Below are positions 1 through 34,058 of a stretch of DNA of 34,058 nt, one piece after another. The translations under genes and the position numbers were made by a program. The notes below the pieces were generated by a model that was not told the DNA's origin, did not search any database, and worked only from the letters and a program-made list of their open reading frames with translations. The stretch comes from Thermoproteus sp. CP80 (lineage in GTDB: Archaea > Thermoproteota > Thermoprotei > Thermoproteales > Thermoproteaceae), in the NCBI RefSeq assembly GCF_002077075.2, contig NZ_LCWM02000020.1, forward strand, positions 1 through 34,058, given 5' to 3'. Position 1 is the stretch's first letter. Each line of letters starts with the position of its first letter.

Positions 1-255
1 GGCACCATAAACCGGAGCCCCAGCTATATAAGTCCTTCTGCCGCCCTCCGGTACTATCCGAGCGATGGACCGTTGAGAACGTATCGGCCGGGCTCGATGC
101 CGTCGGGCTCTCGGGCGTCTTGGCTGCGGGTCTCGTGGCGTTCCCCGCCCCGCTCTACGGGCTCAGGCTGCTTGGCCTCTCGCCGGTCCACGGCCCCGAG
201 CCTAAGGAGCACACCCGCGATAGCTCGGAAGCATGCACGAATCTTCGGAGTCGTC
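1..255. other. left edge, no confident gene
   Basis: No gene can be assigned here. One plus-strand frame is open from the window edge through about 386. Around 78-170 it encodes a hydrophobic stretch (AGLDAVGLSGVLAAGLVAF) that could be the tail of a membrane protein, but it then runs antisense into the PaREP2b gene and has no recognisable domain. An AT block (tatataag, about 25-32) could be a promoter element. Confidence 0.3.
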
Positions 256-2094
256 CTACCGGCGGCCCGTCTCCTCCAGCCACCTCGCGATGGCCTCTGC
301 GAGCTCCGCGTAGCGGGCGAAGCCCTCCAGATGCCCCTCGTAGCACACGATATCTATCCTGCCGTCGCTCCTGCGGCGCATCCTAGGCCTCTTGCCCGTC
401 AGGGCCTCCACCAGCGCGGCGAATCTCTCCGCGTCGGCCTCCTCTCTGATGTAGGCATAGCCCACGGCCGCGTTGTCGGATCCGCGCCTGCCGTAGGTAA
501 TTATGTATTCGCTCCTTACGCCGCCCACCTCCGCCGTAATCCTAATCCTCAGCAATTTTCTGCCGTTTCTGTCCTCCTCAACGGCGCCTCCGTCTATGAC
601 CTTCACCTTGTATTTTACGCCGTTCACCTCGAACTCCTTCTCAAAGCCCTTCAGCCTCAGGGAGCCCCTCGCCTTGCCCTCCTCCACGATCTCCTCGGCT
701 TTCTTGCGCACGTCGTCGCCCGCCTCCTTCGCCCTCTGGAGTATGCGCTCCACAAAGCCCGCCGCCAGACTCCTCTGCTCTTCATCCTTGCCGTATACGG
801 AGAGCCAGGCGGCGTACGCCAAGCCCTCCTTGAGGATCCTGACGTAGCCCCTCTTGCCGCCCTCAGGCATCCTCACCGAGAAGTGGACGCCCTCCACGAG
901 GCCCATGGCCCTAAGCCGCTGGGCCTCCCGCTCTATGTTGCCGGGGTTGGTGGAGTGATATCTGACCACCAGCGCGCCCTCTGCCAGCCCCACCTCGTAC
1001 TTCGGCCATCCTTCCTTCAGCGTGAGGCCGCCCCTCAGCTTATCGAGCCAGCGGTCGGCCGTCTCCCTGTTCACCCAGCCTCTCGCGAGGGCCTCCTCGA
1101 CGATCCCGGCGACGGCGTCCCTGAGCTCCTTGCGTCCCGCCGCGAGTCTATCGGTGGTGGCTCTGACGCGCCACTCGCCTCTTTCGCCAACCCTCTTCAC
1201 CTCGGCGTTAACGCCCGCATGCCTGAGGAGGCGCGCCGCGAGCTCCACGCGGCTCCGATCCGTCGAGATGAATTGGAGCAAGATGTCGTTCCGCAGATAG
1301 ACGTTGAACTTGACGGCGACGTCGCCCTCCGATATGGTCAGATCGGCGGTGACGGGGCCGTCCTCGGTCCTCCTCCTCAGCCCCTCCCAGCGGATGTCGA
1401 GGGCCCCCTCGGCCCCAAGCTCCACGGCCTCAGCCAGCTTGTGGTTGATAACCCTTTCGTCCCCTCCCTCAAGCAGAGGAGGCCCGAAGAGGAAGTAGAG
1501 GCGGGCCAGCCTGACCGCGTCGCCGCCGGACGCGACGACTTTGAACGCAGTCCCGGCGCCCTCCACCTCCGCCTTTATGCCGTGCGCCGCGAGGGCGGCC
1601 GCCCAGAGCAACGCGATGGGGCGCTCGCCGCTGGTCAGGCCGACTTTTCCCTCGGCCGCGGACACATATCCATCCCCGCCTATGGCTCCAGAGATCACCG
1701 CGGCGAAGTACCTCAGAGATTCCTCATTCACGCCGAGTTTCTCAGCTTGTATGAGCAGGAGGGCCGGCGCGACGACCTCCCTTGCGATCTTGTCGTCTTT
1801 CAGCTTGCCCCTCAGCGCATTGAGCTCTTTCTGCACATCCCCGCCCAGACGCCTCACGGCGGCCTCCACCACGCCGCTCCAGTTGTCGATAGCCCAGCGC
1901 TTCAGCTCATCCCAGCTCCCCGCCTTGACGCCCAGCCTCTTGAGCCACCCGCCCTCCGCGCTCCACCTAACGGCCTCGTCGAGCTTCTCGAGGGAGGTGC
2001 GGGCGCGGACGTGAAGCTGGAGCTCCGATTTGGGCGAGCCGAGGCCCCCAGAGGACTTCCTCAAGTGCAGCAAGGCCGATAAGTCGGCCGTCAA
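256..2094 (-). CDS. PaREP2b-family protein, intact
   Basis: This 612-residue protein belongs to the PaREP2b family, expanded paralogous proteins of Pyrobaculum and Thermoproteus. Their cellular role is not established. Family hallmarks are visible along the whole length: the N-terminal SLEKLDEAV..GGWLKRLG block (about residues 34-54), ALLWAAALAAHGIKAEV (161-177), the ATTDRLAAGRKELRDAV segment, the EIVEEGKARGSLRL segment, and the C-terminal HLEGFARYAELAEAIARWLEE. Residues 134-144 (ISGAIGGDGYV) resemble a LAGLIDADG motif, which suggests an endonuclease-like ancestry; this is my inference. The start is a TTG that lies antisense inside the 5' part of the TFB-like gene, with only a weak AT block (cttaacg near 2112) upstream, so the exact start is uncertain. 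It has no operon partner. A decayed copy of the same family lies at 3168-3424. Confidence 0.85.
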   Translation of the reverse strand: MTADLSALLHLRKSSGGLGSPKSELQLHVRARTSLEKLDEAVRWSAEGGWLKRLGVKAGSWDELKRWAIDNWSGVVEAAVRRLGGDVQKELNALRGKLKDDKIAREVVAPALLLIQAEKLGVNEESLRYFAAVISGAIGGDGYVSAAEGKVGLTSGERPIALLWAAALAAHGIKAEVEGAGTAFKVVASGGDAVRLARLYFLFGPPLLEGGDERVINHKLAEAVELGAEGALDIRWEGLRRRTEDGPVTADLTISEGDVAVKFNVYLRNDILLQFISTDRSRVELAARLLRHAGVNAEVKRVGERGEWRVRATTDRLAAGRKELRDAVAGIVEEALARGWVNRETADRWLDKLRGGLTLKEGWPKYEVGLAEGALVVRYHSTNPGNIEREAQRLRAMGLVEGVHFSVRMPEGGKRGYVRILKEGLAYAAWLSVYGKDEEQRSLAAGFVERILQRAKEAGDDVRKKAEEIVEEGKARGSLRLKGFEKEFEVNGVKYKVKVIDGGAVEEDRNGRKLLRIRITAEVGGVRSEYIITYGRRGSDNAAVGYAYIREEADAERFAALVEALTGKRPRMRRRSDGRIDIVCYEGHLEGFARYAELAEAIARWLEETGRR

Positions 2095-2386
2095 AAGGGC
2101 GGCGTGGAGGCTTAACGAGGCGGCCAGGGGCAGGAGGCCGCCAATCGAGGACTACGTCAAGATTGTGGCCGCGAGGGCCGGACTGCCGGCTCCCGTGGTG
2201 AGGAGGGCCCTTGAGGTCCTGGCCGGAAACAGGAAAGCCGTCTTGGGCAGGAACCCCTGGGTCCTGGCCGCGGCGGCGCTTTGGCTCGCCACGTACAAGG
2301 AGTACGGGATGCTCATCCGCCTGGCGGAGGCGGCGGGAGCGACCGTCGAGGCCGTCAAGAGCGCCGCTAGGAGGATGAGGGTATGA
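2030..2386 (+). CDS. TFB-like single cyclin-fold protein
   Basis: The 118-residue product resembles the second cyclin repeat of archaeal transcription factor B. Residues about 40-115 run PPIEDYVKIVAARAGLP, then VVRRALEVL, then GRNPWVLAAAALWLA, then LAEAAGATVEAVKSAARRM. This parallels the TFB pattern Y..RI...LGL, GRSP.GLAAAALYIA, EIA..AGVTEVTVR. The zinc ribbon, B-finger and first cyclin repeat of TFB are absent. It may be a minimal TFB-derived regulator, or the 3' end of a tfb paralogue cut by arrival of PaREP2b, whose 5' end overlaps it head-to-head by 65 nt. The start is a TTG with no TATA box at -26, and later starts are possible. The next gene overlaps it by ATGA, so the two are probably cotranscribed. 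The cyclin-fold resemblance was judged by eye. Confidence 0.6.
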   Translation: MGEPRPPEDFLKCSKADKSAVKRAAWRLNEAARGRRPPIEDYVKIVAARAGLPAPVVRRALEVLAGNRKAVLGRNPWVLAAAALWLATYKEYGMLIRLAEAAGATVEAVKSAARRMRV

Positions 2387-2832
2387 GCTCGGGCGACGGC
2401 GTGGACGCGGGCGCGGTGAGGCGGCCTCCCGGGCCGGCCGACCCAGTCGAACGGCTCCTAAAGGAGTATCCGGAGCTGGGCGCCTTAGGCGTCGATTGGC
2501 TGAGGACGTGGGCGCCCCGCGCGGGGAGGCAGATCGCGAGGATGGCGCGCGTGCTTCGCAGATACCCCTGGATGGCGGAGCTGATAGGGCAAGGGCCGGT
2601 GAGCCTCGTGAACCCGTACTCCGTTGAGGCGTACGTGTCGAGGGACGGGTCGGAGGCGTGTATATCGTTGTTCGGCGGCTGGGCCTACTGCTCCGCGGAT
2701 GGGAGTAGCGTCAGGAGACTGGAGCTTGAGTTCAAGGGCCTGGAGCCCCACGAGGGCCGGGTGAGGGAGATATATAGACCAAAGAGGCTGTCGGCATTCG
2801 CGAAGGCCAAGGAATACATACGGATACTGTGA
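2383..2832 (+). CDS. hypothetical protein, partner of TFB-like gene
   Basis: I do not recognise this 149-residue protein. It starts at an ATG overlapping the TGA of the TFB-like gene (ATGA), so translation is probably coupled. The N-terminal 15 residues are low complexity (Gly, Pro, Asp). Residues about 20-70 are probably helical and Arg-rich (WLRTWAPRAGRQIARMARVLRRYPWM), and the middle looks like beta strands (SVEAYVSRDGSEACISLFGG). There are two cysteines, no signal peptide and no membrane segment. The context suggests a partner of the cyclin-fold protein in regulation, but nothing in the sequence proves this. Confidence 0.6.
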   Translation: MSSGDGVDAGAVRRPPGPADPVERLLKEYPELGALGVDWLRTWAPRAGRQIARMARVLRRYPWMAELIGQGPVSLVNPYSVEAYVSRDGSEACISLFGGWAYCSADGSSVRRLELEFKGLEPHEGRVREIYRPKRLSAFAKAKEYIRIL

Positions 2833-3167
2833 GGCGTAGCCACCCCGGGCCGCAAGGAGGGCCGGGCGGACGGGGCCCCGCAGACAGACGGCCTTTTTCC
2901 CTATCTTCTTGTTTTCCCTTTTCCTCAGGCCGCAGGGGCGCGGAGAGGCGTAGAGCCGCCGAGCTATCCACTATTCACGGCATCAAACCGCACCATCCCC
3001 AAATATCAGTGCTTAAAGGACTCCTCACCGATCAAGGGGGTGAAGCCTCATCACGCAGTCCATGGCCGCTTAAATGATGGGCCCCCTAAATAAATAACTA
3101 TGTGATCCATGGTTTCCTCACATGATGAGTTGAACCCACGCGTCAATTGTGACGAGGCCTCGCGCGT
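2833..3167. other. intergenic, no gene seen
   Basis: About 330 nt lie between the hypothetical gene and the PaREP2b remnant. A pyrimidine-rich run (ctttttccctatcttcttgttttccctttt, about 2890-2930) may terminate the upstream transcript. AT-rich words near 3000 and 3090 (ccctaaataaataac) resemble promoter elements without a convincing downstream gene. The frames open here have no family features. Confidence 0.4.
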
Positions 3168-3424
3168 ATGGCGGGCGCTGACCGTGCGTCGCCCGACGTC
3201 TGCGGCTCTGCTGTGGGCTACACCCATGTCGGTGCAGACGCGCTTGGAGGTGGGAAGGCCGGCGCAGATTCGCCGCGTTGGTGGATTCTCCTCACGCGAG
3301 GCCGAAGGTGTACCGCGGAGGGGGTATCGAGATTGCGGCGGGCCGGCAATACCTGGAGGGCTTCGCCCGCTGCGTCGAGCTGCACGAGACCGCCGCGAGG
3401 CGGCTCGGGGCGCCGGTAGCCGCG
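3168..3424 (+). pseudogene. PaREP2b C-terminal remnant, frameshifted
   Basis: Two plus-strand frames together reproduce the C-terminal ~85 residues of a PaREP2b protein. The first (about 3168-3298) gives SAVGYTHVGADALGGGK and then SPRWWILLTRG, matching AAVGYAYIREEAD..ERFAALVEALTGK in the intact gene. At about 3298-3300 the match shifts frame and continues RPKVYRGGGIEIAA..YLEGFARCVELHETAARRL, matching RPRMRRRSDGRIDIV..HLEGFARYAELAEAIARWL. The N-terminal ~500 codons are missing. The fragment is on the opposite strand to the intact copy, which suggests an old insertion that decayed next to the ribosomal-protein genes. It ends just before the S14 promoter. Confidence 0.75.
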
Positions 3425-3430
3425 GAGACG

Positions 3431-3446
3431 GATATAAAATTTAAAA
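3431..3446 (+). promoter_or_regulatory. TATA region of rpsN
   Basis: gatataaaatttaaaa is centred about 26-30 nt before the S14 start codon. This is the archaeal TATA position for a leaderless transcript. It lies immediately after the PaREP2b remnant. Confidence 0.6.
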
Positions 3447-3467
3447 GGGATCTCTTGCGTGGAGGCG

Positions 3468-3632
3468 ATGGGCAAGGTCAGGCCGCCTAAGGAGAGGAAG
3501 TACGGCCGGGGAACCATCAGATGCCAGAGGTGCGGCACCAGGGAGGCCGTCATCCGCAAGTACGGGCTGATGCTCTGCAGGCGCTGTTTTCGGGAGGTCG
3601 CTGAGGAGCTGGGCTTCCGCCGCTACTATTAA
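3468..3632 (+). CDS. rps14p: 30S ribosomal protein S14 (uS14), zinc-binding
   Basis: This 54-residue protein of the small-subunit head matches the usual archaeal S14 length. It begins [15 protein letters not shown] and carries the zinc-binding set CQRC (about residues 20-23) and CRRC (about 39-42), then [14 protein letters not shown]. The ATG was chosen because S14 proteins start here and a TATA box lies about 26 nt upstream; a GGAGG also precedes it by 2 nt. In most archaea L5 precedes S14 in the spc operon, but here the PaREP2b remnant takes that place. S8 follows 29 nt downstream with its own AT-rich element. Confidence 0.95.
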
Positions 3633-3633
3633 A

Positions 3634-3643
3634 TTTAAAAATA
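3634..3643 (+). promoter_or_regulatory. internal TATA-like element before rps8
   Basis: tttaaaaata lies about 20-28 nt before the S8 ATG, in the short gap after S14. S8 may therefore have its own leaderless transcript besides readthrough from S14. Confidence 0.45.
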
Positions 3644-3661
3644 CGGCATTGAGGGGGCGAT

Positions 3662-4048
3662 ATGCTCGACGTGCTTTCCAATGCGCTCATCACGATCAAG
3701 GACGCCGAGGCTGTGGGGAAGGGGCAGGTGGTGATCTGGCCCGTGAGCAAGCTCGTCTACTACGTCCTGAGGGTCCTCCAGAGAGGCGGATATGTGGGCG
3801 AAATAGAGTATATAGACGATGGGAGGGGAGGCAAGTACATAGTGAAGCTTCTAGGGAAGATAAACGACATAGGCCCCGTCAAGCCGCGCTACTCGGTCAA
3901 ATGGCGCGATATACCTCTGTGGGAGCAGAAGTTCCTCCCGGCGAGGCAGATAGGCCTTTTGGTCATATCGACCCCACACGGAGTCATGTCGCACGTGGAG
4001 GCCAAGGAGAAGAGGACCGGCGGCGTCCTACTGGCCTACGTGTATTGA
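3662..4048 (+). CDS. rps8p: 30S ribosomal protein S8 (uS8)
   Basis: The 128-residue protein is a full-length archaeal S8, which binds the central domain of 16S rRNA. Diagnostic stretches are [16 protein letters not shown] at the N terminus, [20 protein letters not shown] (about 36-55), [12 protein letters not shown] (about 73-84), and the C-terminal signature [20 protein letters not shown] ending GGVLLAYVY. It follows S14 as in the canonical spc operon, but L6, normally next, is absent. Its stop overlaps the 3' end of the opposite-strand DUF429 gene by 13 nt. Confidence 0.96.
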
Positions 4049-4533
4049 CAGGGGCTGGCCAGCGGGAGGACGAAGGGCCCTATGGATCTGTACAGCCCCT
4101 TCAGGTACGCCAGGGCCGTCAAGGCGGCCAGCACGGCGTCGAAGTGATCCTTCGTGGGCGGTCTGTACCTGCTGTATATGAGCCCGGGCTCGAGCCCCAT
4201 GGCTTTGAGCGAGGTCTTGGGGTGCACCTCTATCGCGTTGCCCAACATCTGGGCAAGCCGCATCCCCCTCTCCGTCAGCCTCGCCATAGGCCCCATGAGG
4301 GGCGGCAGCAGCCTGTAGCCGAGCCTTAGAAGCTCCCTCTCGACGTCCCTCAGCCACCCCTCGGGCCTGCTGAGGGGCGCATCTATGGCCACCACCGCAG
4401 GCCTGTAGGGGGAGAGGGACGAGACTATGTCCTCGAGCTCCATCGCCGAGAGGTAAGCCGCGAGCTCGCAGCCGTCCAGCACGGCTATCGCGCTAGGCCT
4501 CACGACCGCCAGATCCACCCCGGCCACTCTCAC
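4036..4533 (-). CDS. DUF429 family protein (predicted RNase H-like nuclease)
   Basis: The 165-residue product begins [21 protein letters not shown], the N-terminal beta hairpin with conserved Asp typical of DUF429 proteins, which are predicted to have an RNase H-like fold. A second acidic strand is [19 protein letters not shown] (about residues 45-63). [24 protein letters not shown] and [21 protein letters not shown] complete the family pattern. The GTG at 4533 was chosen over longer in-frame possibilities because a shared AT block lies 26 nt upstream and homologues start at this strand; a GTG at 4527 is the alternative. It is divergent from the recombinase gene. Substrate unknown. Confidence 0.75.
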
Positions 4534-4551
4534 ACGTAATATCGGGCACAA

Positions 4552-4560
4552 GATAAAAAC
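4552..4560. promoter_or_regulatory. shared bidirectional TATA block (DUF429 / recombinase)
   Basis: gataaaaac is the only AT-rich element in the 45-nt gap between the divergent GTG starts at 4533 and 4579, and is nearly central. It sits at about -26 to both starts, so it may direct leaderless transcription both ways. Confidence 0.5.
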
Positions 4561-4578
4561 GGTGCCTCCCCCTACTGC

Positions 4579-5340
4579 GTGATTCCGGCCGTCACCTATA
4601 TACGCGTGTCCACGGAGGGCCAGGACCCCGAGAACCAACGCGAATATCTGGAGAAGTGGGCCTCTGCACATGGCCTGGCGATACTGCGACACTACATAGA
4701 CGTGGGGGTCTCCGGCGCTACCGAGCCCTGGGAGAGGCCGGCGTTCAGGAGGCTCATAGAGGAGGCCGCGTCCCTGGAGCCGAGGCCTAAGGTCCTTCTG
4801 GTGTATGAGGTGTCGAGGCTCGTCAGATCTTTCCAGGAGCTCTTCCAGCTCTTGGACGTTGTGGAGAACAAGATGGGGCTCGTCGTCGTCTCGGCCTCCG
4901 AGAGGGAGCAGGCGCTCCAGACGGTCGACGGCATGTATAGACAGTTCTTGAGGGCGGTGCTGGCGTTTGTGGCCACCATGGAGCGGGAGTTCATAAGGCA
5001 GAGGACCAAGGCCGCCCTCGAGAGGGCTAAGGCGGCTGGAAAGATATCTAACATCGCCGAGAGGCTGCCTCAGGAGGTGGTGGCCAAGATAGTCGAGATG
5101 AGGGCTGGAGGCGCGTCGCTCAGAGATATAGGCAGGGCCTTCGGCCTATCCACCTACGAGGTCAGGAGGGTCCTGGCCTCCGCCGGGGCCTATAGGCCCA
5201 CGGAGTACAGCTGCCCGAGGTGTTTCTCCCGGCTAAAGGTCGTCGAGCGCACCGCGAAGATACAGAACGGAATATACAGGGTCGTGGAGCGTCTCTACTG
5301 CCCCAACTGCGGCTACGAGGAACTGCTCGAAAAGGCCTAG
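4579..5340 (+). CDS. serine recombinase (resolvase/invertase family) with zinc ribbon
   Basis: The 253-residue protein has a serine-recombinase catalytic domain: YIRVSTEGQDPENQ places the nucleophile at Ser11, DVGVSGAT..RPAFRRLI is at about 41-60, and YEVSRLVRSFQEL at about 76-88 carries the active-site arginines. The long helix MEREFIRQRTKAALERAKAAGK (134-155) precedes an HTH (about 164-202, LRDIGRAFGLSTYEVRRVL). The C terminus is a zinc ribbon with CPRC at 212-215 and CPNC at 241-244. No transposase (TnpB/OrfB), terminal repeat or cargo is adjacent, so it does not look like a complete IS607-type element. It may be a resident resolvase or regulator. It lies between S8 and L32e, where L6 is normally found. 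The GTG start is set by the shared TATA block. Confidence 0.88.
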   Translation: MIPAVTYIRVSTEGQDPENQREYLEKWASAHGLAILRHYIDVGVSGATEPWERPAFRRLIEEAASLEPRPKVLLVYEVSRLVRSFQELFQLLDVVENKMGLVVVSASEREQALQTVDGMYRQFLRAVLAFVATMEREFIRQRTKAALERAKAAGKISNIAERLPQEVVAKIVEMRAGGASLRDIGRAFGLSTYEVRRVLASAGAYRPTEYSCPRCFSRLKVVERTAKIQNGIYRVVERLYCPNCGYEELLEKA

Positions 5341-5879
5341 CAGATCTTCTCTATATATTTGGTTATGTCGTGGCCTCTCTTCTTGAACTCCCGCAGATCC
5401 TCCCAGCGGCTCCACGGATACGATATCCAGACCCACTCGGCCACCCTCTCCACGTAGTAGTCCGGCGTGAAGCTGCTGGTGGACTTGACGTGAAGAACCG
5501 CGGTTTTGACCTCGGCCACGCCCATCACGTTGAGCAGATCGACGATAAGCTTCAGAGTGGCGCCCGTATCGGCGACCTCGTCCACCACCAGCACTTTCTT
5601 CCCCCCGACGATGCTCGGCTCGACTCCGTGGTACAGCACAGGCCTCTCCGCCCTCCGCTCGGCGAGCGCCCAGTACTTAACTGCCGCCGCCACCACGTTG
5701 TCGACGTCGAGGATATCGCTGACGATCCTAGCCGGCACCAAGCCCCCGCGCGAGACCGCCAGAACTATCTCCGGCTTAAACCCGCTTTCGAGAACCTTCC
5801 TGCCCAACGCCTCGGACATCTCTATGGCCTCGGGCCAAGATATGAAGCGGACCCTCACTCCGCCCACCTCGACGTCCAT
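5337..5879 (-). CDS. purine-type phosphoribosyltransferase
   Basis: The 180-residue protein is a type I phosphoribosyltransferase. The PRPP loop VLVVDEVADTGATL is at about residues 96-109 and an upstream AVSRGGLVPARI block at 41-52. It transfers a phosphoribosyl group from PRPP to a nucleobase, most likely guanine, xanthine or hypoxanthine in salvage, since it resembles archaeal gpt-like enzymes; the base is not readable from sequence alone. The ATG start has a TATA-like block (about 5896-5909) at the leaderless distance. Its stop codon overlaps that of the convergent recombinase gene. An NCS2 purine permease at 15389 could feed the same salvage route. Confidence 0.8.
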   Translation of the reverse strand: MDVEVGGVRVRFISWPEAIEMSEALGRKVLESGFKPEIVLAVSRGGLVPARIVSDILDVDNVVAAAVKYWALAERRAERPVLYHGVEPSIVGGKKVLVVDEVADTGATLKLIVDLLNVMGVAEVKTAVLHVKSTSSFTPDYYVERVAEWVWISYPWSRWEDLREFKKRGHDITKYIEKIC

Positions 5880-6001
5880 ATGGCGTTTAATTCGGGGTTT
5901 TTTAACTTAGAGCGGGGAATGCCGCGCCCTGCCTCTGCCCTCGGGGCCCGGCCTTCCCCACCTCGGCACAACCTCAGGGGCGCGGCGAATCGGGCAATAG
6001 C

Positions 6002-6007
6002 TTAAAT
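6002..6007 (+). promoter_or_regulatory. TATA box of the L32e-L19e-L18 operon
   Basis: ttaaat lies 20-25 nt before the GTG of L32e, in a GC-rich 146-nt gap. This fits a leaderless ribosomal-protein transcript. Confidence 0.55.
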
Positions 6008-6026
6008 ACCCCCGCGTTGAGGGGGC

Positions 6027-6527
6027 GTGTCGCGTCCTAGGAGGGAGCTGTCGGCCGAGCTCAAGGCCGCGTTGAGGGCGAGGCTAAAGGCTAGTAGAAG
6101 AAAGCCGGATTTCGTAAGGATAGACCAGTGGCGTTATGTGAGGATAGAGGACTCGGGCTGGCGGAGGCCGAGGAGTCTGGACAACAAGATCAGGCAGCAG
6201 AGGAAGGGATATCCGCCTAAGGTCAAGGCCGGCTACAGAAAGCCGGCTCTGGCAAGGGGGCTCCACCCCAGCGGTTTCGTCGAGGCGCTGGTCCACAGGC
6301 CGGAGGATCTAGACCCGCTGGATCCCAAGACGCATGCCGTGAGGATAGCCGCAGGCGTCGGCTTGAGGAAGAGGCTGGAGATAGTCAAGAAGGCTAGGGA
6401 GCGGGGGTTCTACGTTTTGAACCCCGGCAGGAGGACGTTGGAGGCCTTGGACCGCGCCGAGAAGGCCGAGCAGCAGACCCAGGCGGCGGCCCAGGCCGAG
6501 GAAAAAGATAAATCGACGACGCAGTAA
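6027..6527 (+). CDS. rpl32e: 50S ribosomal protein L32e (eL32)
   Basis: The 166-residue protein carries the L32e core: KPDFVRIDQWRYVRIEDSGWRRPRSLDNKIRQ is split over about residues 27-58, then GYPPKVKAGYRKPALARGLHPSGF (61-84), and a C-terminal helix VGLRKRLEIVKKARERG. Archaeal L32e is usually about 130-150 residues. The excess here is a Gln/Ala/Lys-rich tail from about residue 147 (EQQTQAAAQAEEKDKSTTQ), probably disordered. The GTG start sits at the leaderless distance from a TATA box. It heads the L32e-L19e-L18 block, with L19e 6 nt downstream. Confidence 0.94.
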   Translation: MSRPRRELSAELKAALRARLKASRRKPDFVRIDQWRYVRIEDSGWRRPRSLDNKIRQQRKGYPPKVKAGYRKPALARGLHPSGFVEALVHRPEDLDPLDPKTHAVRIAAGVGLRKRLEIVKKARERGFYVLNPGRRTLEALDRAEKAEQQTQAAAQAEEKDKSTTQ

Positions 6528-6533
6528 GGGGCC

Positions 6534-6977
6534 ATGGTCGACGTCAAGAGGCTGGCGGCTGAGATCCTCGGCGTCGGCGAGAGCCGGATAAGAATATCGC
6601 CCGAGGCCTTAGATAGAGTTTCCGAGGTCGTCACCAGGGAGGACGTCAAGGCCTTGATAGGCGAGGGGCTCATATGGGCCGAGCACAAGAAGGGCGTAAG
6701 CAGAGGCCGCTGGAGGGAGGCGCACGCCAGGAAGAAGCTGGGGCGCAGAAGAGGCCACGGCAGTAGGAAGGGGCCTAGGCTCGACGAGGAGGAGGCCTGG
6801 AAGAACAAGGTCAGAGCCCTCAGGAGATACCTAAGCGCGTTGAAGCGCAGGGGGGTCATAACCCCAGCGACCTGGCGCATGCTCTACAGGATGGTCAAGG
6901 GCAATTACTTCCGCGACCTGAGACATCTGAAGACGTACATAAACGAACACAACCTAGCCAAGGAGAAGGTCAGGTGA
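6534..6977 (+). CDS. rpl19e: 50S ribosomal protein L19e (eL19)
   Basis: The 147-residue protein is a full-length archaeal L19e. It has the N-terminal [20 protein letters not shown], then [20 protein letters not shown], the very basic [19 protein letters not shown] segment that threads through rRNA, and the C-terminal helical region ending [20 protein letters not shown]. It follows L32e by 6 nt and is followed by L18 with no gap, so the three genes form one operon in the conserved archaeal order. Confidence 0.96.
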
Positions 6978-6978
6978 C

Positions 6979-7602
6979 ATGGCGAGGACCGGCAGATATA
7001 AGGTCCAGCTGAGGAGGCGCAGGTTGGGGGTAACCAACTACAGAAAGCGCAGAAAGCTCGTCGTGAGCAGACTGCCGAGGCTCGTCGTCAGGAAGACCAA
7101 TAGACACATAATAGCGCAGATAGTGGTAGCCAGGCCTCGGGGAGACGAGACCTTGGTGGGTCTCGACACCCGATATCTTGCTAAATTCGGCTGGAAAGGC
7201 GACGAGAACAACACGGCGGCGGCCTACCTCCTCGGCCTGGCGCTTGGGTACAAGGCCCTGGCTAGAGGCGTCGAAAAGGCCATACTGGATATAGGGCTCC
7301 ACAGACCGACGCCGCGGTCCAGGGTATTCGCCGTCTTGAAGGGCGCGCTGGACGCCGGCCTCGAGGTGCCCCACGATGAGGACATCCTGCCGGAAGGCGA
7401 CAGGATCTCCGGCGCCCATGTTGCCGAGTACGCCAAGAGACTTAGGTCGGAGAACGAGGAGGAGTACAAGAGGAGGTTCTCTAGATACTTGCAGCGCGGG
7501 CTGGCCCCCGAGGATCTGCCTAAACACTTCGATGAGGTTAGAAACAAGATAGCGGATAAGCTCTCTAAGTTTGTTAAAGCAGAGGCGCAGCAACCGAAAT
7601 AG
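6979..7602 (+). CDS. rpl18p: 50S ribosomal protein L18 (uL18)
   Basis: The 207-residue protein binds 5S rRNA in the large subunit. It has [20 protein letters not shown] (about 9-28), then [46 protein letters not shown], and [25 protein letters not shown] typical of the archaeal/eukaryotic form. The ATG begins just after the L19e stop. S5, L30 and L15, which usually follow, are absent, and the next gene is a flavoprotein with its own promoter. Confidence 0.96.
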
Positions 7603-7646
7603 AACAGTTCGCTTTCATAACGATGAAAAATCCTTGGCCAAAAATA

Positions 7647-7654
7647 CTTAAATA
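7647..7654 (+). promoter_or_regulatory. TATA box of the SQR-DUF1641 operon
   Basis: cttaaata is 20-27 nt before the ATG of the flavoprotein gene, the leaderless spacing used throughout this window. The preceding AT-rich run may also end the ribosomal transcript. Confidence 0.5.
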
Positions 7655-7673
7655 ACCGCAGACGGTCTTCCAT

Positions 7674-8843
7674 ATGCCGAAGAGAGTGCTGGTCCTAGGC
7701 GGCGGAGTGGGCGGCGTCGTCGCGGCTAAGAGGATTGCGGAGAGGACGCGCGGCCGCGCCGATGTCGAGATCACTCTCGTAAGCGACACCGACTATTACT
7801 TGCTCCCGCCGCTCCTCGTCAATATAGCCCTCGGCGATATATCGCCCCAACAAGCCATGTTGCCCCTCTCGCGGTTCGCCTACAGGAACGTGAAGACCGT
7901 CAAGGCCGCCGTCAAGAAGGTGGATCCCGACAACAGGACCGTCGAGACGGAGCAAGGGAAGTTCCAGTACGACTACCTAATCGCCAGTCTCGGCACGGAC
8001 TTCGACTTCAAGTCGTACAACTTGGGCGTTGGGAACCACAACTACACGCTAGACGGGGCCCTTAAGTTCAAGGAGGCCCTGGCGAACTTCCACGGGGGAA
8101 GCGTCGTCGTCTACACGCCGGAGCCTGTGTACAGATGCGGCGTATATCCCTTCGAGATAGTGGGGCAACTGGACGCCATATTCAGGAAGAGGGGCATTAG
8201 GGACAAGACGGAGATAACCCTCATACACCCGTTCCAGCGCCCGATACAGCCGTTGGGGCCGGAGGCCGTGAAGATAACCGAGGAGACCTTCGCCGCGAAG
8301 AACATAAAATATATAGGCGGGGTGACTCAGCCCGGCCCAGTCGACGAGAAGGCCAAGATTGTGACCGCCGGTAGCGAGAAGGTGAAGTACGACCTGCTCG
8401 TCGTGGTGCCTCCCTCAAGATTGCCCAAGCCCTTTGAGGGCACGCCCTTGACGGCGCAGTTCCCCAACGGCGTCTGGACCGCCATAAACGTCTTCACGGG
8501 CAGGAGCGTCAAGTACGACGACGTATATCTGCCCGGCGAGCACTCGATGCCGGCGATAGGCTTGCCCACAGCGGGCGTGCCGGTGCACTTCACGGCCATG
8601 GCCAGCGCCAACATGGTCGCCGGCGAGATCCTGGGGGAGCCAGTGGATCCGGCCCAGATAAACGCCATGACGTGCGCCATGGACTACGGCGAGTTCGGCA
8701 TGATGTTCAACTGCGACATAAAGCTGGACCTCGCCAACAACAAGGCCGCCTGGATGGGGAGCTGCTACAGCGTCCTCAAGTCGCCGCTGGGGAAGTTAAT
8801 AAAGGACTTGTTCTACAAGACATGGCTGGCGACGACGATATGA
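7674..8843 (+). CDS. sulfide:quinone oxidoreductase-like FAD protein
   Basis: The 389-residue flavoprotein has the FAD-binding VLVLGGGVGGVVAAKRI (residues 5-21) and the second motif YDYLIASLGTDF (99-110). Cysteines are at 155 (VYRCGVYPFE), 334, 347 (MMFNCDIKLD) and 364. In SQR enzymes two such cysteines, one in the middle and one near the C terminus, form the redox-active pair; Cys155 and Cys347 are the best candidates. The C-terminal SPLGKLIKDLFYKTW could be the amphipathic membrane anchor. The likely reaction is oxidation of sulfide to polysulfide with electrons passed to the quinone pool, fitting sulfur metabolism in Thermoproteales. The DUF1641 gene overlaps it by 4 nt. A divergent paralogue lies at 22819. 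Confidence 0.8.
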   Translation: MPKRVLVLGGGVGGVVAAKRIAERTRGRADVEITLVSDTDYYLLPPLLVNIALGDISPQQAMLPLSRFAYRNVKTVKAAVKKVDPDNRTVETEQGKFQYDYLIASLGTDFDFKSYNLGVGNHNYTLDGALKFKEALANFHGGSVVVYTPEPVYRCGVYPFEIVGQLDAIFRKRGIRDKTEITLIHPFQRPIQPLGPEAVKITEETFAAKNIKYIGGVTQPGPVDEKAKIVTAGSEKVKYDLLVVVPPSRLPKPFEGTPLTAQFPNGVWTAINVFTGRSVKYDDVYLPGEHSMPAIGLPTAGVPVHFTAMASANMVAGEILGEPVDPAQINAMTCAMDYGEFGMMFNCDIKLDLANNKAAWMGSCYSVLKSPLGKLIKDLFYKTWLATTI

Positions 8844-9301
8844 GCGCCCAAGCATCCCCCCAGGCCGAGCAGAAGCTCGCCGAGCTGTTGAAGACCTTGA
8901 CGGAACACGCCGACGAGCTGCAGAGCTTGTTGGATCAATTGCTGGAGCTCAAGAGATCAGGCGTCCTGGACGCGATGATGATAGTAGTCAACCGCTTCGA
9001 GGAGCTGATACACTATTTGTTCCAAGACCCAGCGCTCTTCCGTCTGTTGTCTATCGGCGTCGACGGGACTCTGGGCGCTATGTCGAAGCTGGAGACCCCC
9101 GACATACTCAACATGAAGGCGACCATGCAGGAGCTAGTAGTGAGGCTGGGCAAAAACGCGTCGCCCGACCAGATAGCCAACCCCAAGCCTGTGAAGGGCA
9201 TATGGGGCCTGCTCAGCGCCTTGAACGACCCTGACGTCCAGAGAGGCCTCGGGGTGGCGTTCGCCCTGCTCAAGATGCTCGGCAAACAGCCGCAACAATA
9301 G
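8840..9301 (+). CDS. DUF1641 family protein, SQR partner
   Basis: The 153-residue protein matches DUF1641, a family often encoded next to SQR-like or formate-dehydrogenase-like oxidoreductases. It has an N-terminal coiled segment (KLAELLKTLTEHADELQSLL), the helical VLDAMMIVVNRFEELIHYLF region, and the conserved GIWGLLSALNDPDVQRGLG near the C terminus. The start was set at the ATG that overlaps the flavoprotein stop (ATGA); an in-frame ATG at 8822 is the alternative. There is no signal peptide. Its molecular role is not established; the tight coupling suggests it assembles with or regulates the flavoprotein. Confidence 0.75.
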   Translation: MSAQASPQAEQKLAELLKTLTEHADELQSLLDQLLELKRSGVLDAMMIVVNRFEELIHYLFQDPALFRLLSIGVDGTLGAMSKLETPDILNMKATMQELVVRLGKNASPDQIANPKPVKGIWGLLSALNDPDVQRGLGVAFALLKMLGKQPQQ

Positions 9302-9457
9302 TCAGCCCTGGCCACTCCAGCAACCCCAGGCTTTTAGGTTGTGCTCATCATTTATATCGTCGGAGCTCCCCGTTATTAAATGGAGACGCTGGACAAGGCC
9401 GAGCGGTGAAGAGGCGTGAAAGGGCTGACCTTTTTATGGAGCTACCTCCTAGCTTGC

Positions 9458-9964
9458 GTGAAGATAGCGGTGACGGGCCCGCCAGGCTCGGGCAAGACTA
9501 CCCTCGCGTTGAAGGTCGCCGAGGCGGCGAAGGCCTCGGGGGCAAGAGTAGGCGGATTCGTGACAGTCGAGGTGAGGGATAGAGGCGTCAGGCTGGGGTT
9601 CGACGTATTGAGCCTAGCCGACGGGCGCAGATCGTCTTTGGCTAGAGCGGGCCGCGGCGAGCCTAGAGTAGGCAAATATGCGGTGAACCTAGGCTCGTGC
9701 GAATTCATGAAGTCTCTGCTCAGCGCGGGCGGCGTAGATATGTTGATAGTGGACGAGGTGGGGCCCATGGAGGCCAAATGCCCCTCCTTCGTCGAGACGG
9801 CCAGAGACGCGTTGGTCCGGGCGCCCAACAGCCTGGCCGTAGCCCACATGAGGTTCGCCGAGGTGGTCAAGGGCTGGGGGTTCCGGCTGGTCGTCCTCTC
9901 GCGGGATAATAGAGAGGACGTCCTCCGCGAGGTCCTATCGGCGTACGGTTTTCGAAATGTTTAA
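9458..9964 (+). CDS. THEP1-type nucleoside-triphosphatase
   Basis: The 168-residue protein begins VKIAVTGPPGSGKTTLALKV, with a Walker A motif at residues 7-14, and has Walker B at MLIVDEVGPME. GFVTVEVRDRGVRLGFDVLSL is characteristic of the THEP1 (DUF265) NTPases, which hydrolyse several nucleoside triphosphates; the physiological role is unknown. The GTG at 9458 was chosen because a TATA-like ctttttat block (9429-9436) lies at the leaderless distance and family members begin at this strand. An in-frame GTG at 9416 would add 14 residues. The PadR regulator gene overlaps its 3' end by 8 nt, and the AIR-synthase-like gene follows, giving a three-gene operon. Confidence 0.82.
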   Translation: MKIAVTGPPGSGKTTLALKVAEAAKASGARVGGFVTVEVRDRGVRLGFDVLSLADGRRSSLARAGRGEPRVGKYAVNLGSCEFMKSLLSAGGVDMLIVDEVGPMEAKCPSFVETARDALVRAPNSLAVAHMRFAEVVKGWGFRLVVLSRDNREDVLREVLSAYGFRNV

Positions 9965-10433
9965 AATTTCCGATAACGTTTTCGAGGTGGATCACTGGCA
10001 TAGGGGGAGGCCTTGGATGTGGGGCGAGGGGCCGCCTATATTTGTGAGGAGGCGGGGGCTTAGGTACGTAATACTGCGCATACTCGCCTCGCGGAGTCCA
10101 CTCACGGGGGCGCAGATAGCGGAGGAGATAGAGAGAATGACGTGGGGGTTCTGGCGGCCCTCCCCCGGCTCTATCTACCCGGCGCTGGCCCAGCTGGAGG
10201 CCGAGGGGCTCATACGCGTGGCCAAGGTAGATGGGCCCAAGAAATTCTACGAGCTGACCGACGAGGGGAAGCGCTATTTGGGCATAGGCTCAGACTACAT
10301 CAAGGAGGCCGTCTTGGCCTTTGAAAACCTCTACAGCTTCCTGCTGGAGAATTGGGATAAACTGGACGCCGAGAGCAAGAGGATCCTGGGCGAGATAGCC
10401 GAGGGGCTTCTGAAGACTTTGGGCGGGCGATGA
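9957..10433 (+). CDS. PadR-family transcriptional regulator
   Basis: The 158-residue protein has a PadR winged helix: LRYVILRILASRSPLTGAQI, then PSPGSIYPALAQLEAEGLI and KKFYELTDEGKRYL (about residues 35-107), followed by a C-terminal helical dimerisation segment. The N terminus is unusual, with a His/Trp/Arg-rich extension VDHWHRGRPWMWGEGPP (about 11-27) that could bind a metal or ligand. It lies between a THEP1 NTPase and an AIR-synthase-like gene with overlapping ends, so it may autoregulate this operon. The effector is unknown. Confidence 0.85.
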   Translation: MFKISDNVFEVDHWHRGRPWMWGEGPPIFVRRRGLRYVILRILASRSPLTGAQIAEEIERMTWGFWRPSPGSIYPALAQLEAEGLIRVAKVDGPKKFYELTDEGKRYLGIGSDYIKEAVLAFENLYSFLLENWDKLDAESKRILGEIAEGLLKTLGGR

Positions 10434-11410
10434 AGGTAGGGAAGCCGCCTCTGGAGGTGGTGGAGCGGTACGTGTGGTCGAGGACGGGATCCTACGACCC
10501 ATCGGTGTTGCTGGGCCCCAGCTTGGGCGAAGACGCCGCCGTGATTAAGACCGGGGGCCCCTACATAGCGGCGCATACGGACCCAATATCGGGCTCCGTG
10601 GAGCTGTTGGGGTGGCTGGCCGTACACGTGGTGTCTAACGACTTGGCGACGCGGGGCATAAGGCCCAGGTGGCTGTTGCCGGCCATATTTCTGCCGCCGG
10701 ACTCCGACGAGGGGGTTTTGGACAAGATAACTAGACAGATGGACGCGGCGGCGCGGGAGCTGGGCGCCTCTATCGTGGGAGGCCACACCGAGGTCACCAC
10801 GGCGGTCGCGAGGCCTCTGGTAGTCATGACGGCCGTGGGCGAAGGCGATAGGTACGTAGCGACGGGCGGGGCCAAGCCGGGCGATCTCGTAATTATGACG
10901 AAGAGCGCCGCCATGGAGGCCGCCGCGATACTCGCCTCAGATTTCAGAGATAGGCTCAAGGCTCTGGGAATCGCTGAGGACGTCTTGGAGCGGGCGGCCG
11001 GGTTCGTAAGGCATGTATCCGTTGTGAGGGACGCCCTCGCCATAGCCGATCTAGCCGACGCCATGCATGACCCCACAGAGGGCGGCGTCCTGGCGGGCCT
11101 CGCCGAGGTGGCCTACGCCTCGGGCACCACCATAAGGATCGACCCCGGCTCGGTCAGAGTCCATCGGGAGGCCGCTCTGCTGTGCTCCGCCGTGGGGCTG
11201 GACCCGCTCGCCACGTTGAGCTCCGGCGCCTTGCTCGCCGCGATCCCAAGGGACCGCGCAGACGAGGCGTTGCGCCGTCTGGAGGGCGCGGGGATAGAGG
11301 CCTCTATAATAGGGGAGGTGGTCCCCCGGGAGCGATATCTAGTGGTCGGCGGATCTGTGGCGCTAGACACGCCCTACCTCAGGGACAGGTTCTTCGAGCT
11401 CTTCGGGTGA
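10430..11410 (+). CDS. AIR synthase-related (HypE-like) protein
   Basis: The 326-residue protein belongs to the PurM/HypE/SelD/ThiL ATP-binding superfamily. The N terminus has LGPSLGEDAAVIKTGGPYIA and HTDPISG (about 27-55), followed by VHVVSNDLATRGIRPRWLLP, a GGHTEVTTAV segment, and MHDPTEGGVLAGLAEVAYAS in the C-terminal half. The C-terminal PRIC cysteine motif of true HypE is absent (the protein ends RDRFFELFG), and no other hydrogenase-maturation gene is nearby, so it is unlikely to mature NiFe hydrogenase in the usual way. The start overlaps the PadR stop (ATGA). The substrate is not evident. Confidence 0.78.
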   Translation: MKVGKPPLEVVERYVWSRTGSYDPSVLLGPSLGEDAAVIKTGGPYIAAHTDPISGSVELLGWLAVHVVSNDLATRGIRPRWLLPAIFLPPDSDEGVLDKITRQMDAAARELGASIVGGHTEVTTAVARPLVVMTAVGEGDRYVATGGAKPGDLVIMTKSAAMEAAAILASDFRDRLKALGIAEDVLERAAGFVRHVSVVRDALAIADLADAMHDPTEGGVLAGLAEVAYASGTTIRIDPGSVRVHREAALLCSAVGLDPLATLSSGALLAAIPRDRADEALRRLEGAGIEASIIGEVVPRERYLVVGGSVALDTPYLRDRFFELFG

Positions 11411-11463
11411 TCAGCCGGCAGGTCACAGATCACCTATCTCTGGCCTGCGTGGTGACATCACCG

Positions 11464-11883
11464 TCAGATCCTCCTGGCTATCTCTAAAGCTTTATCGGCG
11501 TGTTGATCGGCGCTCTTGAGCCCCCTTAGCACCTCCACCACGGACCCGGACTTGAGCACGTAGGTCACCCTCTCGGCGGTGCCCGTAGGCCTCAAGATGC
11601 CCAGCCTCCGGGCGAGCGCCCCGCCCTCGTCGCTGAGCAACTTAAACCTCAACCCGTACTTCTCGGCGAACTTCCTCAAGGTTTCTACGCCGTCTACCGA
11701 CACGCCAAGGACCTCGAAGCCTATCGCCTTGAACTCGTCGTAAATCTCGTTGAACCTAATGGCCTCCCTTGTGCAGCCCGACGTAAACGCCTTGGGGAAG
11801 AAATAGACTACCACCCTCTCATATCTACTGGGGTTGATCGCCTCGCCCGTATGTGCCTTGAGCTCCACGTCGGGGAACTCCAT
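11464..11883 (-). CDS. peroxiredoxin, Bcp/PrxQ type, single cysteine
   Basis: The 139-residue thioredoxin-fold protein reduces hydroperoxides. The peroxidatic cysteine is Cys37 in FFPKAFTSGCTREA, and GFEVLGVSVDGVETLRKFAEKYGLRFKLLSDE is split across about residues 55-86 as in Bcp. It is the only cysteine, so no resolving cysteine is available within the chain and an external thiol or protein partner must regenerate it. The ATG start is 26 nt from the AT block shared with the divergent CinA-like gene. Confidence 0.88.
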   Translation of the reverse strand: MEFPDVELKAHTGEAINPSRYERVVVYFFPKAFTSGCTREAIRFNEIYDEFKAIGFEVLGVSVDGVETLRKFAEKYGLRFKLLSDEGGALARRLGILRPTGTAERVTYVLKSGSVVEVLRGLKSADQHADKALEIARRI

Positions 11884-11902
11884 AGCTATACGGCGAACTC
11901 AC

Positions 11903-11912
11903 CTTAAAAATA
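11903..11912. promoter_or_regulatory. shared bidirectional TATA block (peroxiredoxin / CinA-like)
   Basis: cttaaaaata is central in the 45-nt gap between the ATG at 11883 (minus) and the GTG at 11929 (plus), about 26 nt from each. No second AT block is present, so it probably serves both directions. Confidence 0.5.
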
Positions 11913-11928
11913 TGGACGAGTCCAGTGT

Positions 11929-12744
11929 GTGCCATCTGCGTGGATAATATCGATTGGGAACGAGCTCCTGATAGGCAGAGTCGTCAATACAAACGCCGCG
12001 TGGCTCGCCCGGAAATTGACCTATCTGGGCTATCAAGTAAGGAGGATAGTGGTCGTGCCCGACGAAGAGGCTGAAATAGTCGCAATGTTTCGCGAGGCCT
12101 TGTCGAGAGCCGATCTGGTGGTGTCCACGGGCGGGCTTGGGCCGACGCCCGACGACATAACCAATTTGGCCGTCGCCAAGGCGCTCGGAGTAGACGTAGC
12201 CGTAGACGAGGTCGCCAAGGAGTGGGTGTTGGAGAAGTATCGGCAGAGAGGCTACCAGGTTACCCCAGAGCGTCTAAAGATGGCGTATATACCCAGGGGA
12301 GCCAAGCCTCTCTACAACTCTGTGGGCGTAGCCCCCGGGATATGGGCGGAGCAAGAGGGAAGGATCTTGGTGGTGCTTCCGGGGGTCCCCAAGGAGATGG
12401 AGGCGATATTCGAGGAGCAAGTGGAGCCTCTGTTGAGGACCAGGGGGCCGCGTCTCTGTTTCGCCGAGGATTCCTTCCGTCTTGTCGGCGTGCCGGAGGC
12501 CGATCTTTCGCCTGTGTTGAGAGATGCGTTGAAGATAGATGAGAGGATCTACGTCAAGAGCCATCCGAAGGGCCACGAGGTCGGCGCTCCGCTGGAGGAG
12601 ATACATATCTACGGCAGCGCGGAGAGCTGCGACAAGGCAAGAGACCTAGTGGCCAGGGTGAGGCAGTTCCTCGTAGACGAGATAAACAGGCGTTTTCCCC
12701 AAGCCAAGATATCCGCCCCGCCTCAAGAACGGCAAGCCGACTAG
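11929..12744 (+). CDS. CinA-like molybdopterin-binding-domain protein
   Basis: The 271-residue protein has the MoCF/CinA N-terminal fold: WIISIGNELLIGRVVNTNAAWLARKLTYLG (split across about 5-34) and VVSTGGLGPTPDDITNLAVAKALG (about 64-87), then VVLPGVPKEMEAIFEEQV. The C-terminal nicotinamide-nucleotide amidase domain of bacterial CinA is missing, as is usual for archaeal members. The domain probably binds or hydrolyses a nucleotide or cofactor such as ADP-ribose or molybdopterin; the precise reaction cannot be read here. The GTG start is fixed by the shared TATA block. Confidence 0.8.
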   Translation: MPSAWIISIGNELLIGRVVNTNAAWLARKLTYLGYQVRRIVVVPDEEAEIVAMFREALSRADLVVSTGGLGPTPDDITNLAVAKALGVDVAVDEVAKEWVLEKYRQRGYQVTPERLKMAYIPRGAKPLYNSVGVAPGIWAEQEGRILVVLPGVPKEMEAIFEEQVEPLLRTRGPRLCFAEDSFRLVGVPEADLSPVLRDALKIDERIYVKSHPKGHEVGAPLEEIHIYGSAESCDKARDLVARVRQFLVDEINRRFPQAKISAPPQERQAD

Positions 12745-12787
12745 CGAGACCGCACAGCCCGAGACGGCCTGCGTCTCCCGAGAATAC

Positions 12788-12807
12788 GGCCTCCTTTTTC
12801 AAAGGCC
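12788..12807 (+). terminator. possible terminator after CinA-like gene
   Basis: A short hairpin GGCCT-loop-AGGCC brackets a ctcctttttc pyrimidine run 44 nt after the CinA-like stop. Archaeal termination relies on T-runs, so the pyrimidine run matters more than the stem. Confidence 0.3.
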
Positions 12808-12932
12808 TTAGGCTATTTAGGTATATAGTACTTAGTTTCAACGCAGATATATGTATTTTTTGGCATGGCTGGCCCGGGTAGCGTGGCTTTCGTTCGCGGT
12901 AATCGATATATGGCAGGCGCCGCAGGCCTTCG

Positions 12933-14303
12933 ATGTATCTACCGCGCCTTATGTGCACCCAACATCCCGACTCAACCATTAAGGTCACGGCCGAGGAGGA
13001 GGTGGATGAGGCCGTCGCAGCCTACTCCATATACGGCTGCGATGAGGTCATGTCCGACTTCGAGGGCAAGGGCACGCCGTATATACAGCCCCGCGATATA
13101 GTCCTGAGGGCCCTCAAGTCGGGGATCCCCTTGGGCGAGCGCTTCTTTGTGACCCCAAGAATACCCAACCCGTCGCTCGAGGATTTCGAGAGGAGCATGT
13201 TGGCCATGGAGGCCGCCGTACTGGCAGACCTAAGGGCGCTCAAGGAGGCGGGGACCCATGCGGTGCGCTGGATAGTATTGCCGATGTCGGAAAGCCCGGG
13301 GGACGTCGAGCTGGCCATCGATATGCTCGCGAGAAAGGCTATGGCGTATTCCGGCAGGGCTGAGATACAGCTCGTGCCTCTGATCGAAGACGCGGCCAAA
13401 CATCTCAGAATCGCGGAATTCGTGAAGGCGGTCGTCCAGGAATACATAAGGCGCGGCGTGTTTCTCGAGCAGGTCAGAGTCTTCTTGGGCAAGAGCGACT
13501 CGGCGGTCGTGAACGGCCATATAGCCTCAGCCCTGGCGCTCCGCGTGGCCCTCATGGAGATAGGCAGACTGAACTCCGAGCTGGACCACGAGGTGGCGCC
13601 GATACTCGGCATGGGCTCTCCGCCGTTCAGAGGCGGCTTGAACAGCCCAGCTCTCGCCCCCGCGGAGGCATCGCAGTACTCGGGCTTCCGCACGGCCACG
13701 ATACAGTCCGCTGTGAGATACGACGTGCCGTACCAACAGTACCTATCGGTCAGGGAGACGCTGCTCGCGGCGGCAGGCCGCGGCCCCTCGCTCGACAGGT
13801 CTTGGGCCTCGCGCGCGGTTAAAGAGGCCTCCGAGATCTACAGAGCGCTCGTCCTTAAATACGCCGACAAGATTGCGGAGCTGGCCTCCTTGATCCCCTC
13901 GACGAGGGATAGAGTCTCGTGGCGCATATACGGCAGGTCCATAATGGCGGACGGCGGCGTCGTGAACGTGCCGCGCGCGATAGTATACACCGCGGCTTGG
14001 TACGCCGCAGGTCTGCCTCCGACGCTTCTGGACGCGCCCTACATCTCGACTCTCCATAGACGCGGAGAGCTGGACGAGCTGTTGAGAGCCCTTCCGGCGT
14101 ACCTCAAGGAGCTCGAGTTCGACATACGTTTCTACGATAGAAGGAGGGTCGAGTCGCTCCTAGGCCGCCAGATAGTGGACAAGGTGGACGCCGCCCTGGA
14201 CGCGTTGGGCATAAAGGCCGACCGAGCCGAGGGGCTTCCGCCCTTTACCCCCTCCCAGTCCTACGTGTTGGCCGAGGCGCGGGCCAGAGGGTTCCTGGGC
14301 TGA
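12933..14303 (+). CDS. ppcA: archaeal-type phosphoenolpyruvate carboxylase
   Basis: The 456-residue enzyme carboxylates PEP to oxaloacetate, feeding the reductive carbon cycle or anaplerosis. It is the short archaeal PEPC, about half the length of the bacterial form. Signatures include YLPRLMCTQHPDST at the N terminus, DEVMSDFEGKGTPYIQP, the glycine-rich ILGMGSPPFRGG catalytic loop (about residues 226-237), FRTATIQSAVRYD and the C-terminal PPFTPSQSYVLAEARARGFLG. The ATG was chosen because homologues begin at the PRLM.TQHPD segment and a gatatatgg element lies about 26 nt upstream. The last 43 nt overlap the convergent transporter gene. Confidence 0.93.
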   Translation: MYLPRLMCTQHPDSTIKVTAEEEVDEAVAAYSIYGCDEVMSDFEGKGTPYIQPRDIVLRALKSGIPLGERFFVTPRIPNPSLEDFERSMLAMEAAVLADLRALKEAGTHAVRWIVLPMSESPGDVELAIDMLARKAMAYSGRAEIQLVPLIEDAAKHLRIAEFVKAVVQEYIRRGVFLEQVRVFLGKSDSAVVNGHIASALALRVALMEIGRLNSELDHEVAPILGMGSPPFRGGLNSPALAPAEASQYSGFRTATIQSAVRYDVPYQQYLSVRETLLAAAGRGPSLDRSWASRAVKEASEIYRALVLKYADKIAELASLIPSTRDRVSWRIYGRSIMADGGVVNVPRAIVYTAAWYAAGLPPTLLDAPYISTLHRRGELDELLRALPAYLKELEFDIRFYDRRRVESLLGRQIVDKVDAALDALGIKADRAEGLPPFTPSQSYVLAEARARGFLG

Positions 14304-15148
14304 ACCTCCTCTAGGGATACGGCGGCCACGCCGGCGAGTATCAAGGCCATGCCAAGAACTACGTTCGGCTGGGGTATCTGGCCGAATATGGGCACCGCGA
14401 GGAGGGTTGCGCCCACGGGCTCCCCCAGGGCGCTTACGGCCACCGTTATGGCCCTATATTTGCCCAGCAGGTAGTTGAACACGCTGTGGCCCAGCAACAT
14501 GGGAACAACCGCTATGGCCGCGAAGAGCACATACACCTCTAGGGAATACCCCAGCAACTTGGCGCCCAGGCCCAGCGAGGCCGCCAGCGCGAACAGAGCC
14601 GCGAAGCCGTAGGCGACCGCCGTATAGCTCAGGGTGTCCGCCCTAGCCCTCACCAGCCGGCCCACGGCCAGATAGCCCGCGAAGGCCAACGCGCCTATAA
14701 GCGCCAGGAATGCGCCGAGGAGATTGGCGCCGCCTAGGTCGGCCGCCGCCGAGAACATCAGAAGGCTGCCCGCCACCGACGAGACGACCCCCGCCGCGGT
14801 CCTTCTGCTGATCCTTTCCGACAGGCCGTATTTGCTTATGGCCAACATGGCGAGCGGATGCAGATTCACCAAGGTGGTGCTTATCGCTATCGTGGTGTAG
14901 AAAAGGGAGGCTATCCACGTTGTGAAGTGCACAGCCAGCAGGGCGCCCGCCGCCGCAGCCGCCGGCCACCACGCGCCTACCTTCACGCCCCTCCCAGAGG
15001 CCTCGGCCACTGCGGTAGTTATGACAGTAGCTATGGCGAGCCTCCAGAACGTTATAGCTATGGGGTCTGCCTCGGTCAGCCTGATCAAGATAGAGGCGCT
15101 CGATATGGCGACTATCGCCACCGCCAACAACAGAAGGTCGCGGCTCAT
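14261..15148 (-). CDS. EamA/DMT-superfamily transporter
   Basis: The 295-residue membrane protein has ten predicted hydrophobic helices in two EamA repeats. The first begins LLLLAVAIVAISSASILIRL and contains LAIATVITT and HFTTWIASLFYTTIAISTTLVNL; the second runs from about residue 140 (LLGAFLALIGALAFAGYLAVG) to VVLGMALILAGVAAVS and includes GEPVGATLLA, typical of the family. Such proteins export metabolites or amino acids; the substrate is unknown. The 3' end overlaps the PEP carboxylase gene antisense by 43 nt. No clear TATA element is present at -26. Confidence 0.88.
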   Translation of the reverse strand: MSRDLLLLAVAIVAISSASILIRLTEADPIAITFWRLAIATVITTAVAEASGRGVKVGAWWPAAAAAGALLAVHFTTWIASLFYTTIAISTTLVNLHPLAMLAISKYGLSERISRRTAAGVVSSVAGSLLMFSAAADLGGANLLGAFLALIGALAFAGYLAVGRLVRARADTLSYTAVAYGFAALFALAASLGLGAKLLGYSLEVYVLFAAIAVVPMLLGHSVFNYLLGKYRAITVAVSALGEPVGATLLAVPIFGQIPQPNVVLGMALILAGVAAVSLEEVQPRNPLARASANT

Positions 15149-15388
15149 CCCGCGCCGTCGGCGCGCGTATTGCTCCCCACAACTATGTAGACTCCACCAG
15201 TCGGCGTAGCGTCCAGGGGCTGGGGCATGGATTTATAGCACTACCCAGTATATATACGATGAGGAGAGTCATGCCAGGTGACTTGTGATCGCTCGCTGGG
15301 GTATCTGAATTAATATCTTGCTTAAAACTAACCGCGAAGTTACGGCAACCTCTGCGATAAATTTAAATAATTGCTTATCATCCCCGCC
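15149..15388. other. divergent intergenic region between transporter genes
   Basis: The 240 nt between the DMT exporter and the NCS2 permease hold a TATA-like tatatata (about 15249-15256) and, nearer the permease, aaatttaaataa (15359-15370), the likely permease promoter. Between them, 15258-15308 has a loose box C/D pattern (GATGAGG near 15259, CTGA at 15305-15308), but the C' and D' boxes are poor, so no RNA gene is called. Confidence 0.4.
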
Positions 15389-16840
15389 ATGAACCTAGAC
15401 GGGTTCTTCCAGATTTCGGAACGCGGGTCTACGGCCAGGAGGGAGGTAATCGCGGGCCTGACGACATTTCTGGCCATGGCCTACATACTGTTCGTCAACC
15501 CCAGCATATTGACAGGCGGTTTCGAGCTGGCTCTCAGCAACGCGCTACACGTGCCCCTCGGCCAACTGGAGTCTTCGCCGACGTACGGACCTCTTATAGA
15601 GAGCGTAAGGCTCGGATTCACCATAGCCACAGCGCTTGCGGCGGGCTTCGCGACTCTGGTCATGGCTCTCTACGCGCGTCTGCCCTTCGCCCTGGCTCCC
15701 GGTATGGGCGAAAACGCCTTCATAGGCTTCACCGTGATGCCGGCCTTCACGGCGGCCTTGCTGTCTAAACAGCTGGCCCCTGCCTCCGAGGCGCCACTCT
15801 TGGCGGTCTACCTGGCGCTCGTGTCGGTCTTCTTCAACGGAATTCTATTCCTCATATTCTCGCTAGGAGGCATCAGGGAATTCATAATAAACTCGGTGCC
15901 GGAGTCCATCAGGATAGGCACATCTATCGGCATAGGCCTCTTCATATCCCTAATAGGCATGGCCGACATGGGCCTCGTCACGGCCGGTACGGGGACCCCC
16001 ATATCCATAAACTGGTCGGCGTTCTCAACCCTAGGCCTCTATCTCGGCATAGCGAGCGCGCTCGTGGCGGCGGCGCTCCTCTCGAGGAAGACGCCGGGCG
16101 CGTTCCTCATAGCCATCATAGCGACAACCCTGGCGGGAGCCGCGTTGGGGCTCGTCAAGCCGCCGCCCTCGTGGGCGCTTACGCCCTCCCTCACCACATC
16201 TATCGCCAACGATCTGCCCCGCTCCTTCTACCTCTACTTCGCGCTCTTCGGCCTCGGCTTCCCCATAGCGTTCTCGCTCTTCCTGGTCGACTTCTTCGAC
16301 GGCCTAGGCACCATAACCGGCTTGGCCATGAGGGCCGGGTTGGTCAAGGACGGCAAAATAGTAAATATAAACAGGGCCCTCGTGACGGACTCTTTCGCCT
16401 CCATAGTGGCACCGTTTTTCGGCACGTCTACCACTGTTATATATATCGAGAGCGCTACGGGTATAGAGCAAGGCGGTCGCACCGGCCTGACCGCCCTCGT
16501 GGTGTCCCTCCTCTTCTTCGCATCAGCGACGCTTGCCCCCGTCTTCACAGTGGTCCCCGGCTTCGCGACCGGCGGCGTGTTGGTGCTGGTCGGGCTGTTG
16601 TTTCTCAGCCTAGCCGGAAAGCTGGCCGTCATGGACGACTACACGGAGACCGTCCCCGCCTTCTTGACGATGATAGGGATACCGTTCACGTTCAGCATAA
16701 CCGCGGGGATAGGGCTCGGCTTTATATTCTACTTGTTGATGAAGCTGGCTGCGGGCAAATTAGCCGACCTGAAGCCGGGCGTCGTGGCAATAGCCATACT
16801 CTTCGCGATATTCTTCGCGCTGTCGGCGATTGGCTTCTAG
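15389..16840 (+). CDS. NCS2-family purine permease (AzgA-like)
   Basis: The 483-residue polytopic membrane protein resembles AzgA-type adenine/guanine/hypoxanthine permeases. Near the N terminus STARREVIAGLTTFLAMAYILFVNPSIL (split across about 14-40) is diagnostic, followed by ALAPGMGENAFIGFTV, the substrate-site helix, SIGIGLFISLIGMAD, and FFGTSTTVIYIESATGIEQGGRTGLTALV around residue 350. About 12-14 hydrophobic helices are present. The ATG at 15389 was preferred to an upstream start because an aaatttaaataa TATA block sits about 26 nt before it. With the phosphoribosyltransferase at 5337 it could form a purine salvage route. Confidence 0.9.
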   Translation: MNLDGFFQISERGSTARREVIAGLTTFLAMAYILFVNPSILTGGFELALSNALHVPLGQLESSPTYGPLIESVRLGFTIATALAAGFATLVMALYARLPFALAPGMGENAFIGFTVMPAFTAALLSKQLAPASEAPLLAVYLALVSVFFNGILFLIFSLGGIREFIINSVPESIRIGTSIGIGLFISLIGMADMGLVTAGTGTPISINWSAFSTLGLYLGIASALVAAALLSRKTPGAFLIAIIATTLAGAALGLVKPPPSWALTPSLTTSIANDLPRSFYLYFALFGLGFPIAFSLFLVDFFDGLGTITGLAMRAGLVKDGKIVNINRALVTDSFASIVAPFFGTSTTVIYIESATGIEQGGRTGLTALVVSLLFFASATLAPVFTVVPGFATGGVLVLVGLLFLSLAGKLAVMDDYTETVPAFLTMIGIPFTFSITAGIGLGFIFYLLMKLAAGKLADLKPGVVAIAILFAIFFALSAIGF

Positions 16841-17054
16841 CCGCCGGCCTCCTCCAGCCCGAGCCCGCCGACGGCCTTTTGAAGCGTAGCTTTTCCACAT
16901 GGCCGCTACTGTAGGCCTAGGGGAGCTCGAAATAGCGGCCGCGGCACCGAAGGCGTGGACGCCGAGCGGCCGGCTCCTCGGCGGCTGGGCGCCCTCGTAT
17001 TGGCCATCGGCATCGCCCGCCCCAGCCGACGCGGCGCTGGAGGGCCGGCTCAAG
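16841..17054. other. intergenic, no gene seen
   Basis: This 214-nt stretch after the permease has long open frames on both strands only because it is GC-rich; none shows domain-like sequence. A cttttg/gcttttcc pair near 16876-16893 may act as a terminator. Confidence 0.35.
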
Positions 17055-17156
17055 TCAGGGGTCTCCCGCGGCCTCCAGGATCCTCAGGGCGAGGTCCGTC
17101 CAAACGTTGACTGATTCCGCATGTTGGTTGTCGTCGGTTCTGCAGTTCCACATCAT
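17055..17156 (-). CDS. tiny orphan ORF or gene remnant (33 aa)
   Basis: The frame opens with ATG ATG and encodes MMWNCRTDDNQHAESVN and then VWTDLALRILEAAGDP before a TGA. The composition looks protein-like (mixed polar N terminus, amphipathic C-terminal helix) and differs from the arginine/proline-rich shadow frames around it. I do not recognise it. It lies 33 nt past the 3' end of the PaREP2-like gene on the same strand. It could be a small protein cotranscribed with that gene, or the tail of a lost gene. Confidence 0.35.
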   Translation of the reverse strand: MMWNCRTDDNQHAESVNVWTDLALRILEAAGDP

Positions 17157-17188
17157 CGGCCAAGCTCGGCGCTTCGGCTCAACATCGG

Positions 17189-18661
17189 CTAACGCATGGC
17201 GATGCCGGCTTCGAGAAGGCGATGAGGCGATTGAGAGGATAGAAAAAGAGGGTGTCTTTGCAGGAGTTTCCTAGCGACCTCCTTCTGCCTCGGCGTGCCG
17301 TTCTTGGCCTTCTCGGCGAGATACAGCGCTATGGCCCTCCTGACGGCTTCGTCCCTCTCTGCCAACCTCAAGAGATCGGTCGTAGCTATATACACCATGT
17401 AGTAGGAACCTACACGGACCACGTTAGGCCTTAAACCTGCCGACTCAAGCCTCCCGGCTACGGCGAGCGCCTTCCCGACATCGCGGACGTAGCGCCCAGC
17501 CAGGAGCGAGACGCCTTGACCACTAACGAGATACAGGGACATCACGACTCCCGTCACAGCCACAGCGCCTCTCCTCGGTCTCTCCATATGTGAGAACTCT
17601 GTAGGGATTTCGCCGTTCCGCCCGTACGCCTCCCTAAGGACGTCTATGCCCCTCTTCCTCGCCTTCAGCTTGTAGGCCGCTCTGAAGGCGTCGTCTGTGG
17701 CCAGCTTCACGTTGATCCATTTGTGGGCCCTCAGAAGATCGAGCAACACGCCGTATGCGCCGGCCGCCTCCCTAAGCCTCTCGAACGCCTCTCTGCCTCT
17801 GGCGACGAGGGCCTCTCTTGTGCTTATGTTGTTGCCCAACCTCCAAGGCTCCTTAGCCGCAATAACAATCTTGTATTTACCTCGCAGTACCTTCTTCCGC
17901 TCGGCCTTGCCGTCGCCAAGCCACATTGTTAGCAGGGGCGCCCACTCCCCGCGCCTGAGGTGGCTCGCGACGAGGTCTACGGCTTCGTCCTTGCTCCACC
18001 TCTGCCTCCAGCTATTTGCACTAAGATGTACCGCTACGCTCACCCCTTCGTGCGTCAAGTTGGCCGAGGTGATGTGTATGCGGAGCGCTCCATATCTCGC
18101 CGCAGTCCAGGCGAACACCTGCCAAGGCTGTGTAGTGCCCATGAAGGGCCGACCCTTTTCATTGCCTTCGTCGCTCGCCCTCCAGCCCAGCTGGAACAGC
18201 TCCAACTTCTCGCGCGGAAGCTTCAACACATCCGGGAAGTACGTCTCGGCGCTGATGCCGTGAATTGGAATATGCATAACCGTTCTGCCTATGTACATCC
18301 ATGCCCCGTCCGGCGCGTACAGCTTGTTGCCCTCCACCCTGTAGGTGCCCTCGACAACGGCCTTGTATATCGCGGTCAGCTTGGCCTTCGCCTGCCCCCA
18401 CGCCTCCAGCAACAACCGTTTTAGCGTGTCCCGGAAGTGGAAGAGCTGTCTTCTCTCCTCCTCTGTGAGCTGGAAGGCCTCGGCGATCCTCTGCGCCGCG
18501 TATTCGACGTAGGCGATCCACGCCGGGAAGGCCCAGTCCGCCGGCCCCCGGAGCTTGCCGTTCCTCCCCACGGCCGCCAGAACCTCGTCAAGCGACGGCG
18601 GCTCGGCCGGCCTCAAGGCCAGCTCAAGGCGGCGCCTTATCTCATCAACAGATCTCTCCAT
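17189..18661 (-). CDS. PaREP2-like / LAGLIDADG-like family protein
   Basis: The 490-residue protein is not firmly recognised; it resembles large paralogous proteins of Thermoproteales. Residues about 40-80 are helical (WIAYVEYAAQRIAEAFQL), 100-140 beta-rich, and 243-253 read LLTMWLGDGKA, similar to the first motif of LAGLIDADG endonucleases, followed by basic strands and helices (AFERLREAAGAYGVLLDLLR). The C terminus has a helical TTDLLRLAERDEAVRRAIALYLAEKAKNG segment split over two helices. The ATG at 18661 was chosen because a TATA-like gttaaatt block (about 18681-18688) lies at the leaderless distance; a longer frame upstream is Arg/Ala-rich and looks non-coding. A ~190-bp inverted repeat lies about 135 bp upstream. 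Mobility is suspected, not shown. Confidence 0.6.
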   Translation of the reverse strand: MERSVDEIRRRLELALRPAEPPSLDEVLAAVGRNGKLRGPADWAFPAWIAYVEYAAQRIAEAFQLTEEERRQLFHFRDTLKRLLLEAWGQAKAKLTAIYKAVVEGTYRVEGNKLYAPDGAWMYIGRTVMHIPIHGISAETYFPDVLKLPREKLELFQLGWRASDEGNEKGRPFMGTTQPWQVFAWTAARYGALRIHITSANLTHEGVSVAVHLSANSWRQRWSKDEAVDLVASHLRRGEWAPLLTMWLGDGKAERKKVLRGKYKIVIAAKEPWRLGNNISTREALVARGREAFERLREAAGAYGVLLDLLRAHKWINVKLATDDAFRAAYKLKARKRGIDVLREAYGRNGEIPTEFSHMERPRRGAVAVTGVVMSLYLVSGQGVSLLAGRYVRDVGKALAVAGRLESAGLRPNVVRVGSYYMVYIATTDLLRLAERDEAVRRAIALYLAEKAKNGTPRQKEVARKLLQRHPLFLSSQSPHRLLEAGIAMR

Positions 18662-18796
18662 GTCTCTATCGGAGGTTGCCGTTAAATTGATTCGATGCCG
18701 TCGCTGGCCGAATCGAGCCGTAGCGCATGCGGGGCGTCCGGCTGATCGAATTCGCCGTCTGGGCCGGCCCCTTCGCGGCGCGTCGGCCGCAGGAAG

Positions 18797-18987
18797 CATA
18801 TGCGCCTCCGCGGCGCACCGCCAAGCCGCCTCGCCCACCTCTCGGCGGATCCGCCGACGCTTACAGGGAGTATTCGTGAAAAGTCCGACAGGGGGCTAGC
18901 CCCCTGTCAAGCCTTTCTCATGCACGCCCTGACGACGGATCCGCCGGGAGGCGGATCGACTTACCAACGCACAGCGGAGCGCACATG
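18797..18987. repeat. long imperfect inverted repeat with perfect 22-bp centre
   Basis: Two arms of about 100 and 90 nt (18797-18897 and 18898-18987) are imperfect reverse complements. The centre, 18887-18908, is a perfect 22-bp palindrome around ggctagcc. Outer matching blocks include CATATGCGCCTCCGC (from 18797) against the complement of 18974-18987, and GGCGGATCCG (18845-18854) against its complement at 18937-18946. Each arm also contains its own smaller palindrome (CGGCGGATCCGCCG at 18843-18856, and GATCCGCC/GGCGGATC at 18938-18957). The two arms look like inverted copies of one sequence. This could be the end-to-end joint of two element copies, a cruciform, or a very strong RNA hairpin. 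Confidence 0.75.
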
Positions 18988-19209
18988 GATGACGCGTTCG
19001 GGCGGTGCTGCGTCGCATGCATGAACCGCTGCGCGGACGGCTGCCGCAGGGACCCCGCGATATGCCCTGGCGCCCCGGGGCCACGGAGCGCGTTGGGCTC
19101 CGCCTCGCCGAGCGCAGGCCAGCCGACGTCGACGTGGAGCTTAGTGATATGGAGCCGGCAGACTGGGAATAGCCCCCCTCTTTTTCCCCGCACAAGACGC
19201 CGGCCCTAA
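18985..19209 (+). other. overlapping small frames, one Cys-rich
   Basis: Two plus-strand frames overlap here. One starts at ATG 18985 and reads MDDAFGRCCVACMNRCADGC followed by RRDPAICPG, six cysteines in 34 residues that could bind metal. The other (ATG 19017, stop TAG 19170-19172) encodes 51 residues with the acidic tail RPADVDVELSDMEPADWE, which looks coding. They may be parts of one gene broken by a frameshift, or chance frames in GC-rich DNA. No family is recognised. Confidence 0.25.
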
Positions 19210-19237
19210 GCCGAGGCGAGGAGGAGGCGCCGAAAAA

Positions 19238-19637
19238 GTCGAACCAACGCGCCGTCACATAAAGGGAAAAAGGGGAGTTATTCCGGGGAAAACACCAGAT
19301 CACCAAAGTTCTCAGCGCCTTCATCTCGGCATCCAAAAACGCGTATAGGCCGCGCCTCGCGAAGGGGTCGTCCTCATCCGCCAGCATTTTGGCCATCTCC
19401 ATTATCTTATCCGCCTCGTCCAATATCTCCAGCGCTTCTCTTTTTCTCCTTCCCCATTCCCTCCATGCCCATAAGGCCCTCCGGCCGCAAGACGATCGGC
19501 GGCCTCGTACGCCGGGCCGGAGCCGCGATGCCGGCGGGAGGCGCAAGTGGAACCGAGGCGGCTGAGGAGGGAGGTACAAGTGGAACCGACACGCCGTGGG
19601 GGGTGTCGGCGAAGCGCCAAATATGGAACCAACACGC
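19238..19637. repeat. four copies of a degenerate ~16-bp repeat
   Basis: A GTGGAACCRACACGCC-like word occurs at 19238-19253 (GTCGAACCAACGCGCC), 19547-19560 (GTGGAACCGAGGCG), 19580-19596 (GTGGAACCGACACGCCG) and 19623-19637 (ATGGAACCAACACGC). The last three are 33 and 43 nt apart. The array is too irregular to be CRISPR. The copies may be binding sites or decayed ends of inserted elements. Confidence 0.5.
19295..19450 (-). pseudogene. remnant of a small helical protein
   Basis: A minus-strand frame encodes a plausible helical segment, ALEILDEADKIMEMAKML, then ADEDDPFARRGLYAF and LDAEMKALRTLVIW, in the middle of a longer frame whose two ends look non-coding. No good in-frame start is visible. 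A start (MEGMGKEKKR) exists one frame off and would join at the A-run near 19437-19444, so a homopolymer frameshift may have broken it. Family unknown. Confidence 0.35.
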
Positions 19638-19724
19638 TCCGGACGGCGGCAAAACTACGTGCTCTGCAGGAGGCTAGGCGAGGCTCCGGCGCTTTATAGA
19701 TAAATAGAGGCGCTATGGGGGGCC

Positions 19725-20603
19725 GTGGGCGATATCGCCGGCGTGATATTAGCTGGCGGACGAGGCGTGAGGTTCGGCGACCCCTTCAAGTGCTTGAGGC
19801 CAGTCTGCGGCGTCCCCATGATCTTGAGAGTGGCGGCCGCGCTGCAGCCTTTTTCGTCCCGCTTGGTGGTGGCCACAACCAAGTTGCATGGACCTATTGC
19901 GTGGTTGGCCAGGCTGTGGGGCATGGAGGTGGTCTACACCGAGGGTCGCGGGTATGAGCCGGATTTCTCCGAGCTACTCGCATATGCCCCCGCGGTGGTG
20001 GCCGCCTGCGATCTGCCGTTCCTGGCGCCAGGACACGTGGCCAGACTGATCTCCAGGCCTGTCATGTCCACGGCCGTGGGCGAGGGAGGTTATGTGGGCC
20101 TCACCTGGCTCCCCGATGGCGACACGACGAGATGGGTCGACGTATATATGCCCGACCTGAGGGACGTAGACGCGCGTGAGGACTGGATGGCTCTGGCCAA
20201 CTGCGCCGGCCCCACATACCCCATGTTCGTCGACCCCAGCTCCCTCCTGCCCCATGAGGGCGTGGAGGCCGTGCCCGCGCTGGGCAGTAGGGTGAGGCCC
20301 ATAGCCGTCGACGCCTGGACATGTACTGTGCTGGATGGACATCACCGACTCAGCGCCCTGGCTGAGCGCGGGTTGCCGGTCCCCGTGATCCCCCTCGACT
20401 ACTCCCGCATCGACGTGCGTGACGGCGCCGGCAACGAGGTGTCCAAGCTGGCCGTAATTTCCGCGGCCTCGCGCGGCGCCAGACTCGGCGTGCGGGCCAC
20501 CCGCCATTATTACAACGATGTGCACGTATCGGAGCTGAGCCGCGTCGAGGTGGACGTGGACTTCCTGGCCGGCGTAAGGCCGACAAAATGCGACCACCTC
20601 TAG
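19725..20603 (+). CDS. CobY guanylyltransferase fused to ParB/SerK-like kinase domain
   Basis: The 292-residue protein has two domains. Residues 1-~150 form a MobA/CobY-type nucleotidyltransferase: GVILAGGRGVRFGDPFKCL (6-24) and ACDLPFL (94-100). In cobamide synthesis CobY joins GMP to adenosylcobinamide-phosphate. Residues ~165-292 resemble the ParB/sulfiredoxin-fold kinases SerK and SbnI: VDPSSLLPHEGVEA (169-182), then VDAWTCTVLDGHHRLSAL (195-212) and IPLDYSRIDV (222-231). Known members phosphorylate free serine. CobD in the same cluster needs threonine phosphate, so this domain may be the missing L-threonine kinase (inference). The GTG start lies about 26 nt after a TATA-like atagataaat block. 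It heads the cobamide cluster. Confidence 0.75.
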   Translation: MGDIAGVILAGGRGVRFGDPFKCLRPVCGVPMILRVAAALQPFSSRLVVATTKLHGPIAWLARLWGMEVVYTEGRGYEPDFSELLAYAPAVVAACDLPFLAPGHVARLISRPVMSTAVGEGGYVGLTWLPDGDTTRWVDVYMPDLRDVDAREDWMALANCAGPTYPMFVDPSSLLPHEGVEAVPALGSRVRPIAVDAWTCTVLDGHHRLSALAERGLPVPVIPLDYSRIDVRDGAGNEVSKLAVISAASRGARLGVRATRHYYNDVHVSELSRVEVDVDFLAGVRPTKCDHL

Positions 20604-20649
20604 CCGAAATCGCGAGGCAGGGCGAGCCCGCCGCGGCGGTCCTTCGCTA

Positions 20650-20658
20650 TTAATATAA
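20650..20658 (+). promoter_or_regulatory. TATA box of cobA
   Basis: ttaatataa lies 19-27 nt before the GTG at 20677. An in-frame ATG at 20659 directly abuts it, too close for a start on a transcript from this promoter, so the box favours the GTG. Confidence 0.5.
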
Positions 20659-20676
20659 ATGGGGGAAAGAGGGCCC

Positions 20677-21138
20677 GTGATCCTCGCCTATACGGGCGAC
20701 GGGAAGGGCAAGACCACGGCCGCACTGGGCTTATCCTTAAGGGCCTGGGGTCACGACATGAGGGTACTCGCCGCATTTCTCATGAAGACGCCTAGGTATC
20801 TCGACGACTACGTGGGCGAATACAAGGCGTTGAGGAGGCTGGGGGTCAGGACGTTATACCTAGAGGACCACAAGACTCCGAGGGAAATCCTCGAGGAAGT
20901 CCTGGCGCTGGCCCCGAGCTACGACCTAATCGTGTTGGACGAGTTCAACTACGCCGTGAGGCAGGGCTTCCTAAGGCCTGAGGACTTCAGAAAGCTCCTG
21001 GCACTGAGGGCCCACGTGGTGGTGACCGGGAACTACAACTATGCCGAGCTCGCGTCGGCCGACCTAATATCTGAGGTTAGGTCCGTCAAGCATTATTATT
21101 CGAGGGGCTTCGTCGGCGTCAAGGGCCTGGACTGGTAA
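20677..21138 (+). CDS. cobA: ATP:corrinoid adenosyltransferase CobA
   Basis: The 153-residue P-loop protein belongs to the CobA/CobO/BtuR family, which transfers the adenosyl group of ATP to cob(I)alamin or a precursor. The start region VILAYTGDGKGKTTAALGLS holds the P-loop at residues 7-13, with Walker B at LIVLDEFNYAV and the family-typical VVTGNYNYAEL and ADLISEVRSVKHYYSRG. GTG 20677 was chosen over ATG 20659 because the TATA box ends right before that ATG and because family members begin at this strand. It is followed by cobT with its own TATA element. Confidence 0.88.
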   Translation: MILAYTGDGKGKTTAALGLSLRAWGHDMRVLAAFLMKTPRYLDDYVGEYKALRRLGVRTLYLEDHKTPREILEEVLALAPSYDLIVLDEFNYAVRQGFLRPEDFRKLLALRAHVVVTGNYNYAELASADLISEVRSVKHYYSRGFVGVKGLDW

Positions 21139-21167
21139 ATTTAATATATGGGCTATTTATCCCTATT

Positions 21168-22154
21168 ATGAGACCCGTGATCGTCGTCGTGGCGGGTACT
21201 ACCGACATCTCCCTAATACCGGGCATAACCATCGCGGGGGCTTCGCCCGAGCTCACCCACTACACGCCGGCCGCCGATGTTGAGTATCTACTTACGGGCC
21301 GGCCCAGGAGCATACCCGGCATACCTGTGACGCCCGACGGGATACCGACGCCAGCCGTGGTGACGAGAGCGCTTACTCGCGATGTGCCGAAGCTGGTGGC
21401 CTTCGCAGGCGGGAGAGTGAGGCCTAGGGTGCCCTATATAGATCTCGGAGGAGAGCCCGGCGGAGACTTCAGGAGAGGGCCAGCGCTTTCGGAATCGACG
21501 GTCGAGAACATCCTAGAGAATGGGAGGACGCTCGGCCGCGAGTTGGCCAAGGCCGGCGACGTCTTCATAGGGGAATCCATACCGGGCGGCACCACCACAG
21601 CCATGGCTATCCTAGTCGCGCTGGGCTACGATGCTTGGGGCAAGACCTCATCGGCCAGCCCCAACAATCCGAGAGGGCTCAAAGCCGCTGTGGTTAGAGA
21701 GGGCTTGGCGAGGGCTGGACGCCTAGACGATCCTGTCAAGGCTCTGGCTGAGGTGGGCGATCCCGTCCATGCGGGCGTCGCCGCCATCGCCCTCGGCGTG
21801 TTGGATGCCGGAGGCGCGCCTGTGCTCGCCGGCGGCACCCAGATGCTCGCCGTAGCGGCAATCATTAAGTCGCTCGGCGGCGATCTGGGCAAGGTGGCCG
21901 TCGCCACTACCGGGTGGATAGTCGACGACAGGTCCGCCGACTTTCTAGGCCTTGCGAGGGAGATCGGCGTTACTAACATCAAGGTGACTAGAACGTCGTT
22001 CTCATCGTCGCGTTTTCCGGGTCTTAGGTACTACGACAGGGGCTACGTCAAGGAGGGCGTGGCCATGGGCGGCGCGTTGTATATAGCCTCTCTCCGCGGC
22101 TTGCCGGTGCTCGAGCTGGTTGAACGCGAATACGAGGAGCTGGTTAGGCCTTGA
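21168..22154 (+). CDS. cobT: CobT-family phosphoribosyltransferase, archaeal form
   Basis: The 328-residue protein matches the archaeal homologues of nicotinate-nucleotide:dimethylbenzimidazole phosphoribosyltransferase, which make the alpha-ribazole-type nucleotide of the lower ligand. Signatures are VVVAGTTDISLIPGITIAGASPELTHYTPAADVE split across residues 5-38, GESIPGGTTTAMAILVALGYDAWGKTSSASP split around 133-163, and GGTQMLAVAAIIKSLGGDL. The ATG has a tttaatata TATA block at the leaderless distance. Its TGA overlaps the TTG of cbiZ. The lower-ligand base used by this organism cannot be told from sequence. Confidence 0.88.
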   Translation: MRPVIVVVAGTTDISLIPGITIAGASPELTHYTPAADVEYLLTGRPRSIPGIPVTPDGIPTPAVVTRALTRDVPKLVAFAGGRVRPRVPYIDLGGEPGGDFRRGPALSESTVENILENGRTLGRELAKAGDVFIGESIPGGTTTAMAILVALGYDAWGKTSSASPNNPRGLKAAVVREGLARAGRLDDPVKALAEVGDPVHAGVAAIALGVLDAGGAPVLAGGTQMLAVAAIIKSLGGDLGKVAVATTGWIVDDRSADFLGLAREIGVTNIKVTRTSFSSSRFPGLRYYDRGYVKEGVAMGGALYIASLRGLPVLELVEREYEELVRP

Positions 22155-22705
22155 CGCTCTTCGTGCTGGATCTCGGCCGCGATCTATCCGCCTTAGGCAA
22201 CGTAGTCCTCGGAGGCTTCGGCAGAGTGAGGTACGTCGTCTTTAAGCAGGTAGATAGATATGTAGAGGATTTCGAGCTCTACGCACGGGCCCTCCTGGAG
22301 GGTTTGGGCATAACTAATAGGGCGGCAATATTCTTCACAGCAGTAGATATATCGTCGATGAGACACGTCGAGGGCCGGCTGGTGGAGCTATACGCCACGG
22401 TAGGCTTGGCCAACCCGGCGTGTATAGGCGATAGGCCCACTGGAGGAGCGCACACAGTCAATATCTTGGTCGTGTCCAAGACAGCTCTCTCTAGTCGAGG
22501 GCTCCTAGACCTCTACAGGACTGCCGCTGAGGCCAAGGCGGCGACGCTGACAGCCCGCGGCCTCTGCGGCGGGAAGCCGTCTCTAGGCACCGTGTCGGAC
22601 GCCGTACTTGTCGCAGCGCCTCCGGGGGATGCCCACTACGCTGGCGCGGCCACCGAGGTGGGCGCTGAGGCATCTTTTTTGATATACGAAATATTAAATA
22701 AATAA
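22151..22705 (+). CDS. cbiZ: adenosylcobinamide amidohydrolase CbiZ
   Basis: The 184-residue protein resembles CbiZ, which removes the aminopropanol side chain from adenosylcobinamide so that salvaged corrinoids re-enter the pathway at adenosylcobyric acid. Key stretches are FFTAVDISSMRHVEG, then GGAHTVNILVVSKTALS, TAAEAKAATLTARGL and GTVSDAVLVAAPPGD followed by YAGAATEVG near the C terminus. The start is a TTG overlapping the cobT stop, implying coupled translation. With cobY, cobA, cobT, cobD and cobS it gives a salvage and nucleotide-loop pathway. Confidence 0.82.
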   Translation: MTLFVLDLGRDLSALGNVVLGGFGRVRYVVFKQVDRYVEDFELYARALLEGLGITNRAAIFFTAVDISSMRHVEGRLVELYATVGLANPACIGDRPTGGAHTVNILVVSKTALSSRGLLDLYRTAAEAKAATLTARGLCGGKPSLGTVSDAVLVAAPPGDAHYAGAATEVGAEASFLIYEILNK

Positions 22706-22818
22706 GAGATAACTAATATTGTTTTAACATAAATAACTCTAAAATAGAAATAGAATATATTAATATAATATTTATTATTATGGATGAAAATTTAAAAATA
22801 AAAATCGTATCCAGTTCC
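22706..22818 (+). promoter_or_regulatory. AT-rich promoter island before the FAD gene
   Basis: About 110 nt of almost pure A/T (for example ttaatataatatttattatta) contrasts sharply with the GC-rich surroundings. Two TATA-like blocks, near 22754 and 22790-22798, sit 26 nt before ATG 22780 and ATG 22819. The second (tttaaaaat) supports the start used here. The size suggests extra regulatory sites or a termination region for cbiZ. Confidence 0.5.
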
Positions 22819-23988
22819 ATGAAGAAGGTAGTAATAGTCGGAGGTGGAATAGGGGGGATGGCGGTTGCCAACACGTTGATATCTGGGAAAATTGGCGCCG
22901 AGATATTCGTCGTGACCCAGAATCCACATTACGTCTCAGGCCCTAGCAGGCCTCTGCTGCTGACCAAGGAGCAGACGCTGGACAGAATTGTGAGGGGGTA
23001 CGAGGAGGCGATGAGAAGAGGCGTGAGGGTCGTGGTGGGCACCGCGTTCTCCATCGACCCAGCTAATAGGAAGGTGAGGTACGTCGGCGGCTATACATCC
23101 GACGGCGGGATGGGCGAGCTCTCCTACGACTACCTAGTCTTGGCGCCCGGCGTGGTGCTCGACGGCTCTGGCATAACCGGCTACGACAAATATAGGCGAA
23201 ACGTGCTAAACGTCTACGATCCTGGCCGCGCGCATCTGCTTAGGAACAAGATCTGGAGCGCCGAAAGGGGCACCATCGTCGTATATGCGCCTAAGGCCCC
23301 CTATCGTTGCGCCCCGGCGCCTACCGAGACGGCGTTGCTCATAGACTCTGTCCTACGCCATAGAGGCATGCGCGAGAGGTTTAGGATAATCCACATAGAT
23401 GCCAACGACAAGACGCAGCCGCCGGTAATAGCCGACGTGGTCTCCCAGATATATTCGCGGCAGGGGATAGAGCTCGTGACAGGCCAAGAGATCGTCGAGA
23501 TAGGCGACAGCGAGGTGGTCACCAAGTCTGGAGAGCGCTATAGGTACGACGTTCTTGCTCTTCTGGAGCCCAATAGAGCGCCTAAGCTCGTCGAGGAGGC
23601 CGGGCTGGGCAAGACCTGGGTCGACGTGAGGAGCCCGCAGGACCTCAGACATCCCAAATATGACGACGTGTTGGCCGTGGGCGATGCGGCGGGTCTTCCG
23701 TTTCCAAAGAATCAAGAGATAGCGTTCGAGAGCGCGTTGTTCGCCGCCAACAAGATACTGGAGATGGAGGGGTCCTCCTACAGGTCGTCCGTCCAATACG
23801 CGTTCGTCGGGTGGGCCTACGTTGGCAACCCCGAGGGCAGGCTGGAGAGCCTATCCGTCAGATTCGGCCTGGACTTCACAAGCCAGCCTCCGAAGCCGAG
23901 CAAGGACCCTGAGCCTAAGAGGGACTATACAGCGGCCAAGGACAACTGGGAACAAAGCTATCTAGCCAACCTATTCGGATACGGCTAA
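22819..23988 (+). CDS. FAD-dependent oxidoreductase, SQR-like, single cysteine
   Basis: The 389-residue flavoprotein is in the SQR/flavocytochrome-c FAD family. It has [17 protein letters not shown] (residues 4-20), [10 protein letters not shown] (103-112), and the late FAD motif [22 protein letters not shown] split over 282-303. Only one cysteine remains, Cys164 in [10 protein letters not shown]; SQRs use a cysteine pair, and the C-terminal one is missing. It therefore probably does not make polysulfide by the usual route. It sits inside the cobamide cluster, so it might reduce the corrinoid before CobA acts, but that is speculation. ATG 22819 was chosen over 22780 because of TATA spacing and the AT-rich, uncoding-like leader; the longer form would add [13 protein letters not shown]. 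Confidence 0.75.
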
Positions 23989-24016
23989 GCCCTTAAAATT
24001 ACAGATCTACTTGCGA

Positions 24017-24925
24017 GTGCACGGAGGCACTTCGTGGGCTGAGCCCGAGGTGTTGGATTTCAGCGACAATTTAAACCCAATAGGCCCTCCGCCGGGCCTC
24101 CCTGAGCTAGTCCTCGCGGCGGCCGAAAGAGGGGTCTATTTGAGGTTTCCCGCGAATTTGGCCGAGGAGGTTCTGGAACGATACGAGGGCGTCGAGGTCG
24201 CTCTTTTCAACGGAGCCACGGAGGCGTTGATGACCATGGTATCTGCGTTGAGACCCAAGAGGTTGTTGCTACCCTGGCCCACGTACAGCGACTATGTCCG
24301 CATAGCCGGCTTGTTGGGCCTGGAGGTCGTAAGGGGACGCCTAGACGAGCTCGTGGGGCTTGCCACATCGGGAGATCTGCTGCTTATATGCAACCCCAAC
24401 AACCCCACCGGCTCCGTCATGGGACGCGACGAGATCCTAGAGCTTCATAGGATCTTGAAAGGCCGCGGCGCGCAGATATTGGTGGATGAGTCCTTCCTAG
24501 ACTTCGTCGATGAGGAGACCGCGGCGCCTGACGTGCCGGTGGTCAAATCCTATGGGAAGATATTCGCAATCCCCGGCCTTAGGCTGGGGGCCGCACTGGG
24601 ACGCGTGAGGCAGGATGTAAAGTCGCCGTGGCGGATCAACGCATTGGCGGATTACGCCATATACAACATCGGCGCCGAGACCTTAAGGCGCCATAGGGAG
24701 TCCACGCGTAGGTATGTGGCCTCCGAGGGGCCCAGGGTCCAGGAAGCTCTATCGAGGTGCGTCGAGGTGGTCAAATCGCGCCTACATTTCTTCGTGATCA
24801 AGGGCTGGACCAGCGCCGTGAAGATAAGACCCCTCGACGATCTCGGCATGCCGGGCTATTCCCGCGTCTCGATAAAGAGAAGGGAAGACAACGAAGTGCT
24901 GATCAAGGCCCTATGCAGTGCTTGA
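24017..24925 (+). CDS. cobD: CobD-type L-threonine-O-3-phosphate decarboxylase (PLP)
   Basis: The 302-residue fold-type I PLP enzyme resembles CobD, which decarboxylates L-threonine phosphate to (R)-1-amino-2-propanol phosphate, the linker of the nucleotide loop. It begins VHGGTSWAEPEVLDFSDNLNP, has CNPNNPTG (125-132), DESFLDF (157-163) and the PLP lysine Lys181 in SYGKIFAIPGLRLG. It could in principle be a histidinol-phosphate aminotransferase relative, but the HGG start, the short length and cobS directly downstream favour CobD. The GTG start was chosen by a cttaaaatt TATA block 26 nt upstream; a TTG at 24011 is the alternative. It overlaps cobS by 13 nt. Confidence 0.82.
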   Translation: MHGGTSWAEPEVLDFSDNLNPIGPPPGLPELVLAAAERGVYLRFPANLAEEVLERYEGVEVALFNGATEALMTMVSALRPKRLLLPWPTYSDYVRIAGLLGLEVVRGRLDELVGLATSGDLLLICNPNNPTGSVMGRDEILELHRILKGRGAQILVDESFLDFVDEETAAPDVPVVKSYGKIFAIPGLRLGAALGRVRQDVKSPWRINALADYAIYNIGAETLRRHRESTRRYVASEGPRVQEALSRCVEVVKSRLHFFVIKGWTSAVKIRPLDDLGMPGYSRVSIKRREDNEVLIKALCSA

Positions 24926-25587
24926 GGGCCCTCCTGGGTTTCTTCGCCATACTGCCCGTCGGGGCCGAGCTCGACTTCTCCTGCGCCTGGGCGCTACCGT
25001 ACACGGTGGCGCCTCTCCTCGGCGGCTTGTCGGCGCTTGCGTTGATAGGCCTAGGCCCTCTCCCGGCCTATCTAATCCTGCTTCTGTTGACCGGGCTCAA
25101 CCATCTCGACGGCCTCGCGGACACCGCAGATGCCCTGATGGTCAGAGACAGAGAAAGGGCTAGGGCAGCGCTGGAGGATCCCCGCAGAGGCACCGCGGGG
25201 ATATTCGCCGTAGTTGCCTCTATAGCGTTGGCAGTCGACTACTTGAGGAGCCCGTGGCAGTTGCTCCTAGGCGAGATCTTCTCCAAATCCCTAGTGGTCG
25301 TTCTCGCGGCCTTCTCGAAGCCCTTCAAGGATGGCTTGGGCTCGGCCTTCATAAGCTCTGTGAAGAGCAGATGGCCCCTCGCCATGCCCGCCCTCGCCCT
25401 GGCCTTAGTGGTGTATCCCGTCTCCTCGCTGGCGCTGGCTCTATCGGCGTTGGCCTACTATATAGCGTATAAACATCTGGGCGGCGCCAATGGCGACGTC
25501 CTCGGCTACCTGCTGGAGCTCAGCAGAGTCTTCTTCATAGCCGCGACTAGCGCCTTTCTACCTTCGATATCTTGCCCTCTATGGTGA
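24913..25587 (+). CDS. cobS: cobalamin synthase CobS (cobamide-5'-phosphate synthase)
   Basis: The 224-residue membrane protein joins adenosyl-GDP-cobinamide to the lower-ligand riboside (phosphate). The metal-binding signature TGLNHLDGLADTADALM (about residues 56-72) is the hallmark, with GTAGIFAV and the later GGANGDVLGYLLELSRV motif also conserved. Five to six hydrophobic helices are visible. CobS is often about 240-260 residues, so this is slightly short but complete. The ATG lies inside the 3' end of cobD (13-nt overlap). The last 41 nt overlap the opposite-strand DUF77 gene. Confidence 0.88.
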   Translation: MQCLRALLGFFAILPVGAELDFSCAWALPYTVAPLLGGLSALALIGLGPLPAYLILLLLTGLNHLDGLADTADALMVRDRERARAALEDPRRGTAGIFAVVASIALAVDYLRSPWQLLLGEIFSKSLVVVLAAFSKPFKDGLGSAFISSVKSRWPLAMPALALALVVYPVSSLALALSALAYYIAYKHLGGANGDVLGYLLELSRVFFIAATSAFLPSISCPLW

Positions 25588-25849
25588 GCTCCTCGTCCAT
25601 CCTCCTATCGATCTTTATGATGAAGTCCACACGTTTGACCCCCATAGAGGCCAGCCTATCCTCTATCCTTCTGAGTATCTCCGCAAGCGTAGAGTAGTCG
25701 TCCAGCTCGATGTCTGTGAAGCCGGCGCCCGTCTTGTGCTTAACTCCCATCTCGTCCAGGGTCTCGGCGGCCGCCCTTACGTATGCCGACAAGTGCGTTG
25801 ATCCTGTGCCCAGAGGGGTAACCGATAGGCTGACCACCATCCTCGCCAT
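25547..25849 (-). CDS. MTH1187/YqgV-type thiamine-binding protein (DUF77)
   Basis: The 100-residue protein belongs to the MTH1187 (DUF77) family of small ferredoxin-like-fold proteins; some members bind thiamine. Recognisable parts are VVSLSVTPLGTGSTHLSAYV at the N terminus, the GVKHKTGAGFTDIELDD stretch and VKRVDFIIKIDRRMDEE near the C terminus. The start is set by an aaaaag TATA-like block about 26 nt upstream (25868-25876). Its role here is unknown. It overlaps the 3' end of cobS antisense by 41 nt and is divergent from the ThermoDBP-like gene. Confidence 0.8.
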   Translation of the reverse strand: MARMVVSLSVTPLGTGSTHLSAYVRAAAETLDEMGVKHKTGAGFTDIELDDYSTLAEILRRIEDRLASMGVKRVDFIIKIDRRMDEELTIEGKISKVERR

Positions 25850-25912
25850 GGCTCAAATACAGCCGCTCTTTTTAACGGTTAAGAAAAATATATTAACAAA
25901 TAGATTATCTAT

Positions 25913-26365
25913 ATGAGCTGGAGACCTATTGAAAACGTAGAAAGAGACCTCGAGAAAGCCGAGGAGCAGTCGGCGCTGTACGGCGGCGTCTTCGTAAAGG
26001 GAGTGAACTCCGTGGAAATTAGAACCGGCGTAATAATAGCGGCCAGATACGCGGATAAGCTGAGGCGCGCCGTCTTCGCGGCCTTCAGGAACGCTGTGAA
26101 GCAAGAAGAGGTCTTGAGGGCCGTCGCCGAACTTAACAGGTCCATCTACGATAGGCTGATCAAGATGGGAGTGGGGAAGCTTGATATAATTAGGATAACC
26201 GTGGAGGCTAGAGTCGACGGCGGCAAGCTGACGTTTGGCGAGCCTGCCATAGAGTGGTTCATCTCCAGCGAGAAGGCGGCAGAACTACAGTCTCAGCTGG
26301 CCGACTGCAGGAAAACGCTTGCGGAGTTGAGGCAGAGGTTGGAGGAGATCCTAAAGACTATCTAG
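25913..26365 (+). CDS. ThermoDBP-like / DUF2258 single-stranded-DNA-binding protein
   Basis: The 150-residue protein has the core RTGVIIAARYADKLRRAVFAAF (residues 37-58, overlapping halves), then EVLRAVAELNRSIYDRLIK and KLDIIRITVEARV, ending in a heptad coiled coil (KAAELQSQLADCRKTLAEL..RLEEIL, about 121-148). This layout, a compact DNA-binding domain plus a C-terminal leucine zipper, matches ThermoDBP, the protein that replaces the usual OB-fold SSB in Thermoproteales. I recognise the family by pattern, not by alignment. An atatatta TATA block is 26 nt before the ATG. Its 3' end overlaps trpC by 4 nt. Confidence 0.65.
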   Translation: MSWRPIENVERDLEKAEEQSALYGGVFVKGVNSVEIRTGVIIAARYADKLRRAVFAAFRNAVKQEEVLRAVAELNRSIYDRLIKMGVGKLDIIRITVEARVDGGKLTFGEPAIEWFISSEKAAELQSQLADCRKTLAELRQRLEEILKTI

Positions 26366-27084
26366 CATTTTTTCACGGCCTCTCTTAAGGCCTTGGCTAA
26401 GCCCGGCTCCCTCATCAAGGCGGTGCCCACCAGAACTCCACGGGCTCCCTTCCTGCAAGCCATCTCCACGTGATCGGGCTTATTGATGCCGCTCTCCATT
26501 ATGAAGTCGGCTCTGCCGGCCACCGCCTCCGCGACGCCTAGAGCCCTCTCGATGGAGACCTCGAGCGTGTTGAGGTCGCGGGAGTTTATGCCCAACAAGA
26601 AATCCCCATACTCGAGCACCTCGAGCGCGGTCTTCGCATCGCCCACCTCTATCAACGGCGTCATGCCGAGCTTTTTGACGTACTCGGCGAGCTCCACCGT
26701 CCTCTCTAGGGCAAACTCCGATATTATCAACACGGCGTCTGCGCCGTAGCCGAAAAACACGTCTATCTGCTGTCTGCTCAAGACGAAGTCCTTGGCCAGA
26801 ACCGGCTTGAACTTCTTCGCTATGGGGATGAAGCGGAGATCCCCCATGAACCAGAACGGCTCGGTGAGCACGGAGAACGCGTCCACGTAGTGCGAAAGCT
26901 CCTCGAAGTAGCTCCACGGAGGCAGATCCGCCCTTATCACGCCGCTCGGCGACGCCCTCTTGTACTCGGCTATTATGCCGAAATCGCCTAGGGCCTTCCT
27001 GAAGTCCTCGACCGGGGCTTCTCTGGGCGGCGGTCTCTCGGCCCTATACCTCAAGGATCTACGGACCTCCTCCAGGAAGCTCAT
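26362..27084 (-). CDS. trpC: indole-3-glycerol phosphate synthase TrpC
   Basis: The 240-residue (beta/alpha)8 enzyme converts carboxyphenylamino-deoxyribulose phosphate to indole-3-glycerol phosphate in tryptophan synthesis. Catalytic residues are visible: Lys42 in AEYKRASPSG, Glu75 in VLTEPFWF, Lys98 in VLAKDFVL, Glu146 in PLIEVGDA, the GINSRDL strand with Asn167, and Glu197-Ser198-Gly199 in IMESGIN. The ATG overlaps the trpG stop (ATGA), so the frame's longer N-terminal extension is antisense shadow of trpG. It is the last gene of a trpE-trpG-trpC operon. Confidence 0.94.
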   Translation of the reverse strand: MSFLEEVRRSLRYRAERPPPREAPVEDFRKALGDFGIIAEYKRASPSGVIRADLPPWSYFEELSHYVDAFSVLTEPFWFMGDLRFIPIAKKFKPVLAKDFVLSRQQIDVFFGYGADAVLIISEFALERTVELAEYVKKLGMTPLIEVGDAKTALEVLEYGDFLLGINSRDLNTLEVSIERALGVAEAVAGRADFIMESGINKPDHVEMACRKGARGVLVGTALMREPGLAKALREAVKKC

Positions 27085-27659
27085 ATCCTGTCTAGGAAAT
27101 TCTTGATGATCCTCTTGCCGTACTCCGTGCCTATCGACTCGGGATGGAACTGCACCCCGAACGTGTTGTATTCCACATGTCTCAAGCCCATCAACTCCCC
27201 GTCGTCCAGCGCCACGGCCTCCACGACCAGAGATCCAGGCACCTCGTCGACGACCAAGCTGTGGTACCTCATCCCTCTGAACACCTCGGGGACGCCTACG
27301 TAGAGGGGGCCCCCCATGTGCTTGATGTAGCTCGTCTTGCCGTGTTTTATGGTTCTGGCGTGCCTTATCTTCGCGCCGAAGACAGAACCTATTATCTGAT
27401 GCCCCAGACATATGCCCAGGATGGGTATCCTCGGTGCGAACAGCCTCACTATTTCCCTTGATATGCCCACATCGCGGGGGTTCTCGGGATGTCCAGGCCC
27501 CGGCGAGATTATTATCCGGTCTGGCCTGATGCGCTCCACTGCTGAGGGCGTTATCTCGTCGTTTCTGATCACCAAGGGCCGCGAGCCCAGCTCCCCCACA
27601 TACTGAGCTATGTTGTATGTAAATGAGTCGTAGTTGTCTATTATTAATGTCAAGTCCAT
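27081..27659 (-). CDS. trpG: anthranilate synthase component II TrpG (glutamine amidotransferase)
   Basis: The 192-residue class I glutamine amidotransferase supplies ammonia to TrpE. The N terminus is IIDNYDSFTYNIAQYVGELG. The nucleophile is Cys84 in LGICLGHQIIGSVFGA, and the triad is completed by His172 and Glu174 in GVQFHPES. The HSLVV and ISPGPGHPEN stretches mark the TrpG/PabA subfamily. It overlaps trpE by 10 nt and trpC by 4 nt, so all three subunits are made from one transcript. Confidence 0.95.
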   Translation of the reverse strand: MDLTLIIDNYDSFTYNIAQYVGELGSRPLVIRNDEITPSAVERIRPDRIIISPGPGHPENPRDVGISREIVRLFAPRIPILGICLGHQIIGSVFGAKIRHARTIKHGKTSYIKHMGGPLYVGVPEVFRGMRYHSLVVDEVPGSLVVEAVALDDGELMGLRHVEYNTFGVQFHPESIGTEYGKRIIKNFLDRI

Positions 27660-28915
27660 ACCGCCCTCAGATGGGCTAGTTTGTACTCAGTCTCTTTATA
27701 TTCTCTGTCAGGAGTTGAGTCGTAGACTATACCTGCGCCTGCCTGTATCCTGGCCACGTCTCCCTTGATAGCCAGAGTCCTTATTATTATCGCCAACTCT
27801 CCGCCCCTGGGCGTCAAGAGGCCGAAGCCGCCAGCATACGGGCCTCTGGGCATGTCCTCCAGCTCTCCTATGATTTCCATGGCCCTCACCTTAGGGGCGC
27901 CCGAGACCGTGCCGGCTGGATGAAGTGCCCAAATCGCGTCGATTATATTATTCCGGGGATCCAGGACGCCGGCCACCCTCGAGACTATGTGCTGAACGTG
28001 GCTGTACTTCTCCACGGCCATAAGCTCCTGCACCTTCACCGTGCCGAATCTGCTGATTCTGCCCACATCGTTCCGAGCTAGATCTACCAACATCATATGC
28101 TCGGCGAGCTCCTTCTCGTCGGAGAGCATATCGTCCTCAAGCCTTAAGTCCTCCCTGTCGTCAGCCCCTCTGGGCCTGGTGCCCGCTATCGGGTGGGTCT
28201 CCACGACGTCGCCCTCCACCCTGACCAACAGCTCAGGCGAAGTGCCTATTAGGGCCATATCGCCGTACTTAAAGAAGAACATATACGGAGATGGGTTTAT
28301 TGAGGTCAGCCTCTCATATATGGAGAAGAGGTCCCCCGAGATCTCGAAGACCTCGCGTCTGGACAGCACCACCTGGAATATCTCTCCATCCCTTATTCGC
28401 CTCAAGGCCTCGGAGACGGCGGCCTTGTACGAGGCGTCGTCGGTTTTATACAGGATCTTGCCGACCCTCGGCTGCTCTTCGGGCTCGGCCTCGGCCCCAG
28501 CGGCGTTCGGCAGCCCGCCGGCCACATAGGCCCTCTTGAGCAGATTGTCGTAAATCACCACGTTCTCGGGCACTATGAAGAGCGCCCTCGGGAAGTCCCT
28601 ATCGACATCCACGTATTTGGCCAATGTCGGCTCTATCTCAACCACCACATCATACGAGATGAAGCCTATCGAGATCTCGCCCCCGAAAGGCCCTCCGGAC
28701 GGCTCCAAGCCTCTATATACCCTCTGTAGCTCCTCGTAGGAATTCGACGAAGTCGATAGGCGTCTCTTCACGCCCCACGCGACTATAGTGTATCTAGATC
28801 TGTCGGGGAAGCCAGGGCCCGACTCTAGAAGCGCCACGAAGCCCTCGCGGGATCTATACAGACGCCGCGCCAAGGATTTCGGGCTGGGTAGCTCCGAGAG
28901 AGGGGTTTTTACCAC
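27650..28915 (-). CDS. trpE: anthranilate synthase component I TrpE
   Basis: The 421-residue chorismate-using enzyme makes anthranilate with TrpG. The C-terminal catalytic half has EIFQVVLSRREVFEI, then IGTSPELLVRVEGDVVETHPIAGTRPRG (split), MLVDLARNDVGRISRFGTV, PAGTVSGAPKVRAMEII and AGAGIVYDSTPDREYKETE. The GTG at 28915 was preferred to the ATG at 28960: the latter would overlap the start of the divergent THUMP-like gene and lacks an upstream AT block, whereas 28915 lies downstream of the shared ctaaaaac element. The other trp genes (trpD, F, A, B) are not in this window. Confidence 0.94.
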   Translation of the reverse strand: MVKTPLSELPSPKSLARRLYRSREGFVALLESGPGFPDRSRYTIVAWGVKRRLSTSSNSYEELQRVYRGLEPSGGPFGGEISIGFISYDVVVEIEPTLAKYVDVDRDFPRALFIVPENVVIYDNLLKRAYVAGGLPNAAGAEAEPEEQPRVGKILYKTDDASYKAAVSEALRRIRDGEIFQVVLSRREVFEISGDLFSIYERLTSINPSPYMFFFKYGDMALIGTSPELLVRVEGDVVETHPIAGTRPRGADDREDLRLEDDMLSDEKELAEHMMLVDLARNDVGRISRFGTVKVQELMAVEKYSHVQHIVSRVAGVLDPRNNIIDAIWALHPAGTVSGAPKVRAMEIIGELEDMPRGPYAGGFGLLTPRGGELAIIIRTLAIKGDVARIQAGAGIVYDSTPDREYKETEYKLAHLRAVWT

Positions 28916-28931
28916 CCCGACGCCATTAGCC

Positions 28932-28941
28932 GCTAAAAACC
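28932..28941. promoter_or_regulatory. shared bidirectional TATA block (trpE / THUMP-like)
   Basis: gctaaaaacc is central in the 43-nt gap between GTG 28915 (minus) and ATG 28959 (plus). A second AT stretch, aatataaag at 28947-28955, lies closer to the plus gene. The layout resembles the pairs at 4533/4579 and 11883/11929. Confidence 0.45.
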
Positions 28942-28958
28942 CCACAATATAAAGTTTC

Positions 28959-29252
28959 ATGGCCGTCATCCTCGCGACCACGACGGGCGGAAGGGAAGGC
29001 GTAGCGGCACGGGATCTCTGCGACTGTCTATACGGGCAGGGGGACGTTGAGGTGTTCTGCGAACCCGTGAGCCCCGGGGTGTTTTATGCCAAATTCAGCG
29101 ATGGGTCCGCCCTCGATAGGTGTCTCTCCATGAGATACTTCAAGGCCACGATAAAGAGGATTGAGCTCTACGACGAGGTCTCAACTGCGGCGCCTCCTCG
29201 GACATACGCCAAAATGAAGAGAGTGGGCAACTATATATTTATAAAGTTTTAA
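28959..29252 (+). CDS. small THUMP-like protein
   Basis: The 97-residue protein begins AVILATTTGGREGVAARDLCDCLYG, which resembles the start of THUMP RNA-binding domains (ATTPPGRE..AA..L), then has VEVFCEPVSPGVFYAKFSDGSALDRCLSMRYF split across about residues 29-60, and ends basic (YAKMKRVGNYIFIKF). No methyltransferase or other catalytic domain is attached, so it may be a stand-alone adaptor for a tRNA-modifying enzyme, like Tan1-type proteins. This is a pattern-based guess. Its 3' end overlaps the opposite methyltransferase gene by 14 nt. Confidence 0.5.
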   Translation: MAVILATTTGGREGVAARDLCDCLYGQGDVEVFCEPVSPGVFYAKFSDGSALDRCLSMRYFKATIKRIELYDEVSTAAPPRTYAKMKRVGNYIFIKF

Positions 29253-29736
29253 TTCTATATATGTATATTTTTACTTCATCGTCTCTAGCGACCAGCTCCA
29301 TGTTGGGGACCTCCCAATAGTAGGAAACCACTAGGGCGTCCCTCCTGAGCTCCTTGTTGAACTTGGCCGCGAGTTTTTCGTTTACCGAAGGCCACTGGAA
29401 TATATACACTACATCCGCGTCTTTTAGGGGCACCTTGAACATATCGCCCCATATGATGCGGCATTTTGGACATCTCAGCTTGCATATCAACGCCCTTATG
29501 GGATCTATCTCGACGCCCACCACCCTAGCTCCGGCCTTGGACGCAAGCGTCAAGACAGCCCCGTAGCCGCATCCCAACTCGTAGAACAGCTTGCCCCTTA
29601 CGTCGACCAGCGCCAACGCCCTCCCGGCGGCCTTCAGGCTAGACGTGCCGTAGCCGGCCCCTCTGCCGGTTAGATGGGGCCACAACATGTGGAGCGATAT
29701 GATGAGCGCGAGCGCCAGAGCTATTGCGTAGAACAT
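29239..29736 (-). CDS. class I SAM-dependent methyltransferase, membrane-anchored
   Basis: The 165-residue protein has an N-terminal hydrophobic helix (FYAIALALALIISLHMLW, residues 2-19), then a Rossmann methyltransferase core: KLFYELGCGYGAVLTLASKAG (49-69) is motif I, VVGVEIDP (72-79) motif II, and IIWGDMFKVPLKDADVVYIF (94-113) motifs III-IV. A C-x2-C pair (RCPKC, 88-92) lies between them. The substrate is unknown. The ATG at 29736 lies within the 3' end of the NfeD gene (16-nt overlap); the longer upstream frame is shadow. It ends an operon with the Cgi121-like and NfeD genes. Confidence 0.78.
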   Translation of the reverse strand: MFYAIALALALIISLHMLWPHLTGRGAGYGTSSLKAAGRALALVDVRGKLFYELGCGYGAVLTLASKAGARVVGVEIDPIRALICKLRCPKCRIIWGDMFKVPLKDADVVYIFQWPSVNEKLAAKFNKELRRDALVVSYYWEVPNMELVARDDEVKIYIYRIKTL

Positions 29737-30074
29737 CTCCTCACCACGAGGACGCCGTCTCTGTAGTCCACCACGACGACGGCCTCGCCCACCTCCGCTC
29801 GACAGCCCTCGCATAAAGCCTTCCAGTATACTCCTCCGATTTTCACCATGCCCTCAGGCCTAAGCTCCTCCACGACCACGGCCTTCTCCCCGAGGGGCGT
29901 GGTCGGTCTAGGCGGAGGGGGCTTAAATCTTATCCTCGTATATAGGGCCCAGACATATATCGCTATAAATACAGAGGCGGAGATCGCGCCGAGAGCCAAC
30001 GGTATTATGCCCAATACGCCGAGCACGATCAACAAGGCCGCCAGGGCCAGCAACAACGTCGCGGAATGCATCAT
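29721..30074 (-). CDS. NfeD-like membrane protein
   Basis: The 117-residue protein has two hydrophobic helices (LLLALAALLIVLGVLGII and ISASVFIAIYVWALYT, about residues 6-46), then a small beta-barrel domain: GEKAVVVEELRPEGMVKIGGVYWKALCEG split across 62-90, and EAVVVVDYRDGVLVVRR. This is the short NfeD layout, membrane helices followed by an OB-fold. NfeD proteins are often linked to SPFH proteins and membrane quality control, but no SPFH gene is here. The ATG overlaps the stop of the upstream gene (ATGA). Confidence 0.78.
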   Translation of the reverse strand: MMHSATLLLALAALLIVLGVLGIIPLALGAISASVFIAIYVWALYTRIRFKPPPPRPTTPLGEKAVVVEELRPEGMVKIGGVYWKALCEGCRAEVGEAVVVVDYRDGVLVVRRCSTQ

Positions 30075-30508
30075 GACAGCCTCTTTAGGGCGTAGCGAGT
30101 TATGAGCCAGGGGTCGTAGACGTCCTCTGGATAGAACGGCTCTCCGCGGGGCAACTCGGCTACTTCCTCAACGACTTCGCTCGGCTCCCCATATACAGCC
30201 ACGACGTACTCCCTGCTCCCTATGGGCGACGCAGCCGCGAGCGCCTCGTCTATGTCGTCGCTGTTGGTTAGGTACATCAGAACCGATATACGCCAATCTC
30301 GCGCCGGTTTTTTATACGTGTATGCGTAGGCCATGGCTTGGAGCAGATATCTCCAGTCCTTAACCGACTCGGGCCTCACGGCCACCACCAGCGCGCGGCG
30401 TCCGATCGAGGCGAGCATACCCTTGTCCAGCGGCCTATCCGACCTCACAATAAACGAGACGAAACAGGCATCCGGACCGCACCTCATGCCATACCTAGGA
30501 TCCATCAT
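30071..30508 (-). CDS. possible KEOPS Cgi121-like protein
   Basis: The 145-residue protein is not firmly recognised. Residues about 40-125 resemble Cgi121/TPRKB, the KEOPS subunit that binds tRNA for t6A synthesis: WRYLLQAMAYAYTYKKPARDW, then ISVLMYLTNSDDIDEALAAA, SPIGSREYVVAVYGEPSEVV. The order of helix A, EiLlyLsgsrqI-type segment and final strand fits that family. The start is either ATG 30508 or 30505; a TTG at 30520 is possible. An AT block (ctttaaaaat, 30551-30560) lies about 45 nt upstream. It leads an operon with NfeD and a methyltransferase. Confidence 0.5.
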   Translation of the reverse strand: MMDPRYGMRCGPDACFVSFIVRSDRPLDKGMLASIGRRALVVAVRPESVKDWRYLLQAMAYAYTYKKPARDWRISVLMYLTNSDDIDEALAAASPIGSREYVVAVYGEPSEVVEEVAELPRGEPFYPEDVYDPWLITRYALKRLS

Positions 30509-30610
30509 ACACCTCTTCAAACCTAGTCTTCACGGCTGGGCCAACTCTTGCTTTAAAAATAATTCAGCTAGAGGGCCAGCTCTATACAGGAGGGCTGCCG
30601 TGAGACCCCG

Positions 30611-30744
30611 CCAGAACTAAGAAGCCAGTTGCCTATGGGCGTAAGGGCTATGGAGGTTACGCAGATCTTTAGCCGTCGGGAAACGCCCGTGGGCCGTTCC
30701 CGGGGCCGAGGACGTCGATGGGGGCCAATGTCTTCTTAGGCTGG
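30611..30744 (+). ncRNA. candidate structured RNA or origin element upstream of cdc6
   Basis: The 339-nt gap before orc1/cdc6 has nested inverted repeats. The outer stem pairs CCAG-aa-CTAAGAAG (30611-30624) with CTTCTTAG-g-CTGG (30732-30744). Inside are GCGTAA/TTACGC (30639-30644 with 30657-30662) and CGGGAA/TTCCCG (30677-30682 with 30697-30702), the latter with an inner GCCC/GGGC. A TATA-like ctttaaaaat at 30551-30560 and a T-rich cttttaattt at 30787-30796 could bound a transcript of roughly 200 nt. It does not match the signatures I know for 5S, SRP RNA, RNase P RNA or box C/D and H/ACA RNAs. It could instead be Orc1/Cdc6 binding DNA. The strand is assumed. Confidence 0.35.
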
Positions 30745-30779
30745 ATCTATTCCATGCTTAGATGGCGACTACGGAGATC

Positions 30780-30859
30780 ATCAAAACTTTTAATTTAGTA
30801 GTTTCATTATGAGAGTAGTTGTCTGAAATTTTTATTAATCCCGGCAACAACACCAATTG
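30780..30859 (+). promoter_or_regulatory. AT-rich segment and TATA box before orc1/cdc6
   Basis: This 80-nt stretch is strongly A/T compared with its surroundings. tttttattaa (30829-30838) is at the leaderless distance from ATG 30860. An AT-rich tract next to an orc1/cdc6 gene is also a typical unwinding region of archaeal origins, but no clear origin recognition box was identified. Confidence 0.45.
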
Positions 30860-32017
30860 ATGAGGATCATAGTCAAGGGCGAGGCCTTCAGCCCCGACTT
30901 CATACCGCCGAGCCTGCCGCATAGAGAGGAGCAGCTGAGGCAACTATCTGCATATATGCGCAATTTCCTTGACAGGCCCGGCTCCTTCTACCCCAGAGCG
31001 GTCTTAGTGGGCAGACAGGGGAGCGGCAAGACCGTAACATTGAGGTCTTTTGGAGGCTCGGTGAGACCGCCCGTCAAGTTCGCCTACGTTTCTTGTTTTA
31101 TCAACAGGACCTTCACGGCGATAGTGAGCAGTCTAGCGCAGCAGCTAGGCATAGTGGTGCCCAAGAGGGGGCTCAGCAGAGATGAGCTGGTTAATGTATT
31201 CCTGGAGCAGATGAGGGACAAGGATCTGTTCGCCGTGGTGGCGCTCGACGATGTGTTCAACTTGACGCCGGACGCCATCTCGATCTTCATCAGAATGGGC
31301 CTCGAGACCGATAGGCTGGGCACGCACAGATTCGGGCTGATCCTAGTCAGCCACACGCCCGACTTCATAGACGCATTGGATCCCTCGACCCGCGGGATCT
31401 TGGGCAAACCCATAGTGAGGTTCCCGCCGTACACAAGGGACCAGGTCTTCGATATATTGAGGCAGAGGGCCGAGATAGCTCTCGCGTCGGGGTCGTACGA
31501 CGAGGAGATCCTGAACATGATAGCGGATATAACAGGCGCCGAGGACGGGGCGGAGGACAGAGGCGACGCCAGAGTCGCGCTCGACATACTCTATAGAGCT
31601 GCCAACAACGCCGAGAACGACGGCGTGAGCAGAATAACGCCTGAACACGTCAGAAGGGCCAGCAAGGAGGTGCTAGTGGGAGTCTCGTCGGACATCTTGA
31701 GGGGCCTCCCACTACACGCGAAGCTGCTGCTACTGGCAATAGTGAGGGCGTTGAGGAGTGGAAGGCCCTACGTCATCTTCGGCGAGGTGGAGGAGATGTA
31801 TAGAATGATATGCGAGGAGTTCGGACAAAAGCCCAGGACGCACAGCCAGCTCTGGGCCTATCTCGGCGAGCTGAAAAACAAGGGCATAATCGAGACGCGG
31901 CTCAATAAGAAGGGGGAGGGACTGCGCGGCAGAACCACGCTTATCTCGATAGGCACGGAGCCGTTAGACGCGCTGGAGAAAGCCATCACGTCCATGGCCG
32001 TCGAGGAGCTACGGTGA
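30860..32017 (+). CDS. cdc6: Orc1/Cdc6 replication initiator
   Basis: The 385-residue AAA+ protein binds origins and helps load the MCM helicase. Walker A is GRQGSGKT (residues 51-58), Walker B FAVVALDDVF (125-134), sensor 1 lies near LILVSHTPDF (160-169), and sensor 2 in DARVALDILYRAANNA. A C-terminal winged helix follows (about 285-375, HAKLLLLAIVRAL and QLWAYLGELKNKGIIETRL). Walker B reads DD where Orc1/Cdc6 usually has DE, and the usual SN sensor-1 pair reads SH, so ATP hydrolysis may be weak. The ATG was chosen by TATA spacing. An HTH gene follows with overlap. Confidence 0.92.
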   Translation: MRIIVKGEAFSPDFIPPSLPHREEQLRQLSAYMRNFLDRPGSFYPRAVLVGRQGSGKTVTLRSFGGSVRPPVKFAYVSCFINRTFTAIVSSLAQQLGIVVPKRGLSRDELVNVFLEQMRDKDLFAVVALDDVFNLTPDAISIFIRMGLETDRLGTHRFGLILVSHTPDFIDALDPSTRGILGKPIVRFPPYTRDQVFDILRQRAEIALASGSYDEEILNMIADITGAEDGAEDRGDARVALDILYRAANNAENDGVSRITPEHVRRASKEVLVGVSSDILRGLPLHAKLLLLAIVRALRSGRPYVIFGEVEEMYRMICEEFGQKPRTHSQLWAYLGELKNKGIIETRLNKKGEGLRGRTTLISIGTEPLDALEKAITSMAVEELR

Positions 32018-32277
32018 TGGATGTGGACTTCGTGCTGGGGGCTAGATCGCGCATAAGGATAATCCGGGAGCTATATAGAGCGTCCGAGTTGAATACGACG
32101 GATCTAGCCAGGAGGCTGGGCATAAACTACAGCCTGCTGGAGGAACACCTAGAGATACTCAAGGAGGCGGGCATCGTCGAGGAGCACCGAATAGGGCGCA
32201 TCAGACTGGTCTCTCTGAGGAGGGAGCCGGAGATTCTACAGCTAGCTAAGATACTAACAGAATTAGCCGCTAAATAA
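32017..32277 (+). CDS. small winged-HTH protein (ArsR-like)
   Basis: The 86-residue protein is almost entirely a winged helix: SRIRIIRELYRASELNTTDLARRLGINYSLLEEHLEILKEAGIV split across about residues 11-54 is an ArsR-type HTH, followed by a wing (EEHRIGRIRLVSL) and a short C-terminal helix. No metal-binding cysteines are present. The ATG overlaps the cdc6 stop (TGATG), so it is cotranslated with the initiator and may regulate it. Its last 15 nt overlap the opposite-strand rfcL gene. Confidence 0.8.
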   Translation: MDVDFVLGARSRIRIIRELYRASELNTTDLARRLGINYSLLEEHLEILKEAGIVEEHRIGRIRLVSLRREPEILQLAKILTELAAK

Positions 32278-33531
32278 AGTTTTTATATCCGTCATAGATA
32301 TAGATAGATATCTGCTTATTTTATCTAATATTCTTTCATCTTTTTTAGAAAGAAACAGCAGTACGTTGAGCAATTCCGAGGAGACGTAGCCCGTAGATAC
32401 GTGGAGCTCTTGAGATAGGCGCTGGACGATCAGCTCCCGCCTCCTCCTGGCCTCCCTAGAGCGAGCCAGCATCAGGATGCGTTGAGGGAATTGATATCTA
32501 AAGAACCTGGGCAATCTGGGCTTCCCCGGTACGAGCGCTACGCCCGCCAACATGATCTCGGTCATATACGGCATAAGCTCCCACTCGCCCGTCTTCTTGA
32601 TCCTAGCCAATACTACGTCGGCTTTGCTTAATCTGTCGAGGGCTGTGGCAGCTACCGAGGGGTCCCTGTAGACCTTTGGTATGTTTTCGGAAGCCCAGGC
32701 GAAGAACTGCTCCCAGTCGAAGGACGGCATGAAGGATATCGACCTCGCGTCGTCGAACCAATTAGCCCTAAAGACTCTGTCAAGTACCTCGAACATGGAG
32801 AGCTGCGGATTCCTCTCGCCAACCCTTTTTATGTCGTCGACGGTCAGCACGTTCTTGCCCCCCGCGAAGAGCTGTAGGTCGTTTATGGCGGCTCTGAGGT
32901 CTCCGTCGGACGATCGCGCCAGCGCGCGCAGGGCGTCCTCCTCGCACTTTATCTTCTCAGAGCCACATATCCTCCTCAACACCTCCACCGCGTCGTCCTC
33001 GGCGAGCCTTCTAAGGCTCACCACGAGGCTTATATCCCTCAGCTGCCGGAGCCTTTGATCCCACGGATTGTTTGCCGTCATCACTATGGGCACCCTCGCC
33101 GTCTCTATCAGATCTATTATCGAGTCGAGACCGCCTAGATCCTCCTTGGGGTTCAATCCGTCCACCTCGTCGAAAAGGACAAGCCTCCCGGCGTATCCGA
33201 ACAGAGATCCCTCCCTCAATCCCCGGCCCACCACCTCCTTTATCCTCTCAGCAGTTCTCACATCGCTGGCGTTAAGCTCCACCAGCTCGTAGTTTATCTC
33301 GTTGGCCAACGCGTGAACCAACGTGGTCTTCCCAACGCCTGGCGGTCCCGCCAGCAGGACCGCCCTCGCCTCAGACACCTTCTTGTCCTTGCTCTTAGCC
33401 CAAGCCCTGCAGAACTGCTCCGGCGCCTTGAACCTAGCGCATATCCAAGATGCGAGCGCGTATTTCGCCTCCTCCTGGTCTACGACGTCCCTAAACGTGC
33501 GAGGGCGATATTTCTCGACCCAAGGTAGCAT
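32263..33531 (-). CDS. rfcL: replication factor C large subunit
   Basis: The 422-residue clamp-loader subunit opens PCNA with RFC small subunits. It begins [20 protein letters not shown] (RFC box II), has Walker A AGPPGVGKTTL (61-71), the ELVELNASDVRT box, Walker B LVLFDEVDGL (about 116-125) and sensor 1 MTANNPWD, followed by the lid and collar helices. The C terminus (ISMTDIKTLFSG) lacks the glutamine of a canonical PCNA-interacting motif, though DIKTLF is similar. The ATG overlaps the rfcS stop by 1 nt (TGATG). Confidence 0.94.
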   Translation of the reverse strand: MLPWVEKYRPRTFRDVVDQEEAKYALASWICARFKAPEQFCRAWAKSKDKKVSEARAVLLAGPPGVGKTTLVHALANEINYELVELNASDVRTAERIKEVVGRGLREGSLFGYAGRLVLFDEVDGLNPKEDLGGLDSIIDLIETARVPIVMTANNPWDQRLRQLRDISLVVSLRRLAEDDAVEVLRRICGSEKIKCEEDALRALARSSDGDLRAAINDLQLFAGGKNVLTVDDIKRVGERNPQLSMFEVLDRVFRANWFDDARSISFMPSFDWEQFFAWASENIPKVYRDPSVAATALDRLSKADVVLARIKKTGEWELMPYMTEIMLAGVALVPGKPRLPRFFRYQFPQRILMLARSREARRRRELIVQRLSQELHVSTGYVSSELLNVLLFLSKKDERILDKISRYLSISMTDIKTLFSG

Positions 33532-34058
33532 CACCTCTTCTTTGCCGTCGCCTTGCCCCGCGAGCCTATGGCGGCGAGCTTGACCAACATGTAGGTAAGT
33601 TGCAGCTCCTCATCGGAGCCCTCGGCCAGTCTGTAGTCCACGTCGGACAGAAGTTCGGCCACGGCGACCTTGGTCTCCTCGTCGAGTTGCGCCCTCGGCA
33701 ACTCCCTCTGTAGGGCCCTCAAGAAGTCGACGCCGGCAATACCCTTAACATACATCAAGCCGCGCAACTTCTCCCTAGCCTTCTCGACGTCGCCGGAGAG
33801 AGCCGTGTTGAAGACGTCCAAGATCTCGCTCGGACGCGCGGCCGACGCCACGGCCGCCACGCTCTCCTTGTCCACGGCCTGGCCGGCCGCTGCGGCCATC
33901 TGGAGCAGATTTATGGCCCTCCTCATGTCGCCCTGCGATATCTCGTATATGGCGTCCACGCCGTCCTCTGTGAGCGTTATCCCCTCCTGCTTGGCTATAT
34001 ACATGAGCCTGCTAGCCATCAACTCCTTAGGCATCGGAGGGAACCTGAATACGGCGCA
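33531..34058 (-). CDS. rfcS: replication factor C small subunit, 3' part
   Basis: The last 176 codons of the RFC small subunit are present; the 5' part with Walker A and B lies beyond the right edge. The visible part begins [18 protein letters not shown] (just after the SRC arginine-finger motif), continues [17 protein letters not shown] (sensor 2 region), and covers the collar domain [22 protein letters not shown] split around residues 115-140. It ends in a short basic tail ([11 protein letters not shown]). It is cotranscribed with rfcL. Confidence 0.93.

What the first reader, a model, noticed from the sequence alone, without database searches (positions are those of the whole stretch)
19725..20603. 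CobY fused to a ParB/SerK-like kinase: candidate archaeal L-threonine kinase of cobamide synthesis
The N-terminal half is a CobY-type guanylyltransferase. The C-terminal half carries LLPHE and VLDGHHRLSAL, the pattern of SerK/SbnI free-serine kinases. The same cluster encodes CobD, which needs L-threonine phosphate. Enteric bacteria make this with PduX, a GHMP kinase not seen here. The fused domain could supply that phosphate, coupling linker synthesis and GMP attachment in one protein.
Basis: partly seen in the sequence, partly recalled or inferred. Interest (0 to 1): 0.8.

Follow-up and report, generated by a model that had tools for sequence, protein, structure and literature searches.

The report
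Likely archaeal B12 threonine kinase
In Thermoproteus and Pyrobaculum archaea a vitamin-B12 assembly enzyme (CobY) carries an extra domain that matches known free-serine kinases in fold and catalytic residues, and it probably makes the threonine phosphate the B12 pathway needs, a step with no assigned gene in many archaea.

Summary
ORF 19725-20603 is one 292-aa protein: a CobY-type guanylyltransferase (res 1-155) joined to a free-serine-kinase-type domain (res 164-292). The C-terminal half has no Pfam match. A profile of 14 homologues finds only SerK entries in the PDB at E<2e-6, and an AlphaFold model (pLDDT 93) has SerK and SbnI as its nine best PDB matches (probability 1.00). The residue mutated in published SerK structures (E30) aligns with invariant E178; DGHHR and T..H are also kept. 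The fusion occurs in 6 of 6 Thermoproteus and 8 of 11 Pyrobaculum genomes; in Pyrobaculum it is present or absent together with CbiB and CobS. GHMP kinases of the host genome are galacto-, homoserine, mevalonate and pantoate kinases; no PduX. Independently, Ignisphaera has SerK-like genes directly behind cobY-cobD-cobS-cbiB. Elsewhere SerK-like genes sit beside cysteine-synthase-like genes, as expected for Ser kinases. Best reading: the domain phosphorylates L-threonine for CobD (fold and kinase class firm, substrate inferred). Rivals: serine (norcobamide), cobinamide kinase, inactive sensor. Thr versus Ser needs an assay; characterised SerK rejects Thr. New variant of a known kind.

The parts
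19693..19706 (+). TATA-like A+T-rich stretch (tttatagataaata) about 20-32 bases before the start codon; would fit a leaderless transcript beginning at the fusion gene
   Evidence: read directly; role inferred, not tested
19725..20603 (+). whole fusion gene CobY + SerK-like, 292 aa
   Evidence: AlphaFold pLDDT 95.9, pTM 0.93
19725..20189 (+). CobY-type nucleotidyltransferase domain, residues 1-155
   Evidence: Pfam NTP_transf_3 res 6-111; best PDB fold match CobY 3rsb
20214..20600 (+). SerK-like kinase domain, residues 164-292
20256..20258 (+). codon of E178 (LLPHE), counterpart of SerK E30
   Evidence: invariant in 14 of 14 fusions; SerK E30A/E30Q mutants in PDB titles, numbering
20334..20348 (+). 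DGHHR, residues 204-208, counterpart of SerK 69-73
20499..20507 (+). TRH, residues 259-261, counterpart of SerK 223-225
   Evidence: T and H invariant, R is W in Pyrobaculum
20659..21138 (+). ATP:corrinoid adenosyltransferase CobA/BtuR
   Evidence: PF02572 E 1.5e-32
21168..22154 (+). archaeal CobT (base activation)
   Evidence: TIGR00303 over cut-off
22151..22705 (+). CbiZ, adenosylcobinamide amidohydrolase
   Evidence: PF01955 E 1.6e-30
22780..23988 (+). FAD/NAD(P) oxidoreductase of sulfide:quinone-reductase-like family inside the cluster
   Evidence: PF07992; NF049943 below cut-off
24011..24925 (+). CobD, L-threonine-phosphate decarboxylase, the proposed consumer of the kinase product
   Evidence: TIGR01140 E 2.5e-46, below cut-off
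24919..25587 (+). CobS, AdoCbi-GDP ribazoletransferase (listed ORF starts at 24757; family match begins near 24919)
   Evidence: PF02654 E 3.8e-34; TIGR00317 from residue 55 of the listed ORF

Best explanation
The gene encodes a two-headed cobamide enzyme. The N-terminal CobY domain transfers GMP onto adenosylcobinamide phosphate (inferred from fold and context). The C-terminal domain is a compact free-amino-acid kinase of the SerK/SbnI kind that phosphorylates L-threonine, with E178 as the expected general base and DGHHR plus the T..H stretch holding the nucleotide. The product, L-threonine 3-phosphate, is decarboxylated by CobD (same cluster) to aminopropanol phosphate, which CbiB attaches to the corrin; the CobY half of the same polypeptide then guanylylates that phosphate. 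Shown here: fusion, fold, conserved catalytic residues, purifying selection, context, co-occurrence, no PduX. Inferred: kinase activity, threonine as substrate, donor (ADP or ATP).
For: Profile of 14 C-terminal domains hits only SerK entries in the PDB with significant scores (E 9e-8 to 1.3e-6). AlphaFold model pLDDT 93.2 with SerK/SbnI as matches 1-9, probability 1.00, ParBs at most 0.69. E30, DGHHR, T223 and H225 equivalents invariant. dN/dS 0.08-0.16 in the domain for five pairs. In Pyrobaculum, fusion, CbiB and CobS are all present in the same 8 genomes and all absent from the same 3; those 3 have no other SerK-like gene, so the domain disappears with the pathway. CbiZ in 13 of 14 fusion genomes, so salvaged cobinamide can re-enter before the CobD/CbiB step. 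GHMP kinases of the own genome are four others, not PduX. Independent case: in Ignisphaera a SerK-like gene directly follows cobD-cobS-cbiB in G327, G202 and G313, with a separate SerK-like copy beside a cysteine-synthase-like gene in G327 and G185.
Against: The characterised archaeal SerK rejects threonine (PMC5120207). Many relatives elsewhere are linked to cysteine synthesis, i.e. serine. Co-loss with CbiB/CobS could be due to the CobY half alone. The sister family f3 has CbiB, CobS, CobD and stand-alone CobY, and most of its genomes show no SerK-like gene, so another Thr kinase must exist in the order. The fused domain has lost a helix after E30 and the W102 segment of SerK, so kinase activity is not guaranteed. 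The 14 fusions are one clade, not 14 independent cases.
Confidence: 0.68

Rival explanations
1. The domain is still a free L-serine kinase. Its phosphoserine is decarboxylated by the CobD of the cluster to ethanolamine phosphate, giving a norcobamide, or it feeds cysteine synthesis.
For: SerK is Ser-specific (PMC5120207). Relatives lie beside or fused to cysteine-synthase-like enzymes. Norcobamides made from ethanolamine phosphate are known from Sulfurospirillum (own knowledge).
Against: Cobamide-negative Pyrobaculum genomes lack the domain, so it is not needed for cysteine. The amino-acid side of the site is remodelled relative to SerK, with the helix after E30 and W102 gone. CobD scores best against threonine-phosphate decarboxylase.
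Confidence: 0.14
2. The domain is an adenosylcobinamide kinase, making the fusion a CobU-like bifunctional kinase/guanylyltransferase.
For: CobU joins exactly these two activities in bacteria; the aminopropanol hydroxyl is chemically like that of threonine (own knowledge).
Against: CbiZ, the archaeal substitute for the cobinamide kinase route, is in the cluster and in 13 of 14 fusion genomes. CobD and CbiB supply the phosphate already. SerK-fold kinases act on small free amino acids. No fold link to CobU was seen.
Confidence: 0.09
3. The domain binds a nucleotide but is not a kinase; it regulates or stabilises CobY, as ParB-fold modules can.
For: ParB-fold modules bind CTP, ATP or GTP in many fusions (PMC12704722). 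Parts of the SerK site are deleted.
Against: The residue mutated in the SerK structures (E30) is invariant in 14 of 14, as are DGHHR and T..H. ParBs score well below SerK/SbnI.
Confidence: 0.07

Closest known systems
SerK, ADP-dependent free L-serine kinase of Thermococcus kodakarensis (TK0378; PDB 5x0b family; NCBIfam NF053625)
   Same: Fold; KPHE with E30, DGHHR, and the C-terminal K..V...G...PKTTRH stretch
   Different: Fused domain is about 130 aa instead of 242: it lacks the SerK insert 100-193, the helix after E30 and W102; not detected by NF053625; fused to CobY and sits in a cobamide cluster
SbnI, free serine kinase of staphyloferrin B synthesis (PDB 5ujd, 5uje, 6nr6)
   Same: Fold match at probability 1.00; feeds a phospho-amino acid to a neighbouring pathway enzyme (own knowledge)
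   Different: Bacterial, about 254 aa, ATP-dependent, serine (own knowledge)
CobY of Methanocaldococcus jannaschii (PDB 3rsb)
   Same: Best fold match of the full-length model; cobamide context
   Different: Single domain; the window protein scores 15.8 bits against the NF045495 cut-off of 250
PduX / BluE L-threonine kinases
   Same: Proposed reaction, EC 2.7.1.177
   Different: PduX is a GHMP kinase (own knowledge); no sequence or fold relation seen, and no such gene found in the own genome
CobD of Methanosarcina mazei (MM2060), bifunctional L-Thr kinase/decarboxylase
   Same: An archaeal solution to the same gap (titles cited in PMC9986279)
   Different: There kinase and decarboxylase are one protein with a C-terminal extension (own knowledge); the window's CobD is 304 aa without one

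Membership tests
SerK/SbnI-type free amino-acid kinase | SerK fold, closer to SerK/SbnI than to ParB | tested here: met
   Foldseek ranks 1-9 SerK/SbnI at prob 1.00; first ParB-type 0.69
SerK/SbnI-type free amino-acid kinase | Glu equivalent to SerK E30 | tested here: met
   E178 aligned, invariant 14/14
SerK/SbnI-type free amino-acid kinase | DGHHR motif and C-terminal T..H stretch | tested here: met
   R224 is W in the Pyrobaculum clade
SerK/SbnI-type free amino-acid kinase | Phosphorylates a free amino acid with a nucleotide donor | not testable with these tools
   needs enzyme assay
SerK equivalog (NF053625, ADP-dependent L-serine kinase) | Score above model cut-off 380 bits | tested here: not met
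   no match at E<=1
SerK equivalog (NF053625, ADP-dependent L-serine kinase) | W102 segment (conserved in most relatives) | tested here: not met
   segment deleted in 14/14
CobY | NTP-transferase fold closest to CobY | tested here: met
   PF12804 E 4e-16; 3rsb_D best of all PDB
CobY | NF045495 curated cut-off (methanogen CobY) | tested here: not met
   15.8 of 250 bits; the filing rests on fold and context
CobY | Cobamide gene neighbourhood | tested here: met
   CobA, CobT, CbiZ, CobD, CobS in one row
CobY | GTP:AdoCbi-P guanylyltransferase activity | not testable with these tools
   needs enzyme assay
PduX L-threonine kinase | GHMP kinase fold | tested here: not met
   no GHMP match in the ORF; fold is SerK
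ParB | ParB_N Pfam domain with HTH and dimerisation domain | tested here: not met
   no Pfam ParB match, no further domain

The most novel reading that the evidence does not exclude
An unrecognised L-threonine kinase family of archaeal cobamide synthesis, built on the SerK fold, that stands in for PduX/BluE and for bifunctional CobD. In Thermoproteaceae it is fused to CobY, so one protein both introduces the phosphate of the linker and later guanylylates it; in Ignisphaera it is a separate operon gene.
Probability: 0.66. Interest if true: 0.74.

Novelty: new variant of a known kind. Interest (0 to 1): 0.62.

Why it matters
The L-threonine kinase (EC 2.7.1.177) is still listed as a pathway gap in haloarchaea (PMC8305020), and only one archaeal solution (M. 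mazei CobD) turned up in the papers searched. A named, compact candidate in Thermoproteus tenax, Pyrobaculum and Ignisphaera makes the gap directly testable. It would also show that the SerK fold has been used for a second amino acid, and that a gene whose only family match is a plain NTP transferase hides the missing enzyme.

Tried and rejected
(1) Loss of W102 as the mark of threonine specificity: W is kept in 16 of 21 cysteine-linked proteins and missing in all fusions and in 2 Ignisphaera cobamide-linked ones. But the 215-232 aa Ignisphaera proteins at the cobamide cluster keep a W, and a cysteine-linked Ignisphaera one has I, so it is not a reliable mark. (2) A common ancestor of fused and Ignisphaera cobamide-linked domains: the tree puts them apart, with a weak backbone. 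(3) The 290-aa weak GHMP proteins of the sister family as PduX: their counterpart in the own genome is pantoate kinase. (5) First genome-contig scan with an Ignisphaera protein found nothing; the broad alignment A2 had no usable stretch; the scan with A1 worked. (6) Foldseek on the full-length model lists only matches to the CobY half among its best 50; the domain had to be searched alone. (7) The key SerK structure, SbnI and MM2060 papers are not held, so residue roles rest on PDB titles and mutant sequences.

Full report
OBSERVATION. The ORF 19725-20603 is open, 292 aa, and first in a row of seven genes on the + strand with gaps of at most 75 bases: fusion, CobA, CobT, CbiZ, a flavin oxidoreductase, CobD, CobS. 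A TATA-like stretch lies 20-32 bases before the GTG. Pfam sees only NTP_transf_3 in residues 6-111.

CONSERVATION. The full fusion is found in 6 of 6 genomes of the window's genus and 8 of 11 of a second genus of the family. Named records are Thermoproteus sp. UBA157 and AZ2, Pyrobaculum oguniense TE7 and Pyrobaculum sp. WP30. G041 has exactly the length of the T. tenax chromosome, 1,841,542 bp. Fourteen C-terminal domains share invariant PHE, LDGHHR, Y, T.H.Y and H.S positions. dN/dS in this domain is 0.08-0.16 for five pairs, similar to the CobY half (dS is large or saturated in some pairs).

FOLD AND ACTIVE SITE. A profile of the 14 domains against PDB sequences returns free serine kinase SerK (5x0b and mutants, E 9e-8 to 6e-7) and its Pyrococcus orthologue 1vk1 (1.3e-6), then chance matches. 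The aligned stretches are DGHHR...LDY and K..V...G...PKTTRH. AlphaFold gives pLDDT 93.2 for the domain and 95.9 for the whole protein. Foldseek with the domain returns SerK, 1vk1 and SbnI as the nine best, probability 1.00, then ParB-type proteins at 0.69 or less. With the whole protein the best match is M. jannaschii CobY. hhalign against SerK-like relatives gives 99.4%. PDB entries named E30A and E30Q, solved with phosphoserine, AMP or ADP, mark E30 as the residue tested for catalysis; it lies in KPHE and aligns with E178. The fused form lacks the SerK insert, the helix after E30, and the W102 segment.

WIDER FAMILY. SerK-like domains occur in 161 of 398 Thermoproteota genomes. Many lie beside cysteine-synthase-like genes or are fused to them as SerK-SerK'-synthase, as expected for the Ser-to-Cys route described for Thermococcus (PMC5120207). 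The family therefore feeds phospho-amino acids to PLP enzymes next door. In the window the PLP neighbour is CobD, whose substrate is threonine phosphate.

INDEPENDENT COBAMIDE LINK. In one genus of another class, identified as Ignisphaera because G185 has the exact length of I. aggregans, 1,875,953 bp, all six genomes have CobS. In G327 and G202 a 224-232 aa SerK-like gene, and in G313 a shorter one cut by the contig end, follows cbiB directly in the order (cobT-cbiZ-)cobY-cobD-cobS-cbiB. In G185 and G236 one lies within about 4 kb of the cluster. G327 and G185 carry a second copy beside a cysteine-synthase-like gene. G344 has no SerK-like gene in its cobamide cluster, so the link is frequent, not universal.

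CO-OCCURRENCE. In the Pyrobaculum genus, fusion, CbiB and CobS are all present in G027, G028, G030-G034 and G036, and all absent in G029, G035 and G037. With the Thermoproteus genus the fusion/CobS table is 14:0:0:3 (Fisher p 0.0015, relatedness ignored). The own genome lacks a CbiB hit but is only 77% complete. CbiZ is in 13 of 14 fusion genomes. No fusion genome shows a second SerK-like gene. GHMP kinases in the own genome are galactokinase, homoserine, mevalonate and pantoate kinases. Cobamide-negative G029 has as many GHMP genes as positive ones, so their number does not track the pathway; in the relatives they were counted, not typed.

MECHANISM. Shown: architecture, fold, conserved site, context. 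Inferred: L-Thr + nucleotide -> L-Thr-3-phosphate by the C-terminal domain; CobD gives aminopropanol phosphate; CbiB attaches it; the CobY half adds GMP to the same phosphate. CbiZ makes adenosylcobyric acid from salvaged cobinamide, so salvage also needs the linker. Why two steps that are not consecutive are fused is unclear; matched expression is the simplest reason.

LIMITS. Threonine is inferred. Known SerK rejects threonine. A serine kinase leading to a norcobamide, a cobinamide kinase, and a non-catalytic sensor remain possible. The sister family has the pathway but mostly no SerK-like gene, so this is not the only solution in the order.

LITERATURE. EC 2.7.1.177 is a stated gap in haloarchaea (PMC8305020). 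M. mazei CobD is a bifunctional exception, cited in PMC9986279. A 2025 survey of ParB-fold fusions (PMC12704722) contains none of the words cobalamin, cobamide, B12, guanylyltransferase or nucleotidyltransferase. No paper found describes this fusion, but subscription journals are not covered.

Noticed in passing
window 22780-23988: A flavin oxidoreductase of the sulfide:quinone-reductase-like family sits inside the cobamide cluster between cbiZ and cobD, and is kept there in G042 and G041; a candidate corrinoid reductase for CobA.
   Followed up: no
L130:4056-5678 (G001): In another family of the order a CobY-like domain is fused to an asparagine-synthase domain (540 aa), next to CobS and CobT.
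   Followed up: partly
L073, L074, L075: 580-658 aa proteins made of two tandem SerK-like domains fused to a cysteine-synthase-like enzyme; the first has DGEHR instead of DGHHR.
   Followed up: partly
L080:3026-3767 (G043): The fusion gene appears broken by frameshifts in a third genus that has no CbiB or CobS match: a possible pseudogene, or assembly errors.
   Followed up: partly
family f3 (G002-G026): The pathway is present with stand-alone CobY, but SerK-like genes were found in only 3 genomes (one genus); the threonine kinase of this family is unidentified.
   Followed up: partly
L143-L205: Many marine group II archaea carry short SerK-like proteins with W102; no cobamide or cysteine-synthase-like gene was detected nearby.
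   Followed up: no
L145: A Rhizobium genome has a SerK-like gene with a cysteine-synthase-like gene about 1.4 kb away.
   Followed up: no

Follow-up and report, generated by a model that had tools for sequence, protein, structure and literature searches.

Two imperfect dyads of about 31 bp, D1 and D2, precede the orc1/cdc6 gene in the window, i.e., the whole 34,058-nucleotide stretch of Thermoproteus sp. CP80 DNA analyzed here, and probably constitute a tandem autoregulatory operator of orc1 within a replication and repair regulon of the Thermoproteales. The arrangement itself, in which tandem dyads, one of them over the TATA element, stand before an operon with two winged-helix proteins, is what an autoregulated operator looks like, and since this dyad also precedes many other genes, transcriptional control is the first function to consider. 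A description of this regulon or its motif was not found in open-licence PMC papers, as far as their titles and the beginnings of their abstracts extend.

Genomic setting and the nested inverted repeats

The window is contig 68 of a Thermoproteus genome (G000) that is 77% complete. A preliminary description had drawn attention to positions 30541-30859, between a minus-strand gene and the plus-strand orc1/cdc6 gene, because of nested inverted repeats, for which a structured RNA of ~200 nt or an origin region read by the adjacent initiator was suggested. The features of the region and its flanking genes are:

30071..30520, minus strand: divergent 149-aa gene with a TTG start at 30520; weak likeness to KEOPS Cgi121 (NF011465)
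30551..30565, minus strand: TATA-like box, placed with respect to the TTG start of the divergent gene; a similar box is present in genome G005
30566..30771, no strand: segment with the nested repeats, specific to the window's genome; no function found
30772..30802, no strand: D1 dyad, ~31 bp, imperfect, with the core AAAACTTTT; its centre at 30787 lies 73 bp 5' of the orc1 ATG
30814..30844, no strand: D2 dyad, ~31 bp, imperfect, centre at 30829, 42 bp from D1, over the orc1 BRE/TATA
30822..30838, plus strand: BRE/TATA-like putative orc1 promoter TCTGAAATTTTTATTAA; TATA end 21 bp before the ATG; kept in 6/6 Thermoproteus genomes
30860..32017, plus strand: orc1/cdc6, 385 aa, ATG at 30860; Pfam Cdc6_C and Cdc6_lid, NCBIfam ORC1-type replication protein, PDB 1fnn
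32014..32277, plus strand: 87-aa ArsR-like wHTH gene overlapping the orc1 3' end; Pfam HTH_5, HTH_metalloreg below cut-off

Orc1/Cdc6 has a single match in the G000 genome, and the PDB ranking of the window's protein begins with 1fnn, followed by A. pernix 2v1u and S. solfataricus Cdc6-1. The ArsR-like wHTH gene is found behind orc1 in all 30 Thermoproteales orc1 loci (L008-L037); a wHTH-orc1 pair also occurs in six loci outside this order (L051-L053 and L055-L057; Thermoprotei, Thermoproteota or Sulfolobales). The divergent gene matches NF011465 with an E-value of 1.2e-4 and 22.1 bits, below the cut-off of 40, and a Pfam search assigned it to no family. Given its promoter distance from the minus-strand TTG, the TATA-like box at 30551-30565 probably belongs to the divergent gene and not to a plus-strand RNA, and in G005 the corresponding box is placed likewise relative to this gene. 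From the start of the divergent gene to D1, the distance is 46-47 bp in G001-G003, 189 bp in G005 and, counted from the TTG, 267 bp in the window.

The nested repeats, an outer stem enclosing inner stems, are present in the letters as first described, and no coding frame explains the segment that contains them. The outer stem of 12 pairs is interrupted and joins CTAAGAAG with CTTCTTAG (30617-30624 with 30732-30739) and CCAG with CTGG (30611-30614 with 30741-30744). As a special feature, however, the repeats do not stand out, since their frequency in dinucleotide-preserving shuffles of 30541-30859 is at chance level: among 300 shuffles, 129 contain a perfect stem of the real length (8 bp) or longer, 154 reach or exceed the real ungapped stem score, and 255 equal or surpass the real number of stems with 6 or more bp.

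The proposal that the repeats encode an unrecognized structured RNA of ~200 nt could draw on the TATA-like box upstream and the T-runs downstream of them. Both ends of this bracket exist, but the box fits the divergent gene, and the T-runs are those of the orc1 promoter and of D1/D2. Folded as RNA, 30585-30765 reaches -66.2 kcal/mol, while the shuffles average -67.2 (z 0.23); 115 of 200 shuffles equal or beat this energy, and in the MFE structure the centre of the outer stem (30618-30630) is single-stranded. A search of the whole window against Rfam, type T RNase P RNA included, returned nothing at the gathering score and only sub-threshold matches at E<=10, and the tRNA/tmRNA search returned none. 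Type T RNase P RNA (RF02357) resembles the flagged segment in being ~200 nt long and in occurring in Thermoproteaceae, but the segment has no covariance-model match, and the copy of this genome lies elsewhere (G000:C16:57157-57364, 194.8 bits). Moreover, the alignment upstream of orc1 shows that the segment is missing from 4/6 Thermoproteus genomes. G005 carries another insert in its place; a blastn comparison of the two yields a single 34-bp match (79%), a 10-mer close to the left edge and, apart from these, 7-mers only. Among 80 other genomes of the class the only counterpart is a 24-bp match in G021, which is taken to be a chance match. A structured RNA is thus highly improbable, and the nested repeats are chance pairings within an insertion that separates the putative orc1 operator from the divergent gene.

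The paired dyad in front of orc1

What all six Thermoproteus genomes have in common in the alignment is the final ~90 bp before orc1 (the Orc1 proteins of G005 and the window are 92% identical). This stretch includes TCTGAAATTTTTATTAA, which is predicted to be the orc1 promoter, and the orc1 mRNA is probably leaderless. D1 can be aligned in 6/6 Thermoproteus genomes and also at the orc1 loci of Pyrobaculum and of Vulcanisaeta-type genomes. The sequence common to these three groups is a dyad that has AAASTTT in its middle, flanked by the outer arms RGRGTT/AACYCY. Its symmetry is clearest in the Vulcanisaeta-type loci, where 7-12 of 15 arm pairs match, and weaker in Thermoproteus; in the window and in G005, the left arm of D1 deviates from the consensus.

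A symmetric PWM was trained on 26 orc1 loci (30 minus three with short upstream sequence and one near-duplicate), with D1 included in the training set and D2 left out. Scanning the 34-kb window with this PWM places D1 first (22.1) and D2 second (18.2), while the third-best position scores 5.6. When D2 was sought 30-55 bp from D1, with free spacing inside this range, a score of at least 10 was reached in 22/26 orc1 loci, and the D1-D2 distance was 42 or 43 bp in 25/26, i.e., about four helical turns. Scores of this height occurred in 20 of 5200 shuffled upstream windows and in 6 of 5200 windows inside or after orc1.

The following mechanism is conceivable: a dimeric winged-helix protein would bind the dyads, and at the D1-D2 pair, with its spacing of about four helical turns, binding would be cooperative. 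The protein bound at D2 would shut out TBP/TFB, which would place orc1 under self-control. The identity of the binder is a matter of inference here, as is the sign of its effect (repression or activation).

The same dyad upstream of other genes

With one mismatch allowed, a 22-bp dyad pattern has 143 matches in the 45 genomes of the order, compared to 25 for the reversed pattern. A search with a model trained on the orc1 sites of the order gave a best E-value of 0.05 or below in 36/45 of these genomes, versus 2/17 in a comparison set composed of 16 genomes of the class beyond the order plus G020. In the comparison set, no genome has a best E-value below 0.036, and 6/17 genomes have no match at E<=1. 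At E<=5, matches are found in 44/45 genomes of the order, a tally that is weak alone because several chance matches per genome are expected and because the orc1 sites trained the model. The dyads are mostly missing in genomes beyond the two families. Among the 45, G020 alone has two full-length Orc1 matches, and G020 alone is without a dyad match, which is a single case.

From the matches listed by the pattern and model searches, 110 loci were examined, some of them overlapping; the locus counts from these searches are lower bounds. Gene names follow the Pfam and NCBIfam matches of those members that were tested, while the labels for ribonucleotide reductase (RNR), membrane and zinc-finger proteins come from reading the sequences. 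A TFIIB-like gene has the dyad upstream in at least 17 loci, at a distance of 100-102 bp in 9/10 Vulcanisaeta-type genomes and of 40-73 bp in 6/7 Pyrobaculum genomes; at the Pyrobaculum loci, rpoG is divergent and lies 52-67 bp away. In Thermoproteus and Pyrobaculum genomes with a called start, the dyad stands 44-52 bp upstream of a TGT-like gene. It is also found at csa3 (at least 6 loci) and csa1 (at least 5), at a membrane protein gene with a divergent small Cys-rich protein, at RNR and at NurA.

In gene-based tests, orthologues were picked first and sites second, so that the genes were not chosen by their sites. For NurA, 26 of the 30 loci listed have their top match in the searched range of -160 to -15 between -61 and -71; 25 of the 30 score at least 10 and 11 at least 15, and NurA of G004 is without a dyad. 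Among the 30 TGT-like loci listed, 18 score 15 or higher and the remaining 12 below 4. For RNR, 11 of the 13 Thermoproteus and Pyrobaculum loci listed have their top match between -49 and -55, four of these 11 scoring under 10, and the dyad of the window's own genome scores 15.7; the site was not found in G007, in G016 or in the other 17 RNR loci listed. Across 192 ORF upstream regions from the 60 NurA and TGT-like loci, 35 score at least 15, and all 35 belong to TGT-like genes, NurA, HerA (G002 and G003) or genes divergent from these. The site thus recurs more often than the background, and at a fixed distance from given orthologues across several species, as expected of a regulon. At these target promoters, a single dyad just upstream of the BRE might act as a switch under replication stress or DNA damage.

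Further sites were observed along the way. Between csa3 and csa1, the dyad occurs as the variant GTTARCACRAASTTTT (L161, L165, L168, L254, L259, L284), to which Csa3 itself might bind. In at least nine Vulcanisaeta-type loci, the dyad lies 59-75 bp upstream of the gene for a zinc-finger-like protein of ~99 aa that belongs to no assigned family (L218, L229, L234, L238, L247, L271, L274, L276, L277). In P. oguniense, a dyad with a PWM score of 25.6 lies near small helix-turn-helix-like genes (L223) on the second contig of 16887 bp (G014:C2), which is perhaps an extrachromosomal element.

Candidate binders, a possible origin function and known systems

Orc1/Cdc6 itself may well be the protein that binds the dyads, although this assignment is put forward with some reserve. 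The ArsR-like wHTH protein encoded with orc1 is a more doubtful candidate, in which case the dyads would be operators of this protein and not of Orc1; some other factor would be a further candidate. The ArsR fold class is known for dimers that bind imperfect palindromes, and the constant position of the gene behind orc1 would fit such a role; on the other hand, where the gene pair occurs outside the Thermoproteales (L051-L053, L055-L057), orc1 is not preceded by a strong PWM dyad.

A different function would follow if D1-D2 were an origin element, the ORB of the Thermoproteales, with Orc1 bound to the dyads and loading MCM onto the AT-rich block; the remaining sites would be further origins or titration sites. 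The paired dyads adjoin the initiator gene, and the GC content of 30772-30845 is 31%. In P. calidifontis, four origins have been mapped and one Orc1 match is found. Pelve is said to have described, in 2012, binding of Orc1 to a repeat named "Orb-1" at one origin. In five genomes (G009, G011, G013, G021, G023), orc1 is located no more than 600 bases from the beginning of contig 1, probably because the depositors regarded it as the origin. ORBs have a dyad core. According to excerpts of PMC4010727 and PMC4164010, archaeal ORBs are likewise dyad-like sites that occur repeatedly in AT-rich DNA next to the gene of the initiator. However, the Thermoproteales dyads deviate from the ORB consensus TCCA..GAAAC..GGGGT, as given in the excerpt of PMC4164010: compared by eye, D1 and D2 contain neither TCCA nor a G-string. 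Moreover, the dyads are located in promoters of many non-replicator genes, at fixed distances from the start codons of unrelated genes, as is typical of operators. Excerpts on T. tenax place the GC-skew minimum far from cdc6 and call the origin "uncertain," and no Thermoproteales ORB class is mentioned in the excerpt on Ori-Finder 2 (PMC4164010). The fixed promoter positions argue that an origin role, which would be compatible with an operator, is not the sole role of D1-D2, and we consider the origin reading unlikely. For the AT-rich stretch 30772-30844, but not for the nested repeats, the early idea that the neighbouring initiator reads this region may be partly right.

Beyond the Sulfolobales, little is known of how archaea regulate their initiator, dNTP synthesis and end resection. 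The likely tandem operator of orc1 would offer a defined and testable regulon in the Thermoproteales, for whose origins sequence markers are lacking, and candidate binders and probe sequences can now be named. Poorly annotated genes for small zinc-finger, membrane and TGT-like proteins are thereby placed in a replication and repair context.

Palindromic operators that are common to repair and replication genes and to the regulator's own gene are known from the bacterial LexA/SOS regulon and from DnaA autoregulation. The layout in the Thermoproteales is alike, but no LexA or DnaA homologue is involved. Closer at hand is the DNA-damage-responsive Orc1-2/TFB3 network of Sulfolobus with its DDRE motif, ANTTTC (PMC9738581, PMC10470591, PMC6934391). 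As far as excerpts of these papers go, Orc1-2 binds ANTTTC in its own promoter and in those of other damage-response genes and activates tfb3, the DDRE is asymmetric, and nurA and herA show no UV induction. Both systems have an Orc1-family gene with the motif in its own promoter and a TFB paralogue as target, the latter represented in the Thermoproteales by the TFIIB-like gene, and the Thermoproteales core GAAASTTTC holds ANTTTC in both orientations. The exact hexamer, however, is contained in only 17/26 D1 cores and 15/26 D2 cores; in the window, it is missing from the D1 core CAAAACTTTTAA and present in the D2 core (GAAATT on the plus strand). The oligonucleotide with the Sulfolobus ucm motif, in the excerpt of PMC12141716, was also considered and is, by eye, unlike the D1 core. 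In contrast to the asymmetric hexamer of the DDRE, the Thermoproteales site is a dyad of ~31 bp, its targets take in nurA, RNR and csa genes, and the single Orc1 is closer to initiators, judging from its PDB matches. Still, the many cores with the hexamer and the TFB paralogue among the targets make for a close parallel between the two systems. It is a speculative idea, which we would not call likely, that the single Orc1/Cdc6 of the Thermoproteales is both initiator and master regulator, and that the damage regulator Orc1-2 of Sulfolobus is a specialized copy of this older double role. If true, its binding to D1-D2 and the other dyads by Orc1/Cdc6 would couple origin firing to the expression of orc1, dNTP synthesis, end resection by NurA (in some species also HerA), the TFB paralogue and the CRISPR adaptation genes.
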